Source of the DNA: Mycolicibacter heraklionensis
GTDB lineage: Bacteria; Actinomycetota; Actinomycetes; Mycobacteriales; Mycobacteriaceae
DNA length: 64,000 nt
NCBI GenBank assembly: GCA_001673575.1
Contig: LZME01000115.1
Location: 18,793-82,792, forward strand
Direction of reading: 5' to 3'
Position numbers and translations under genes: made by a program. The stretch's first letter is position 1. The number at the start of each line of letters is the position of its first letter. Below are positions 1 to 64,000 of this stretch, one piece after another. The notes below the pieces were generated by a model, which was not told the DNA's origin, made no database searches, and saw nothing but the letters and a program-made list of their open reading frames with translations.

Positions 1-1182
1 CTCGTAGAACAGGTGCCGCAGCTCCATCCGGGCGACGTGGGTGCCCAGGCAGTAATGCGCGCCGCCGCCGCCGAAGCCCAGGTGCGGGTTGGTGGTGCGG
101 GTGAGGTCGAACTCATGCGGCCGGTCGAACACCGACTCGTCGCGGTTGGCCGAGCAGTAGTACAGCGCCACCTTCTCGCCGGCTTTGATCTCGGTCCCGG
201 CGACCTCGGTGTCCACCACCGCGTGGCGGGCGAAGGCGAGTACCGGTGTCGCCCAGCGCACGAATTCCTCGACCGCCCCGCCGATCCGATTGTCGTAGTC
301 GTCCAGCAGCCAGGCGCGCTGCTCGGGATGTTCGACGAGGGCCTTGAATGCGTGCGTGGTGGCCTGCTTGGTGGTGTCGTTGCCCGCCGAACCCAGCAGC
401 ACCATGAAGGAGCCGAGCTCTTCGTCGGTGAGACGGTGGCCGTCGACCTCGGCATTGACCAACTCGGTCATCAGGTCATCGTGCGGTTCGGCGCGGCGGC
501 GCTGCGCCAGTTCGACGCCGGAGCCGGCCAGCACGCCCAGCTGCGTCATGACGTGCACCGCCCGCTCCTCCAGCGAGGCGTACTCCTCGTCGCTGCCGCT
601 GAACAGGCATTCGGCGGCGTAGGCGACCTTCTGCTGTTCGGCCGTGTCGATGCCGATCATGTCGGAGACGGTGCGCATCGGCAGTTGGCCGGAACAGCTT
701 GCGACGAAGTCGATCTGGTCGCCGCTGCGCAATTGGGCCAACAGGTCGTCGACGATGCTGCGGGAGTTGGCCTTGATCTGATCTTCGATGCGTCGGACCT
801 GCCGCGGTGTGAAGCCCGAACTGATGAGCTTGCGGTACCGGGTGTGCTCCGGCGGGTCCATCGCCAGAAAGAACGTCATATTGCGCTGGATCTCGGCCGG
901 CATCGGGTCGACGCTGACGCCTTCGCGGGAACAGAACAGCTCTTCGTGCTGGCTGATGAACTTGACGTCGGCGTGCCGGGTTGCCGCCCAGTAGCCGGTC
1001 TCCTGGTGCGGGAACACGGCGTCCATCGGCCGGTGCCAGGTCAGGCCCGGTTCGCTGCGCAGCGTCGCGAATGTCTCGTCCCGGGTCCGGAAATCTTTGC
1101 CCCAGAACTCCGTTTCAGAGATGTCGAGGCGGTGGTAAGGGTGCGGGGAAATCGGTGCGGCGGGTGACGAATCGATTGTCAT
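1..1182 (-). CDS. Cytochrome P450, C-terminus cut by window edge
   Basis: Haem-thiolate monooxygenase reading leftward; the first 394 codons are present and the gene runs off the left edge. The I-helix oxygen-activation motif GSAGNDTT, an ExxR-type segment (VEEFVRWATPV) and the haem-ligand loop FGGGGAHYCLG are all visible, so only the last few dozen residues are missing. ATG at 1182 follows an AGGAAACC stretch. The N-terminal half has the LAMDPPEHTRYRKL segment typical of soluble actinobacterial P450s, and there is no membrane anchor. It is divergent from the dehydrogenase at 1310. P450 plus aldehyde dehydrogenase plus acyl-CoA ligase nearby suggests hydroxylation of a hydrophobic substrate for breakdown (inference). 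The CYP family number cannot be assigned from sequence alone. Confidence 0.93.
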   Translation of the reverse strand, partial: MTIDSSPAAPISPHPYHRLDISETEFWGKDFRTRDETFATLRSEPGLTWHRPMDAVFPHQETGYWAATRHADVKFISQHEELFCSREGVSVDPMPAEIQRNMTFFLAMDPPEHTRYRKLISSGFTPRQVRRIEDQIKANSRSIVDDLLAQLRSGDQIDFVASCSGQLPMRTVSDMIGIDTAEQQKVAYAAECLFSGSDEEYASLEERAVHVMTQLGVLAGSGVELAQRRRAEPHDDLMTELVNAEVDGHRLTDEELGSFMVLLGSAGNDTTKQATTHAFKALVEHPEQRAWLLDDYDNRIGGAVEEFVRWATPVLAFARHAVVDTEVAGTEIKAGEKVALYYCSANRDESVFDRPHEFDLTRTTNPHLGFGGGGAHYCLGTHVARMELRHLFYE

Positions 1183-1217
1183 GGTTTCCTCTCGGAAGGT
1201 TGTTCCCCGAAAAGTCG

Positions 1218-1234
1218 ACAGTAAGCACGACTGT
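1218..1234. promoter_or_regulatory. Possible operator in divergent P450/dehydrogenase region
   Basis: ACAGT (1218-1222) and ACTGT (1230-1234) form a short inverted repeat with a 7-nt spacer. Read on the minus strand the same stretch holds two direct TTAC(A/T)GT copies 12 nt apart. It lies between the start codons at 1182 and 1310, where a shared regulator site would be expected. The arms are short, so this is only a candidate. Confidence 0.25.
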
Positions 1235-1309
1235 AACGAATTCAGCGCCCACGGACAATGCTACGGTTGCCCTTACCGGATAGCCGAAAGCTGCCTTGAG
1301 GAGCCGAGA

Positions 1310-2128
1310 ATGAGCACAACGGGCCAGGTCGTCGGATTCGTGGGAGCCGGCCAGATGGGTGAACCGATGGTCGTGCGCCTGGTCGCCGCCGGGCATCGCG
1401 TTCAGGTCTACGCCCGACGGCCCGAGGTGCGTGAACGGCTCGCGGCCGCCGGCGCGGTGCCAGTGGAGTCAATCGCCGCGGCCGCCCGCGATGCCGGCGT
1501 CGTGATCAGCTGCCTGTTCTCCGACGCGCAACTGCTCGAGGTCGCCGCCGGCGCCGACGGCTTGCTGGCCAATGCCGACTCCAGCACAGTCGTGGTGTCG
1601 CACACCACCGGGACGGTGAGCACGCTGACCAAACTGGCGGCGGAGTTCCCGAACGGCCCGGCGCTGGTGGACGCTCCGGTCAGTGGCGGCGCTCATGACA
1701 TCGAGGCCGGCAGGCTGACGGTGCTGCTCGGCGGTTCCGACGACGCGGTGGCCCGCACGCAGCCGGTCTTGGCGGCCTACGCCGACCCGGTGATCCTTAC
1801 CGGGGGACTGGGCACCGCGCTCAACCTCAAGCTGATCAACAACGTGCTGTTCGCCGCCAATGCGCAACTGGTCGCCGCCGCGGTCGAGCTGGGCAAGAGC
1901 CTCGGCGTGCGCGATACCAGCCTGTTCGAGGCGTTGGCGCAGTGCAGTGGCGGCAGCCGGGCCGCGGGGTACGTGCAATCGGCCGGTGGGGTGGACAGCT
2001 TCGCCAAAGTCGTTGCGCCCTTTATGCGCAAGGACGTGGCGGCCTGTATCGAGGCCGCTGCCGACCGTGGCGTGGAACTGGGCCAGCTGCAGACCGTGGC
2101 CCAAAACGGGCCGCTGGATCTGTCGTGA
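1310..2128 (+). CDS. 3-hydroxyisobutyrate dehydrogenase family oxidoreductase
   Basis: NAD(P)-dependent beta-hydroxyacid dehydrogenase of 272 residues, close to the family length. The dinucleotide-binding motif GFVGAGQMGEPM is at the N-terminus, the substrate-binding APVSGG segment is near residue 120, and the catalytic lysine lies in NLKLINN. ATG 1310 is chosen because it is preceded by GAGGAGCCGAGA and starts just ahead of the Rossmann motif; an in-frame extension to 1181 would overlap the divergent P450 start. Its stop overlaps the GTG of the aldehyde dehydrogenase (GTGA), so the two are translationally coupled. Related enzymes reduce or oxidise 3-hydroxyacids and other semialdehydes; the substrate here is unknown. 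Confidence 0.88.
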   Translation: MSTTGQVVGFVGAGQMGEPMVVRLVAAGHRVQVYARRPEVRERLAAAGAVPVESIAAAARDAGVVISCLFSDAQLLEVAAGADGLLANADSSTVVVSHTTGTVSTLTKLAAEFPNGPALVDAPVSGGAHDIEAGRLTVLLGGSDDAVARTQPVLAAYADPVILTGGLGTALNLKLINNVLFAANAQLVAAAVELGKSLGVRDTSLFEALAQCSGGSRAAGYVQSAGGVDSFAKVVAPFMRKDVAACIEAAADRGVELGQLQTVAQNGPLDLS

Positions 2129-3582
2129 CCGCCGAGCTGGCGCGTCTGCTGGAGAAGCAGCGGCGATCCTTCGTCGACGACGGGCCGCCGGGTGCCGCGG
2201 TCCGGCGCAACCGCATCGATCGGTTGCTGGCGATGGTGCTGGACAACGTCGACGCGTTCACCGAGGCGATGGCGCAAGATTTCGGAACCCGGTCGCGGGC
2301 GGCCTCACTGGCCACCGAGATGATCGGCATCGTCCCCGTGGTCCAGCACACCAGATCGCATGTCCGGCAATGGATGCGTCCCAGCAGGCTGCTGCGTGCA
2401 GCCCGGCTGGTCGGGTTGCGTGCCGAGGTGCGGCCCAGTCCGCTCGGCGTGGTGGGCATCATCGGGCCATGGAATTTCCCGCTGCAACTGGTGGTGGTGC
2501 CGGCGGCGGCAGCCTTCGCGGCGGGCAATCGGGTGATGGTCAAGATGTCCGAGATCACTTCGCACACCGCCGAGCTGATGGCGCACCTGGCACCGAAGTA
2601 CTTCGACGAGAACGAGTTCGCCGTCGTCACCGGTGGCGCCGATGTGGCGGCCGCGTTCGCCGGGCTGCCGTTCGATCACGTCTTCTTCACCGGCTCACCG
2701 TCGGTGGGTGCGTTGGTGCAGCGCGCCGCCGCGGACAACCTGGTCCCGGTGACCTTGGAACTGGGCGGGAAGAACCCCGTCGTGGTGGCGCCCGGCGCCG
2801 ACATCGCGCGATCGGCGCAGCGGATCGCGGCGGCCCGCATGGTCAACGGCGGTCAGGTCTGCGTGTGCCCGGACTATGTCCTGGTGCCCGAGCGCGACAT
2901 GGAGGCATTCGTCGATGTCGCCCGGAGAACGTTGCGAGACATGTTCCCGACGATCCTGACCAATGGCGATTACTGCTCAATTGTCAACGAAGCCAACTTC
3001 GACCGGGTGCTGGGTCTGATCGACGACGCGCGCGACCGCGGTGCCGTGGTAGAGACCGTCGCGCCCGACGGGGAGGCGTTGCCGGATCGCGGTTCCCGCA
3101 AGATCGCCCCCACCCTGGTGCGCGGAGTCGATGCGTCCATGCGCATTTCCGACGAGGAGATCTTCGGTCCGGTGCTGATGGTGCAGGGCTATAGCACCCT
3201 CGACGAAGCGATCGAGACGATCAACGCGCGTCCCGCTCCGCTGGTCGCCTACTGGTTCGGTCCGGGCGGCAAGAGCTTCCGGTCCTTCGTGCAGCGCACC
3301 CGAAGCGGCGGAGTGGCCCGTAACGACTTTGCGGCACAGATGATTCCATCGGGGGCCCCGTTCGGCGGGGTGGGCCGCAGCGGCATGGGCGCCTACCACG
3401 GCAAGGCCGGCTTCGACGCGTTCAGCCACTACCGGACCGTGGTGGGCTCCGACCTGCCGTTCAGCATGACCGGCAGTGCGGCACCGCCGTTTCGACCCGC
3501 GATGCGCTTCTACGCCGACGCGATGCTGCGCTCGGCGCGCAATCGGACTCGCCGCCGGATCACACGCGGCCGGCGACACTAG
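2125..3582 (+). CDS. NAD(P)-dependent aldehyde dehydrogenase
   Basis: Oxidises an aldehyde to a carboxylic acid. It has 485 residues from the GTG at 2125, which overlaps the preceding stop by four bases. IGPWNFPLQL is the cofactor-site signature, Glu212 in VTLELGGKNPV is the general base, and Cys246 in GGQVCVCPDYV is the catalytic nucleophile. The compact length and the WNFPLQL/VCPDYVLVPE pattern are closest to class 3 or coniferyl-aldehyde-dehydrogenase-like members. It converges on the acyl-CoA synthetase at 3579 and the two stop codons overlap. Acting after the upstream dehydrogenase or a P450-made alcohol is plausible but inferred. Confidence 0.93.
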   Translation: MTAELARLLEKQRRSFVDDGPPGAAVRRNRIDRLLAMVLDNVDAFTEAMAQDFGTRSRAASLATEMIGIVPVVQHTRSHVRQWMRPSRLLRAARLVGLRAEVRPSPLGVVGIIGPWNFPLQLVVVPAAAAFAAGNRVMVKMSEITSHTAELMAHLAPKYFDENEFAVVTGGADVAAAFAGLPFDHVFFTGSPSVGALVQRAAADNLVPVTLELGGKNPVVVAPGADIARSAQRIAAARMVNGGQVCVCPDYVLVPERDMEAFVDVARRTLRDMFPTILTNGDYCSIVNEANFDRVLGLIDDARDRGAVVETVAPDGEALPDRGSRKIAPTLVRGVDASMRISDEEIFGPVLMVQGYSTLDEAIETINARPAPLVAYWFGPGGKSFRSFVQRTRSGGVARNDFAAQMIPSGAPFGGVGRSGMGAYHGKAGFDAFSHYRTVVGSDLPFSMTGSAAPPFRPAMRFYADAMLRSARNRTRRRITRGRRH

Positions 3583-5228
3583 CCCTGCTCGGCCTGTTCG
3601 CGCGCCCACCGGTAGTCGGCCTTGCCGGCCGGGCTGCGCACGATCGTCGACCGGAACACGACTGCCTTCGGCAGCTTGTAGCGGGCCAGCGACCCGCCGG
3701 CATGCTCGATGAGTTCGGCGGCCGTGACGGCTGCGTCCTCGGCGAGGGCCACCACGGCCACCACCTCCTGGCCCCAGCGTTCGCTAGGCCGGCCGGCGAC
3801 CACCACGTCGACGACACCCGGATGTGAGGCGAGGGCTGTCTCGACTTCCTCGGCGAAGATCTTCTCCCCGCCGGAGTTGATTGTCACCGAATCCCGGCCG
3901 AGCAGCTCGATCGAACCGTCGTCCAGGTGCCGGGCCCGGTCGCCGGGAACGGCGAAGCGCGCCCCGTCGATCACCGGGAACGTCGCGGCCGTCTTGGTCG
4001 CATCACCCTTGTAGCCCAGCGGGACGTAGCCGCGCTGGCCGAGCCAGCCCAGGCCGTCGTGCCCGGGCTGCAGCACGGCGCCAAGGTCCTCGGCGACCAC
4101 GCAGGTGTCCGGCCCGCCGGCGAAAGTTCCGGTGGAGACGGCACCCGAGGTCGACATGTGACGCATCTGGGCGCCGGTCTCCGACGAGCCGACCCCGTCG
4201 ATCACCATTGCGCCAGGCAGGGTCTCGACGATCTGCTGCTTGACATATGGCGTCAACAGGGCGCCGCCGTTGGCCACCACCAGCAGCGACGACACGTCGG
4301 CGCTGCCGTTGCGGATCGCATCCAGCAGCGGTCGGGCCATCGCGTCGCCGACCACGGTCACCGACATCACCTTCTCCCGCTCAATGGCGCGTACCACGTC
4401 ATCGGCGTCGAAATGGTCCACAACCGAAGGGAAGACCAGGGTTTGGCCGGTGTTGATCGCGGTCATCACGGCCCACTGCGCGGCGCCGTGGATCAGCGGC
4501 GGCAGGATCATCAGCTTGATCCCCGGGTTCGCCCCGGCCGGCCCCACGATGTCGTCGATGGAGCTGACCTCTTCGGCGGTCATCAGATTGCGGCCGCCGA
4601 ACGAGCCCATGAAGATGTCGTGCTGACGCCAGAGCACGCCCTTGGGCATCCCGGTGGTGCCGCCGGTGTAGAGCACATACAGGTCGTCGGGCGAGGGTTG
4701 CACCGGTGGCGGCTCCGGGGAACTTTCCGCCAGCACCGTCTCGTAGTCGACCGCCCCGTCGAGCAGGGCGTTGCCGGAGTCGTCGGCGATCTGGATCAGC
4801 ACCTTGAGCTGGGGGAGCTCCGGGAGTACTTCGGCCAGGGTGGGGGCGAACGCGGCGTGATACACCAGCGCGGTGGCGCCGGAATCGGCCAGCAGGTAGG
4901 CCAATTCCTTGCGCACGTAGCGGTAGTTGACGTTGAAGGGTGCGACTCGGGCCCGGAAGCTGCCCAGCAGGGTCTCGACGAATTCGTTGCCGTTGTAGGC
5001 GTAGATCCCCAACAGATCCTGGCCGGTCTCGTGTGCAGCCAGGTCCGCCCGCGGCGTGTGGCAGCCCAGCCCGCGGGAGTGCAGGTAGGACGCCAGCCGG
5101 TTGGATCGCTCGAGGACCTGCGCATAGGTGTAGCGCCGGTCGCCCTGGATGATCATGTCGCGGTCAGGAATCGCCGCGGCCACGGCGTCGGTGACCTCCG
5201 GCACGGTGAACTGGGTCAGGGTTGCCAC
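3579..5228 (-). CDS. Acyl-CoA synthetase (AMP-forming, FadD-type)
   Basis: Activates a carboxylic acid with ATP to an acyl-adenylate and then an acyl-CoA; 549 residues. The P-loop-like YTGGTTGMPKGV (A3 motif), the GVGSSETG segment and the C-terminal catalytic lysine in RSPAGKADYRWA are all present. The start at 5228 lies 13 nt inside the 3' end of the isochorismatase-like gene, so synthetase, isochorismatase-like protein and Rieske oxygenase form one leftward operon (6840 to 3579). Many mycobacterial FadD paralogues activate steroid side chains or fatty acids. The chain-length class cannot be told from sequence. Confidence 0.93.
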   Translation of the reverse strand: MATLTQFTVPEVTDAVAAAIPDRDMIIQGDRRYTYAQVLERSNRLASYLHSRGLGCHTPRADLAAHETGQDLLGIYAYNGNEFVETLLGSFRARVAPFNVNYRYVRKELAYLLADSGATALVYHAAFAPTLAEVLPELPQLKVLIQIADDSGNALLDGAVDYETVLAESSPEPPPVQPSPDDLYVLYTGGTTGMPKGVLWRQHDIFMGSFGGRNLMTAEEVSSIDDIVGPAGANPGIKLMILPPLIHGAAQWAVMTAINTGQTLVFPSVVDHFDADDVVRAIEREKVMSVTVVGDAMARPLLDAIRNGSADVSSLLVVANGGALLTPYVKQQIVETLPGAMVIDGVGSSETGAQMRHMSTSGAVSTGTFAGGPDTCVVAEDLGAVLQPGHDGLGWLGQRGYVPLGYKGDATKTAATFPVIDGARFAVPGDRARHLDDGSIELLGRDSVTINSGGEKIFAEEVETALASHPGVVDVVVAGRPSERWGQEVVAVVALAEDAAVTAAELIEHAGGSLARYKLPKAVVFRSTIVRSPAGKADYRWAREQAEQG

Positions 5229-5833
5229 GTGTCCATCAGCTCCTGTGTGGTGGTGATCGTCGCCAGCAGCGACAGCGTGTTGTCGATGATGGCAGCACCG
5301 TACTCGGCCGGGACACCGGCCACCGCGTCGCGGGGCACCACCACGCGGTAGGCGGCGTTGACCGCGTCCATGACCAGGTTGGGGATGGCGACGTTCAGCG
5401 AGACCCCCACCGCGACAACGGTGGATATTCCCAGGTTGCGCAGGACTGCATCCAGATCGGTTCCGCCCATCGGCCCGAGGCCGTGGTAGCGACTGAGTAC
5501 CAGGTCAGAGGGCTCCGGCCCGAATTCGGGCAGCAGGGTGGCGCCGGCGCTGCCCGGATCGATGCGCACCGTGCGGCGGCCGGCGGAAAACAGCCGTGCG
5601 TTGTGGTTGGAGCCCAAGCCGTCCGGGCGACGGTGCACCAGGCAGTGCACCACCGCAACGCCGGCCGACCGCGCCGCAGGCAGCAGCCGGCCGATGTTGG
5701 GCAAAGCCTCACGGCGCGCCTCGTCGGCGAGGGCCGCCAAGCCGGCGTCGGGTCCCACCACCGCGCCCTGCAGTTCCTGGGTGATGAGTGCGGTGTGTGC
5801 AGGCGCTACCAGATCCGCCAGCGCGGGGGTCAT
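5216..5833 (-). CDS. Isochorismatase-fold protein with substituted catalytic triad
   Basis: 205 residues with the cysteine-hydrolase (isochorismatase-like) fold: a first strand ALITQELQG, a middle segment with RYHGLGPMGGTDLD, and a last core GVSLNVAIPNLVMDA. By alignment to the family pattern the usual Asp-Lys-Cys triad falls on Glu20, Arg115 and Ala149, so the nucleophile is missing. Either the protein is not a classical hydrolase or it has a structural or binding role. ATG 5833 overlaps the stop of the Rieske gene (ATGA), which decides the start over an upstream in-frame ATG at 5881. It overlaps the acyl-CoA synthetase by 13 nt downstream. Confidence 0.82.
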   Translation of the reverse strand: MTPALADLVAPAHTALITQELQGAVVGPDAGLAALADEARREALPNIGRLLPAARSAGVAVVHCLVHRRPDGLGSNHNARLFSAGRRTVRIDPGSAGATLLPEFGPEPSDLVLSRYHGLGPMGGTDLDAVLRNLGISTVVAVGVSLNVAIPNLVMDAVNAAYRVVVPRDAVAGVPAEYGAAIIDNTLSLLATITTTQELMDTWQP

Positions 5834-6840
5834 GTCAAGACGGGCTCGGTGGGCGGCACATCGTAAAACTGTGTCGCCCATTTCCGCAGCGTCATAAACG
5901 GTTTCGCGTCGACCTTGGACAGTGCCGGATTCTGGATGTAGCGCTGGTAGCGCCAGATACCCAGGTCGTCTTCGACGGTGGTCAGGAACTGCTTCTCGAC
6001 CCGCGTGCGCACGTCATCCGGCGGCGCATCGGAGTCATCCCCGGGAATCCGTGGCCACCAGATCGAATAGAACAGGTCTGAGTGGCCTTCGTCGACCGGG
6101 GTGCAGGTGAAGATCAGCCGGTGCTGCTGCACGCCCTCGAAGATGCTGATCGCCCCGCCGAGCCCGAACAGATGGCTGTGGAAGCGCAACGCCATCTGTT
6201 CCGGGTCGTCGGCGCGTTCGTCGGGCCAGCCCGCGACGAACTGCCACTCCTGGTCGGCCATCTTCCAATCGAGCACCCTCGGTGTCACCGTCGCATGGTG
6301 CACGTACTGGAAATGTGCACTGTCAGCGGCATTCTCGGCGACGATCTGCGGGTGGACCGGTTCGCCCTGAAGGCGTCGGGAGAACTCCGGGTAGGCGCGG
6401 TAGTAGTCCTGCGGACCTGCGGTGAACTGGGGAAACTTGCCGAAGATGTCGGGCATCTCCCAGTGGGGTTCGGCGCCGTCGGGATGGTGCCATGCGAATA
6501 CGCAGCCGTGCTGCTCGCGAACCGGGTAAACCCGCAGGCGCAACGCCTTGTTCGGCCGGTCCGGCTGATAGGGGATGAACTTGTTGCAGCCGTCGGGGCC
6601 CCACTGCCAGCCGTGGAAGGGGCACTCGACGCGGTCTTCGACCACCGTGCCGCCGTGGCCGAGGTGGGCGCCCATGTGCTTGCAGTGCGCCTCCATCACA
6701 TGCAGTTCGCCGCCGACGTCGCGGTAGGCGACCAGGTCCTCGCCGAAGTAGTGCAGGGCACGGGTCGTTCCGGTGGCGAACTCCGGTGACCAGCCGATCA
6801 TGAACCAGCCGGTGACCTTCCAGGTGAACGGAACGTTCAT
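5830..6840 (-). CDS. Rieske non-haem iron oxygenase, terminal oxygenase component
   Basis: 336-residue ring- or steroid-hydroxylating type oxygenase. The Rieske [2Fe-2S] ligands are Cys53/His55 (HCKHMGAH) and Cys73/His76 (CPFHGW). The mononuclear iron site is in ENAADSAHFQYVHH (Asp173, His176, His181). The architecture matches the 3-ketosteroid 9-alpha-hydroxylase (KshA)-like group. ATG 6840 has GGGAGG just upstream (GGGAGGAAATGCG); the longer in-frame reading to 6924 lacks support and would cover the divergent promoter region. It is the first gene of a three-gene leftward operon with translational coupling to 5833. A reductase partner is not present in the window. Confidence 0.92.
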   Translation of the reverse strand: MNVPFTWKVTGWFMIGWSPEFATGTTRALHYFGEDLVAYRDVGGELHVMEAHCKHMGAHLGHGGTVVEDRVECPFHGWQWGPDGCNKFIPYQPDRPNKALRLRVYPVREQHGCVFAWHHPDGAEPHWEMPDIFGKFPQFTAGPQDYYRAYPEFSRRLQGEPVHPQIVAENAADSAHFQYVHHATVTPRVLDWKMADQEWQFVAGWPDERADDPEQMALRFHSHLFGLGGAISIFEGVQQHRLIFTCTPVDEGHSDLFYSIWWPRIPGDDSDAPPDDVRTRVEKQFLTTVEDDLGIWRYQRYIQNPALSKVDAKPFMTLRKWATQFYDVPPTEPVLT

Positions 6841-6922
6841 CGCATTTCCTCCCACAACATCCAACTGAATACCGTACCGTAAACCCATCGATAAGTGCAC
6901 CCGTGAGGAATGGAGTGTGGTC

Positions 6923-7975
6923 ATGGGCCGATCCGAGCGGGTCCTCGATGAACTGGGCTACTACCTGCTGGCCGGCGCGGGCGGGGAGGGGCCGGCCGCG
7001 CTGATGGATGAAGCCCGCCGTGGCGAGGAACTCGGGTTCGGGACCGCGTTCATCTCCGAACGCTGGAACGTCAAAGAGGCGTCGTCGCTGGTCGGGGCCG
7101 CGTGCGCGGTCACGGACCGGATGCAGATCGCCACCGCGGCAACCAATCACAACACCCGCCATCCGTTGATCACGGCGTCATGGGCGACCACCATGCACCG
7201 ACTGTCCGGGGGACGGTTCACCCTGGGCATCGGCCGCGGCGTAGCTGCCATGTACGCCGCATTCGGGATTCCGAACGTCACCACCGCGCAGATGGCCGAC
7301 TTCGCACAGGTGATGCGCCGACTCTGGCAAGGCGAGGTGATCGTGGGCCACGACGGGCCGATCGGCCGCTATCAGGTGCTGTTCTTGGACCCGGACTTCG
7401 CCGAAGTCATCCGGCTGGCGCTGGTGGCATTCGGGCCGAAGACGCTCGAGCTGGGCGGAGCCTTGTTCGACGACGTCATCCTGCACACCTACTTCACTCC
7501 GGAGACCTTGCAGCGCAGCGTGAAAACGGTGAAAGATGCCGCGGAACGAGCCGGCCGCGACCCGGCCGACGTGCGGGTGTGGTCGTGTTTCGCCACCGTG
7601 GGCGATCACCTGCCCGAAGAGCTGCGGCTGAAAAAGACCGTGGCGCGGCTGGCCACCTACCTACAGGGCTACGGCGACCTGCTGGTGCGCACCAACAACT
7701 GGGACCCGGCCGTGCTGCAGCGCTTCCGCGAGGACCCGGTGGTGACGTCGATCCCGGGCGGTATCGACCACAAGGCCACCGCCGCCCAGATCGAGCACAT
7801 CGCGACGTTGATCCCCGACGAGTGGCTGGAACCGGCGGCCACCGGTCCGGCGCGGCGCTGCGCCGAGCGCATCCGCGAGGAGTTCGGCTACGGCGCCGAC
7901 GCGGTGATCTTGCACGGGGCCACCCCTGACGAGCTGGAGCCGGTGGTCACCGCGTACCGCGACGTCGTGGGGTGA
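6923..7975 (+). CDS. F420-dependent luciferase-like (LLM class) oxidoreductase
   Basis: 350-residue TIM-barrel flavin/F420 enzyme of the bacterial luciferase superfamily. Typical features are GYYLLAGAGGEGP near the N-terminus, the AATNHNTRHPL strand and the SGGRFTLGIGRG motif that contacts the deazaflavin. ATG 6923 has GGAG at 6912-6915 with a 7-nt spacer. It is divergent from the Rieske gene and ends three bases before the stop of mftR on the opposite strand. F420-dependent enzymes often co-occur with mycofactocin genes in actinobacteria. The substrate is unknown. Confidence 0.88.
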   Translation: MGRSERVLDELGYYLLAGAGGEGPAALMDEARRGEELGFGTAFISERWNVKEASSLVGAACAVTDRMQIATAATNHNTRHPLITASWATTMHRLSGGRFTLGIGRGVAAMYAAFGIPNVTTAQMADFAQVMRRLWQGEVIVGHDGPIGRYQVLFLDPDFAEVIRLALVAFGPKTLELGGALFDDVILHTYFTPETLQRSVKTVKDAAERAGRDPADVRVWSCFATVGDHLPEELRLKKTVARLATYLQGYGDLLVRTNNWDPAVLQRFREDPVVTSIPGGIDHKATAAQIEHIATLIPDEWLEPAATGPARRCAERIREEFGYGADAVILHGATPDELEPVVTAYRDVVG

Positions 7976-7978
7976 GCG

Positions 7979-8575
7979 TCAGTCCAGGCCACCGCGGATC
8001 GCGTCGAACGCCTCGCCGAGAACCTGTGGCAACACCAGCGACTCATCGCCCAGCCAGCGTTCGTAAGCGCTGAGCGCCACCCCCAGCATCATCCACGCCA
8101 CCGTCTGCGGCCGCAGGTCGTCGGCGTCCAGACCCGCCCGGCGTGCCACGAACTCCGCGATGACGCTGCGCCAGCCGGCGTACATCGTCATCGAGTAGGC
8201 CTGCAGCTCATCGGTCTGCAGGATCACCCGCATCCGTCTGCGGTGGCGCGCGGTCTCACTTGCGTCGAAGGTGTTGAACGCCAACAGCGCCGCACGCAAC
8301 GCGTCACCGAGTGGCGCCCCGGGTTCGATACCGTCCAGCAGTTCCCGGAGCTGGTGCAGGTGCGCGTCGAAGTCGCCCCACGGGATGGCGTTCTTCGAGG
8401 CGTAGTACCGGAACACCGTGCGACGGCCGATGCCGGCGGCCTGGGCCACGTCGTCGACGCTGACCTCACCGAATCCGCGGGCGGCGAACAGGTCGATCGC
8501 CACGTCGGTGATGTGCTGCGGGGTGGTGGAGCGGCGCCGCCCGGCGCGGGGGTGCGGATCCGGCGTACCGCCCAT
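7979..8575 (-). CDS. mftR: Mycofactocin system TetR-family regulator MftR
   Basis: 198-residue TetR-family repressor: N-terminal helix-turn-helix (roughly residues 20-65, with [21 protein letters not shown]) and a C-terminal ligand-binding helical domain. It is transcribed divergently from mftA, the standard position of the mycofactocin regulator (Rv0691c in M. tuberculosis). Published work on the M. smegmatis homologue describes repression of the mft genes relieved by long-chain acyl-CoA. The 105-bp space to mftA is where its operator would lie, but no strong palindrome is obvious there. Confidence 0.93.
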
Positions 8576-8588
8576 CTGACAGCCCCAC

Positions 8589-8617
8589 TTCCTTTACGGC
8601 ACTCGATGCCATATTCT
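8589..8617 (+). promoter_or_regulatory. Candidate mftA promoter
   Basis: TATTCT at 8612-8617 matches the mycobacterial -10 pattern TANNNT, with a weak -35-like TTCCTT at 8589-8594 and a 17-bp spacer. Transcription would begin near 8624, giving a leader of about 57 nt. An AAAGG at about 8668-8672 serves as ribosome-binding site for mftA. Confidence 0.4.
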
Positions 8618-8680
8618 GTCCGAGATTGTGACCGACACGACAGTCCTTTGTCGAACCCGAACGTGAGAAAGGCCCGCGTC

Positions 8681-8776
8681 ATGGACCAGAACCAGCAGAA
8701 CGAGACTTCCGCCGAGATCGTCACCGAGACCCTGGTCGAAGAGGTGTCCATCGACGGCATGTGCGGCGTCTACTGA
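8681..8776 (+). CDS. mftA: Mycofactocin precursor peptide MftA
   Basis: 31-residue ribosomally made precursor ending in the invariant IDGMCGVY. The final Val-Tyr pair is oxidatively decarboxylated and cross-linked by MftC and then released by MftE to become the redox core of mycofactocin. The leader (MDQNQQNETSAEI...) is rich in Gln, Glu and Asn and is bound by MftB. ATG 8681 has an upstream AAAGG. It stops two bases before the mftB start, so translation is coupled. This gene is too short for most ORF callers and is often missed. Confidence 0.97.
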   Translation: MDQNQQNETSAEIVTETLVEEVSIDGMCGVY

Positions 8777-8778
8777 CC

Positions 8779-9084
8779 ATGCCGGAGGTCGCCGTGGCCT
8801 CGGAGGCAACAGCGTTCGACCCCGACCGCGGCTGGGAGCTGCACCCGCAGGTGGCGCTCCGCCCGGAGCCGTTTGGTGCGCTGCTGTACCACTTCGGCAC
8901 CCGTAAGTTGTCGTTCCTGAAGAACCGCACCATCGTCGAGGTGGTGCGGTCTCTTCCGGACCACGACGATGTCCGATCCGCCTGCCGCGCAGCCGGAGTC
9001 GACGATGCCGATCAGGGTCTGTACCTGCATGCGCTGGGCGTGCTGGCGGACTCGAAGATGCTGATGCCCAGGGAGGGCCAATGA
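8779..9084 (+). CDS. mftB: Mycofactocin biosynthesis chaperone MftB
   Basis: 101-residue PqqD-like RiPP recognition element that holds the MftA leader peptide and presents it to the radical SAM enzyme MftC. The compact winged-helix-like body carries the PEPFGALLYHFGTRKLSFLK segment typical of the family. ATG 8779 lies two bases after the mftA stop with no separate Shine-Dalgarno, so it relies on re-initiation. Its stop overlaps the mftC start by four bases. Confidence 0.95.
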   Translation: MPEVAVASEATAFDPDRGWELHPQVALRPEPFGALLYHFGTRKLSFLKNRTIVEVVRSLPDHDDVRSACRAAGVDDADQGLYLHALGVLADSKMLMPREGQ

Positions 9085-10262
9085 CATCCGTGGCACCGGT
9101 GCCCCGGCTTATCGAACAATTCGAGCACGGGCTTGACGCTCCGATCTGCCTGACGTGGGAGCTGACCTACGCCTGCAACCTGGCGTGCGTGCACTGCCTG
9201 TCCTCGTCGGGCAAGCGCGATCCCCGCGAGCTGTCCACGCAGCAGTGCAAGGACATCATCGACGAGCTGGAACGCATGCAGGTGTTCTACGTCAACATCG
9301 GTGGCGGGGAACCCACAGTGCGCTCGGACTTTTGGGAGCTCGTGGATTACGCCACCGAGCACCACGTCGGCGTGAAGTTCTCCACCAACGGCCTGCGGAT
9401 CACCCCAGAGGTGGCGGCCAAGCTGGCGGCGAGCGACTACGTCGACGTCCAGATCTCCCTGGACGGTGCTACCGCAGAGGTCAACGACCCGATCCGCGGC
9501 CCCGGCTCGTTCGATATGGCGATCCGGGCGCTGGAGAACCTGGCCGCGGCCGGCTTCTCCGACGCCAAGATCTCGGTCGTCGCGACCCGCCACAACATCG
9601 ACCAGCTTGATGACTTCGCCGCGTTGGCCAACCGCTACGGGGCCACGCTGCGCATCACCCGGCTGCGGCCGTCGGGGCGTGGCGCCGACGTGTGGGACGA
9701 CCTGCACCCGACCGCCGACCAGCAGGTCCAGCTCTACGACTGGCTGGTGGCCAACGGGGAACGGGTGCTCACCGGTGACTCCTTCTTCCACCTGTCCGGG
9801 CTTGGCGCGCCCGGCGCGCTGGCCGGGCTGAACATGTGCGGCGCCGGGCGCGTGGTGTGCCTCATCGACCCGGTCGGTGATGTCTACGCCTGTCCCTTCG
9901 CCATCCACGACCGTTTCCTGGCCGGAAACGTGTTGGCCGATAATGGATTCGACAACGTCTGGAAGAACGCCCCGCTGTTTCGTGAACTGCGGGAGCCGCA
10001 GTCCGCCGGCGCCTGCGGCAGCTGCGACCACTACGACAGCTGCCGGGGTGGCTGCATGGCGGCAAAGTTCTTCACCGGCCTGCCACTGGATGGTCCCGAT
10101 CCGGAATGCGTCCAGGGCTACGGCGCACCCGCGCTGGCCGCCGATCGCACCAAGCCCCGTCCGGCCGCGGACCATTCCCGCGGCAAACCGATCACCACTG
10201 TGGTGCCGTTGACGCTGTCCATGCGTCCGCCGGCCCGCCTCTGCAATGAAAGTCCAATCTGA
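9081..10262 (+). CDS. mftC: Mycofactocin radical SAM maturase MftC
   Basis: 393-residue radical SAM enzyme that decarboxylates the C-terminal tyrosine of MftA and then forms the Val-Tyr carbon-carbon cross-link. The catalytic 4Fe-4S ligands are Cys32, Cys36 and Cys39 (ACNLACVHC). The C-terminal SPASM-type cysteines that hold auxiliary clusters are in CGSCDHYDSCRGGC and PDPEC. The GGGEP motif for SAM binding follows VNI near residue 72. ATG 9081 overlaps mftB (ATGA). Confidence 0.97.
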   Translation: MTSVAPVPRLIEQFEHGLDAPICLTWELTYACNLACVHCLSSSGKRDPRELSTQQCKDIIDELERMQVFYVNIGGGEPTVRSDFWELVDYATEHHVGVKFSTNGLRITPEVAAKLAASDYVDVQISLDGATAEVNDPIRGPGSFDMAIRALENLAAAGFSDAKISVVATRHNIDQLDDFAALANRYGATLRITRLRPSGRGADVWDDLHPTADQQVQLYDWLVANGERVLTGDSFFHLSGLGAPGALAGLNMCGAGRVVCLIDPVGDVYACPFAIHDRFLAGNVLADNGFDNVWKNAPLFRELREPQSAGACGSCDHYDSCRGGCMAAKFFTGLPLDGPDPECVQGYGAPALAADRTKPRPAADHSRGKPITTVVPLTLSMRPPARLCNESPI

Positions 10263-10264
10263 AA

Positions 10265-11455
10265 ATGGCTCGTGATGTCTGGTTCGAAACTGTTGCTATA
10301 GCCCAGGAACGAGCCAAAAAGCGGCTCCCGAAGTCTGCTTACTCCTCGCTGATCTCGGCCAGTGAAAAGGGCCTGACGGTCAGCGACAACGTGGCGGCGT
10401 TCAGCGAACTGGGATTCGCCCCGCATGTGGTGGGTGCGCCGGCCAGTCGCGAGCTGTCGACAACGGTTATGGGGCAAGAGATCTCAATGCCGGTGATGAT
10501 CTCGCCGACCGGGGTGCAGGCGGTCGACCCGGACGGCGAGGTGGCCGTCGCGCGCGCGGCGGCGGCGCGTGGCACCGCGATGGGTCTCTCGTCGTTTGCC
10601 AGCAAGCCGATGGAAGAGGTCATCGCGGCTAACCCCAAGACCTTCTTTCAGATCTACTGGCTGGGCGGACGCGACGCGATCGCCGAGCGGGTGGAGCGCG
10701 CCCGGGCGGCCGGGGCCGTCGGGATGATCGCCACCACCGACTGGAGCTTCTCGCACGGGCGGGACTGGGGCAGCCCCACCATCCCGGAGAAGATGGACCT
10801 CAAGACCATGGTCAAGATGATGCCGGAGGCTCTCACCAGGCCGGGATGGTTCCTGCGGTGGGCCAAGACCATGCGTCCGCCGAGCCTGCGGGTGCCCAAC
10901 CAAGCGGGCCGCGGCGAGGCCGGGCCGCCGTTCTTCCAGGCCTACGGGGAATGGATGGGTACCCCACCGCCCACCTGGGAAGACATCGCCTGGCTGCGTG
11001 AGCTGTGGGGCGGGCCCTTCATGCTCAAGGGCGTGATGCGGGTGGACGATGCGAAACGTGCTGTGGATGCCGGTGTTTCGGCGATCTCCGTCTCCAATCA
11101 CGGCGGTAACAACCTGGACGGCACCCCGGCGGCGATCCGGGCCCTGCCGGCCATCGCCGAGGCCGTGGGCGACCAGATCGAGGTGTTGCTGGACGGTGGC
11201 ATCCGGCGGGGCAGCGACGTCGTCAAGGCGGTAGCGCTGGGAGCGCGTGCCGTGATGATCGGACGCGCTTACCTGTGGGGGCTGGGCGCCGCCGGGCAGC
11301 CCGGGGTGGAGAACGTGTTGGACATCCTCCGGGGCGGCATCGACTCGGCACTGATGGGCCTGGGCCGGGCCTCGGTGCACGATCTGTCGACGGACGACAT
11401 CCTGATTCCGGCCGGATTCACCCGGGCGCTGGGCGTGCCCGCCGCCGAGGTCTAG
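10265..11455 (+). CDS. mftD: Mycofactocin FMN dehydrogenase MftD
   Basis: 396-residue member of the FMN-dependent alpha-hydroxyacid (L-lactate) dehydrogenase family. In the pathway it oxidatively deaminates the cyclised Val-Tyr intermediate to pre-mycofactocin, creating the redox-active alpha-keto amide. SPTGVQAVDPDGE, the SNHGGNNLDG active-site loop and the DGGIRRG phosphate-binding motif are present. It starts three bases after mftC. A strong hairpin follows the stop (11463-11492), so it probably ends the first mft transcript. Confidence 0.95.
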   Translation: MARDVWFETVAIAQERAKKRLPKSAYSSLISASEKGLTVSDNVAAFSELGFAPHVVGAPASRELSTTVMGQEISMPVMISPTGVQAVDPDGEVAVARAAAARGTAMGLSSFASKPMEEVIAANPKTFFQIYWLGGRDAIAERVERARAAGAVGMIATTDWSFSHGRDWGSPTIPEKMDLKTMVKMMPEALTRPGWFLRWAKTMRPPSLRVPNQAGRGEAGPPFFQAYGEWMGTPPPTWEDIAWLRELWGGPFMLKGVMRVDDAKRAVDAGVSAISVSNHGGNNLDGTPAAIRALPAIAEAVGDQIEVLLDGGIRRGSDVVKAVALGARAVMIGRAYLWGLGAAGQPGVENVLDILRGGIDSALMGLGRASVHDLSTDDILIPAGFTRALGVPAAEV

Positions 11456-11462
11456 TCAAATG

Positions 11463-11492
11463 GCGCCGGTCCGCCGCTCGTCGGACCGGCGC
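11463..11492 (+). terminator. Hairpin terminator after mftD
   Basis: GCGCCGGTCCG (11463-11473) pairs perfectly with CGGACCGGCGC (11482-11492) around an 8-nt loop, eight bases after the mftD stop. There is no U-tract, which is common for mycobacterial terminators. It separates mftA-D from mftE-G. Confidence 0.7.
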
Positions 11493-11639
11493 GCCCACCT
11501 GCCCAAATCAGGGTCAATCCTGATACGCCCGTGGCGGACGGGACGGACGTGACCATCCGGGAGCATTCCGGGCGCTGGGCACCAAAAATTTACGGCGGTC
11601 GTACTCGTCAACAACTGGTGTACGACAGGTGAATTCGCT

Positions 11640-11645
11640 TACCAT
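11640..11645 (+). promoter_or_regulatory. Candidate leaderless promoter (-10) for mftE
   Basis: TACCAT fits TANNNT and ends six bases before the ATG at 11652, the geometry of leaderless mycobacterial transcripts. No ribosome-binding site precedes the ATG. A weak TGGTGT at 11616-11621 is the only -35-like hexamer. The stretch 11493-11639 shows nothing else recognisable. Confidence 0.5.
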
Positions 11646-11651
11646 CGTCCG

Positions 11652-12398
11652 ATGGCGGTTGGCGGCGAGCTCGGTGGTGCGACCTGGAGCGAGCTGCAGA
11701 ACCGGCTACCGGGCCAGCTGCCGGGGCGGGGGATGATGCTTTTGGTCCCGGTGGGGTCGACCGAGCAACACGGCCCGCACCTACCGCTGGACACCGATAC
11801 CCGGGTCGCGCAGGCGCTCGCCCAGGAGCTGGCCGAGCGGTCGGCAGGGGCTGGGGCGGGGCACGGCTGGGCAGTCGCGCCGGCCATCGCTTACGGGGCC
11901 AGCGGCGAGCATCAGAGCTTTGCCGGAACCATCTCGATCGGCACCGACGCGCTGATCCAGCTTTTGCTGGAGTACGGCCGCTCCGCCTGCTGCTGGGCGC
12001 AGCGGGTGGTTTTCGTCAACGGCCATGGCGGCAATGTGCCCGCCTTGATCGAGGCGGTGGGCCGGCTGCGGTTCGAAGGCCGCGAGGTGGCGTGGCTCCC
12101 GTGTGCCGCTCCGGGAGCCGATGCCCATGCTGGCCATACCGAAACGTCTCTGCTGCTGCATCTTTCGCCCGATAGTGTGAGGTTCGAGCGGGCGCTTCCC
12201 GGCAACAGCGCGCCATTGGCGCAGTTGCTGCCCGCGATGCGCGAGGGCGGTGTTGCTGCGGTGAGTGCCGTCGGGGTGCTGGGGGACCCGACCACCGCCA
12301 CTGCTGCCGAAGGGCAACGACTCTTCGGCGCGATGGCCGAGGCCGGCCTGGCGGTCCTCGGCGCCTGGGCGCCCGGCCCCGACGGGATGCTGCGATGA
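11652..12398 (+). CDS. mftE: Mycofactocin peptidase MftE (creatininase family)
   Basis: 248-residue metal-dependent amidohydrolase of the creatininase fold that cuts the modified MftA to release the C-terminal cyclised dipeptide. Metal ligands and active-site residues are visible in [34 protein letters not shown] and [13 protein letters not shown] 11652 is the apparent start of a leaderless message. Its stop overlaps the mftF start by four bases. Confidence 0.95.
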
Positions 12399-13807
12399 CC
12401 GCGGCTCGGCTGCCGGACGGTTTCGCCGTGCAGGTCGACCGGAAGGTGCGGGTCCTGGGGCGGGGCTCCACGCTTCTGGGCGGTTCGCCGACCCGGCTGC
12501 TGCGGTTGGCGCCGGCCGCTCAGGGGATGTTATCCGATGGCCGGTTGGAGGTACGCGACGCCGTCAGCGCACAACTGGCCCGTACCCTGCTCGACGCCAC
12601 CGTTGCCCACCCACGGCCTGCGGGCGGGCCATCGTATCGAGACGTGACGGTGGTTATCCCGGTGCGAGACAACATCGTCGGGCTGCAACGGCTGGTGGCG
12701 GCACTGCGCGGCCTGCGTGTCGTGGTGGTGGACGACGGGTCACAGGTCCCGATCCGCCAGGAGGATCTGACCGCCGCGCCGTGTTGCGAGGTGCAGGTGC
12801 TGCGCCACGAGGAGAACCGGGGACCGGCGGCCGCGCGTAACACCGGGTTGATGGCCTGCACCACAGATTTCGTGGCGTTCCTGGATTCCGACGTGGTGCC
12901 GCGCCGGGGCTGGCTGGAGGCACTGCTGGGGCACTTCTGTGACCCGGCCGTGGCCCTGGTGGCCCCCCGTATTGTCGGTATGGCCGACAGCGGACACCTG
13001 GTCGCGCGGTACGAGGCCATCCGTTCGTCGCTGGACCTGGGCGGCTGCGAGGCGCCGGTGGTGCCTTACGGCAAGGTCGCCTACGTCCCCAGCGCGGCGA
13101 TCATCTGCCGCTCCAGCACGCTACGGGAGCTGGGTGGCTTCGACGAGGCGCTGCATTCCGGCGAAGACGTCGACCTGTGCTGGCGGTTGGTGGACGCGGG
13201 CAGCAGACTGCGCTATGAGCCGATTGCGCAGGTCGCCCACGATCATCGGATAGAGCTGCGGGATTGGGTGGCGCGCAAGGCGTTTTACGGGGGTTCGGCG
13301 GCGCCGCTGTCCGCGCGTCATCCCGACAAAGCCGCGCCCATGGTGATCTCGGGTTGGGCGCTGGCGGGCTGGGCCCTGATGGCGCTCGGCTCGGCGGTGG
13401 GCTATCTGGTCTCGTTGGCGATCGCCGCGCTGACCGGACACCGGGTTGCCCGGTCTATGCGCGGCCCGGACACCGCGCCGGCAGATGTGCTGCTGGTGAC
13501 GTTGCGCGGACTGGCGAGCGCCGGGCTGCAGCTCGCCTCGGCCCTGTGCCGGCACTACTGGCCGGTCGCCCTGCTGGCCGCATGCGTGTCACAGCGATGC
13601 CGCAGGGCGCTACTGCTGGCGGCGGTCGCCGACGGCGTGGTGGACTGGCTGCGGCACGCGCGCAGTGAAGACGATTCCCGGCCCCTGGGGCTGCCGGCCT
13701 ACCTGCTGCTCAAGCGAGTCGACGATCTGGCATACGGCGCCGGCTTGTGGACCGGGGTGGTGCGCGAACGCAATATTGCCGCGCTCAAGCCGCAGATTCG
13801 CAGCTAG
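12395..13807 (+). CDS. mftF: Mycofactocin glycosyltransferase MftF
   Basis: 470-residue protein with a family-2 glycosyltransferase domain (about residues 85-300: [10 protein letters not shown] for nucleotide-sugar binding, [12 protein letters not shown] as the DxD-type metal site, [10 protein letters not shown] as the acceptor/base region). C-terminal hydrophobic segments around residues 315-350 suggest membrane association. In mycobacteria MftF adds an oligoglucose chain to the cofactor. ATG 12395 overlaps mftE (ATGA). Confidence 0.95.
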
Positions 13808-13813
13808 GCCGCC

Positions 13814-15262
13814 TTGACCGTTCCGGTGGTACACAGCGATGCGCTGGTGGTGGGGGCTGGAAGCGCGGGATCGATTGTCGCGGCCATGCTCTCGTCGGAT
13901 CCGTCGTGTGCGGTCACCGTGATCGAAGCGGGTCCAGGTCTGGAGGATCCGGTCTTGGCTGCGCAGACCGCCGACGCGCTGACGTTGCCGATCGGCCCGG
14001 CCAGCCGGCTGGTGCGTCGGTACCGTGCCGAGCTGATCAGCAGAGCCGACAATGCACTGACGATCGTGCGGGGTGCGACCGTCGGAGGCTCCGGCGCGGT
14101 CAACGGGGGATACTTCTGCCGGGGGCTCCCGGCAGACTTCGCCGGCTACCCCGCGGGCTGGGCGTGGCCGCAACTGCTGGAGTCTTTTCGGGCCGTCGAA
14201 ACCGACCTTGACTTCCGGGGCCCCCAACACGGGGACGCGGGCCCGATACCAGTCCGTCGCACCCATGAAATGTGCGACAACACAAAGCGATTCAACGATG
14301 CCGTACAGCGGGCAGGGTTTGGCTGGATCGACGATCTCAACGACGCGACGCTGACGACGCAGGCCGGCGTCGGAGCGGTGCCGCTCAACGTCACTGAGGA
14401 CGGCGTGCGTACCGGACCGGGTGTCGCATACCTGCGGCCGGCGCTGTCGCGGGACAATCTCACGGTCCTCGCGCAGACCCGAGCGGTACGTGTTGCCATT
14501 GAAGCTGGTCGCGCCATCGCAGTCGAAGCGATCGGTGAGCAGGGTCCAATGATGCTGACAGCGGATCGAATCGTGTTGTGCGCCGGTGCGATCGGATCAG
14601 CACATCTGTTGATGCTGTCCGGTGTCGGTGAGGAGACCATGCTGCGCGATGCGGGTGTTGCGGTAAGGGCAGCGCTTCCCGTCGGCGCGCACTGCGCGGA
14701 TCACCCGGAATGGCTGGTGGCAGCGGATTGGCCGGGCACGCCGGGCCGCCCCGTACTGGAGACCGTGCTGCACCATGAGGACCTGGAGATCCGGCCCTAC
14801 ACAGCCGGTTTCGCCACGATGGTCGGCGAGACCGACGCGCCCGATCAGCCGCAGATCGGGGTGGCGCTGATGACTCCGCGAGCTCGCGGCCGGATAAGCC
14901 TGATCTCGGGGGATCCGCAGGTAGCGCCTCGCATCGAACACCGCTATGACACCGAACCCGAAGATCTGGTGGCGTTGCGCCGCGGAGTGGATCTGGTCAA
15001 ACAGATACTGGCGTTGAGAGGCGTTGGCGGCGAACCGCGCTGGTCGACATCACAGCACCTGTGCGGTAGCGCGCCGATCGGAGCCGACGGCGACCAGGCG
15101 GCGGTGCTCGACGCGCAGTGTCGGGTGCGTGGCATCGACGGGCTGTGGGTGATCGACGGTTCGGCGCTGCCCCGGATCACCAGTCGCGGGCCGCACGCGA
15201 CGATCGCGATGCTCGCGCACCGAGCGGCGACACTGCTGTCAGGTCAGGGCCGCAGCCGGTAG
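13814..15262 (+). CDS. mftG: Mycofactocin-associated GMC oxidoreductase MftG
   Basis: 482-residue FAD flavoprotein of the glucose-methanol-choline family. The Rossmann motif VVGAGSAGS is at the N-terminus, GATVGGSGAVNGG is the FAD-ring segment and the C-terminal GPHATIAMLAHRAA block carries the conserved active-site region. Published work on M. smegmatis MftG links it to re-oxidation of reduced mycofactocin toward the respiratory chain. A TTG at 13814, six bases after the mftF stop, gives the start nearest the Rossmann motif; a GTG at 13826 is an alternative. Its last 19 bases overlap the convergent P450 gene. Confidence 0.93.
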   Translation: MTVPVVHSDALVVGAGSAGSIVAAMLSSDPSCAVTVIEAGPGLEDPVLAAQTADALTLPIGPASRLVRRYRAELISRADNALTIVRGATVGGSGAVNGGYFCRGLPADFAGYPAGWAWPQLLESFRAVETDLDFRGPQHGDAGPIPVRRTHEMCDNTKRFNDAVQRAGFGWIDDLNDATLTTQAGVGAVPLNVTEDGVRTGPGVAYLRPALSRDNLTVLAQTRAVRVAIEAGRAIAVEAIGEQGPMMLTADRIVLCAGAIGSAHLLMLSGVGEETMLRDAGVAVRAALPVGAHCADHPEWLVAADWPGTPGRPVLETVLHHEDLEIRPYTAGFATMVGETDAPDQPQIGVALMTPRARGRISLISGDPQVAPRIEHRYDTEPEDLVALRRGVDLVKQILALRGVGGEPRWSTSQHLCGSAPIGADGDQAAVLDAQCRVRGIDGLWVIDGSALPRITSRGPHATIAMLAHRAATLLSGQGRSR

Positions 15263-16497
15263 CGGATCGGCAGGTGCTTGAGGCCGCCGACGAACGTCGT
15301 CGACACCAACTGCGGCTCGCCGGCCAGTTCGATGGCTTCCAGCCGCGGCAACAAGGCGCTGAAGAAGCTGCTGATCTCCATGCGCGCCAAGGCCGAACCC
15401 ACGCAGAAGTGCACGCCGTGACCGAACGCCAGATGCTTGTTCGGGTCGCGGCCGACGTCGAACGCGAACGGGTCATCGAACACGTCTTCGTCGCGGTTGG
15501 CCGAAACGTAGGACAGATAGACCGATTCGCCCTCGGCGATCGGCACACCGCGCACCTCGGTGTCCGCGGTGGCGGTGCGCATGAACTCCTTGACCGGTGT
15601 CACCCAGCGGATGATCTCCTCGACCGCGGTCGGCATCAGGCGCAGGTCGGAGCGGAGTCGCTCGCGCTGATCGGGGTGCTCGACGAGTGCGCGCAGGCCG
15701 CCGCCGATCGCTGCGCTGGTGGTGTCGTGGCCGGCGGTGGCGATGATGACGTAGTACGAAGCGGTGTCCACATCCGACAGCGGGGCGCCGTCGATGGTCG
15801 CGTTGGCGATCGTCGAAGCCAGGTCCTCGGTGGGTTGTGCTCGCCGCGCCGCGGTCAGCGCCCCGAAGTAGGAGAAGAAGTCGAGCAGCACCGGCAACTG
15901 CTCCTCGGGAGTCAACCCGCGGCGGTACTCCTCGTCGTCGCCGCCGAAGAGTTCCTGGGTCAGCCGCAGCATGCGGCCGAAGTCCGTCTCCGGCAGGCCC
16001 AGCAGCGACATGATGACGAACAGTGGGTAGTTGACCGCCACCTCCTGGACGAAGTCGCACTCCGGGCCGAGCTGCACCATCTTCTCGACGTATTGCTGGG
16101 CGAGCTCGTCAATGCGGGTCTTGAGCATTCGCATCGCCTTGGGGCGGAACCAATCTGAGACGATTGCGCGCATCTTGTGGTGTTGCGGATCGTCCATGTG
16201 GATCAGGGTCCGCAGACCCATTCCGGATTCCAGCAGGGAGCGCTGCAGGTCGTCGGCGTCGGCGGGCGCCAGCACCGGACGCGGCGCGTTGATCCACAGC
16301 TGGTTGTCGCGTTCGATCTCCATGATGTCGGCATGGCGGGTGATGGCCCAGAACGGGCGGTAGGGCCGACGATCGACCAGGGACACCGGTGCGTGTGCGC
16401 GCAGATGGGTCAGGGCGGCGTGCAGACGAGGTTCATCGGCATAGGCGCTGGGGTCGACGAACACCTGGGCGGCCTGGTCGATGATCGGTGCGCTCAT
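15244..16497 (-). CDS. Cytochrome P450 adjacent to mftG
   Basis: 417-residue soluble P450: I-helix ATAGHDTTS, EEIIRWVTPV as ExxR region and haem loop AFGHGVHFCVG. ATG 16497 is preceded by GAGGAGCAGGGT, a strong ribosome-binding site. Its 3' end overlaps the mftG stop, an unusually tight convergent pair. M. tuberculosis has no P450 at this point. A perfect 12-bp palindrome lies 24 bp upstream of the start, suggesting control by a TetR-type repressor. The substrate is unknown; fatty acid, terpene or steroid oxidation are typical for such genes. Confidence 0.94.
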   Translation of the reverse strand: MSAPIIDQAAQVFVDPSAYADEPRLHAALTHLRAHAPVSLVDRRPYRPFWAITRHADIMEIERDNQLWINAPRPVLAPADADDLQRSLLESGMGLRTLIHMDDPQHHKMRAIVSDWFRPKAMRMLKTRIDELAQQYVEKMVQLGPECDFVQEVAVNYPLFVIMSLLGLPETDFGRMLRLTQELFGGDDEEYRRGLTPEEQLPVLLDFFSYFGALTAARRAQPTEDLASTIANATIDGAPLSDVDTASYYVIIATAGHDTTSAAIGGGLRALVEHPDQRERLRSDLRLMPTAVEEIIRWVTPVKEFMRTATADTEVRGVPIAEGESVYLSYVSANRDEDVFDDPFAFDVGRDPNKHLAFGHGVHFCVGSALARMEISSFFSALLPRLEAIELAGEPQLVSTTFVGGLKHLPIRYRLRP

Positions 16498-16519
16498 ACC
16501 CTGCTCCTCGTCGAAATTT

Positions 16520-16548
16520 TTGACACGTGTCAGGTTTGAATCCAGTGT
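16520..16548 (+). promoter_or_regulatory. Candidate esterase promoter overlapping a palindromic operator
   Basis: TTGACA (16520-16525) and CAGTGT (16543-16548) are 17 bp apart and point toward the esterase. The -35 box is embedded in the palindrome at 16521-16532, so a bound repressor would block it. Confidence 0.4.
16521..16532. promoter_or_regulatory. Perfect 12-bp palindrome, TetR-like operator
   Basis: TGACACGTGTCA is fully self-complementary and sits between the divergent P450 (start 16497) and esterase (start 16612). The sequence style is that of TetR-family operators. Which regulator binds is unknown; MftR, about 8 kb away, is one candidate. Confidence 0.55.
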
Positions 16549-16611
16549 TGCGGATCAGCGGCCGTCGTGGCGGCGCTTTGGGCTGATCCACCCCGATTAG
16601 GCTCTTCGGTC

Positions 16612-18264
16612 ATGTCGATCGGATCGTGTCGGTGGGGTCGCCGGGTCGGCGCCGTCGTCCTGGCGCTGACTGCGGTGTTGGCCGGCGGGTGCGCGCGCTC
16701 GGACGGGGCGGCGTCACATCCGAGCGTGGGGCCCCGGGCGGTCGCGCTCAACGCCGACGTGGTGCGGACCGGCTCTGGCCTGCTGAGGGGAACCGTCGGT
16801 CCGGATCACCGGCTGTTTCAAGGGATCCCGTACGCCGCGCCGCCGGTCGGGCCGTTGCGGTGGCAACGCCCGGCGCCGATGCCGGCGTGGCCGGGTGTGC
16901 GGGACGCCGTCAGACGCGGGCCCTGGTGCATCCAGCCCGACGCCGCCGACGTCGATCCGATCAGCGAAGACTGCCTGACGCTCAACGTCTGGACGCCCAC
17001 CGGCTCGGCCGCCGAACCGCTACCGGTCATGGTGTGGATCCACGGCGGCAGTTTCATGCGGGGGGCCGGCGACATCTACCACGCGCAACGGCTTGCGGTC
17101 CGCGGACGCATCGTCGTCGTGACGATCAACTACCGGCTGGGGGCGCTCGGCTTCCTGGCCGACCCGGCGTTGGGGGACCCTGGCAACTATGGGCTGGCCG
17201 ACCAGCAGGCGGCCCTGCGTTGGGTTCGCGACAACATCGACGAATTCGGCGGTGACCCAGACAAAGTGACGATCGCCGGTGAATCCGCCGGTGGTATGTC
17301 GGTCTGTGACCACCTGGCCGCCCCGGAGTCGGCGGGCCTGTTTCGGGCCGCCATCATTCAGAGCGGGCCATGCCAGGCTCAGGTCGAGGTGCCCGAGGCG
17401 CAGCGGATCAGCCGCGAATACACCGAATCCCTGGGCTGTGGCGAGCGGGCCACGGCGCCGCACGACCCTGACGAGCTGACTGCATCGTGCCTGCGGGCGC
17501 TGCCGCCCGACCGGCTGGCCAAGCCGCTGTGGTACTCGCGGTTCGGCACGGATCACCTCAGCGGACCGGTGGTCGGCGGCGCGCTGCTGCCCAACGATCC
17601 GGTGCGAGCGTTCCGGGAATCCCCGGCGCAGGGCGGCCCCGCGGGCAAGCCGGTATTGCTGGGGGTCAACCGTGACGAGTTCACCATGTTCGTCGCGCTG
17701 CGGTATCTGCGCGTCGGACAGGAGATCACCGCCGCGGAATACCCCGACGAGCTGGCCGACACCTTCGGCCGCGACTCCGCCGCCGCGGTGGCGGAGCACT
17801 ATCCGCCGGGCCGGTTCGACGGCAGCGTCTCGCTGGCCTACGCGGCCGCTGCCACCGACGACATCTTCGCCTGCCTGGCCGACCGGATGGCCCGCGGCCT
17901 CGCCGGTGGCGCGCCCGTCTACGGCTACGAATTCGACGACCCGCACGCCCCGGCCCCGGAGTTGTACGACCAGGTGCCGTTCCCGATCGGCGCCACCCAC
18001 TCGCTGGAGATGCGCTATCTCTTCGATATCGGCGGCGCCCCGCCGCTGGACTCCGCCCAGCGCCGGCTGTCCGACCAGATGATCGAGTACTGGACCGGGT
18101 TCGTGGCCACCGGTGCGCCGATCGCCGTCGACCAACCCGACTGGCCCGCGGTCGGAACCGGACCCGACCGGCGGTGGATGTCACTGCGCACCGACGGCAG
18201 TCGGATGATCACCGACTACGCCGCCGAGCACCAGTGCGACTTCTGGGCGACGATCCGCGGCTGA
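16612..18264 (+). CDS. Type B carboxylesterase, lipoprotein
   Basis: 550-residue alpha/beta hydrolase of the carboxylesterase/cholinesterase family. A signal peptide ends in LAGGC (a variant lipobox), predicting a cell-wall lipoprotein. HGGSFMRGAG is the oxyanion hole and GESAGG holds the nucleophile Ser225; the acidic and His residues lie in the C-terminal half (ATHSLEMRYLF is consistent with the His region). ATG 16612 is chosen over an in-frame start at 16567 because it opens directly into the signal peptide; TAGGCT at 16598-16603 would suit a nearly leaderless message. It is divergent from the P450 and would hydrolyse esters outside the cytoplasmic membrane. Confidence 0.9.
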   Translation: MSIGSCRWGRRVGAVVLALTAVLAGGCARSDGAASHPSVGPRAVALNADVVRTGSGLLRGTVGPDHRLFQGIPYAAPPVGPLRWQRPAPMPAWPGVRDAVRRGPWCIQPDAADVDPISEDCLTLNVWTPTGSAAEPLPVMVWIHGGSFMRGAGDIYHAQRLAVRGRIVVVTINYRLGALGFLADPALGDPGNYGLADQQAALRWVRDNIDEFGGDPDKVTIAGESAGGMSVCDHLAAPESAGLFRAAIIQSGPCQAQVEVPEAQRISREYTESLGCGERATAPHDPDELTASCLRALPPDRLAKPLWYSRFGTDHLSGPVVGGALLPNDPVRAFRESPAQGGPAGKPVLLGVNRDEFTMFVALRYLRVGQEITAAEYPDELADTFGRDSAAAVAEHYPPGRFDGSVSLAYAAAATDDIFACLADRMARGLAGGAPVYGYEFDDPHAPAPELYDQVPFPIGATHSLEMRYLFDIGGAPPLDSAQRRLSDQMIEYWTGFVATGAPIAVDQPDWPAVGTGPDRRWMSLRTDGSRMITDYAAEHQCDFWATIRG

Positions 18265-18288
18265 CCCGCTCCAGCCCACGCTGTCCCT

Positions 18289-18320
18289 CGCCGAGTGTGA
18301 AGCCAACGTCACGCTCGGCG
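18289..18320. terminator. Bidirectional hairpin between esterase and thioesterase-like gene
   Basis: A 12-bp stem with one G-U pair (18289-18300 with 18309-18320) and an 8-nt loop lies between two convergent stop codons. There is no U-tract on the plus strand. Confidence 0.65.
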
Positions 18321-18346
18321 GGGGGAGCAGGCCGGCTCGCCCGTAA

Positions 18347-18820
18347 TCAGGCCGGCGTCACCCAGGTGGTGATATCGGCGTGCACCACCTCGACGCCCGC
18401 CTTGTCGGTGATGCTGACCGGCACCACCACCTCGGTGCCTTCGGTGATCGAATTGAAGTCCGGTGGGTCCAGCCGGGCCGTCGCCCGCAACGACGTCGTC
18501 GCCTTGGCCAGGTAAGCCACGTTCATCGCCTTGGGAATCCAGCGGTGACTGCGCGGCACGGTGGCCTCCATCAACATCCCCATCGCGACTTCGGCCGCGT
18601 TGCAGGACGCGATCGCGTGCACGGTGTGCAGGTGGTTGTAGACGAACGGCCACTTGGGTACCAGCACCTCGGCCAGCCCGGGCTCCATCCGGACCACGTG
18701 CGGAAGGACCGAGGCGAAGTAGGGGACCCGGGCCATCGCCGCGGCCGAGAACAGCCGGGTGCCGCCGGGGATGCCCGCCAGCCGTCGCCATGTCTGATAT
18801 GTACTGGTAGATCCGGTCAC
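18347..18820 (-). CDS. Hotdog-fold DUF4442/thioesterase-like protein
   Basis: 157-residue protein matching the DUF4442 hotdog group: a central helix HTVHAIASCNAAEVAMGMLM followed by beta-rich segments (MNVAYLAKATTSLRATA, EVVVPVSITDKAGVEVVHADI). Relatives are predicted acyl-CoA thioesterases. No experimental function is known for this gene. GTG 18820 is the start. An inverted repeat immediately upstream (18829-18848) looks like an operator, so the gene is probably regulated. It converges on the esterase and diverges from the S10 operon. Confidence 0.75.
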   Translation of the reverse strand: MTGSTSTYQTWRRLAGIPGGTRLFSAAAMARVPYFASVLPHVVRMEPGLAEVLVPKWPFVYNHLHTVHAIASCNAAEVAMGMLMEATVPRSHRWIPKAMNVAYLAKATTSLRATARLDPPDFNSITEGTEVVVPVSITDKAGVEVVHADITTWVTPA

Positions 18821-18828
18821 GGTGAGCT

Positions 18829-18848
18829 ACCTTACCGGCAAGTAAGGT
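18829..18848. promoter_or_regulatory. Inverted-repeat operator upstream of the thioesterase-like gene
   Basis: ACCTTAC (18829-18835) and GTAAGGT (18842-18848) are perfect 7-bp arms with a 6-nt spacer, starting nine bases from the GTG at 18820. The size and symmetry resemble a TetR-family site. No regulator gene is adjacent. Confidence 0.5.
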
Positions 18849-18965
18849 CTGTCGCCGGTCCGCTCGCCGCCGGCCGGCCGCAAGGTCCGGGGGCGCTGGC
18901 GCCGGGTTGACGCCGAGGTTCGGGCGTCACACCTCCTTCGGCGAGCCTGGCTAAACCGCGGGGAT

Positions 18966-18996
18966 TTGGCCGCTGACCCGATCTGGGGCATACTAT
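18966..18996 (+). promoter_or_regulatory. S10 operon promoter
   Basis: TTGGCC (18966-18971) and TACTAT (18991-18996), 19 bp apart, followed by TCAGG. The -10 is a good SigA match and the arrangement resembles the spc promoter at 34280-34308. Transcription would begin near 19003. Confidence 0.6.
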
Positions 18997-19002
18997 TCAG
19001 GT

Positions 19003-19283
19003 TCGCCTGCGCCGGGGTTGACCCTGGCCGGGCATACGACCAGCGCCCACCCGGGCGCGTCCGGTCCCATTCTCGCCGTACGGAGCATTTTCGCCGTGCA
19101 CGGGGCCGTGTGAGGGCGACACGCCCGACCGCGGGGACCGGTGGACCAGGACAGGTAAACAGCGGCGGCAGCGCCCAGCGCAGTGTCGACACCGGGCCCT
19201 CGGGTTCGAAAAGGTAGCGACGAGCTGGGGCACATAAGGGTTCGAAACACGGACCCCCTTTGCAGGAGTGAGGTAGCAGAAGC
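19003..19283 (+). other. Long untranslated leader of the S10 operon
   Basis: About 280 nt lie between the inferred start point and the rpsJ GTG. The region is GC-rich and has no convincing gene of its own. In other bacteria S10-operon leaders can fold for feedback by a ribosomal protein; no specific known leader structure is recognised here. An AGGAG at 19264-19268 precedes rpsJ. Confidence 0.45.
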
Positions 19284-19589
19284 GTGGCGGGACAAAAGAT
19301 CCGCATCAGGCTCAAGGCCTACGACCACGAGGCGATTGACGCCTCGGCGCGCAAGATCGTTGAGACGGTCACTCGTACCGGTGCGTCCGTAGTCGGCCCG
19401 GTGCCACTGCCGACCGAGAAGAACGTGTATTGCGTTATCCGGTCCCCGCACAAGTACAAGGACTCGCGGGAGCACTTCGAGATGCGCACCCACAAGCGGC
19501 TTATCGACATCCTCGACCCCACGCCGAAGACCGTTGACGCTTTGATGCGCATCGATCTGCCGGCCAGCGTCGACGTCAATATCCAATAG
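19284..19589 (+). CDS. rpsJ: 30S ribosomal protein S10
   Basis: First gene of the S10 operon. S10 sits in the head of the small subunit and in other bacteria also forms the NusE antitermination partner with NusB. It has 101 residues, the normal length, with the signature [12 protein letters not shown] and the conserved HKRLIDI. It starts at GTG 19284. The gene order rpsJ-rplC-rplD-rplW-rplB-rpsS-rplV-rpsC-rplP-rpmC-rpsQ that follows is the standard one. Confidence 0.99.
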
Positions 19590-19615
19590 ATCCCAGTAGG
19601 AAGCTACCGAAAACC

Positions 19616-20269
19616 ATGGCACGCAAAGGTATTTTGGGTACCAAACTGGGCATGACGCAGGTGTTCGACGAGAACAACAAGGTCGTGCCGGTCACGGTCG
19701 TCAAGGCCGGGCCAAACGTGGTGACCCGCATCCGTACCCCCGAGCGCGACGGCTACAGCGCCGTGCAGCTCGCCTACGGCGAGATCAGCCCCCGCAAGGT
19801 GAACAAGCCGGTCACCGGTCAGTACGCCGCCGCGGGTGTGAACCCCCGCCGCCACCTGGCCGAGTTGCGGCTGGACAGCGAAGAGGCAGCGGCCGCCTAT
19901 GAAATCGGCCAGGAACTGACCGCCGAGATTTTCAGTGACGGCAGCTACGTCGACGTCACCGGAACCTCCAAGGGCAAGGGCTACGCCGGCACCATGAAGC
20001 GGCACGGCTTCCGGGGCCAGGGCGCCGGTCACGGCGCTCAGGCGGTGCACCGCCGGCCGGGTTCGATCGGTGGCTGCTCGACCCCCGGCCGGGTGTTCAA
20101 GGGCACCCGGATGTCGGGCCGGATGGGCAGCGACCGTGTCACCACCCAGAACCTGGTGGTGCACAAGGTCGACGCCGAGAACGGTGTGCTGTTGATCAAG
20201 GGCGCCATTCCGGGCCGCAACGGTGGGCTGGTTCTGGTCCGCAGCGCGATCAAAAAGGGTGAGAAGTAA
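19616..20269 (+). CDS. rplC: 50S ribosomal protein L3
   Basis: 217-residue L3, an early assembly protein whose central loop approaches the peptidyl transferase centre. The signature [19 protein letters not shown] is intact near residues 130-148. The last A of its TAA stop is the first base of the rplD ATG (TAATG), so the two are translationally coupled. Confidence 0.99.
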
Positions 20270-20931
20270 TGGCCGGCATCAAGATTGACGTCAAGACTCC
20301 GGACGGCAAGTCCAGCGGCTCGGTTGAGCTGCCCGCCGAGCTGTTCGACGCTCCCGCCAACATCGCGCTCATGCACCAGGTGGTGATCGCTCAGTTGGCC
20401 GCGGCCCGTCAGGGTACGCACTCGACCAAGACCCGCGGTGAGGTCAGCGGCGGTGGCCGTAAGCCTTACCGGCAGAAGGGAACCGGCCGGGCCCGTCAGG
20501 GTTCGACCCGGGCGCCGCAGTTCACCGGCGGTGGCGTGGTGCACGGCCCCAAGCCGCGCGACTACAGCCAGCGCACCCCGAAGAAGATGATCGCCGCTGC
20601 CCTGCGCGGAGCGTTGTCGGACCGGGCGCGCAACGGCCGGATCCACGCGATCACCGAACTGGTGAGCGGACAGACGCCGTCGACCAAGGACGCCAAGACG
20701 TTCCTGGGCTCGATCACTGACCGCAAGCAGGTGCTGGTGGTCATCGGCCGGGCCGACGAGACGGGCGCCAAGAGCGTGCGCAACCTGCCGGGTGTGCACA
20801 TCCTGTCCCCGGACCAGCTCAACACCCACGATGTGCTGCGTGCCGACGACGTGGTGTTCAGCGTCGAGGCTCTGAACGACTACATCGCCAGAAACACAGC
20901 TCACACCACCGCTCAGGAGGTTTCGGCCTGA
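20269..20931 (+). CDS. rplD: 50S ribosomal protein L4
   Basis: 220-residue L4. The long internal loop that lines the exit tunnel is visible as [17 protein letters not shown] followed by the [13 protein letters not shown] segment. E. coli L4 is the autogenous regulator of its S10 operon; whether that holds here is unknown. One-base overlaps with rplC and rplW (TAATG, TGATG). Confidence 0.99.
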
Positions 20932-21233
20932 TGGCGACCATCACCGACCCCCGCGACATCATCCTCGCGCCGGTCATCTCCGAGAAGTCCTACGGACTGA
21001 TCGAGGACAACGTGTACACGTTCGTGGTGCACCCGGACTCGAACAAGACGCAGATCAAGATCGCGATCGAGAAGATCTTCGCGGTCAAGGTTTCGTCGGT
21101 GAACACCGCGAACCGGCCGGGCAAGCGCAAGCGGTCCCGGACCGGCTACGGCAAGCGCAAGGACACCAAGCGCGCCATTGTGACTCTGGCGCCCGGCAGC
21201 AAGCCGATCGACCTGTTCGCCGCACCGGCCTGA
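20931..21233 (+). CDS. rplW: 50S ribosomal protein L23
   Basis: 100-residue L23 at the tunnel exit, a docking site for trigger factor and signal recognition particle. The rRNA-binding basic segment [20 protein letters not shown] is present. It overlaps rplD by one base; rplB follows after 27 bases. Confidence 0.99.
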
Positions 21234-21260
21234 CCGGAGTGAGAGAGAGATCTAACTGAC

Positions 21261-22097
21261 ATGGGAATCCGCAAGTACAAGCCGACGACCCCCGGTCGTC
21301 GCGGTGCCAGCGTCTCCGATTTCGCTGAGCTCACCCGCTCTCACCCGGAGAAGTCGCTGGTCCGGCCGCTGCACGGCCATGGTGGGCGTAACGCCCACGG
21401 CCGGATCACCACCCGGCACAAGGGTGGCGGTCACAAGCGTGCCTACCGCGTGATCGACTTCCGTCGGCACGACAAGGACGGCGTCAACGCCAAGGTCGCC
21501 CACATCGAGTACGACCCGAACCGCACTGCGCGTATCGCGCTGCTGCACTACCTGGACGGTGAGAAGCGCTACATCATCGCCCCCCAGGGTCTGTCTCAGG
21601 GCGACGTGGTGGAATCGGGCGCCAACGCCGACATCAAGCCGGGCAACAACCTGCCGCTGCGCAACATCCCCGCCGGCACCCTGGTGCACGCGGTGGAGCT
21701 GCGCCCGGGAGGCGGGGCCAAGCTGGCCCGCTCGGCTGGGTCCAGCATCCAGCTGTTGGGTAAGGAAGGCGCCTACGCCTCGCTGCGTATGCCTTCGGGC
21801 GAGATCCGCCGAGTCGACGTGCGCTGCCGCGCCACCGTCGGCGAGGTGGGTAACGCCGAGCAGGCCAACATCAACTGGGGTAAGGCCGGCCGTATGCGAT
21901 GGAAGGGCAAGCGCCCGACCGTCCGTGGTGTCGTCATGAACCCGGTGGACCACCCGCACGGTGGTGGTGAGGGCAAGACCTCCGGCGGCCGGCACCCGGT
22001 CAGCCCGTGGGGTAAGCCGGAGGGTCGCACCCGCCGGCCGAACAAGCCCAGCGACAAGCTCATCGTCCGACGCCGGCGCACCGGCAAGAAGCGCTAG
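21261..22097 (+). CDS. rplB: 50S ribosomal protein L2
   Basis: 278-residue L2, needed for subunit association and peptidyl transferase integrity. The signature [18 protein letters not shown] includes the conserved histidine close to the catalytic centre. GAGAGAGA lies ahead of the ATG. Confidence 0.99.
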
Positions 22098-22114
22098 GAA
22101 TCGGAGGGAAAGCG

Positions 22115-22392
22115 ATGCCACGCAGCCTCAAGAAGGGTCCGTTCGTCGACGACCATCTGCTCAAGAAGGTCGACGTTCAGAACGAGAAGAACACCAAGCA
22201 GGTCATCAAGACCTGGTCGCGTCGGTCGACGATCATCCCGGACTTCATCGGGCACACGTTCGCCGTACACGATGGCCGCAAGCATGTTCCGGTATTCGTC
22301 ACCGAGTCGATGGTCGGGCACAAGCTCGGCGAATTTGCTCCGACGCGCACCTTCAAGGGACACATCAAAGACGACCGGAAGGCTAAGCGCCG

Positions 22393-22396
<4 letters not shown>
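22115..22396 (+). CDS. rpsS: 30S ribosomal protein S19
   Basis: 93-residue S19 of the small-subunit head, contacting the inter-subunit bridge to 23S rRNA. The signature around [15 protein letters not shown] is intact. GGAGGGAAAGCG upstream is a strong ribosome-binding site. Its stop overlaps the rplV GTG by four bases. Confidence 0.99.
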
Positions 22397-23861
<1,465 letters not shown>

Positions 23862-23863
23862 TC

Positions 23864-24280
23864 ATGTTGATTCCCCGTAAGGTCAAGCACCGCAAGCAGC
23901 ATCACCCCAAGCAGCGCGGCATCGCCAGCGGCGGCACCGCGGTGACGTTTGGTGAGTACGGTATCCAGGCACTGGAGCACGCCTACATCACCAACCGGCA
24001 GATCGAGTCGGCTCGTATCGCCATCAACCGGCACATCAAGCGTGGCGGCAAGGTGTGGATCAACATCTTCCCGGACCGTCCGCTGACCAAGAAGCCTGCC
24101 GAAACCCGCATGGGTTCCGGTAAGGGTTCGCCGGAGTGGTGGGTCGCCAACGTCAAGCCGGGCCGGGTGCTGTTCGAGCTGAGCTACCCGAACGAGGCCA
24201 TTGCCCGCGCCGCACTGACCCGGGCGATCCACAAGCTGCCGATCAAGGCGCGCATCGTGACCCGAGAGGAGCAGTTCTGA
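23864..24280 (+). CDS. rplP: 50S ribosomal protein L16
   Basis: 138-residue L16 near the A-site tRNA elbow. Segments [19 protein letters not shown] and the arginine-rich N-terminus [14 protein letters not shown] are diagnostic. It overlaps rpmC by one base (TGATG). Confidence 0.99.
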
Positions 24281-24522
24281 TGGCAGTGGGAGTTACCGCT
24301 GGCGAACTGCGCGAGCTTAACGGCGACGAACTCGTCGAGCAGCTGCGCGAGTCCAAAGAGGAGCTGTTCAACCTGCGTTTCCAGATGGCGACCGGGCAGC
24401 TCACCAACAACCGTCGGCTCCGCACGGTGCGCCACCAGATCGCGCGCATCTACACCGTGTTGCGCGAACGGGAACTGGGCCTGGCGTCCGGTCCCGCTGG
24501 TTCTGAAGGCGAGGCATCGTAA
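24280..24522 (+). CDS. rpmC: 50S ribosomal protein L29
   Basis: 80-residue helical-hairpin protein next to L23 at the tunnel exit. ATG 24280 is set by the TGATG overlap with rplP; a longer in-frame reading from 24136 lies inside rplP and is discarded. Conserved [18 protein letters not shown] and [13 protein letters not shown] are present. Confidence 0.98.
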
Positions 24523-24839
24523 TGGCACAGGCTGCAAAGGCTAACGCCGCGGAGAAGGGTCCCAAGCACACCGCGCGCACGGAGACCCCTCGGGGCCGCC
24601 GCAAGACCCAGATCGGCTACGTGGTCAGCGACAAGATGGAGAAGACCATCGTCGTCGAGCTCGAGGACCGCGTGAAGCACCCGCTGTACGGCAAGATCAT
24701 CCGGACCACCAAGAAGGTCAAGGCGCACGACGAGAACAACACGGCCGGCATCGGCGACCGCGTGTCGCTGATGGAGACCCGTCCGTTGTCGGCGTCGAAG
24801 CGCTGGCGCCTGGTCGAGATCCTGGAGAAGGCCAAGTAA
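24522..24839 (+). CDS. rpsQ: 30S ribosomal protein S17
   Basis: 105-residue primary 16S-binding protein with an OB fold. The core [20 protein letters not shown] to LVEILEKAK is preceded by about 30 extra residues rich in Ala, Lys and Arg, longer than the E. coli protein. Last gene of the S10 transcript; a large terminator follows. Confidence 0.98.
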
Positions 24840-24842
24840 TTC

Positions 24843-24909
24843 GGCGTCGTAGTAACGACGCCGTAGTCACGACCGAGCCCCGCGACCTGTGTCGCGGGGC
24901 TTGGTCGTG
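24843..24909. terminator. Double hairpin terminator at the end of the S10 operon
   Basis: First hairpin: GGCGTCGT (24843-24850) with ACGACGCC (24855-24862). Second: a 19-bp stem with one G-U pair, 24868-24886 with 24891-24909, loop CTGT, followed by TTTGGGG. It lies between convergent genes and should also stop the leftward eccE transcript. Confidence 0.85.
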
Positions 24910-24927
24910 TTTGGGGTCGGGTCCGGG

Positions 24928-26127
24928 TCACGCCGGCACTTTGACCCGCGCCAATGGTTGCGGCGCGGTCGGGCCGAGCGGAACCTGCAGCGAATCCTCG
25001 CCGCTGAGCACCCGGGCCGGGACCGCCAGCGTGCGTTGGGTCGGCGTCGGCAGGCTGGTACTCAGGGCCGTCAACTGGCGGCCGTTGAGACGGTTCAATC
25101 CGGCCGAGGCGTTCCGGCGCAACCTACTCGCGGTGTGGTAGCGCACCAGGACCGCGACGTCGGTGTGGCGCTGCTGCGGCGTCAGGCGCACCGTGACCGC
25201 GGTCGTATCGGTCTCCGGCAGCCACAGCCGCTCGAGATTCTCCGTGGAGATGTCGCGCGGCGACATCCAGAATGTGGCCGCGAACTGCTTGGGGCCCTTG
25301 CTCTCTTTCTGCTTCAGTCGGCGGCGACGTCGGCGGAGCCGGGTGGGCTGTAGACCGGCCAAGAGAGCCGCGTCGACCTGGTCGAACTCGTGGGCGGACA
25401 GGATGCGCGCGTCCAGGTGACGTTCGCACAGGTCGCGGGCCAGTCGTTCGGTGGCTACGGCCAGGGTCGCGGCGACTGAGTCGCGAACCGCCACCGCCTC
25501 GGTGTTGTGCATCGGATCCATCCGCAGGATCAGCCAGTTGTCTTGTGGCCCGCAGGATCCGGGCCCATGGACCGCCGCCGCGTCGGTGGCGCGTTCGTCA
25601 TCGGGGGAGTCGGTGGGGGAGTCGCACGTTCGTACCGACACGATGTCGATCCCATCCAGGCGTACGTCGAATTGGCGCAGGCCGGCGGCGACGAGCTCAG
25701 CGGAGAGAGTCGGCACCGGCGCCGGCACGCGGCGATGCCGCCCAGTCGCTTCGGAGGGTGTGGCTGGTACGGCGATCACCGACACCAGCCGCCCGCGGTG
25801 TTCGCGTACTCCGACGACGTCGCGACTGTAGCGACGGCGGTGGTCGAAGCCGGGCGTACAGCCTTCGGTGAGAAACGCTGCAGGGGTCGCGAAGCGATCG
25901 AGCAGCCGCGCCAACGCGATTGCCGTCAGCGGTACCCGACGGTGCGTGATCAACGCGGCCGTCGACAGCACCGCGGCAACGCCCACCGCCGGCCACCATG
26001 CGCGCTCGGGGGGCCCGAGCTGGGCCGGCCAATGACGGCCGACCCACAAGATGCCGATGTCGATCAGAAACACCGTGGTCACGCGTAGCCAAGACAGATT
26101 GAGCCCCAACGAATGCTGCGCCCTCAT
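24928..26127 (-). CDS. eccE: Type VII secretion protein EccE, ESX-5-like, outside an ESX locus
   Basis: 399-residue membrane protein. Two N-terminal transmembrane helices (about residues 9-28 and 44-60) are followed by the EccE domain. The segments LSWLRVT near the start, GCTPGFDHRRR, VGVREHRGRLVSVI, LRQFDVRLDGIDIVSV and LNRLNGRQL are strongly reminiscent of EccE5 of M. tuberculosis, as recalled. EccE forms the outer rim of the ESX membrane complex. ATG 26127 (MRAQHSLGLNLSW) matches the start of EccE5, in preference to a TTG at 26139. No eccB, eccC, eccD, mycP, PE/PPE or Esx gene lies nearby, so this is a stand-alone copy. Confidence 0.85.
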   Translation of the reverse strand: MRAQHSLGLNLSWLRVTTVFLIDIGILWVGRHWPAQLGPPERAWWPAVGVAAVLSTAALITHRRVPLTAIALARLLDRFATPAAFLTEGCTPGFDHRRRYSRDVVGVREHRGRLVSVIAVPATPSEATGRHRRVPAPVPTLSAELVAAGLRQFDVRLDGIDIVSVRTCDSPTDSPDDERATDAAAVHGPGSCGPQDNWLILRMDPMHNTEAVAVRDSVAATLAVATERLARDLCERHLDARILSAHEFDQVDAALLAGLQPTRLRRRRRRLKQKESKGPKQFAATFWMSPRDISTENLERLWLPETDTTAVTVRLTPQQRHTDVAVLVRYHTASRLRRNASAGLNRLNGRQLTALSTSLPTPTQRTLAVPARVLSGEDSLQVPLGPTAPQPLARVKVPA

Positions 26128-26204
26128 CGCGGCGTCCAAGTCATGGTTCCCCCCAGAACTTCCATGAAGTGTGCGGTGACCGGGCTACCCGTTCCGTGCG
26201 CGGG

Positions 26205-26248
26205 CCAAACATCCCAGGCCCGGTGCGAGGGTGACCTGGGATGTTTGG
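26205..26248. terminator. Perfect 14-bp hairpin downstream of the secreted-protein gene
   Basis: CCAAACATCCCAGG (26205-26218) and CCTGGGATGTTTGG (26235-26248) are exact complements with a 16-nt loop. It lies 30 bases after the stop at 26278 on the minus strand and upstream of eccE, so it likely separates the two transcripts. Confidence 0.65.
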
Positions 26249-26277
26249 GGGTCGGTTGTCTCGACCTGCGACGCGCG

Positions 26278-27237
26278 TCAGAGTCCGAACAGGCTTGTTG
26301 GATCGAACATGCCCGAGATGTCCGGGAAGCCTCCGGCGAGGTCGGCCGCACCGCCTGCGGCATCGGCGCCCATCGCCGACAAACCGAAGGCGTCGCCCGG
26401 GTCAAGCAGCCCGGCCGCGTCGAAATCGGTCGGAATGTTGAAGTCGCCGAACGGCGTCGACAGGGTGTCGGTGATGGAATTGGCGGCGCCGTCGGCCCCG
26501 GGGATATCGGTATAGACGTTCTCGAACCCGTTGCCGAAGTTCATCACGTCATACACCGTTCCCACCGCGGGCAGGTCGGAGGCGGTCGCACCGGATGCCG
26601 GATCCACATCGGTGATCGTGAACTCGGTGTTGTGGATACCGCCGAACAGGTTCGTGACGTTCTCGCTGGCGGTCACGTTGCCGAGATCGGTGGCACTGCT
26701 TCCCGTGCCACTGGACACGTCGAACGACTGCTCACCCTCGCCGACCTGGAATAACGGCGGTGCGCTGAACAGCGGACTGAGCGGGGTGAAGCCCGCCGAT
26801 CCGTCGTCGAGGACGGGATTGAAGGTGGTGTCGCCGATGGTGAAGCCATCGCCGGTGCCGGGACTGGCGCCGGCGATGGCATCCGGGGCTCCGGCGGGCG
26901 TGGTGTCCGGTGTGCCGGTGATCGGCGGTATCGCGCCGGTATCACCGAGCGGCGACGGGCTGGGCGTACCGCCGGTGGGACTGAGAGCGCCCAGTTCGCC
27001 GAATGGGTTTGGGGCGGGTGTGGATGCCTCCGGGCCCAGCGCGCCGGCGTCGCCCAGGGCTCCTGTTCCTCCGGTACCGGCGACGTTGGTCGCCAGGTCG
27101 ACCGGAATCGCTGTGCTGCCGACATTTCCGGCCGCGCCGACACCGTTGTCGGCGAAAGCGACTGCCGCGGGCAGGAATGTGGTCGAGAGTAGACCCGCGG
27201 TGACCCCACCGGCCGACAATATGATCCGACGATTCAT
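26278..27237 (-). CDS. Secreted Gly/Pro/Thr-rich protein of unknown function
   Basis: 319 residues. A Sec signal peptide (MNRRIILSAGG... ending AAVAFA, cleavage before DNG) leads to a low-complexity region with GALGDAGALGPE and PSPSPLGDTG-like stretches up to about residue 130. A more ordered domain follows (FTIGDTTFNPVLDDG, GIHNTEFTITDVDP, VYDVMNFGNGFENVYTDIPG), and the end is Ala/Gly/Asp-rich. ATG 27237 is chosen because GGAAGGAA lies about 10 bases upstream and the signal peptide starts there; an in-frame extension to 27315 has no such support. No family is recognised. It is probably an exported cell-surface or extracellular protein. Confidence 0.75.
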   Translation of the reverse strand: MNRRIILSAGGVTAGLLSTTFLPAAVAFADNGVGAAGNVGSTAIPVDLATNVAGTGGTGALGDAGALGPEASTPAPNPFGELGALSPTGGTPSPSPLGDTGAIPPITGTPDTTPAGAPDAIAGASPGTGDGFTIGDTTFNPVLDDGSAGFTPLSPLFSAPPLFQVGEGEQSFDVSSGTGSSATDLGNVTASENVTNLFGGIHNTEFTITDVDPASGATASDLPAVGTVYDVMNFGNGFENVYTDIPGADGAANSITDTLSTPFGDFNIPTDFDAAGLLDPGDAFGLSAMGADAAGGAADLAGGFPDISGMFDPTSLFGL

Positions 27238-27688
27238 TTTCGGTGCGTTCCTTCCGTACTTGGGTAGCCCCGGCCCTGTGCGTTCCCCTTCGAACGAGCC
27301 GGGCGGTCTGGACACCGGCGTTCGCCCCTCGCGCGCACGACAAATCCAGTCCAGGCGTTGTAGTGGCGGCGATAATGTTGTGCGACAACGGATGTCCGGA
27401 TGTCAGGGACTCTGCCTCAACCCCCCTTGGCATCCTCGTCAGACGCTAACGGGTGGACGGCGCCGTCACCACCCCTGTGGGTGGATATTTCAACAGTTAA
27501 TCTCAATGTAGAGAATCGTCAGCGTCGATCGACGCACGTGAGGGCGGCGATGTAAGTCATTGCGGCAGTAGGTTTGCGACAACGATCAGCGTTCGTCGCG
27601 GGTTGGTCTCAGCCGCCTCAAAGTAATCGTGTTGGCGGAAGTCAACATTGGATTTGACCAATCGGCGCTGGCCGTCACACTGATCGCT
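27238..27688. other. Divergent intergenic region, secreted protein / LysR gene
   Basis: No gene is supported in these 451 bases. It contains a GTTGT-GCG-ACAAC inverted repeat at 27377-27389 and a T/A-rich stretch near 27490-27520 of the kind LysR proteins bind. Promoters of both neighbours must lie here. Confidence 0.5.
27654..27681 (+). promoter_or_regulatory. Candidate LysR-gene promoter, leaderless
   Basis: TTGACC (27654-27659), 16-bp spacer, CACACT (27676-27681), then seven bases to the ATG at 27689. There is no ribosome-binding site, which fits a leaderless transcript. Confidence 0.45.
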
Positions 27689-28633
27689 ATGGAGCTGCGG
27701 CAGCTGAAACACTTTGTCGCTGTGGCCGAGGAGCTGCACTTCACTCGGGCGGCTGCGAAGGTGCACGTGGTGCAGTCCACCCTCTCCGCATCGATCAGCA
27801 GCCTGGAGCAGGAGCTCGGAACAGCGCTGTTGGTCCGCAACAATCGCCGCGTCGACCTCACCACGGCTGGACTGGCTCTGCTGCCGGATGCACAGAATGC
27901 CCTGGCTGCGGCCGACCACGCGCGGGCCGCGGTCGACGCGGTCCGGGGAGTGCTGTGCGGGCGGCTGAGCATCGGGGTGATCCAGGGGCTGGGAACCGTC
28001 GATCTACCGGGGTTGCTGGCCCGGTATCACCGAAACTTTCCGCGAATCGAGATCACGCTGCGACACGACTCCATCGACACGTTGGTGCAGGCGACCGCCG
28101 ACGGAGCCGTGGACCTGGCCTTCGTCTGCCGGCCTTATGACGGGAGCCGGGTCAAGGACCTGTCGTTGGGAATCGAGCCGCTGGTGCTGGCGGTGCGCCG
28201 CGACGATCCGCTCGCGGCCAGCGATGTCGTCCCGCTGACTGACCTGCGGGAGCGCGAGTTCGTCGAGCGCCGGGCGGACCTTCGGACGCGCCTGCACATC
28301 GATGGCATCTGCGCCGATCTCGGTTTTGTCCCAACCGTCTGCGCCGAATCCAACAGTCCGCTCGACCTGGTCGACCTGGTTGCTGCGGGCTTGGGCGTGG
28401 CATTTCTGCCGCCGGCGTTGGTGGCGAAGTCGGATCAGCTGGTCGGGGTGGCAACCGATCCGGCGATCCCACGCGAGCTGGCGCTGATCACCCCGCTGGA
28501 GCGGGCACCCTCGCCGGCGGCCGCAGCCTTCCTCGGCGAGCTGGTGTCGGCCGGCGTCGGCGACAACCGGCCCTCGGCTCCGCGTGAGCGGCCCCCGGCT
28601 TCAAACGCTGCCGCTTCGGCACCGGGCCGGTAG
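27689..28633 (+). CDS. LysR-family transcriptional regulator
   Basis: 314 residues: N-terminal winged helix-turn-helix (ELRQLKHFVAVAEELHFTRA, ... SSLEQELGTALLVR) and a C-terminal periplasmic-binding-protein-like effector domain (from about residue 90). ATG 27689 begins directly with the conserved LysR start; an in-frame 20-residue extension has no support. It lies 38 bases upstream of atsA on the same strand, so it may be co-transcribed with or regulate the sulfatase. The effector is unknown. Confidence 0.93.
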   Translation: MELRQLKHFVAVAEELHFTRAAAKVHVVQSTLSASISSLEQELGTALLVRNNRRVDLTTAGLALLPDAQNALAAADHARAAVDAVRGVLCGRLSIGVIQGLGTVDLPGLLARYHRNFPRIEITLRHDSIDTLVQATADGAVDLAFVCRPYDGSRVKDLSLGIEPLVLAVRRDDPLAASDVVPLTDLREREFVERRADLRTRLHIDGICADLGFVPTVCAESNSPLDLVDLVAAGLGVAFLPPALVAKSDQLVGVATDPAIPRELALITPLERAPSPAAAAFLGELVSAGVGDNRPSAPRERPPASNAAASAPGR

Positions 28634-28671
28634 TGTCTCATCCGTTCCGGGGGCCGACAACGGAGTGAGCA

Positions 28672-31020
28672 ATGGTGGAATTCACGGGCAAGGTCAGTCT
28701 CGATATCCGGGATTCCGAACCGGACTGGGGGCCGTTCGCGGCGCCGACCGCCCCCGAAGGCGCGCCCAACGTGCTGTACCTGGTCTGGGACGACACTGGC
28801 ATCGCCACCTGGGACTGCTTCGGCGGGCTGGTAGAGATGCCCACGATGACGCGGATCGCAGAGCGCGGTGTCCGGCTGTCCCAGTTCCACACCACCGCCT
28901 TGTGCTCCCCGACCAGAGCTTCGCTGCTGACCGGGCGTAACGCAACCAGCGTCGGCATGGCCACCATCGAAGAGTTCACCGATGGCTTCCCCAACTGCAG
29001 CGGACGCATTCCCTTCGAAACCGCCTTGCTCAGTGAGGTTCTCGCCGAACGGGGCTGGAACACCTTCTGCGTCGGCAAGTGGCACCTGACCCCGCTGGAA
29101 GAGTCCAACATGGCCGGCACCCGACGGCACTGGCCCACCCAGCGGGGATTCGAACGGTTCTACGGCTTCATGGGAGGCGAGACCAACCAGTGGTACCCGG
29201 ACCTGGTTTATGACAACCACCCGGTCGCGCCGCCCGCTACGCCGGAGGACGGCTACCACCTGTCCAAGGACATCGCCGACAAGACAATCGAATTCATTCG
29301 CGATGCGCAGACCATCGCGCCCGGCAAGCCCTGGTTCGGCTACGTCTGCCCGGGTGCCGGCCACGCCCCGCACCATGTGTTCGTCGAGTGGGCCGACCGC
29401 TACGCCGGGCGCTTCGACATGGGCTACGAGAAGTATCGGGAAGTCGTGTTGGCGAACCAGAAGAAGCTGGGACTGGTACCGCAGGACACCGAGCTGTCCG
29501 AGGTCAACCCCTACGCCGACGTCACCAGTGCCGACGGCCAGCCCTGGCCGCTGCTGGACATGGTCCGCCCGTGGGACGGTCTCGATGACTCCGAGAAGCG
29601 TCTGTTCGCCCGGATGGCTGAGGTGTTCGCGGGTTTCCAGACTTACACCGACGCCCAGATCGGGCGGATTCTGGACTACCTGGAGGAGTCCGGGCAACTC
29701 GACAACACCATCGTCGTGGTGATCTCGGACAACGGGGCCAGCGGCGAGGGCGGTCCAAACGGCTCGCCCAACGAGAACAAGTTCTTCAACGGCTACATCG
29801 ACTCGGTCGAAGAGGCGATGAAACTCTTCGATCAGCTGGGTAGTCCAGAAACCTACAACCACTACCCGGTCGGTTGGGCAATGGCGTTCAACACGCCCTA
29901 CAAGCTCTACAAGCGCTATGCCTCCCATGAGGGCGGCATCGCCGACCCCGCGATCATCAGCTGGCCCAACGGAATCGCCGCGCGCGGCGAGGTACGCGAC
30001 ACCTATGTCAATGTGTGCGACGTGACCCCGACGGTCTACGACCTGCTCGGCATCACGCCGCCGGAGACCGTGCGCGGTATTGCCCAACGGCCGTTGGAAG
30101 GCGTGAGTTTCAAAGCAGTGCTGGATGATCCGGCCGCGGATACCGGCAAGCACACCCAGTTCTACACGATGTTGGGCACCCGCGGGATCTGGCACCGTGG
30201 CTGGTTCGCCAACACGGTGCATGCGGCGACCCCGTCGGGATGGAGTCACTTCGACGACGATCGATGGGAGCTCTACCACCTGGCCGAGGACCGCAGTCAG
30301 TGTCATGACCTGGCCGCCGAGCATCCGGAGAAACTGGAGGAACTGCAGGCGATGTGGTTCGCCGAGGCCGAGAAGTACAACGGCCTGCCGTTGGCGGACT
30401 TGAACATCTTCGAGATGACCACCCGCCAGCGACCGTATCTGTCCGGTGACCGTACCGGCTACACCTACTACCCGAACACCGCCGAGGTGCCGCTGGGGGC
30501 GTGCGTGGAGCTTCGCGGCCGGTCATTCTCGGTGTTGGCCCGTGTCACGGTGGATTCCGCTGCTGCCCAGGGGCTGCTGTTCAAACAGGGTGCCCGACAC
30601 GGCGGCCATGCACTGTTCGTTCAGGGCGGCAGACTGCACTACCTCTACAACTTCCTCGGCGAGCGCGAACAGCGGGTGTCGTCGCCCGGCCCGGTTCCGT
30701 TGGGGCAGCATATTTTCGGAATCCGTTTCGAACGCACCGGAACGGTCGAGGGCAGTCACACGCCGATCGGCGAGGCCTCGCTGTACATCGACGACGAGGT
30801 GGTCGCCATCCTGCCCGACATGGTCGCCCAGCCGGGTGCCTTCGCGTTGGCCGGCGGTGGAGTCAGCGTCGGGCGCAATACCGGGCAGGCGGTGTCGTCG
30901 GCGTACCGCGCACCGTTCGCCTTCACCGGCGGGACCATCGCGGACGTCGCCGTGGATGTCAGCGGCGAACCGTACCTGGATGTGAAAAAGACTATCGCTG
31001 CCGCATTTTCGCGGGACTGA
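28672..31020 (+). CDS. atsA: Arylsulfatase AtsA
   Basis: 782-residue type I sulfatase that hydrolyses sulfate esters. Cys78 in the sulfatase motif CSPTRASLLTGRN is the residue converted to formylglycine. WDDTGIATWDCFGG near residue 39 supplies metal-binding aspartates, CVGKWHLTP the catalytic Lys/His, and VVVISDNGASGEG the last metal ligands. The C-terminal 200 residues form the extra domain seen in mycobacterial AtsA (Rv0711). GGAG lies six bases before ATG 28672. The maturation enzyme follows at once. No signal peptide is seen, so it is probably cytoplasmic. Confidence 0.96.
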   Translation: MVEFTGKVSLDIRDSEPDWGPFAAPTAPEGAPNVLYLVWDDTGIATWDCFGGLVEMPTMTRIAERGVRLSQFHTTALCSPTRASLLTGRNATSVGMATIEEFTDGFPNCSGRIPFETALLSEVLAERGWNTFCVGKWHLTPLEESNMAGTRRHWPTQRGFERFYGFMGGETNQWYPDLVYDNHPVAPPATPEDGYHLSKDIADKTIEFIRDAQTIAPGKPWFGYVCPGAGHAPHHVFVEWADRYAGRFDMGYEKYREVVLANQKKLGLVPQDTELSEVNPYADVTSADGQPWPLLDMVRPWDGLDDSEKRLFARMAEVFAGFQTYTDAQIGRILDYLEESGQLDNTIVVVISDNGASGEGGPNGSPNENKFFNGYIDSVEEAMKLFDQLGSPETYNHYPVGWAMAFNTPYKLYKRYASHEGGIADPAIISWPNGIAARGEVRDTYVNVCDVTPTVYDLLGITPPETVRGIAQRPLEGVSFKAVLDDPAADTGKHTQFYTMLGTRGIWHRGWFANTVHAATPSGWSHFDDDRWELYHLAEDRSQCHDLAAEHPEKLEELQAMWFAEAEKYNGLPLADLNIFEMTTRQRPYLSGDRTGYTYYPNTAEVPLGACVELRGRSFSVLARVTVDSAAAQGLLFKQGARHGGHALFVQGGRLHYLYNFLGEREQRVSSPGPVPLGQHIFGIRFERTGTVEGSHTPIGEASLYIDDEVVAILPDMVAQPGAFALAGGGVSVGRNTGQAVSSAYRAPFAFTGGTIADVAVDVSGEPYLDVKKTIAAAFSRD

Positions 31021-31024
31021 CGTG

Positions 31025-31897
31025 ATGTTGACGGACCTCGTTGAGATCCCGGCCGGGGTGTTCCGGATGGGTTCGACGAATTTCTATCCCGAAGAGGCGC
31101 CCATCCACAGCGTGGCGGTGCGGCAGTTCGCGTTGGAGCGTCATCCGGTGACCAACACGCAGTACGCCGCATTCGTCGACGCCACCGGTTATGTGACGCT
31201 CGCTGAACAGGAGCTCGATCCCGCACTGTACGGCGACGCCGAACCGGGCGCCCTGGTGTTTCACCCCACCGACGGGCCGGTTGACCTGCGCGACTGGCGG
31301 CAGTGGTGGCGGTGGATCCCCGGCGCCAGCTGGCGGCACCCGTTCGGTCCGGACAGCACCTTCGAGGACAGGCTGGATCACCCGGTGGTCCAGGTGGCCT
31401 ATCCCGACGCGGCGGCTTTTGCCCGATGGGCGGGGCGGCGGCTGCCGACCGAGGCGGAATGGGAGTACGCCGCCAGGGCTGGGAGCGTGAGCACGTATGC
31501 GTGGGGCGAGGAGGAGAAGCCGGACGGTGCCTTGATGGCCAACACCTGGCAGGGCGACTTTCCCTACCGCAACGACGGTGCCCTGGGCTGGGCCGGGACC
31601 TCACCGGTGGGAACATTTCCGCCGAACGCCTGGGGGCTCCTGGACATGATCGGCAACGTCTGGGAGTGGACGACCACCGAGTTCTCGGTCCACCATCGGC
31701 TCGAAGCGCCGCCGAAGGCCTGCTGCGCGCCGGCCGGCCCCGCCCGCCCCGACATCAGCCAGACCCTCAAGGGCGGCTCGCATCTGTGCGCGCCGGAGTA
31801 CTGCCACCGCTATCGCCCCGCGGCCCGGTCCCCGCAGTCACAGGACACCGCGACGAGCCATATCGGGTTTCGTTGCGCGACGGACGGGGAGACCTAG
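31025..31897 (+). CDS. Formylglycine-generating enzyme (SUMF1 family)
   Basis: 290-residue copper-dependent oxidase that turns the sulfatase-motif cysteine into C-alpha-formylglycine, here almost surely on AtsA upstream. The active-site cysteine pair is Cys255 and Cys260 in GGSHLCAPEYCHRYR. The family end motif SHIGFRC is present, as are GNVWEWTTTEF and RRLPTEAEWEYAAR. It corresponds to Rv0712. ATG 31025 is preferred over the adjacent GTG 31022: GGGA is eight bases ahead and Rv0712 starts at the equivalent Met-Leu-Thr. It begins four bases after the atsA stop. Confidence 0.95.
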   Translation: MLTDLVEIPAGVFRMGSTNFYPEEAPIHSVAVRQFALERHPVTNTQYAAFVDATGYVTLAEQELDPALYGDAEPGALVFHPTDGPVDLRDWRQWWRWIPGASWRHPFGPDSTFEDRLDHPVVQVAYPDAAAFARWAGRRLPTEAEWEYAARAGSVSTYAWGEEEKPDGALMANTWQGDFPYRNDGALGWAGTSPVGTFPPNAWGLLDMIGNVWEWTTTEFSVHHRLEAPPKACCAPAGPARPDISQTLKGGSHLCAPEYCHRYRPAARSPQSQDTATSHIGFRCATDGET

Positions 31898-31901
31898 TGC
31901 G

Positions 31902-31955
31902 AGCGTGCGTGTCTGTACGCGACTCGCCGATCGCGGCCGTACAAACATGCACGCT
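31902..31955. terminator. Large interrupted hairpin between convergent genes
   Basis: Outer stem 31902-31912 with 31945-31955 (11 bp, one G-U), continued by TGTACG (31914-31919) with CGTACA (31938-31943). It lies between the stops at 31897 and 31985 and would act in both directions. Confidence 0.6.
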
Positions 31956-31984
31956 GGCCTGGAGGGTGGGGGAGGTGCGAGGCC

Positions 31985-33106
31985 TCAGGAGATGGCGTCG
32001 ATCGCGGTCCAGACCCGCGATTGAAAGTCCGGTGGCAGCGGGATATAGCCCTGCTTGCTGAGGTTGGCCTGGCCTAGGCCGGCGGCCGCCTGCAGGAAGC
32101 CCTTGACCGCCTGGCCCACGACCGGTTCTGGATATTTCGAGCAGACGATCTCATAGCCGGCCAACACGATCGGATACACGTCGCCCCGGGTCGGGTTGTA
32201 GAACGACGAGATATCGACCACGAGGTCGTTGCCGGTTCCGATGATCTTCGCGCCGGCGATGGTTCTGCCGACCGAGTCGGTGCCGATGCGCACTGGGCGT
32301 TTGGACTTGCGGCTCGCCGGGGTCTTGATCTCGGCGGCGAAAAGTCCTTGGTCCATGGCAAAGGCCAACTCGTTGTAGCTGATCGAACCCTCGGTGGTGC
32401 GTACCAGCGCAGCGGTGCCCTCATTGCCCTTGGCTCCCACGCCGACGCCACCGTTGAACGTCTTATCCGCCTCTTTGTCCCAGACGCCGCCGGATGCGGC
32501 CCGCAGGTAGGCCTGGAAGTTCTCGGTGCTGCCGGACAAGTCGCTGCGGTACACGACGCGGATGTCCTGAGCAGGCATGGGGCCGTTGAGCGCGACAACG
32601 TCCGGGTCGTCCCAGCGGGTGATGCTGCCGTTGAAGATCTTGGCGATGGTGGGCGCGTCCAGTACCAGCGATTCGACCTCGTGAAGGTTGTAGGTGATTG
32701 CCATCGGCCCGAACGCAATCGGTAGGTGCCAGGCGTCGGCGCCGCCGCAGCGCTGCTTGGCCAGCCTCCGCTGCTCGGCGTCCAGGGGCGAGTCGGACGC
32801 AGCGAAATCGGTTTCGCCAGACAAGAAATCAGCGATGCCCGCGCCCGAACCGTTGGCGGTGTAGTCGAGAGTGCGATCGACGCATGCGGTGCGGTAGACG
32901 CCGACGAACTCAGCCATCGCATGCGCCTGCGCGGTCGAACCGCTGGCTTTCAGATCGGTCTTGCCGCCGCAGGTCACGAGTTCACTGGCGTAGGCCAGCG
33001 TCATATGGGGAACGGTGCACGCCGACAGTGCCACTGCGGACGCGGCCAGCAGGATGCCGGCGGCCACGGCCGGCGTTCGGGTTGCGACAGCCCGAAATCG
33101 ATTCAT
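31985..33106 (-). CDS. pstS: Phosphate-binding lipoprotein PstS
   Basis: 373-residue periplasmic-type phosphate-binding protein. The signal peptide ends in the lipobox LSAC, so the mature protein is lipid-anchored outside the membrane. Phosphate-site segments include KASGSTAQ, YTANGSGAGI, TDFAASDSPLD and SDLSGSTENFQ. ATG 33106 opens directly into the signal peptide; a GTG at 33136 is an in-frame alternative. TATACA seven bases before the ATG and no ribosome-binding site suggest a leaderless transcript. pstC, pstA and pstB are not in the window. Confidence 0.9.
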   Translation of the reverse strand: MNRFRAVATRTPAVAAGILLAASAVALSACTVPHMTLAYASELVTCGGKTDLKASGSTAQAHAMAEFVGVYRTACVDRTLDYTANGSGAGIADFLSGETDFAASDSPLDAEQRRLAKQRCGGADAWHLPIAFGPMAITYNLHEVESLVLDAPTIAKIFNGSITRWDDPDVVALNGPMPAQDIRVVYRSDLSGSTENFQAYLRAASGGVWDKEADKTFNGGVGVGAKGNEGTAALVRTTEGSISYNELAFAMDQGLFAAEIKTPASRKSKRPVRIGTDSVGRTIAGAKIIGTGNDLVVDISSFYNPTRGDVYPIVLAGYEIVCSKYPEPVVGQAVKGFLQAAAGLGQANLSKQGYIPLPPDFQSRVWTAIDAIS

Positions 33107-33283
33107 GGCCGTTTGTATAGCAACCGAAACCCGCACATTGCCGAACAGAAGGTAAACGGTGTGCGGGCAAACAATGACGTCTGAGCACGTTGGATCGGAT
33201 TCCGATATGCTTGGCGGCCAGCATGTTTCGGGGCATCTCCTGCGCGGTACGGTTGCCGTTGCCGTTCGCTACCCTGACTGCCG

Positions 33284-34213
33284 ATGACCACTGAGCCCCA
33301 ATTGGACCCGGCCGGCGCTGCGGCGGCGAAGCGGCGCCAACGGCCGCGCTTTCTGACCAGCGCGGTGATCCTGGCCGCGATCGTGGTGGCCTACGCGTCA
33401 TCGTTGTTCGGCGTTCACACCCTTCAGCGATCCGACAGTCCGCTGCCGCCGCTGGACCTGAGTGCGGCGAACCCGGCGGACACCATCGTGCAGGTGCGGC
33501 TGCAGGAGCTGAACCCGGTAGCCAACCGGCTCGCCGTGGACGTGCTCGTCCACCCCGGAGAGGCGTTGTACGACAAGCGATTCGATGTGCTGAACACCGA
33601 GCTTGCGGTGCGGTTGTATCCCCCGAATGACCTGGGGGACCTGCATTTCCCGGCGGGAGATGCGCCGGCTCGAGTCAGCACGACGATCGAGGCGTACGGC
33701 GCCCCCGGAAACTGGCCCTTCGACACCTACACCACCGAAGAGCTGTCGGCCGATGTTTTCGTGGGGACCGGAGAAGGTCGCAAACGGATCCCCGCCCGAG
33801 TGGAGATCACCGGATCGCTGGACGGCTGGGACGCCAGCGTCGCCCGGGTGCACGACTCCAGCAGGACCCGAAACCAGCGAGGCGATGCCGACGCCGCGGT
33901 GGTGTTGAAGATCCAGCGCGCCAGGGGACCACTGATCTTCGACCTCGGAATCTGCCTGGTCCTGATCAGCCTGCCCACCCTGGCCTTGATCGTGGCGGTG
34001 CCGATGGCGATGGGCAGACGGAAGTTTCTGCCCCCATTCGCCACCTGGTACGCCGCGAATCTGTTCGCGATCATCCCGCTGCGCAACATCCTTCCCGGTG
34101 CTCCGCCGCCGGGCTCCTGGATTGACCAGGCAATTGTCCAGTGGGTCCTGATCGCGCTGGCGGCGGCGATGGGGCTGTTCATCTACGCCTGGGTGCGGCA
34201 AGGCGACGACTGA
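33284..34213 (+). CDS. DUF4436 membrane protein
   Basis: 309 residues. One N-terminal transmembrane helix (about 24-46), an extracytoplasmic beta-rich domain (about 55-215) and three C-terminal helices (about 217-243, 252-270 and 283-305). It matches the DUF4436 family and has the position and size of Rv0713. No function is known. TACCCT at 33270-33275 ends eight bases before ATG 33284 and could be a leaderless -10. It precedes the spc operon but has its own spacing, so it is probably a separate unit. Confidence 0.85.
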   Translation: MTTEPQLDPAGAAAAKRRQRPRFLTSAVILAAIVVAYASSLFGVHTLQRSDSPLPPLDLSAANPADTIVQVRLQELNPVANRLAVDVLVHPGEALYDKRFDVLNTELAVRLYPPNDLGDLHFPAGDAPARVSTTIEAYGAPGNWPFDTYTTEELSADVFVGTGEGRKRIPARVEITGSLDGWDASVARVHDSSRTRNQRGDADAAVVLKIQRARGPLIFDLGICLVLISLPTLALIVAVPMAMGRRKFLPPFATWYAANLFAIIPLRNILPGAPPPGSWIDQAIVQWVLIALAAAMGLFIYAWVRQGDD

Positions 34214-34279
34214 GCCGGGCCGGAATCGGAGCGGGCGCGACGCCGTCCCCGCCCGTTGCGGACCCCCTCGACCAGCAAT

Positions 34280-34308
34280 TTGGTGTTGGGCGATACGTCA
34301 CCTAGACT
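34280..34308 (+). promoter_or_regulatory. spc operon promoter
   Basis: TTGGTG (34280-34285), 17-bp spacer, TAGACT (34303-34308), followed by TCAGG as at the S10 promoter. The inferred leader to rplN is about 140 nt and contains no gene. Confidence 0.65.
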
Positions 34309-34456
34309 TCAGGGGTTGCCGTGAGCAGACCTCGGCCAGCGAAAGTTGGCCCTGCGTGCTCATCGGCTCCGTAAGAAGAGCAAGACCACGCACGTCCGGG
34401 GAGATTCCGGCTGGTACCGCCATGCCGCGCGTCGACTCGATTATTTAGGAGATCTG

Positions 34457-34825
34457 GTGATTCAGCAGGAATCGCGGTTGAAGGTCGCCGACAACACCGG
34501 CGCCAAGGAGATCTTGTGCATCCGGGTGCTCGGCGGCTCGTCGCGGCGATACGCAGGCATCGGTGATGTCATCGTCGCAACCGTCAAAGACGCCATCCCG
34601 GGCGGCAACGTCAAGCGGGGTGATGTCGTCAAGGCCGTCGTGGTGCGCACCGTCAAGGAGCGTCGCCGCGCCGACGGCAGCTACATCAAGTTCGACGAGA
34701 ACGCGGCCGTGATCATCAAGGCCGACAACGACCCGCGCGGAACCCGCATCTTCGGGCCGGTCGGTCGCGAGCTGCGCGAGAAGAAGTTCATGAAGATCGT
34801 CTCGCTGGCACCGGAGGTGTTGTAG
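34457..34825 (+). CDS. rplN: 50S ribosomal protein L14
   Basis: 122 residues, the exact usual length, starting at GTG 34457 with AGGAG at 34447-34451. Conserved [13 protein letters not shown] and [13 protein letters not shown]. It opens the spc operon; an in-frame reading from 34346 is leader, not protein. L14 contributes to an inter-subunit bridge. Confidence 0.99.
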
Positions 34826-35143
34826 ATGAAGGTCCACAAGGGCGACACCGTTCTGGTCATCGCCGGTAAGGACAAGGGTGCCAAGGGCAAGGTCCTGCAG
34901 GCTTACCCCGCCCGCAACCGTGTGTTGGTCCAGGGCGTCAACCGGATCAAGAAGCACGTCGCGAACTCGGCCAACCAGGCTGGCGCCTCCTCGGGCGGCA
35001 TCGTCACCCAAGAGGCCCCGATCCACGTCTCCAACGTGATGGTCGTCGACTCCGACGGACAGCCCACCCGGATCGGCTACCGGGTGGACGCCGAGTCCGG
35101 CAAGAAGGTTCGCGTCTCCAAGCGCAACGGCAAGGACATCTAG
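34826..35143 (+). CDS. rplX: 50S ribosomal protein L24
   Basis: 105 residues with an N-terminal KOW motif ([19 protein letters not shown]). An assembly initiator for the large subunit. The ATG follows the rplN stop with no gap. Confidence 0.99.
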
Positions 35144-35145
35144 AG

Positions 35146-35709
35146 ATGACGACTGCAGAGAAGATCCAGCCTCGGCTGAAGGTGCGCTACCGCGAGGAGA
35201 TCCGGGACGCGCTCAACAAAGAGTTCAACTACGCCAACGTGATGCAGATCCCGGGCGTGGTGAAGGTCGTGGTGAACATGGGTGTTGGCGAAGCCGCCCG
35301 GGACGCCAAGCTGATCAACAACGCGGTCACCGACCTGGCCGCGATCACCGGCCAGAAGCCGGAGATCCGTAAGGCCCGCCTGTCCATCGCACAGTTCAAG
35401 CTGCGCGAGGGCATGCCGATCGGTGCCCGGGTCACCCTGCGCGGTGACCGGATGTGGGAGTTCCTGGACCGGCTTACCTCGATTGCTCTGCCGCGTATCC
35501 GCGACTTCCGCGGGCTGTCGGCCAAGCAGTTCGACGGTTCCGGCAACTACACCTTCGGGCTGGCCGAGCAGTCGATGTTCCACGAGATCGATGTGGACTC
35601 CATCGACCGTCCGCGGGGGATGAACATCACCGTCGTCACTTCGGCGACCAACGACGACGAAGGACGAGCGCTGCTGCGGGCTCTCGGCTTTCCGTTCAAG
35701 GAGAACTGA
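35146..35709 (+). CDS. rplE: 50S ribosomal protein L5
   Basis: 187 residues; binds 5S rRNA in the central protuberance. [17 protein letters not shown] and the end [11 protein letters not shown] are characteristic. It starts two bases after rplX. Confidence 0.99.
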
Positions 35710-35713
35710 CCAC

Positions 35714-35899
35714 ATGGCTAAGAAGGCGTTGGTTATCAAGGCGGCCCGCAAACCCAAGTTCGCGGTGCGCGCCTACACCCGCTGCAACAAGTGCGGCCGC
35801 CCGCGCGCGGTGCTCCGGAAGTTCGGCCTGTGCCGAATCTGCCTGCGCGACATGGCGCACGCCGGCGAGCTGCCCGGTGTGCAGAAGAGCAGCTGGTGA
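35714..35899 (+). CDS. rpsN: 30S ribosomal protein S14, zinc-binding type
   Basis: 61-residue short S14 with a complete zinc site, Cys24/Cys27 and Cys40/Cys43 (CNKC and CRIC). This is the zinc-containing form normally made when zinc is plentiful; mycobacteria often carry a zinc-free paralogue elsewhere. Confidence 0.99.
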
Positions 35900-35918
35900 G
35901 GGTGGAGGAGCAGCCTAA

Positions 35919-36317
35919 ATGACTATGACGGATCCGATCGCGGACTTCCTGACCCGTCTGCGTAACGCCAACTCGGCGTACCACGACGAGGTGACCCTGC
36001 CGCACTCGAAGATCAAGGCGAACATCGCCGAGATCCTCAAGCGCGAGGGTTACATCACCGACTACCACGTCGAAGATGCCCGGGTGGGCAAGTCGCTGGT
36101 GGTCAACCTCAAGTACGGCCCGAACCGGGAGCGCAGCCTCGCCGGTCTGCGCCGGGTGTCCAAGCCGGGCCTGCGGGTCTACGCAAAGTCGACCAACCTG
36201 CCACGGGTGCTCGGCGGCCTGGGCGTGGCGATCATCTCCACGTCCTCGGGTCTGCTCACCGACCGTCAGGCGGCCAGGCAGGGCGTGGGCGGCGAAGTCC
36301 TCGCGTACGTGTGGTGA
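35919..36317 (+). CDS. rpsH: 30S ribosomal protein S8
   Basis: 132 residues, central-domain 16S-binding protein. [19 protein letters not shown] is the family signature. GGTGGAGGAG upstream is a strong ribosome-binding site. In E. coli S8 represses the spc operon; not shown here. Confidence 0.99.
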
Positions 36318-36330
36318 GGGAGTAGCAGAC

Positions 36331-36870
36331 ATGTCGCGTATTGGTAAGCAGCCGGTCCCGGTTCCCGCCGGGGTCGACGTGACCATCGATGGTCAGAACG
36401 TATCGGTCAAGGGGCCCAAGGGCACCCTGGAGCTCACCGTGGCGGAGCCGATCAACGTTGCTCGCAACGATGACGGCGCCCTCGTGGTGACCCGGCCGGA
36501 CGACGACCGGCGCAACCGGTCGTTGCACGGCCTGAGCCGCACCCTGTTGGCCAACCTGGTCACCGGTGTGTCGGAGGGCTACGTCCGCAAGATGGAGATC
36601 TTCGGCGTCGGCTACCGCGTCGCGCTCAAGGGCAGCGACTTGGAGTTCGCGCTGGGCTACAGCCACCCGGTGCTGATCAAGGCTCCGGAAGGCATCACCT
36701 TCGCGGTGGAGACGCCCACCAAGTTCTCGGTCTCGGGCATCGACAAGCAGAAGGTCGGCCAGATCTCGGCGAACATCCGCCGTCTGCGTCGCCCCGACCC
36801 CTACAAGGGCAAGGGCGTGCGCTACGAGGGTGAGCAGGTTCGCCGCAAGGTCGGAAAGACAGGTAAGTAG
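36331..36870 (+). CDS. rplF: 50S ribosomal protein L6
   Basis: 179 residues with the two L6 domains and the end [17 protein letters not shown] 36331 follows GAGGGAGTAGCAGAC; a longer in-frame reading from 36076 lies inside rpsH and is rejected. L6 is near the factor-binding site. Confidence 0.99.
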
Positions 36871-36872
36871 TC

Positions 36873-37280
36873 ATGGCGCAATCACAAACAGGCACCCCGG
36901 ACCGCAAACCCGTCGGGCAGAACATCTCCGAGGTTCGGCGTGCGCACCGGATTCGTCGGCACGCGCGGCTGCGCAAGAAGGTGTCCGGCACCCCCGAGCG
37001 TCCCCGCTTGGTCGTGCACCGCTCCTCGCGGCACATCCATGTCCAGCTGGTCGACGACCTCGCTGGTCACACGGTGGCTGCGGCGTCCTCGATCGAGGCC
37101 GACGTGCGGGGTGTGGACGGCGACAAGAAGGCCCACAGTGTGCGGGTCGGCCAGCTGATCGCTGAGCGTGCCAAGGCCGCCGGCGTCGAGAACGTGGTGT
37201 TCGACCGCGGTGGCTACACCTACGGTGGTCGCATTGCGGCGCTGGCCGACGCGGCACGCGAGGGCGGATTGAACTTCTGA
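36873..37280 (+). CDS. rplR: 50S ribosomal protein L18
   Basis: 135 residues; 5S rRNA partner of L5. An N-terminal extension ([16 protein letters not shown]) precedes the conserved [13 protein letters not shown]. The end [20 protein letters not shown] is conserved. Confidence 0.99.
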
Positions 37281-37314
37281 TGACTGACGTGAAGATGACT
37301 GGAAGGACCGCATG

Positions 37315-38010
37315 ATGGCGGAGCAGCCGACAGGGGCCTCCTCGGCAGGTCCCGACACGGGCAGTGCCCCCCGCAGCGACGGGCGCGACAACCGTGACAA
37401 CCGCGGTGGACGTGGTGGCCGCGACGGCGGCCGTGGCGGCCGCGACAACCGGGACGGCGACAAGAGCAACTACCTGGAGCGCGTCGTCGCGATCAACCGG
37501 GTGTCCAAGGTGGTCAAGGGTGGCCGCCGGTTCAGCTTCACCGCTTTGGTGATCGTCGGCGACGGCCACGGACTGGTCGGCGTCGGCTACGGCAAGGCCA
37601 AGGAAGTGCCTGCCGCGATCGCCAAGGGCGTGGAGGAGGCTCGCAAGGGCTTCTTCCGGGTGCCGCTGATCGGTGGAACCATCACCCACCCGGTGCAGGG
37701 TGAAGCCGCCGCCGGTGTGGTGTTCCTGCGCCCGGCCAGCCCGGGTACCGGTGTGATCGCCGGCGGCGCGGTGCGTGCCGTGCTGGAATGCGCGGGCGTG
37801 CACGACATCCTGTCCAAGTCGCTGGGCAGCGACAACGCGATCAACGTGGTGCACGCCACCGTTGCCGCGCTGAAGATGCTGCAGCGTCCCGAAGAGGTGG
37901 CGGCCCGTCGTGGCCTGCCCATCGAAGATGTTGCGCCGGCCGCGATGCTCAAGGCTCGTCGCGAGAGCGAAGCTCTGGCTGCCGCCGCGGCGCGGGAAGG
38001 CACGGCGTAA
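37315..38010 (+). CDS. rpsE: 30S ribosomal protein S5 with Arg-Gly-rich N-terminus
   Basis: 231 residues. The S5 core ([18 protein letters not shown] onward) is preceded by about 50 residues dominated by GGRGGRDGG and DNRDN units, an RGG-like RNA-binding tail longer than in E. coli. S5 helps decoding fidelity at the mRNA entry. ATG 37315 (MAEQPTG) is preferred over the adjacent ATG 37312 because mycobacterial S5 starts MAEQP and AAGGA lies seven bases ahead. Confidence 0.98.
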
Positions 38011-38012
38011 TC

Positions 38013-38195
38013 ATGGCTAACCTGAAGATCACCCAGGTCCGCGGCACCATCGGTGCACGTTGGAAGCAGCGCGAGAGCCTGCGCACCCTGGGCCTGCGCA
38101 AGATCCGCCAGTCGGTGGTGCGTGAGGACAACCCGCAGACCCGTGGGCTGATCCGGGTTGTTCACCACCTCGTGCAAGTGGAGGAAGCAGAATGA
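38013..38195 (+). CDS. rpmD: 50S ribosomal protein L30
   Basis: 60 residues, normal size, reading [11 protein letters not shown] to [13 protein letters not shown] 38013 is two bases after rpsE; the gene is easily lost within a longer false reading frame beginning at 37788. Its stop overlaps the rplO start by four bases. Confidence 0.99.
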
Positions 38196-38632
38196 CCATC
38201 AAGTTGCACGACCTGCGCCCTGCGCCCGGGTCGAACACCAAGAAGACTCGCGTCGGCCGCGGTGAGGGCTCCAAGGGTAAGACCGCGGGTCGCGGTACCA
38301 AGGGCACCAAGGCACGGAAGAACGTGCCGGTCCGGTTCGAGGGTGGGCAGATGCCGATCCACATGCGGCTGCCCAAGCTCAAGGGCTTCCGCAACCGGTT
38401 CCGCACCGAGTACGAGGTCGTCAACGTCGGCGACATCAACCGGTTGTTCCCGGAGGGCGGGACCATCGGTCTCGACGAGCTGGTCGCCAAGGGTGCCGTC
38501 CGGAAGAACACCCTGGTCAAGGTGCTCGGCGATGGGAAGCTGACGGTCAAGGCCGACGTCACCGCCCACAAGTTCAGCGGCAGCGCCCGGGACAAGATCA
38601 CCGCAGCCGGGGGCTCCGCCACCGAGCTGTAG
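38192..38632 (+). CDS. rplO: 50S ribosomal protein L15
   Basis: 146 residues, late assembly protein. The basic glycine-rich N-terminus ([19 protein letters not shown]) and the domain ending [15 protein letters not shown] are typical. It is the last gene of this spc transcript because a terminator follows; secY lies 11 kb further on instead of directly downstream as in E. coli. Confidence 0.99.
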
Positions 38633-38656
38633 AGGTTGTCGCGCTGCGAGAAGCTA

Positions 38657-38694
38657 CAGAATCGCACTCCACCAGCCGGTGGGGTGCGATTCTG
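38657..38694 (+). terminator. Intrinsic terminator of the spc operon
   Basis: 17-bp stem with one G-U pair, 38657-38673 with 38678-38694, loop AGCC, 25 bases after the rplO stop. No long U-tract. Confidence 0.8.
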
Positions 38695-38753
38695 CGTTCG
38701 GCGGGCAGGTTCCTGCGCCCAGTGCGAGCTCCGGGTATGTCCGGCGGCGCCGG

Positions 38754-38759
38754 TAGGCT
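38754..38759 (+). promoter_or_regulatory. Leaderless promoter (-10) for sppA
   Basis: TAGGCT, then seven bases to ATG 38767 with no ribosome-binding site between. This is the standard mycobacterial leaderless spacing. No good -35 is seen. Confidence 0.55.
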
Positions 38760-38766
38760 CAAAAAC

Positions 38767-40539
38767 ATGTTCTCCCTGTTGACCGGCGTGCCCGGCCTGG
38801 ACGACCTGCGCAGCGTCGCGCGCCGCATCGACACCGCCCGGCACCACGGGGTGCCCAACGGCGTCATCCTCGAACTCGACCTGCAGGAGCTGCCCCACGA
38901 GACCGGGGCCTTCGACCCGCTGGCCCTGATCCGATCCGGTGGTCGGCCGCCGGTACTGCGCGATGTGGTGGCCGCGATCCACCGTGCCGCCGAAGACCCG
39001 CGCGTCGCGGGACTGATTGCCCGCGTGCAGCTTTCGTCGGCGGCCGCCGGACCGGTGCAGGAACTGCGGGCGGCGATCGCCGAGTTCTCCGCCGTCAAAC
39101 CATCGCTGGCATGGGCCGAAACCTACCCGGGCACGCTGTCTTACTACCTGGCTTCGGCGTTCGGCGAGGTCTGGATGCAGCCGTCGGGGACGGTCGGGCT
39201 GATCGGTTTCGCTACCAACGCGACCTTCCTGCGCAGTGCGTTGGGCAAGGCCGGCATCGAGGCGCAGTTCGTCGCCCGCGGCGAATACAAGTCGGCGGCC
39301 AACCTGTTCACCCAGGATTCCTACACCGATGCGCACCGCGAGGCCGACACCGCGTTGGTGGAGAGCCTGCACGCCCAGGTGCGCGCGGCCGTCGCCGAAT
39401 CCCGCAAGCTCGATGCCGACACCGTCGACGCCCTGGCCGACAAAGCACCGCTGCTGCGTGACGACGCGGTGGCCTCGGGCCTGATCGACCGGATCGGATT
39501 CCGCGACGAGGCCTACAACCGGATCGCCGCCTTGGCCGGAGCCGAGGACACCACCGGCGCCGACGACGACGGCGCACCACCGCGGCTGTACCTGGGGCGC
39601 TATGCCCACGCCACGGCCGGCGGGCCGGGGCCAACCCTGCCGGGGCGCAAGCCCAAGCCGGCGATCGCGGTGGTGACGGTGGCCGGGGCGATCGTCAGTG
39701 GCTCGGGCGGGCCGCAACTGTCGCCGCTGGGCAACCGCAATGTCGGTGGCGACACGATCGCCGCCGCGCTGCGCGAGGCCGCGGCCGATGATGAGGTCGC
39801 CGCAATCGTGCTGCGGGTGGACAGCCCGGGCGGCTCGGTCACCGGGTCCGAAACCATCTGGCGAGCGGTGCAGCAGGCCCGCGCGGCGGGTAAGCCGGTG
39901 GTGGCCTCGATGGGCGCGGTCGCGGCCTCCGGCGGGTACTACATCTCCGCGGGCACCGACACCATCGTGGCCAACCCCGCCACCATCACCGGATCCATCG
40001 GAGTGGTGACCGGCAAGCTGGTCGCCCGCGAGCTCAAGGACCGGCTCGGCGTGGGGACCGACTCGGTGCGAACCGGCGCCAACGCCGACGCCTGGTCGAT
40101 CAACGCCCCGTTCACCGCCGAGCAGCAGGGACAGGTCGAGACCGAAGCCGATTTGTTCTACAACGACTTCGTCGCGCGGGTGGCGCAAGGCCGCAACCTG
40201 TCCACCGATGCGGTGGACGCGGTGGCGCGCGGGCGGGTGTGGACCGGTGCAGACGCGGCCGAACGCGGGCTGGTCGACGAGCTGGGCGGCCTGCGCACGG
40301 CGGTACGACGCGCCAAGGTGCTGGCCGGGCTCGACGCGGACGCGCGGGTCCGCACTGTGTCCTACCCCGGCTCGTCGTTGTGGGAGTTCGTCCGGCCGCG
40401 CCAGTCGTCGCAGCCGGCGGCAGCGCTGTCCGATGCGGTCGGCAGCCTGCTGGTGCGATCGCTGGCCGGGGTCGTTGACCAGGTCGAACGATCGGTCAAC
40501 GGTGCGCACGTGCTGTGGCTGGGGGAGTCGCGCTGGTAA
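38767..40539 (+). CDS. sppA: Signal peptide peptidase SppA (protease IV)
   Basis: 590-residue double-domain SppA of the ClpP/crotonase-fold serine proteases that degrades leftover signal peptides. The catalytic dyad is Lys175 (GEYKSAANLF) and Ser388 (AVAASGGYYIS), arranged one per half as in E. coli SppA. ATG 38767 is chosen from the leaderless promoter; the in-frame extension to 38722 is rejected. The first residues are only weakly hydrophobic, so membrane attachment may be peripheral. It corresponds to Rv0724. Confidence 0.95.
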   Translation: MFSLLTGVPGLDDLRSVARRIDTARHHGVPNGVILELDLQELPHETGAFDPLALIRSGGRPPVLRDVVAAIHRAAEDPRVAGLIARVQLSSAAAGPVQELRAAIAEFSAVKPSLAWAETYPGTLSYYLASAFGEVWMQPSGTVGLIGFATNATFLRSALGKAGIEAQFVARGEYKSAANLFTQDSYTDAHREADTALVESLHAQVRAAVAESRKLDADTVDALADKAPLLRDDAVASGLIDRIGFRDEAYNRIAALAGAEDTTGADDDGAPPRLYLGRYAHATAGGPGPTLPGRKPKPAIAVVTVAGAIVSGSGGPQLSPLGNRNVGGDTIAAALREAAADDEVAAIVLRVDSPGGSVTGSETIWRAVQQARAAGKPVVASMGAVAASGGYYISAGTDTIVANPATITGSIGVVTGKLVARELKDRLGVGTDSVRTGANADAWSINAPFTAEQQGQVETEADLFYNDFVARVAQGRNLSTDAVDAVARGRVWTGADAAERGLVDELGGLRTAVRRAKVLAGLDADARVRTVSYPGSSLWEFVRPRQSSQPAAALSDAVGSLLVRSLAGVVDQVERSVNGAHVLWLGESRW

Positions 40540-40626
40540 AGCGCGTAACTTCGAATCAACAATTCTCTTCGCGGCAGTAAAAGCTCGGTAACACCTCTTT
40601 AACGGGCGCCGCCCATGCTTACAGCC

Positions 40627-40932
40627 ATGAAACGGTTACTGCTGCTGGCAGGTTTGAGCGCGATGGTCGGCCTGGCCGCCCCCGCCAACGCCACGCCGTC
40701 CGGCGTCGATGGGCAGTTTCTGGCCACTCTCTCCGGTGCCGGGCTGAGCCACCGCGCCGGCGACCAGGCAACCGTGTCGGCGGGCCGCGCGGTGTGCCAG
40801 CTGATGGACGCCGGGCTGTCCCCGATGGACACCGTCGTCGCGGTGCAGGCCACCAACCCGGGATTCACCATCCAGACCGCCGGCCAGTTCGCCGCGATCT
40901 CGACGGCGCACTACTGCCCCCAGTACATGTAA
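40627..40932 (+). CDS. DUF732 small secreted protein
   Basis: 101 residues. Signal peptide MKRLLLLAGLSAMVGLAAP with cleavage after ANA. The mature part is a helical DUF732 domain with two cysteines (AVCQLMDAG and AHYCPQYM) likely forming a disulfide. This family is abundant in mycobacteria and has no known function. ATG 40627 is preferred over ATG 40615 because it starts a compact signal peptide. It ends three bases from a convergent gene. Confidence 0.85.
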   Translation: MKRLLLLAGLSAMVGLAAPANATPSGVDGQFLATLSGAGLSHRAGDQATVSAGRAVCQLMDAGLSPMDTVVAVQATNPGFTIQTAGQFAAISTAHYCPQYM

Positions 40933-40935
40933 GGG

Positions 40936-42168
40936 TCAGGACTGCAGCCGGCAGCCCAACACGTCACGGAACAAGGCCTGGCGCAGCGCGAGTTCGCGAG
41001 GATCGCTGTAGAGGTGAAAACCCAAGCGGTTCATCACATACGAATAACCGATGCCGGTGTCGGGGTCGGCGAACCCAAAAGAACCACCGAAACCCGGTGT
41101 GCCATAAGCTCTGTCCGAGGAACCGAAGGCCGACGCGAACGCCGGCTTGGACAACCCCAGCGAGAACACCACCTCCACACCCAATACCTTGTCGCGTTCC
41201 CCGCGAGACGGTGGCGCCGGCATCGCGGTGAGTTCGTCGTGCACATCGGGGCTCAGCGGTAGCACCGGATCCGCGGTTGCCGCAGCGCCATAGAGCCGCG
41301 CGATCGCCGAGGCGGAGCCGATCCCGTTCGCCGACGGGATCTCCACGGCGCGCACCTCGTCGCGGTTGTAGTCCCCGTCCCAGGGTTTGATGTCACGGGG
41401 CAGGGAACTCGCTCGTCCCAGCAGCCCGAATGGATTGAACGACGCCGCCACCAGGGCCGCCGGCATCACGTTGAGGTGCAGGAGCGACTCGGCGCGCTTC
41501 CACTGGTGCAGCAACGCCACCTGATCGCGGGTTACCGACGTCGGCAGGCCGATGTGCAGGTTCAGCCCGAGGGGCCGGGCGATCTCGTCGGCGAAGAACC
41601 GGCCCAAGGTGCGGCCCGCCGGGTCGGTGCGACGGATGAGTTCGGATTCGTACCAGCCCAACGTGATCGCGTGATAGCCGTGCCGGGTGCCGGGCGCCCA
41701 GAGCGGCTTCTGCGCGGCGAGCATGGGCGCCAGTCGATCCGGGGCGGCGACATCGGCCAGCATGGGTGCGGGCTTCAGCGAGCTCAGCCCGGCCTGATGG
41801 CCCAGCAGCTGGCGGACCGTGACGTCCCCCTTGCCGGCCTGGGCGAACTCCGGCCAATGGGTTGCCACCTTGTCGTCGTAGCCGAACAGTCCCCGCGAGA
41901 CGGCCAGTGCCACGGTCAGGGCCGCCACGCCCTTGGTGCTGGAGAAGACGTTGACCATGGTGTCGGGCTGCCATGGTGCACGTGTAGCCCCGTCGCGGTA
42001 GCCGCCCCACAGGTCAACGACTTTGACGCCGTCGCGGTACACCGAGACCGCGGCGCCCACCTCCCGGCCTGCTGCGAAGTTGGCCCGGAACGCATCGGCG
42101 ACCTTGCCGTAGCCCGCATCGACGTCGCCGCCGATCAGATCTTGGGGAACCTTGACCTTGAGCACCAT
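40936..42168 (-). CDS. Beta-lactamase-fold serine hydrolase (esterase)
   Basis: 410 residues of the class C beta-lactamase/EstB-like family, comparable with mycobacterial LipL, LipD or LipP. Nucleophile Ser76 and Lys79 are in SSTK, Tyr165 in HGYHAIT is the second active-site element, and GFGGSFGFADP lies where the KTG-type motif occurs. No signal peptide. Such proteins are usually esterases and not antibiotic-degrading enzymes. The substrate is unknown. Confidence 0.9.
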   Translation of the reverse strand: MVLKVKVPQDLIGGDVDAGYGKVADAFRANFAAGREVGAAVSVYRDGVKVVDLWGGYRDGATRAPWQPDTMVNVFSSTKGVAALTVALAVSRGLFGYDDKVATHWPEFAQAGKGDVTVRQLLGHQAGLSSLKPAPMLADVAAPDRLAPMLAAQKPLWAPGTRHGYHAITLGWYESELIRRTDPAGRTLGRFFADEIARPLGLNLHIGLPTSVTRDQVALLHQWKRAESLLHLNVMPAALVAASFNPFGLLGRASSLPRDIKPWDGDYNRDEVRAVEIPSANGIGSASAIARLYGAAATADPVLPLSPDVHDELTAMPAPPSRGERDKVLGVEVVFSLGLSKPAFASAFGSSDRAYGTPGFGGSFGFADPDTGIGYSYVMNRLGFHLYSDPRELALRQALFRDVLGCRLQS

Positions 42169-42663
42169 GGGGTGGTTATACCGTCGCCGGTCACCCGGCT
42201 ATCGCCGAATGGTGATTTCGCCGGGGCGTTCCGCGGACGCCCCTGTCAGTCACCCATCGCCGCGGCGCTGGACAGGCGGCCCGACGTTGCGATCCCACAA
42301 CCGGCCCCAGCGGGTGTCGGGTCGGTGCGCGAGATCGTCCGGTAGGGCCATTAGTCCTTTTTCGAGGGCCTCGCTATTTCACTATGGGGGCCGGCCCGTA
42401 GGCAATATTACCTAATACGTGGCGGCAGTCACAGCCGTCGGTAAATCATGATGTCGCCCATATGGCGCACCTCTCAATATCGGCTAATTCTCAGGTCAAT
42501 CATGGTTTATCGCAGCACGAGGCTCTGCGAATACCTAATTTTCAATTCGTCGGAGTCGTCAAATTCGGCTAACTTGCAGCGCGAGTGAGTCGTTACGGTT
42601 CGCGGATTTCATGCTGAACCGGCGATTAATTAGGCAATGAATTCAGAAATTGGGAGATTCGGC
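42169..42663. other. AT-richer intergenic region upstream of the PGRS gene
   Basis: About 495 bases with no supported gene. The composition is clearly richer in A and T than the flanks, with stretches such as CAATATTACCTAATACG and GATTAATTAGGCAATGAATT. AACTTG (42571-42576), 17 bp and TACGGT (42594-42599) could be the PGRS promoter. GGGAG at 42652-42656 is the ribosome-binding site of that gene. Confidence 0.5.
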
Positions 42664-45600
42664 ATGAAACAGAGTCGTGACCGTCGGCAAAGTGGCCGTG
42701 GTGTCGGTCGGCGGATGGCCGGCGCCGGAAGCGCAGTCGGGGCGTTCCTGGCGTTCGGGGTGGGGCCGGTGGCAACCGCGCCGTGCGCCCGTGCGGACTT
42801 CGACGACCTGATCATGCAGCCGATCCTGGAGATGTTCGACTCCTGGTCGGTCGGCTCGGACCTGTGGTTCACCGGATCGTCGGATGACCTACTCGGCGGC
42901 CTCGACGCCGGTGCCGCGTTCGACTCCAGCATTTTCGCCTTCGACCCCACGCAACCGTTGGGCCCCTGGCTGGCGGAGATGGACCACGTGCTCTACACGG
43001 GCTTCCAGAACTACGTCTACCTGCCGTTGTACGCCATCAGCCAAGACCTGATGGGCTACGCCGAACCGCTGCTCAACATCGTCAACCAGCCCTTCGTCGA
43101 CCTGTTCGGCCGGGTGCTGATCGGTAACGGCATCGACGGCTTCGACGGCGTCAACGACTCGCTGCTGGGCAGCTCGGGACTCTTCGGCAACCTCGGCGAC
43201 GGTGGTTTCCTGTTCGGCGACGGCGGCGCCGGGGTGGCCGGTGACGCCATCAACGCCGACGGTGGGATCGGTGGAGCGGCCGGGCTGATCGGCAATGGCG
43301 GCGCCGGTGGTGCCGGACTCGCTGGCATTGCCGGTGGCGACGCCGGTAACGGCGGTGATGGCGGTGCCGGTGGCTGGCTGCTGGGCAACGGTGGCCTGGG
43401 CGGTGCCGGCGGTGTCGGTGGAATCGGCGGTGGCGCAGGTGGTTTCGGTGGAACCGGCGGTGCGGCCATCTTCATCGGCAACGGCGGCGCCGGTGGTGCC
43501 GGTGGCGCTGGAGGTTTCGGAGGCGACGGTGCCGACGGAGCCACGTTCGGCGCGAGCGGTGATCACGGCGGCTTCGGCGGCATCGGCGGCAACGGTGGTA
43601 CCGGCGGCCGCGCGGGCTTGCTGTTCGGTGCCGCGGGCAACGGCGGCAACGGTGGTGTCGGCGGCGACGGTGGCGCCGGCGGTGATGGTCAGAACGGCCT
43701 GCACGGCACCAACGCCGGTGGCGCCGGCGTCAGCAGCGGCCTACCCGGACAAGACGGCATGGACGCCGGCAACGGCGGCAACGGCGGCAACGGCGGCGCC
43801 GGTGGAAACGCGGGCAAGGGCGGCGCGGGCGGATTCCTCGGCATCCACCCGGCTGGTGCGTCCGGAGCGGCCGGGGCCGGCGGCAGCGCCGGTGACGCCG
43901 GAAATGCCGGCAACGGAGGTAACGGCGGTAACGGTGGCAACGACGGAACGGGCCTGTCCGCCGGCGACGGCGGTAACGGTGGCGCCGGCGGTGACCGTGG
44001 CATCGTCGGCATCGCGGGCCTCGGTGGTCTGAACAGCGACGGCACCCGCGCCGCTTCCGGCGCGGACGGCGCGGTGGCCATCAGTGGTGGCAACGGCGGT
44101 CACGGCGGCAACGGCGGCAACGGCGGCGTGCTCGCTGACGGCCAGGGCCAGAACGGTGGTGCCGCCGGAAACGGTGGCGCCGCAGGCCGGATCGGCGACG
44201 GCGGTAACGGCGGTAACGGCGGCCATGGCGGCGACAGCGCCGCCGGTGCCGACGGCGCCAACCCCGGCGACGCCGGTGTGGACGGCAAGGTCGGCGGTTA
44301 CGGCGGCAACGGTGGACACGGTGGCGCCGGTGGACGCGATGCCGGGAACTCCGGCAATGGCGGCAACGGTGGCAACGGCGCGGATGGCGGCGACGGCGGA
44401 GCCGGTGCCAACGGAGCGGACGGGATCCTTCCGGGCCAGGACGGCCAGGATGGTGGTCGCGGCGGCAGCGGCGGTGACGGTGGCGCCGGCGGTAATGGTG
44501 GCAACGCGGGCGTCGTCTACAACGGCGTGGTCGGGCTCAACGGCAACGGCGGCGACGCCGGTAACGGCGGCAACGCCAGCACCCCCGGCAACGGTGGCAA
44601 CGGCGCGGCCGGTAACGCCGAGAACCCCAACGGCGGCAAGGGCGGCAACGGTGGCGACCCCGGTACGGCGGGCAACGCCGGCGTGGCGGGTGTGCACGGC
44701 ACCGGCGGCAATCCGGCCAGCGGTGTCAACGGTCTCGACGGAGTGGCCGGGACCGGAGTCACCGGGATTCACGGCAACGGCGGCAACGGTGGTGCCGGCT
44801 ATGACGCCGCGGCCGACCCGAACGCCGTTCCGGGTGCCGACGGTGGGGCCGGCGGTGCCGGCGGCCACGGTGGCCTGATCGGCAACGGCGGTAACGGTGC
44901 GGCCGGCGGTGGCGGTGCGCTGGGCGCAGTGGGTGCTGACGGCGACGTGCCGGGCGCATCCGGTGGTACCGGTGGCGCCGGCGGCAACGGTGGTGCCGGT
45001 GGCGCGGGCGGTAATGGTGGCGCACTCGCCGGTAACGCCGGCAACGGTGGTAACGGCGGTGACGGGGCAACGGGCGGCAGCGGCGGTACCGGTCAGGACG
45101 GAGCGACCGGGGTGGCCGGCGTCGACGATGGCGCGGGTGGCAACGCCGGCGACGGCGGCAACGGCGGCGTGGGCGGTAACGGCGGCGTGGGCGGCAATGC
45201 CGGTACCGCGGCCAACGGCAACGGCGGCAGCAACGGTGATGGCGGGAACGCCGGTGACGGCGGAAACGCCGGGAACGCCGGCAACGGCGGAACCGGTGCC
45301 GCCGGTGACGCCGACAACCCCGACGGCGGTAAGGGCGGCGACGGCGGCAACCGCGGACAGGCCGGTCTGGGCGGCACGGGTGCCGGGGCCGGTAGCGGTG
45401 GCAGCGGCGGCACCGCCGGAAATGACGGTGCAGTCGGCGCGGACGCCACCGCAGGCGGCGACGGCGGTAACGGAGGTCGAGGCTTCGACGCCATCGACCC
45501 GGGAACCAACGGCGGTAACGGCGGTGCGGGCGGTAACGCCGGAGCTATCGGCACCGGTGGCGACGGCGGCGCGGGCGGTACGGGCGCCAACGGCCTGGCG

Positions 45601-47643
45601 GGTGTGACCGACGGCAACGGCAACGGCACCCTCGGCGGTGACGGCGGTCGGGGTGGTAACGGTGGCGCCGGTGGCGCCGGCGGGACCACCTCCGGTGATG
45701 CCGGCAACGGTGGTGTCGGCGGGGCCGGCGGCGTGGGCGGCGTGGGTGGCAGCGGCGCCAACGGCACCGCTGGTATCGACGCCACCCTGCCCGGCGGCAA
45801 CGGTACAGACGGCGGCGACGCCGGCAACGGCGGTATCGGCGGCACGGGTGGTAGCGGCGGCAACGGCGGTGTCGGCGGTACTGCCACCGACGGCAAAGAC
45901 GGCCACGCCGGCGATGGCGGAGTCGGCGGCGCAGGCGGAAACGCCGGAAACGCCGGTAACGGCGGTGCCGGTGGCGCCGGCCTAGGCGGCGGTGCCGGTG
46001 CGGCGGCCGGCAACGGCGGTAACGGCGGCGACGGCGGCGTGCGCGGCACGGCCGGGGCCGGTGGCCAGGGCGGCACCAGCGGCGACGGAACCACCCAGGC
46101 GGCCAACGGCACCACGGGTGCCAACGCAACTGGCGGTGACGGCGGCGCCGGCGGCAAGGGTGGTGCGGCAACCAATGCGAACCAGACCGGCGGCAACGGT
46201 GGCAAGGGCGGTAACGCCGGTCCCGATGGCCGCGGCGGCAACGGCGGCGCGGGCGGCAACGGCTTCAACGGCGCCAACGGCACCAACTCCACCGACCCGA
46301 GCGTCGACGGCACCAACGGCGGCAACGGCACCGCCGGCGGTGACGGTGGTGCGGGCGGTCTGGGCGGCACCAACTCCGGTGTCGGGGGCAACGGTGGCGC
46401 CGGCGGTGCCGGGGGCAACGGCGGCAACGGCGGCCACGGCAGTAACGGCACCACCGGAGGCAATGGCACCGGTGCGAACCCGGATGGCTCCGACGGCGGC
46501 GATGCCAGCAGCGGCGGTAACGGTGGCAACGGTGCGGCCGGTGGCAACGGCGGCGTGGCCGGGACGGGCGCCAGCGGCAGCGGCTCCGCCGGTGCCGGTG
46601 GCAAGGGCGGCAATGCCGGTAACGCCGGTAATGCCGGTAACGGTGGTAATGGCGGCGACGGGATTGCCACCAACACCACTGGATCGGGTGCGCACGGTGG
46701 TCACGGCGGCGACGGCGGCGACGGCGGCGACCGCGGTACTGCCGGCACCGCCGGCACGGGTGGCACCGGCGGTGACGGGAGCCAAGCCGCGGACGGCAAG
46801 GCCGGCTCGAGCGGCACCGGCGGTAATGGTGGGAACGGCGGCAAGGGTGCCGACGCGACCAGCACCGGCCAGTTCGGTGGCAATGGCGGCAAGGGCGGCA
46901 ACGCCGGCGCTGACGGAAACGGCGGTAACGGTGGCGACGCCGGTAAGGGTGCCAACGCCCCGACCGGCCCTGGCACGACCGGCGGGACCGGATCGGCCGG
47001 TACCGACGGCGATCAGTCCGGAAACCCCAACGGCGGCACCGGTGGTACCGGCGGCAATGGCACCGGGATCGGCGGCAAGGGCGGAAACGGTGGCACCGGT
47101 GGAACCGGCGCCGACGCCGGCAGTACGCCTGGCCAGTCGGCGGGTGCCGGCGGCACCGGCGGCACCGGCGGAAACGGATCCAACGGCGCGGACGGCGGTT
47201 ACGGCGGTAAGGGCGGCGACGGCGGCCTTGGCGGCAGTAACTCCGGTAACGGCGGTAACGGCGGTCAGGGTGGCGCCGGCGGTAACGGCAGCAGGGGCGG
47301 CGACGGCGGCGCCGGCGGTGCCGGTGCCAGCGGCGGCAACGGCAGCGAGACGAACCCCAACGGTGGCGCCGGCGGTAACGGTGGCAGCGGCGGTAACGGC
47401 GGCAGCGGCGGGAACGCGGCCGGCGGCAACTACGGCGGTAAGGGCGGCGCGGCCAACAACCCCAACGGCACCGCCGGCCAAGACGGCGCCAACGGTGCCG
47501 ACGGCACCCCGGGTGGCCCAGGAGCCGCCGGGCCTGGTGGCCCGGCCGGCGGTGGCGGTGCGGCTGCCGGCGGCGGGACCGCGGGTCCGCCTGGACAGCC
47601 CGGTGAGGGCGGCAAGGGCGGCGGGGTCATTCCCCCGAGCTGA
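42664..47643 (+). CDS. PGRS repeat protein with signal-like N-terminus, no PE domain
   Basis: 1659 residues. The N-terminus [20 protein letters not shown] followed by a hydrophobic stretch and CARADFDD looks like an export signal. Residues about 45-150 are non-repetitive ([35 protein letters not shown]), then comes [14 protein letters not shown], close to the GRPLIGNG linker of PE_PGRS proteins. The rest is hundreds of GGxGGx and NGGNGGxGGxGG repeats to a proline-ending C-terminus. GGGAG with a 7-nt spacer sets ATG 42664. PGRS domains of this kind are calcium-binding-like surface domains in some reports; the role here is unknown. Codon use is dominated by GGC/GGT and GCC/AAC. Confidence 0.88.
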
Positions 47644-47668
47644 TAGGCCGGCCACCCCGCAACACGGC

Positions 47669-47702
47669 GATGGCCGTCGGTCCCTCCGGACCGGCGGCCA
47701 TC
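47669..47702. terminator. Hairpin terminator after the PGRS gene
   Basis: 15-bp stem with one G-U pair, 47669-47683 with 47688-47702, loop CTCC, 26 bases after the stop. It also lies just beyond the 3' end of the convergent methyltransferase gene. Confidence 0.75.
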
Positions 47703-47726
47703 ATCGTTGTGGTGGCGAAATGCCGT

Positions 47727-48635
47727 TTAGGGCCGAATCGCCTCGATCGCAATCGAATTGCGCAACCGGGCCACGATCTCACCGTCGGGAAAGGTGCGAC
47801 CGTAGTCGGCGAACACGGTCTCTCGACCGCGCTCGCGCACCTTCCACCCGCGCTCGGTCAGGTATGTCCCAACCGGGTTTCGCTCGCCGGAGTACACCAG
47901 CGTGGTGATGTCGAGATCCAGCCCCTGGTCGGCGAACCGCTGACCCAGCGACTGGTTCGAGCCGCTCAGCGTGGCCGCGCCGTCGGGGTGGTACTCGGTG
48001 GCCACCCGGCTGCCCGGAGCGCTCAACGCGGTGATGTGGTCGAACAACCGGTCCTGCGCATCCGGCGGCAGATAGATGAGCAGGCCCTCGGCGCTCCACG
48101 CGGTGGGCTTCGTCTCATCAAAGCCGCTGTCGCGCAACGCAGCCGGCCAGTCATCGCGCAGATCGACGGCCACGGCGCGGCGATCGGCGGTCGGCTGGGC
48201 TCCCAAGTCGGCCAGCGTGCGCGACTTGAACTCGATCACGTCCGGCTGGTCGATCTCGTAGACCACGCTGCCCTGCGGCCAACCCAGCCGATAGGCCCGC
48301 GAATCCAGTCCAGCGGCCAAGATGACCGACTGCCGGACGCCGGCGTCCGCAGCTTGCAGAAAGAAATCGTCGAAGAACCGGGTGCGCACTGCCATCACGG
48401 CGGTCATCGGTTCGGCGGCGGACTTGGCCTCGGCGGCCACCGCCGGGTCGAGCGTGCCATCGACCATCTTGGTGAAGAAGTCGATCCCGACCGCCCGCAC
48501 CAGCGGCGCCGCGAAGGGGTCGGAGATGATCGGCTCGGCTTCCGCGGTGGCCAGCGCGCGGGCGGCGGCCACCATGGTGGCGGTGGTGCCCACGCTGGAC
48601 GCCAGGTCCCAGCTGTCGTTCTCAGTGCGTGCCAT
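47727..48635 (-). CDS. SAM-dependent methyltransferase, TIGR00027 family (copy 1)
   Basis: 302 residues. Conserved [46 protein letters not shown] (SAM loop) and [13 protein letters not shown] place it in the expanded mycobacterial family that includes Rv0725c, Rv0726c and Rv0731c. These are annotated as O-methyltransferases; substrates are not known. It starts five bases after the stop of its neighbour, so the two form an operon. Confidence 0.92.
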
Positions 48636-48640
48636 GGCCG

Positions 48641-49573
48641 TCAGCCCCGGACCGCGTTGATGTAGGCCAGCTTGCCGAACCCGGGCTCCTCGTCGACATC
48701 TAGCGGTGGCAGCCCGTACTCGGCGAACAGGGCGCCGACGTCGTGGCTGTCGACCCGCCAGTCGTGGCCGGCCAGATAACTACCGGCCTCGTTGCGGTCC
48801 CCGAAATAGAGCAGTTCGGTCATATCGATGTCGACCCCGTGGCTGCGCATCCGTTCCGCGGATTCCCGCATGCGCCGACGCGCCTGTTCTTCGGTGGCCG
48901 CGTCGAGGCCGGGAGTGCTCTCGGTGGCGATCCGGCTGCCCGGTGCACTCAGGGCGGTGACGGTGTCCAGCAGCCGATCTTGCGCATCGGGGGGCAGGTA
49001 CCCCAGCAGTCCCTCCGCGCTCCAGGCGGTCGGCAGGGCGGGATCGAAGCCGGCCGCCTGGAGCGCCGTCGGCCAGTCCTCGCGCAGATCGACCGAGACG
49101 GTCCGCCGATCGGCGGTGGGCTGCGCGCCTTGCTCGGCCAGCACCCGGGTCTTGAACTCGATCACCTCGGGCTGGTCGACCTCATAGACAATGGTGCCGG
49201 CCGGCCAGTCCAGCCGATAGGCACGCGAGTCCAGCCCGGAGGCCAGGATGACGGCCTGGCGGATGCCGGCGGCGCCCGCGTCGGTGAAGAAGTCGTCGAA
49301 GAACCGGGTGCGGGCCGCCATGTTGTCGGCCATCCGGGCCATGTCCTTCGGGGCTTTATCGCCGAAGTCTTCCGGGGCGATCTCACCGCTGGCCAACCTG
49401 GTGAACAGGTCCAGTCCGACGGCGCGCACCAATGGTTCGGCGAACGGGTCGTTGATCAGGGGATGGGCGGCCCGGCTGGCGATCGCGCGACCCACGGCCA
49501 CGCCGGTGGCGGTGATTCCCACGCTGGAGGCCAGGTCCCAGGTGTCTCCAGGAAATCGGCCGGTACTTGCCAT
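48641..49573 (-). CDS. SAM-dependent methyltransferase, TIGR00027 family (copy 2)
   Basis: 310 residues, a close paralogue of the downstream gene with the same block order ([47 protein letters not shown]). ATG 49573 has GGAG eight bases ahead; a GTG at 49582 is less likely. A cluster of CTAG tetranucleotides lies just upstream at 49592-49607. The pair probably arose by tandem duplication. Confidence 0.92.
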
Positions 49574-49744
49574 GGTGCACACTCCTATCTCTCTAGCTGC
49601 TAGCTAGCTCTGCCGATCGAGCGCCGCCGGGAAGTTAGTTAGCGTATTTAACGAGCCATCGCCGACTGTACGCCGCTACGCTGATCGCGCGCTGGCAGTG
49701 CCGCCGACGCCCGCCCGGCCCGCGGTGCGCAGCTGTTACTCTCG

Positions 49745-49750
49745 TAGACT
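49745..49750 (+). promoter_or_regulatory. Candidate -10 of the secY-adk-map promoter
   Basis: TAGACT is identical to the -10 of the spc promoter. No good -35 lies 17 bp upstream (GCGGTG). It gives a leader of about 140 nt. Confidence 0.4.
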
Positions 49751-49812
49751 GCTGACGCGCTTAAGACACGCGTGGCCTCGTCGTGATCGGCCGGCACGTG
49801 GACGCGAAAACG

Positions 49813-49834
49813 CAGGACTAACCCAGGACTAACC
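49813..49834 (+). repeat. 11-bp tandem repeat in the secY leader
   Basis: CAGGACTAACC occurs twice with no gap (49813-49823 and 49824-49834), inside the inferred 5' untranslated region. Confidence 0.8.
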
Positions 49835-49899
49835 GGGGCTGGGACACAACAGCCCATTGGAACGCCGCGACCGGACCTCGGCTGCGCAGGAGGAGAAGA

Positions 49900-51231
49900 G
49901 TGTTCTCGGCTTTCATCTCATCACTGCGGACGGTCGACCTGAGGCGCAAGATCTTGTTCGCGCTGGGCATCATCGTGGTGTACCGCCTGGGAGCCGCGAT
50001 CCCGTCGCCCGGCGTCGACTACCAGAACGTGCAGCAGTGCATCAAGGAAGTCAGCGGTGGCGACGCCGCGCAGGTGTACTCACTGATCAACCTGTTCTCC
50101 GGCGGCGCACTGCTGCAGCTGACGGTGTTTGCCATCGGCGTGATGCCTTACATCACCGCCAGCATCATCGTGCAGCTGCTCACCGTGGTGATCCCGCGCT
50201 TCGAGGAACTGCGTAAAGAAGGCCAGTCCGGCCAGAACAAGATGACGCAGTACACCCGTTATCTGACGGTTGCCCTGGCTGTTCTGCAGGCCACCAGCAT
50301 CGTGGCGCTGGCCGCCAACGGCGGATTGCTGCAGACCTGCAGCCTGCGCCACGACATCATCTCCGACCACAGCATCTTCACCCTGATCGTGATCGTGCTG
50401 GTGATGACCTCCGGCGCGGTGCTGGTGATGTGGCTCGGCGAGCTCATCACCGAGCGCGGCATCGGCAACGGCATGTCGCTGCTGATCTTCGTCGGTATCG
50501 CCGCCCGCATTCCGATCGAGGGCAAGACCATCCTCGACTCCCGCGGCGCCGTGGTGTTCACCATGGTCTGCCTGGCCGCGTTGGCCATCGTCGTCGGCGT
50601 GGTCTTCGTGGAGCAGGGCCAGCGCCGTATCCCGGTGCAGTACGCCAAGCGCATGGTGGGCCGGCGCATGTACGGCGGCACCTCGACGTACCTGCCGCTG
50701 AAGGTCAACCAGGCCGGCGTTATCCCGGTCATCTTCGCCTCGTCGCTGATCTACATTCCGCAGCTGATCACCCAGCTGGTCCACAGTGGCAGCGGCGGCC
50801 CCGGCAACAGCTGGTGGGACAAGTTCGTCAGCACCTACCTGTCTGACCCGTCCAACTTCGTCTACATCGCGCTGTACTTCGGGCTGATCATCTTCTTCAC
50901 GTACTTCTACGTGTCGATCACGTTCAACCCCGACGAGCGGGCCGACGAGATGAAGAAGTTCGGCGGTTTCATTCCGGGCATCCGGCCGGGACGCCCGACG
51001 GCGGACTATCTGCGCTATGTGCTCAGCCGGATCACGCTGCCTGGCTCGATCTACCTTGGCGTCATCTCGGTCCTGCCCAACCTGTTCCTGCACATGGGCA
51101 GTTCGGGCACCGTTCAGAACCTGCCGTTCGGCGGCACCGCGGTGCTGATCATGATCGGCGTCGGTCTGGACACGGTGAAGCAGATCGAGAGCCAGCTCAT
51201 GCAGCGCAACTACGAAGGGTTCCTCAAGTGA
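49900..51231 (+). CDS. secY: Protein translocase channel SecY
   Basis: 443-residue ten-helix membrane protein forming the Sec channel with SecE and Sec[30 protein letters not shown] and the cytoplasmic loop [11 protein letters not shown] are conserved. GTG 49900 has AGGAGG six bases ahead. Its stop overlaps the adk GTG by four bases. Confidence 0.99.
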
Positions 51232-51779
51232 GAGTCGTACTGCTGGGACCGCCGGGAGCCGGCAAGGGCACCCAGGCGGCGAAGCTGGCGGAGAAGCTGG
51301 GCGTCCCGCAGATCTCCACCGGCGATCTGTTCCGCCACAACATCGCCGAGGGCACCGAGCTGGGCAAGCAGGCCAAGCAGTACCTCGATGCCGGAGACCT
51401 GGTGCCGCCGGAGCTGACCAACGCGCTGGTGGACGACCGGCTCGACCAGCCCGACGCCGCCAACGGGTTCATCCTGGACGGCTACCCCCGTTCGGTGGAG
51501 CAGGCCGAGGCGCTGCACACCATGCTGGAGCGCCGCCAGACCAAGCTGGATGCGGTGCTCGAGTTCCGGGTCACCGAGAGCGAACTGCTCAAGCGGCTCA
51601 AGGAACGTGGCCGCGCCGACGACACCGCCGATGTCATCCACAACCGCATGATGGTCTACCGCGAGGAGACCACGCCGTTGTTGGACTACTACCAGGACGA
51701 ACACGACCTGCACGTGGTGGACGCGCTCGGCACGCTCGATGAGGTGTTCACCCGCGCCCTGAACGCCCTGGGCCAGTAG
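51228..51779 (+). CDS. adk: Adenylate kinase
   Basis: 183 residues, the short form without the zinc-LID insertion, as in M. tuberculosis. P-loop [10 protein letters not shown], the NMP-binding STGDLFR and the conserved [10 protein letters not shown] are present. Balances ATP, ADP and AMP. The GTG start overlaps secY and the last base of the stop is the first of map. Confidence 0.99.
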
Positions 51780-52582
51780 TGGTCGGGTGGGCGAAGCGGC
51801 GCAAAGCGGTGCCGCATCGCAGCCCCGGTGAGCTCGACGCGATGGCTGCGGCGGGCGCCGTCGTCGCCGCCGCACTGGCCGCAGTCCGCGAAGCGGCGGC
51901 CGTCGGCGTCTCGACTCTGCAGCTGGACGAGATCGCCGAATCGGTGATCCGGGACGCGGGTGCCACGCCCTCGTTCCTGGGCTACCACGGCTTCCCGGCC
52001 TCGATCTGCAGCTCCGTCAACGACCGGGTGGTGCACGGCATCCCCACGGCGGCCGAGGTGTTGGCAGCCGGCGACCTGGTGTCCATCGACTGCGGTGCGA
52101 TCCTGGACGGCTGGCACGGCGACGCCGCGGTCACCTTCGGGATCGGGACGCTGAGTGCCGCCGACGAAAACCTGTCCGCGGCGACCCGGCAGGCGATGGA
52201 GGCCGGTATCGCGGCGATGGTGGTGGGTAACCGACTCAGCGACGTGTCCCACGCCATCGAAATGGGCGCCCGGGCCGCGTCGACTCAGTTCAAGCGCTCG
52301 TTCGGCATCGTTGCCGGCTACGGCGGCCACGGGATCGGCCGCCAGATGCACATGGATCCCTTCCTGCCCAACGAGGGATCGCCGGGCCGCGGCCCGCTGC
52401 TGGTGGCGGGCTCGGTGCTGGCCATCGAGCCGATGCTTACCCTGGGCACCGACCAGACCGTGATCCTCGAAGACGAGTGGACCGTCGTCACCGCCGACGG
52501 GTCACGCGCCGCGCACTGGGAACACAGCGTCGCGGTGACCGAGGACGGGCCCCGGATTCTGACCAGCCCGGCCGCCGGCTGA
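51779..52582 (+). CDS. map: Methionine aminopeptidase
   Basis: 267-residue type I enzyme removing the initiator methionine. The five metal ligands are found in order: [14 protein letters not shown] (two Asp), [10 protein letters not shown] (His), LAIEPML (Glu) and WEHSVAVTE (Glu). GTG 51779 overlaps the adk stop by one base. It closes the secY-adk-map operon. Confidence 0.98.
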
Positions 52583-52629
52583 CTCCGTAGGGGAATGAAC
52601 CAAACACCCCGCTGAACCGTGTCACCACG

Positions 52630-53850
52630 GTGAAGGTGCGAGCCTTGAACGCGGCCTTGCGCGTCCTGGTGGTCGGCGCGGGTGTGGCGGGGATTTCCCT
52701 TGCTCGCGGGCTGCTGCGCGACGGCCACGACGTCACCGTTTTCGAGCAGCGGCCGCACCTTCAGCCCGGCGGCGGTGCCGTGACCATCTGGTCCAACGGC
52801 GCGACGGTGCTGGGGCAGCTCGGCGTGGACATGGCCGGAGCCGGGCAGCCGTTGTCTGCGGTCCAGGTGACGACGTCCTCCGGCCGCCCGCTGGCCACCC
52901 TCGACATGACCGCGATGGCGCGCGGACTGGGTGCACCGGTTCGGATGGTCCCGCGCCGGGTGCTGCTGGAACGCCTGCTGGATGACTTTCCGGCCGAGCG
53001 CATTCGATGCAATGCCCGCGTGGTGGGCGTGAGCGGTACCGACGGCGAGGCGCGCGTGGACTTCGACGATGGGAGCTCGGTCCGCGGCGATCTGTTGGTC
53101 GGTGCCGACGGGCTGCATTCGATGGTGCGGGATCTCACCGACGCCCCACCGGCCAAGCCCACCGGTTGGAGCAGCTGGCAGGGACTGGTCAGCCTCCCTC
53201 ACCTTGTCGCCGACAAACGGGTGGCGCTGATGATCGTCGGCAGGCACGGGAACCTTGGACTGTGGCCGGCCGGTGGCCCTGAGCTGCAGTGGTGGTTCGA
53301 CCTGCCGTGGTCAGCGGACTTCGTTCGCCCGGCGTCCCCGATCGACATGATCCGTCAACAGTTTTCCGGCTGGTCCGCTCCGGTGGATCGCGTGCTGGCT
53401 GCCTTGACCGACGACGACCTGGCCGGCTCGCCCTACCCGCATTTTCGCCACCCGGTTCCTGGTGCAGGCCGGGGTGTGGTCACCCTGATCGGCGACGCGT
53501 CACACACCATGCCGCCCACCATGGCGCAGGGAACCAACCAGGCGCTGCTCGACATCATGGTGCTGTGTAAGGCGCTGGCTGATCTTCCGCCGGCACCCTC
53601 GCCTGATGATCTGGCGCGCGCGTTGCGCTGGTATGAGAACACGCGCCGCCGCAAAGTGGCGGCGGTGTCGCGGGTAACGGCGCTGCAGCTGTCGCACAGC
53701 GAGCTGGTGCTGCGACCGGCGGCGTTCATCCCGGACCGATTGCACACCTGGGGGATGACCATGTTTCTGCGCTCGGTCAGCCACCGCCGGATATCGGCTG
53801 AGATCAGCCGCGGCCTCGGGCTGGCCGATATCAGTCCCATCGTCGGCTAG
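52630..53850 (+). CDS. FAD-dependent aromatic-type monooxygenase
   Basis: 406 residues in the p-hydroxybenzoate/salicylate-hydroxylase-like flavoprotein class. Rossmann motif VLVVGAGVAGISLARGL, DLLVGADGLHSMVRD (the DG motif) and GDASHTMPPTMAQGTNQAL (second FAD motif) are all present. GTG 52630 or GTG 52636 may start it. In M. tuberculosis map is followed by sigL, so this is a lineage-specific insertion. Substrate unknown; it may modify a small aromatic or polyketide. Confidence 0.9.
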   Translation: MKVRALNAALRVLVVGAGVAGISLARGLLRDGHDVTVFEQRPHLQPGGGAVTIWSNGATVLGQLGVDMAGAGQPLSAVQVTTSSGRPLATLDMTAMARGLGAPVRMVPRRVLLERLLDDFPAERIRCNARVVGVSGTDGEARVDFDDGSSVRGDLLVGADGLHSMVRDLTDAPPAKPTGWSSWQGLVSLPHLVADKRVALMIVGRHGNLGLWPAGGPELQWWFDLPWSADFVRPASPIDMIRQQFSGWSAPVDRVLAALTDDDLAGSPYPHFRHPVPGAGRGVVTLIGDASHTMPPTMAQGTNQALLDIMVLCKALADLPPAPSPDDLARALRWYENTRRRKVAAVSRVTALQLSHSELVLRPAAFIPDRLHTWGMTMFLRSVSHRRISAEISRGLGLADISPIVG

Positions 53851-53884
53851 CCAACAGATCGCAGCCATAAAGGAGGGCGGACCG

Positions 53885-54544
53885 ATGTCGCTTCCCGCGC
53901 CTGAAGATGTGGCCGTGCGTCTCGTCTCGCCGGCACCGGCGGAACCGGTACGGGTGCGCGGTGAATTCGACGACCCCTCGCGCTGGCTCTGGCTGTTCAA
54001 GTGGTGCGTGCTGGCCACCCCGCACTACCCGATTCTGATCCTGCTGTATCTGTCCTACCTTCCGCTGACTTTCGTTGCCGGAGTAGCGATTCTGATCACC
54101 GGTCGCTATCCGCGCCCGATCTTCGACTTCAATGTGGGTGTGCTGCGATGGTCGTGGCGGGTCATGAACTACCGGTTTCCGATGAACAGCACCGACCGAT
54201 ACCCGCCGTTCACGCTGGCGTCTCGGCCCGACTATCCGGCCGACCTGCACGTTGACTACCCCGAACGGCTCGAGCGCCGGGCGGTCCTGGTCAAATCGTG
54301 GTTGTTGGGGTTGCCGCAGATCCTGATGTGTTGGGCGCTGGAACCCGCGTTGCAGTTGCTGTGCGTGATCACAGCGGTGACATTGTTGGGCACCGGCACA
54401 ATCCCGGTCGGCATGTCGGGCCTGCTGTTGGGAATCGTTCGGTGGCGTTATCGGGTAGCGGTGTACGTCTCCTTGATGCGTGATGAGTATCCGCCTTTCC
54501 GGCTGGATCAGGGCGAGCTGTGGACTACCGATGTCGCGCCGTAA
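53885..54544 (+). CDS. DUF4389 membrane protein
   Basis: 219 residues with hydrophobic helices at about 42-70 and 150-180 and repeated RYPPFTL/EYPPFRL segments after each hydrophobic block, matching DUF4389 proteins. AGGAGG lies eight bases ahead of the ATG. The 3' end overlaps the methyltransferase by 14 bases. Function unknown. Confidence 0.82.
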   Translation: MSLPAPEDVAVRLVSPAPAEPVRVRGEFDDPSRWLWLFKWCVLATPHYPILILLYLSYLPLTFVAGVAILITGRYPRPIFDFNVGVLRWSWRVMNYRFPMNSTDRYPPFTLASRPDYPADLHVDYPERLERRAVLVKSWLLGLPQILMCWALEPALQLLCVITAVTLLGTGTIPVGMSGLLLGIVRWRYRVAVYVSLMRDEYPPFRLDQGELWTTDVAP

Positions 54545-55214
54545 CCCGTTGTTCCCGTATGTGTATCGACTCGGAATGCCGTTCTTCGACCGGCTGTTCT
54601 ATCGCCGGTACCGGCGTACAGCCATGAGCTACGCGATGGGCCGGCTGTTGATGATCGGACTCGGTCCCGGTGCGGATCTGATGTTTCTGCCCGCGGCGGT
54701 GACGTCGGTCGCGGCCGTCGAACCGGAGCCTGCGATGCGCCGGATGGCCGCCGCCATCGCGCGCCGCCACGGCATCCCGGTGGATATCGTCGACGGAGTC
54801 GGTGAGTCGATTCCCTTCCCAGACAACAGTTTCGATTCGGTACACGTCGGTCTCGTGCTGTGCTCGGTCGACGACGTCGATGCCACCCTCGGCGAGATTC
54901 GCCGGGTGTTGGCCCCAGGCGGCCGGCTGGTGGTACTCGAGCATGTCCGTGGTGACGGCGCGATGGGCCGATTCCAGGATCTGATCGCGAACCCGTGGGC
55001 ATGGCTGGCGTCCGGCTGCCGGCCGAACCGCCGGACGCTGGTCGCCATCGCCGCAGCAGGATTCGACACCACCGCGCTGACCAGCATTCGACGTACTCCG
55101 GTGCCGCCGCCGTGCACACCGCAGCTGCTGGGGTTCGCCACCGTGCTGGGTGAACCGCCGAGGAGGCGTGAACGTGGGCTAGGTAACGTCGAAAGATTGG
55201 AGTTCCCACCATGA
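54531..55214 (+). CDS. Class I SAM-dependent methyltransferase
   Basis: 227 residues of the UbiE/phospholipid-methyltransferase-like type: MIGLGPGADLMFLP as SAM loop, PFPDNSFDSVHVGLVLCSV and RVLAPGGRLVVLEHV. ATG 54531 lies inside the end of the DUF4389 gene, so the pair is coupled. The stop overlaps the next ATG by four bases. Substrate unknown; a lipid or quinone is typical. Confidence 0.87.
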   Translation: MSRRNPLFPYVYRLGMPFFDRLFYRRYRRTAMSYAMGRLLMIGLGPGADLMFLPAAVTSVAAVEPEPAMRRMAAAIARRHGIPVDIVDGVGESIPFPDNSFDSVHVGLVLCSVDDVDATLGEIRRVLAPGGRLVVLEHVRGDGAMGRFQDLIANPWAWLASGCRPNRRTLVAIAAAGFDTTALTSIRRTPVPPPCTPQLLGFATVLGEPPRRRERGLGNVERLEFPP

Positions 55215-55705
55215 GTAGAACAGTTGTGAGCCGCTGCCGGGCGGCGATCGGTGCCGGCGCCTTTTTGGTCGCTGCGCTCGCCCCGTTGACGATCAGCTCC
55301 CCGGCCCATGCGGACGGGGGCGGTCGCAGTGTGGGCGCCGACTCCTGGATCTTCGGTGATGTCGGCGACCCGGGTGCTGCGCTGTCCTCGGTGGTCGACG
55401 ATCCGGACTTCATCAGTCGCACTACCGATTTCGGGCTGTTCACCCTCACCTCTGCGGGCGACCCTGACGACGACAATTATGTTGCGGTCGTCCTGCAAAC
55501 CCCGCTCTTCACCGACATTCTGACGTCAGGAACCGACCCGGAGGACAATCTGGGATTCGGGGCCGCGAGCATCGGGGTGGCCGGGGAGACGGTCAACACG
55601 TTCATCGTTCCGGACAACCCGGACCTGGACTTTACCTTCTCGTTGCCGTTCACCGATCCGTTCGCCGCGCTGTTCATTGACCTCATTGAGCTCGGTCTCG
55701 TCTGA
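55211..55705 (+). CDS. Small secreted protein of unknown function
   Basis: 164 residues. Signal peptide MSRTVVSRCRAAIGAGAF... ending SSPAHA, cleavage before DGGG. The mature protein is acidic and rich in Asp, Phe and Thr (TSAGDPDDDNYVAVVLQTP, PDNPDLDFTFSLPFTDPF) and has no cysteine. No family recognised. ATG overlaps the methyltransferase stop (ATGA), so export of this protein may belong to the same process. Confidence 0.78.
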   Translation: MSRTVVSRCRAAIGAGAFLVAALAPLTISSPAHADGGGRSVGADSWIFGDVGDPGAALSSVVDDPDFISRTTDFGLFTLTSAGDPDDDNYVAVVLQTPLFTDILTSGTDPEDNLGFGAASIGVAGETVNTFIVPDNPDLDFTFSLPFTDPFAALFIDLIELGLV

Positions 55706-55720
55706 GGACGTTATTCCGCC

Positions 55721-58219
55721 CTATTCGCTGGACACCGCGTCGATGATGTTGAGCCGGGCGGCTCGTCGTGCCGGCGGCACCGAGCCGAGCAGGCTGATCG
55801 CCACCGCGCCCACGGCGTAGGCCGGTGCTGCCGCGCTCGGTTGGAACGTGACGGTGAAATTCATGATCTCGGCACTGACCAGACTGTAGAGCCACTGATC
55901 GGTCAGACCGATCGCCAGCCCAACCAGGCCGCCGATCACACCGATGCCGGCCGCTTCGGCCAGCACCATCTGCAGGGTGAAGCGGCGATTGGCGCCGATC
56001 GCCCGCAGCACACCGATCTCGCGGCGACGTTCGAGCACCGAGAGCGTCAAGGTGGTGAACAAGGCCACCGCGGCGACGAACACCACGATGAGCAGCACCG
56101 CATTGGCGATCACCATGCTCTGACGCAGTGGCGCCTCGAGGCCCGCCAGAGCGGTACGACCGTCGTAGACGTAGTTCGGCTCGGGGACCACTCGGCGAAT
56201 GTCGGTGCGCAGCCGCGCCGTATCGACCCCGTCGGCGGCGGTCACCTGCAGCGTGGTCACCGCCGGGCGATCGAACCAGGAGCGTAATTGGTCGAGGCCG
56301 ATCCCGACGGTTCCGATGACCGTGGAGAAGTACGGCACCAGCGCCAGCACCGCCGCCTGCCGAGGGCCGCGCGGTGTCTGCAGATGCAACTCGTCGCCAA
56401 CCCGTACCCCCAGGGTGGTACCCAGGTTCTGCGACAGCACCACGCCCCGGCCGTCGAGCACGTCGCGACGCGTCTGGTCACCGAGTGCGCGAAACAGCGG
56501 ATCGGCCGACCCGGGGGAGAATCCGTCGAGCATCACCCGGGTGCCACCGATCACCGCAAATCCGTAGGCGCCCGGGCTGACCCGGTCTACTCCCGGTACC
56601 GCTGCCACGCGATCCTCCAGGCCCTGCGGCAGCGCGTCGGTGGGAAAGCTGTCCGGTGGGTTCGCGCTGACCCACACGTCGACTCCCGCGACTGGCGCGA
56701 AGATGGCGCGCGCGGAGGAGATCATGTCGTTGTCGGTGCCGGTGATCACCACGGTGGTGACCACGGCGATCTGTACGGTCATCACGGTGGCCCACACCCG
56801 CCGCGGCGCACGCTCGATCGTCGCGGCCCCGACCGCGCCGACCGTCCCGAAGGTGCGGGCCGCAGCGGCCGCCGCGGCGACCAGGGATGCGGTGAGGGCA
56901 AAGCCAAGGGTGATCTCGGCGCAGAACACCGCGATCATCGCCGCCAGGGAGGTGGCGCCGCGATGGCCCACGATGATGAACAACGACACCGTGATCACCG
57001 CGACGGCCACGACTCCGGTCACCGTCCGCAGCCGGCGTGGGACGGTGTCGGCGGTGGAAGTCCCGACCGGTGCCAACGCCTCGATCGGCGACACCTTGTA
57101 GACCTGTCGCGCCGCCATGGCCGCGGCGGTCACGCTGCTGAGCACCGTAGCGGCTATCGCGACCGGCAGTGCGTAACCGGGCAGCCAGTACTCGACCCGG
57201 GCTTCGAGTCCCTGCGTGATAGCCGGCGGCAGTCGGCGGATGGCCAAGTGGCCCAGGAATATTCCTAAGACCGCGCCGATGGCTCCGCCCAGCACGCCGA
57301 GGGCCGCGGCTTCACCGATCAGGTCCGTGACGATGGTGGAGCGGCGGCCCCCGATCGCGCGCAGTGTCGAGATGGCCGGGCGGCGTTGGGCGATCGCCAT
57401 GGTCATGGTGGTGTAGACCAGAAACGCGCCGACCACCAACGCAACCGCCGCGCCCATCAGTGCCATGTAGTTCATCAGCTTGACGCCGTCGCCGGCGCGA
57501 GTGGCGCGCATCCGTGGTTCGGCGACGATCGCCCGCCCGTTGACGGCGGAGGTCACCGCGGTGCGTACCGCGGCGGCGTCCGTGCCCGGCTTGGTGGTGA
57601 TCAGTATCGAATCGAGCTGGCCGAGTCGGCCGGTGATGTTCTGCGCCAAGGCAAGTGGGGCCAGCACATAGTTGCCGCCGTTGAGATCGGCGAGATGCTT
57701 GCCGGTGAGTACCTGCGTCACCGTGACCCAGGTCGTGCCCAGCCGGAAACCGTCTCCTTTGCCGTGGCCCACGCCGGGCCCGACCTGCACGCCGCTCGGT
57801 GTCGCCGATGGCCCCGTCGGCGGATGAGCCAGCGCGTCGGCCAATGCGCCGGCCAGGGCCACGCTGCTGGCATCCGCGCCGAACAACAGCATTGGCCCGG
57901 TGGCCGTGGGGGTGGTTGCCCGGATCAGCGGCGCCGCGGTCGCGACGCCGGGAACACGGGCCACCTCGGCGGCCAGTGAGTCGGGAAATCCGGCATCGGT
58001 GACGCCGGACACCTCGAGTGTGGCGATCCCGGCGATCCCATCGGAGAGCCGATTCACCGAACCGGTGATCGACCCGAAGATGCCCAGCACCGCAACCAGA
58101 TACATCGCCGACACGGCCATGACGGTGACCGAGGCGAGGGTGCGCCGCCGGTGTACGGCCAGTTCGCGCAGGCTGAACAGCCGAAGTCGGCTCGCGGTGG
58201 CGGCGATCGCCGACATCAT
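55721..58219 (-). CDS. MacB/FtsX-type ABC transporter permease
   Basis: 832 residues. Two FtsX-like halves, each with a large extracytoplasmic domain after a first helix and three closely spaced helices after it; the second half ends near VVFVAAVALFTTLTLSVLERRREIGVLRAIGANR. The RREIGVLRAIG and RRPAISTLRAIGGRR segments are the coupling-helix motifs. It overlaps the ATPase gene by four bases. Such exporters act on lipids, lipoproteins or peptides; the cargo is unknown. Confidence 0.92.
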   Translation of the reverse strand: MMSAIAATASRLRLFSLRELAVHRRRTLASVTVMAVSAMYLVAVLGIFGSITGSVNRLSDGIAGIATLEVSGVTDAGFPDSLAAEVARVPGVATAAPLIRATTPTATGPMLLFGADASSVALAGALADALAHPPTGPSATPSGVQVGPGVGHGKGDGFRLGTTWVTVTQVLTGKHLADLNGGNYVLAPLALAQNITGRLGQLDSILITTKPGTDAAAVRTAVTSAVNGRAIVAEPRMRATRAGDGVKLMNYMALMGAAVALVVGAFLVYTTMTMAIAQRRPAISTLRAIGGRRSTIVTDLIGEAAALGVLGGAIGAVLGIFLGHLAIRRLPPAITQGLEARVEYWLPGYALPVAIAATVLSSVTAAAMAARQVYKVSPIEALAPVGTSTADTVPRRLRTVTGVVAVAVITVSLFIIVGHRGATSLAAMIAVFCAEITLGFALTASLVAAAAAAARTFGTVGAVGAATIERAPRRVWATVMTVQIAVVTTVVITGTDNDMISSARAIFAPVAGVDVWVSANPPDSFPTDALPQGLEDRVAAVPGVDRVSPGAYGFAVIGGTRVMLDGFSPGSADPLFRALGDQTRRDVLDGRGVVLSQNLGTTLGVRVGDELHLQTPRGPRQAAVLALVPYFSTVIGTVGIGLDQLRSWFDRPAVTTLQVTAADGVDTARLRTDIRRVVPEPNYVYDGRTALAGLEAPLRQSMVIANAVLLIVVFVAAVALFTTLTLSVLERRREIGVLRAIGANRRFTLQMVLAEAAGIGVIGGLVGLAIGLTDQWLYSLVSAEIMNFTVTFQPSAAAPAYAVGAVAISLLGSVPPARRAARLNIIDAVSSE

Positions 58220-59013
58220 CGCCGGACCGTCGCCCGTTCGTGGCGCGGCGACCCGTTGCGTTCGTGGCGCAGCGAGCCGCGGTCTGAACCCACCCGGCCG
58301 TCCTGCAGGCTGATCACCCGGTCGGTGGCTGCCGCGGCATCGCGGTCATGGGTCACCATCACCACCATCCGGGAGCGGCCGCCCTCGTGCGCCACCTCGG
58401 AAAGCAGCCGCAGAATCGCGGCGCCCGTTGCGGAGTCGAGGTTTCCGGTGGGTTCGTCGGCGAGAATCAGCGACGGATCCATCATCAGGGCCCGCGCTAT
58501 CGCGACGCGCTGCAACTGGCCGCCGGACAGCTCCGCCGGACGGTGCTCGACCCGGTTGCCGAGCCCGACCCGCTCCAGCAAGCCGATCGCATCGTGCTTG
58601 ACCCGGTCCAGTCGGCTGCCGTCGAGGAGCTTCGGAACGGCTACGTTCTCCCACGCCGACAGGGTTGGCAGCAGGTTGAAGAACTGAAAGACGAACCCCA
58701 CTCGGTGCCGGCGAAACTCCGACGCCTGCTCGTCGCCGAGCCGGCCGATCTCGGCGCCGTCGAAGATGATCGACCCGCTGTCGGGGGAGTCCAGTGCCCC
58801 GAGCAGGTGCAGCAGTGTGCTCTTGCCCGCCCCTGACGGCCCGACGATCGATACGAACTGGCCGCCGGTGAGATGCAGGTTGATCCGGTCGAGTGCGCGC
58901 ACCCGTTGCCCGCCGATCCGGTACTCGCGGACGATGTCGCGCAGTTCGATGGTCAGCTCGCGCAGGCGCGACTGATCCCGATGAAGACCAAGATCGGTGT
59001 GCAAGGGCGTCAC
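58216..59013 (-). CDS. MacB-type ABC transporter ATP-binding protein
   Basis: 265 residues: Walker A GPSGAGKS, Q-loop FVFQFFNLLPTLS, signature LSGGQLQR, Walker B LILADEPTGN and switch His in VMVTHDRD. The MacB/LolD-type FNLLPTLSAWENV pattern pairs it with the downstream permease. GTG 59013 is the longest start; a later start is possible. First gene of a two-gene leftward operon. Confidence 0.93.
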   Translation of the reverse strand: MTPLHTDLGLHRDQSRLRELTIELRDIVREYRIGGQRVRALDRINLHLTGGQFVSIVGPSGAGKSTLLHLLGALDSPDSGSIIFDGAEIGRLGDEQASEFRRHRVGFVFQFFNLLPTLSAWENVAVPKLLDGSRLDRVKHDAIGLLERVGLGNRVEHRPAELSGGQLQRVAIARALMMDPSLILADEPTGNLDSATGAAILRLLSEVAHEGGRSRMVVMVTHDRDAAAATDRVISLQDGRVGSDRGSLRHERNGSPRHERATVRR

Positions 59014-59105
59014 TCCCTATCCGCGGGTTCTGATCCTTGACACGCTTGGCGAGGCTGTGTGGTTCAGCGTGGGGGACCGGGTGCCGGGAAATGCACCGAT
59101 GGACG

Positions 59106-59611
59106 CTAGGCCGCCGCGGCGTCGAGCAGTGTGCGCGCGGTGGTGTGGATCTGGCGGACGGCATCGTCGATGCCGCCCATCGGCTGCAGCAGGTGGGTCA
59201 GCGTCAGCCGGACATCGACCTCGACGATCGCATTCAGCTGAAGGTCGATTGCACCGGCGAGGATCGGTGTCGGTCTCACCGTCAGCAGCGGAGTCAGGCC
59301 CGCCTCGGCGTCGTTCTCGTGGGTCAGCGTGGCGGTGACCAGGGGATCATTGGCGGCCGCGCGCAGGGTGAAGGCGGCGCCGGCGGCCAGGCCGGCGGCG
59401 CCGTCGTCGGGAAGTGCGGGCCAGCTCAAAGGTGTGCTGGCCCGGTTGTCGGGCCGGTACCGCGCGGTGATCTACCAGTCCGACTACCTGGGCTGGACGA
59501 CCGCGGATCGCCGCGGATCTCGGCATAGACGACGACACCGTCAAAGGCGACCTGCACGACGCGCTGTGCGCATTGCGGGCTGGCCTCCCGACGGCCGGAA
59601 TCAACAGCTGA
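59106..59611 (-). pseudogene. Frameshifted gene remnant downstream of the type III PKS
   Basis: Two coding-like stretches in different frames, read leftward: one near 59560-59510 (VQVAFDGVVVYAEIRG) and one at about 59480-59106 (ITARYRPDNRAST...LLDAAAA, with a TTG at 59429 giving a 107-residue frame). In-frame TAG codons break the second stretch upstream, and a near-perfect 10-bp tandem duplication (59501-59520) sits at the break and would shift the frame. No family recognised. An intact short protein from 59429 remains possible. Confidence 0.4.
59501..59520. repeat. 10-bp tandem duplication in the gene remnant
   Basis: CCGCGGATCG is followed directly by CCGCGGATCT (nine of ten identical). 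Because ten is not a multiple of three, such a duplication would break a reading frame. Confidence 0.6.
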
Positions 59612-59620
59612 AGCGTCGGG

Positions 59621-60673
59621 CTACCAGCCAAGCAACACGAGTTCGGAGCAGAATCCCGGCCCCATCGCGACCATCAGTCCGAACGAGCCCGGCGGCGGCG
59701 GATCGGCCATGGTCGCCCGCAGCACGTCAAGTACCGAGGCCGATGACAGATTCCCATTCTCTCGCAACGACGTTCGGGTTCGATCCAGCGCATCGGCAGG
59801 CAGCTCCAACACGTCCTGGACCGCCTCGATAACCTTCGGGCCACCGGGATGGCAGACATAGGTCGACACGTCATCGGAGGTCATCCCGCAGTCGGCCAGG
59901 AAGTTGCGGACATCCTCGGCCAGATACTTTTCGACGACGGTCGCGACCTCGACGGACAGCTTGATCCGGAAGCCGCTGGTGCCGATATCCCAGCCCATCA
60001 CGTCCTGGGTGTCGGGGTAGAGCCGGCTGCGGGTGGCCAATACTTTCGGCGCTTTCGGTCGGACCGGGCGCCGATTCGCCCCGGTCGCGATCACGGCGGC
60101 CGCGCCGTCGCCGAAGAGGCTGGCCGCCACGAAATTTGCCATCGAACGGTCGTCGCGCTGGATGGTCAGCGAGCACAGTTCGACCGCGAGCAACGCCGCC
60201 ACGTGATCGGGGTAGGCGCGCAGATAGTCGTACATCCGGGCCACCCCGGCCGCACCCGCAACGCAGCCCAGGCCGAACAGCGGGATTCGCTTGACGTCGG
60301 GCCGCAGCCCCACCCGGGCCGCCAGCCTGGCCTCCAATGTCGGTACGGCAAGCCCGGTCACCGTCGTCGACACCACCACGTCGACATCGGCCGGCTTGAC
60401 CTCGGCGGCATCCATGGCCGCCAGCAGTGCCTGCTCACCGAGGTCGAGGGCGACGTCGATGAAGGTGTCGTTCGCCTCAGTGAAACCGCTCAGCTCGGCG
60501 TAGCGCGGCAACGGCAACGCCAGATGGCGGGATGCCACACCGCTGGCATCGAAGAACCGCCGGAACTCGGGACCGGCGAAGTCGCCCAATGCTTGGGCCG
60601 ATTCGTCTTGGCTGTATCGGTTCGGTGGGAATTCAACGGCTACCGCGGCAAGCGAAGGCGAAGAGGGGGTCAT
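59621..60673 (-). CDS. Type III polyketide synthase
   Basis: 350 residues, chalcone-synthase-like, comparable in length with mycobacterial Pks10 and Pks11. The catalytic triad is Cys137 (FGLGCVAGAAG), His275 (TYVCHPGGPK) and Asn308 (ENGNLSSASV). The end GFGLMVAMGPGFCSEL-like block GSFGLMVAMGPGFCSEL is the family signature. It condenses malonyl-CoA units on an acyl starter, giving alkyl-pyrones or -resorcinols in relatives. ATG 60673 is the start just before MTPSSPS; a longer in-frame reading to 61165 runs over the divergent MarR gene. Probably repressed by that MarR protein. Confidence 0.94.
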   Translation of the reverse strand: MTPSSPSLAAVAVEFPPNRYSQDESAQALGDFAGPEFRRFFDASGVASRHLALPLPRYAELSGFTEANDTFIDVALDLGEQALLAAMDAAEVKPADVDVVVSTTVTGLAVPTLEARLAARVGLRPDVKRIPLFGLGCVAGAAGVARMYDYLRAYPDHVAALLAVELCSLTIQRDDRSMANFVAASLFGDGAAAVIATGANRRPVRPKAPKVLATRSRLYPDTQDVMGWDIGTSGFRIKLSVEVATVVEKYLAEDVRNFLADCGMTSDDVSTYVCHPGGPKVIEAVQDVLELPADALDRTRTSLRENGNLSSASVLDVLRATMADPPPPGSFGLMVAMGPGFCSELVLLGW

Positions 60674-60767
60674 GTCGGTGTCACGTTGCCGAGCGCCCAA
60701 CGGTTCAATTCCGCTACCGCGCTGACCCTTCCGACCTCTGCCTTCGCCTTCAGCGACTTGCGCCGCG

Positions 60768-60781
60768 GCGGCAATTGCCGC
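60768..60781. promoter_or_regulatory. Perfect 14-bp palindrome, candidate MarR operator
   Basis: GCGGCAATTGCCGC is fully self-complementary, with the central AATT and TTGCC/GGCAA pattern common in MarR sites. It lies between the divergent PKS (60673) and MarR (60824) genes. Confidence 0.55.
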
Positions 60782-60823
60782 ACACCGACGTGACGGCATC
60801 GCGCGGTGCGGTAAGAAAAGGGC

Positions 60824-61342
60824 GTGGCAGCTTCCAGTTCCTCCGGCGATCTTGCCCCAGCCGACCCGATCGCGCTGGCCCGCGCCAACTGGGAGCGGGC
60901 CGGCTGGGGCGAGGTCGCCGACGGAATGGTGGCGGTGACGTCGGTGATGCGCGCCCACCAGATCCTGCTGGCGCGGGTGGAGGCGACCCTGCGGCCCTAC
61001 GACTTGAGCTTCTCCCGATTCGAGCTGCTGCGGCTGCTGGCGTTCAGCCGCTCCGGGCAGTTGCCGATCACTAAGGCCTCCGACCGGCTGCAGGTCCACG
61101 TCACCAGCGTCACGCACGCGATCCGGCGTTTGGAGGCGGCCGGCTTGGTCGAGCGGCTGCCGCACCCTACCGACGGCCGCACCACGCTGGTCTCGATCAC
61201 CGACTTGGGCCGCGCCACCGTTGCGGACGCCACGGTCAGCCTCAACCGGGAGGTGTTCGCCGACGTCGGTATGTCGGTGCAGGAATCGCGGATGCTGTCC
61301 TCAGCGATCGAGACGCTGCGGCGCAACGCCGGAGATTTTTGA
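60824..61342 (+). CDS. MarR-family transcriptional regulator
   Basis: 172 residues with a winged helix-turn-helix (about 65-115: LPITKASDRLQVHVTSVTHAIRRLEAAGLVER and the wing DGRTTLVSITDLG). GTG 60824 has AAAAGGG upstream. It is divergent from the type III PKS, suggesting ligand-controlled repression of that gene and of itself. Confidence 0.92.
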   Translation: MAASSSSGDLAPADPIALARANWERAGWGEVADGMVAVTSVMRAHQILLARVEATLRPYDLSFSRFELLRLLAFSRSGQLPITKASDRLQVHVTSVTHAIRRLEAAGLVERLPHPTDGRTTLVSITDLGRATVADATVSLNREVFADVGMSVQESRMLSSAIETLRRNAGDF

Positions 61343-61346
61343 TGCC

Positions 61347-61402
61347 GAGCAGTCGTGAAGGCCCCCGATTGCGACCCGGATTGGGGGCTTTCGCGACTGC
61401 TC
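61347..61402. terminator. Very long bidirectional hairpin
   Basis: 23-bp stem with three G-U pairs, from 61347-61369 with 61380-61402, ten-base loop. It separates the convergent marR and histidine-kinase genes. Confidence 0.85.
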
Positions 61403-61409
61403 GCCGGAG

Positions 61410-62669
61410 TCAGTGCCCCCCAGCGCGCGCGGCGGGGGACGGGATCGGGATGGTGGCGGTGACGGCGGTGCCGGCCCCGGGCCGCGACCGGATGTTGAGC
61501 CGGCCACCGACCAGCTCGGCGCGCTCGGCCATCGACAGCACCCCGTAGCCGCCCATCTCGTCGCCGCCCACCGGGTGCTCGAAGGTGTCGAAACCCACCC
61601 CGTCGTCCACGATCTCCAGCCGCGCCGTGTCGGGGTCGGCGGTGATCGCGAATCCCAGCCGCACCGTCGTCGCGGCCGCGTGTTTGACCACGTTCTGCAG
61701 GCCTTCCTGCGCGATCCGGTACAGCGCCAGCTCGATGTGCTCGGGCAGCCGGGTCTCGGCCAGGTCCAACTCAATCGTGAGTTGCGGGATCGACTGGGCG
61801 AGGCTGGCCAGGCCACCGGACAGGCCCAGATCGTCGAGCACCGGTGGCCGCAACCCGCTGATCGCCACCCGGGTCTCCTGCAGGGTCAGCCCGGCGAGTT
61901 CACGTGCGGCCTCCAACTGCGCCGACGCCTCGTCCGGGTCGTTGCCGACCGCGCGGGCGGCGGCATCCAGCCGGTAGGACAGCGTCACCAGCCGCTGGGA
62001 GATGCCGTCGTGGATGTCGCCGGCCAACCGGCGCCGCTCGATCTCCTGGGCTTCGATCACCTGCTCGACGAAGAGTTCGTGGGCACGTTCGCGCGCCACC
62101 AGCTGCCGGTGCAGCCGGGCCTGGTGCATGGCACCGGCAATGAGCCGGCCGATCACCCGCAGCAGTTCGACGTCGCCGGGGGTGAACTCGCGGCGCGTCA
62201 CGGTGTGCACGTTGAGCACACCCACCAAGCCGCCTGGATCGGTCTCCATCGGCACCGACACCATCGAGGTGAAGTCACGCCCACGCAGCGACTCGATCGG
62301 CAGGTAGCGCGGATCGGACTCCTTGTTGTCGCTGATCACCACCGGCTCGCGGTGACGCGCCACCCAGCCCGACACCCCCGATCCCAGCGGCAGCCGGATC
62401 TTGCCCACCTCGGTGTCGAACGGTGGGGTCGCACCGGTCAGGGTCAGGGAACGCTCGGTGTCGTCGAGGACGTGCACGAAGCAGACGTCGGTGCCGGTGG
62501 CCGCGGTGATCATCCGGGCCGCCGCGGCGGCCAGCGGTTCCACTCCCGGACCGCTGGAGGCGGCCTGGATGAGCTCCCGCAGCAGCGCCAGCTCGTGGTT
62601 GGCGTCGACGAAATCCCGCACCGCCGTGGTCTTGCGGGGGCGGGAGCGCGGGACGCTGTTGGAGCTCAC
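61410..62669 (-). CDS. GAF-domain sensor histidine kinase (NarL/DevS type)
   Basis: 419 residues, soluble. GAF domain about 30-185 (ending GVLNVHTVTRREFTPGDVELL), HisKA_3 dimerisation with phospho-acceptor His220 in LAGDIHDGIS, and HATPase domain with the N-box (YRIAQEGLQNVVKHA), DDGVGF and GYGVLSMAERA. No transmembrane segments. It overlaps the response-regulator gene by four bases. The signal is unknown; relatives sense redox state or small ligands. Confidence 0.94.
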   Translation of the reverse strand: MSSNSVPRSRPRKTTAVRDFVDANHELALLRELIQAASSGPGVEPLAAAAARMITAATGTDVCFVHVLDDTERSLTLTGATPPFDTEVGKIRLPLGSGVSGWVARHREPVVISDNKESDPRYLPIESLRGRDFTSMVSVPMETDPGGLVGVLNVHTVTRREFTPGDVELLRVIGRLIAGAMHQARLHRQLVARERAHELFVEQVIEAQEIERRRLAGDIHDGISQRLVTLSYRLDAAARAVGNDPDEASAQLEAARELAGLTLQETRVAISGLRPPVLDDLGLSGGLASLAQSIPQLTIELDLAETRLPEHIELALYRIAQEGLQNVVKHAAATTVRLGFAITADPDTARLEIVDDGVGFDTFEHPVGGDEMGGYGVLSMAERAELVGGRLNIRSRPGAGTAVTATIPIPSPAARAGGH

Positions 62670-63316
62670 CGGTAGATGCCTTCGCGCAGCGCGGTGGCCA
62701 CCGCGCCGGTCCGGTCGGACACCCCGAGCTTGCGGTAGATCGAGCGGAGATGGGATTTGACCGTCTCGTCGCCGATCACCAGCTTGGTGGCGATCCCGCG
62801 GTTGGACAGCCCGCTGACCATGTAGGCCAGGATCTCACTTTCCCGTTGGGTGAGCCCCTGGCGGGCGCCGGGCCAGAACTCGTCGCGTTGCAGTCGTGCG
62901 GCGGTGCCGGCCGCCCGCGCTGCCAGTCCGGGGTCGATCACCGTCTCACCGCGGTGGGCCAACTCGATCTGATGCACCAGGTCGTCACTGCTGATGCTCT
63001 TGAGCAGGTAGCCCGTCGCGCCGACGCGCAGCGCCTCGAACAGGTACTGCTCGTCGTCGTAGACCGAGAGCATCACGACCTTGCGTTCCGGGTCGCGTTC
63101 CCGCAGCGCCAGGCAGAGGTCCAAGCCGCTCTCACCGCGCATCCGCACATCACACAGCACGATGTCGGGGTCGGTCTCGGCGATCACGGCCATGGCCTGT
63201 TCGGCGTTGATCGCCTGGCCGACCACTTCGATCCGGTCGGCGAACGCGGTGAGCATGGCCCGCAGGCCTTCGATCACCATCTCGTGGTCGTCGACGAGGA
63301 CCAGGCGCACGGGCAT
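62666..63316 (-). CDS. NarL/LuxR-type response regulator
   Basis: 216 residues: receiver domain with acidic pocket (VLVDDHE), phospho-acceptor Asp56 (VLCDVRM) and Lys in LLKSISS, and a C-terminal LuxR-type helix-turn-helix (LTQRESEILAYMVSGLSNRGIATKL ... VKSHLRSIYRKL, read in two blocks). Cognate partner of the kinase with which it overlaps (ATGA). A CCCCC-AAT-GGGGG inverted repeat lies upstream at 63372-63384 and may be a site for autoregulation. Confidence 0.94.
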   Translation of the reverse strand: MPVRLVLVDDHEMVIEGLRAMLTAFADRIEVVGQAINAEQAMAVIAETDPDIVLCDVRMRGESGLDLCLALRERDPERKVVMLSVYDDEQYLFEALRVGATGYLLKSISSDDLVHQIELAHRGETVIDPGLAARAAGTAARLQRDEFWPGARQGLTQRESEILAYMVSGLSNRGIATKLVIGDETVKSHLRSIYRKLGVSDRTGAVATALREGIYR

Positions 63317-63554
63317 AGCAAGACAATAGGGACCGTCGACTGAACCCGGCGGTGATTACCCCGCCCAGATCCCCCCAATGGGGGAGGACACCCGCTCCCG
63401 TTTCCGGCACGGTGTCTGTTATGCAGATCACAACTGAACTCGCGACATGGACCGGTCCTGGCCGCCCGTTCTGGTGGGACCAGGCGCACCCGGATGCCGA
63501 GGTTTACCCCCTACAAGCGGTGATCTTCGATCTTGACGCGCTCGCCGACGCCGA

Positions 63555-63631
63555 CGGCGAGCCCCGCTCGGGCCTGGTGGACCTGGTGCTGAGCCTGTTC
63601 TCCAGTGGTCTGTGGATCGCGGTGGTGGGCG
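63555..63631 (+). repeat. Inverted repeat, left arm (77 bp)
   Basis: Every base matches the reverse complement of 63924-64000. It encodes the GEPRSGLVDLVLSLFSSG part of the HAD protein. The repeat may extend past the window end. Confidence 0.95.
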
Positions 63632-63923
63632 ACCACCCGCTGCGCCTGCAACTCCCGGCAGCCGTTGGCCAGCAGCCCGTCGTAACGGCTGGAACCCGCA
63701 TAGATCACCGGCAGGCCGATCGCGGCCGCGGTGCGAGCCCCGGACTCGTAGCCGGCGATCACCAGCGCCTCCCCGGCCACAATGCCGAGCTCCCACAGCG
63801 CCAGCCGGTAGAGCTCGGCGTCCCCGGCGGGGCCGGTCAGGTCGTCGGCGCTCACCACGGTCTCGGCCATGCCGTCACCGATCAGTTCCCGCACCCGCTC
63901 CTGCACCCAGGCGCGCGGGCCGG

Positions 63924-64000
63924 CGCCCACCACCGCGATCCACAGACCACTGGAGAACAGGCTCAGCACCAGGTCCACCAGGCCCGAGCGGGGCTCGCCG
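63924..64000 (-). repeat. Inverted repeat, right arm (77 bp or more)
   Basis: Exact reverse complement of 63555-63631, reaching the last base of the window. The 292-bp spacer 63632-63923 holds the next part of the HAD gene in reverse. Confidence 0.95.

Follow-up and report, generated by a model that had tools for sequence, protein, structure and literature searches.

Contig C115 of the source assembly, a draft of 161 contigs and 4.72 Mb, is 82,792 bases long, and the window, the 64,000-base stretch of DNA analysed here, represents its bases 18793-82792, with position 64000 as the final base of the contig. The 5' part of an HAD-like hydrolase gene lies close to this end (Table 1). The sequence at 63555-63631 was found to be the exact reverse complement of that at 63924-64000, with arms of 77 bp and a spacer of 292 bp, and on its minus strand the spacer had an open frame in phase with the protein begun on the plus strand, which it continues. 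Both observations had been made in the original prediction and were borne out by the sequence. No other perfect inverted repeat of at least 30 bp was present within the 64-kb window, and a perfect repeat of 77 bp is far beyond chance (a repeat search of 62000-64000 reported the same pair as 86 nt, 97%). The inverted copy reaches the last base of the contig exactly, as is expected of a fold-back artefact; the proposal to look beyond 64000 for a repeat that runs on therefore led nowhere, since nothing follows that base.

Table 1. Features at the end of contig C115 (positions in the window).
Feature	Coordinates	Strand	Basis
5' part of the HAD-like hydrolase gene; start codon at 63421	63421..63631	+	Collinear with G022 and G016 up to the junction
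Left arm of the exact 77-bp inverted repeat; taken as the genuine copy and putative branching k-mer	63555..63631	+	Exact pair; 77-base shared contig ends
GGGCG microhomology at the apparently false junction 63631/63632	63627..63631	.	5 bases common to near and far sites of relatives
292-bp 3' part of the HAD-like gene, reversed, most probably by fold-back	63632..63923	-	G022 96%, G016 85%, strand opposite to 5' part
Right arm; probable artefactual duplicate of the left arm, with its end at the final base of C115	63924..64000	-	Exact repeat; contig-end survey

Comparison with the HAD gene of related mycobacteria had been suggested as a check, and proved informative. Nucleotide searches with 63421-63923 against 41 genomes (the source genome and 40 relatives) gave matches in 25, and outside the source genome the whole query was matched only in G022 and G016, two congeneric relatives that are each represented by one contig; matches in the remaining genomes were short and partial. 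In both relatives the query splits into two oppositely oriented pieces (96% and 92% in G022; 85% and 85% in G016), and one open frame spans the gene. As placed in these relatives, the junction lies about 10 codons upstream of the stop codon. Scanning contigs with the intact G022 protein, a scan that may omit records of the window's own genome, detected at least 21 loci. Among the listed loci, 14 showed a protein identity of 82% or higher, all from Mycolicibacter or Mycobacterium, and each of these 14 mycobacterial loci matched the query protein over its whole length or almost all of it (residues 1-177 in 13 and 1-171 in one); the other seven listed loci showed 28-41% identity. The G022 protein scored 24.0 bits against Pfam HAD_2 (PF13419; gathering cut-off 23.8) and did not reach PF00702 (17.0 bits; cut-off 26.4), and the predicted HAD-like family assignment is marginal. 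It is most likely that the chromosome carries one ordinary, uninterrupted HAD-like gene, as the relatives do.

Inverted repeats around a segment, the other orientation of which gives one continuous frame, are the geometry of an invertible switch, in which a recombinase would flip the 292-bp spacer between the 77-bp repeats and turn the gene on or off. This likeness extends to the known phase-variation switches. However, the inverted pair of arms was not found at the gene region of either G022 or G016, each of which carries a single copy of the arm and one orientation of the gene, and in the source assembly nothing follows the right arm, which ends with the contig. Among the matches listed in a literature search on invertible phase-variation switches, none mentioned Mycolicibacter.

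We surveyed further contig ends of this assembly for similar structures. From 73 contigs, 119 of the 322 contig ends were fetched, and removal of 30 ends of 15 contigs that consisted mostly or wholly of N left 89 ends from 58 contigs. An end was counted as a fold-back if it closed with a perfect inverted repeat, 60 bp or longer, whose internal copy lay within 2.5 kb. Ten of the 89 readable ends qualified, eight of them with arms of exactly 77 bp (C14, C18, C23, C40, C45, C68, C70 and C115); C115 was sampled because of the finding itself, and without it 9 of 88 ends qualified independently, seven of them with exactly 77 bp. An eleventh inverted end, that of C51, had an arm of 28 bp. Fold-back ends are not all alike, because two arms were longer than 77 bp (85 bp in C1, 1-449, and 114 bp in C67, 1-599) and the terminal 77-bp repeat of C40 (1-1762) enclosed a spacer of unusual length, 1,608 bp. 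Inverted repeats of this form and of at least 60 bp were absent from internal positions in 1,081,154 bases of the assembly (a figure that includes some overlap between a few stretches) and from 312,705 bases of G022.

The length of the arms has a counterpart in the assembly as a whole. Exactly 77 terminal bases were shared with another contig at 18 of the 89 ends, and at least 40 at 27 of the 89, with partners sought among the fetched stretches only; the 77-base matches lay sometimes at the end of the partner contig and sometimes inside it. Because exactly 77 terminal bases recur at so many ends, 77 looks like the k of the assembler, and thus apparently a property of the assembly and not a recombinase site. 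A k of 77 is usual for SPAdes, and contigs of de Bruijn assemblies of this kind share k-mers at their ends in the same manner. The arm of C115 has this same length, and differs from such shared ends in that the stretch it shares is its own reverse complement. A switch would have to accommodate this agreement in length, as well as the occurrence of the same form at nine other contig ends and at no internal place examined. With the form also missing from two relatives, the on/off switch offered in the original prediction did not survive, and we regard it as extremely improbable, the least probable of the readings considered here.

We conclude instead, with high confidence, that the apparent flipped segment is a fold-back assembly artefact at a contig end, a chimeric origin that the original prediction had listed among its options and that both the contig-end survey and the uninterrupted relatives upheld. 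The inverted segment is very probably not a real biological feature. Followed against the relatives, C115 tracks the gene as far as 63631 and then switches, at an inverted microhomology of 5 bases, to the other strand at a point some 300 bp further along. From there it reads the gene backwards, and it ends precisely 77 bases into sequence that it has already used. The jump could have arisen from fold-back (snap-back) chimeric reads formed during library preparation, in which the 3' end of a strand would pair with a short complementary stretch upstream in the same strand and then be extended. A de Bruijn assembler with a k of 77, the value suggested by the shared contig ends, might then follow the chimeric path if the true continuation were poorly covered or met a dispersed repeat, and would cut the path where it re-enters used sequence. 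We infer both the library step and the assembler. A related process is described in PMC10908179, where the PDSM model attributes chimeric library reads with inverted repeats of genomic DNA to partial single-strand pairing. The inverted-repeat or palindromic artefact reads treated there resemble the present case in containing genomic inverted repeats in chimeric molecules, but they come from capture libraries of human tumours and bear on the calling of small variants, whereas the trace in the present case consists of contig ends in a bacterial draft assembly. No paper on contig-end fold-backs was among the matches listed in our literature search. A perfect inverted repeat of a common k-mer length at the last base of a contig should hence not be equated with a switch, and draft genomes assembled in this way contain spurious breaks in genes where contigs end.

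The microhomology at the junction was judged against G022 and G016. A GTGGT/ACCAC pair had been proposed at this point and was not borne out; inverted microhomology against G022 consisted of five exact bases, GGGCG, at 63627-63631. At random paired sites the mean exact run was 0.39 bp, and a run of at least 5 bp had P = 0.002. Exact runs at the other junctions compared with G022 were 1 base for C18, 2 for C23, 2 for C45, 3 for C70 and 6 for C68, so that four of the six junctions had short exact runs when read against this diverged genome. The short runs may reflect the divergence of G022; for C18, the microhomology was 1 base against G022 and 7 bases by a second contig of the source assembly itself, C28. 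Over the last 20 bases, matches numbered 12 for C18, 15 for C23, 8 for C45, 13 for C70, 11 for C68 and 9 for C115, with a chance mean of 5.6. Two further candidates were rejected. A longer snap-back stem was sought as similarity of the spacer's two inner ends to each other, compared with 20,000 random pairs, and none of the 10 fold-back ends was significant (lowest P = 0.09, for C1 and C70; P = 0.20 for C115). A special hairpin was sought by single-strand DNA folding of the intact G022 region, which gave z = -1.49 and was equalled or surpassed by 5 of 100 shuffles.

Five of the other fold-back ends (C18, C23, C45, C70 and C68) were compared with G022 and G016, leaving out C1, C14, C40 and C67. 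All five loci were uninterrupted in both relatives, and in both the end piece and the inner piece of each contig adjoined on opposite strands. The two pieces overlapped on G022 by 77 bp for C18, C23 and C45, 76 bp for C70, 96 bp for C68 and 93 bp for C115, where values above 77 include alignment running past the junction. Two fold-back ends had a counterpart within the source assembly. Contig C64 contains the same arm and spacer as C14 and departs 9 bases past the spacer (193 bases in common = 77 of arm + 107 of spacer + 9), and C28 contains those of C18 and departs 7 bases past it (215 bases in common = 77 of arm + 131 of spacer + 7). Read from their sequence, C64 and C28 are competing branches present in the assembly, and they give the microhomology from the genome itself.

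These competing contigs also bear on a real fold-back inverted duplication, fixed in the chromosome of the strain, with the contig stopping where it re-enters the duplicate. The junction microhomology and the inverted geometry would fit such a template-switch event, and a real repeat, once re-entered, would halt a de Bruijn assembler just as an artefactual one would. Nevertheless, this reading would call for nine or more additional events, every one of them at a contig end and not one at an internal position of the bases examined, and for two of them uninterrupted contigs compete. We therefore hold a fixed duplication to be very improbable. From the fold-back duplication named in the original prediction, the geometry with microhomology was retained, as that of the causal molecule or graph path, and the fixed chromosomal state was not. 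Still less probable, in our estimate, is that the strain carries fold-back duplications at microhomologies, both in this gene and in nine or more further places, in some or all of its cells, through a mutational process.

Unlike for C14 and C18, the readable assembly yielded no second contig with the gene's true continuation or its true 3' end. The genes that lie downstream in G022 pick up again at C147:190, and bases 1-189 of C147 do not match G022. This stretch recurs at C114:40766-40953 (96%) and at C95:47816-48001 (75%), and a dispersed repeat close to the gene's 3' terminus is therefore a likely cause of the break. Its minus-strand reading presumably resembles the mycobacterial 13E12 repeat family; a Pfam search with a 56-residue piece from the start of C147 gave no match.

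In G022 the gene following the HAD-like gene encodes a YkuD (L,D-transpeptidase) protein (L026 2928-3623). Its best match in the source assembly was a 76% copy on another contig (C77:25268-25939), and the source genome may have lost or replaced the gene, or the gene may lie in the gap. A 34-bp match (91%) was observed between C147 242-275, near the start of that contig and beside the following gene, and the reverse complement of L026 2822-2855, at the 3' end of the G022 HAD-like gene; the two copies bracket the YkuD gene as a short direct repeat.
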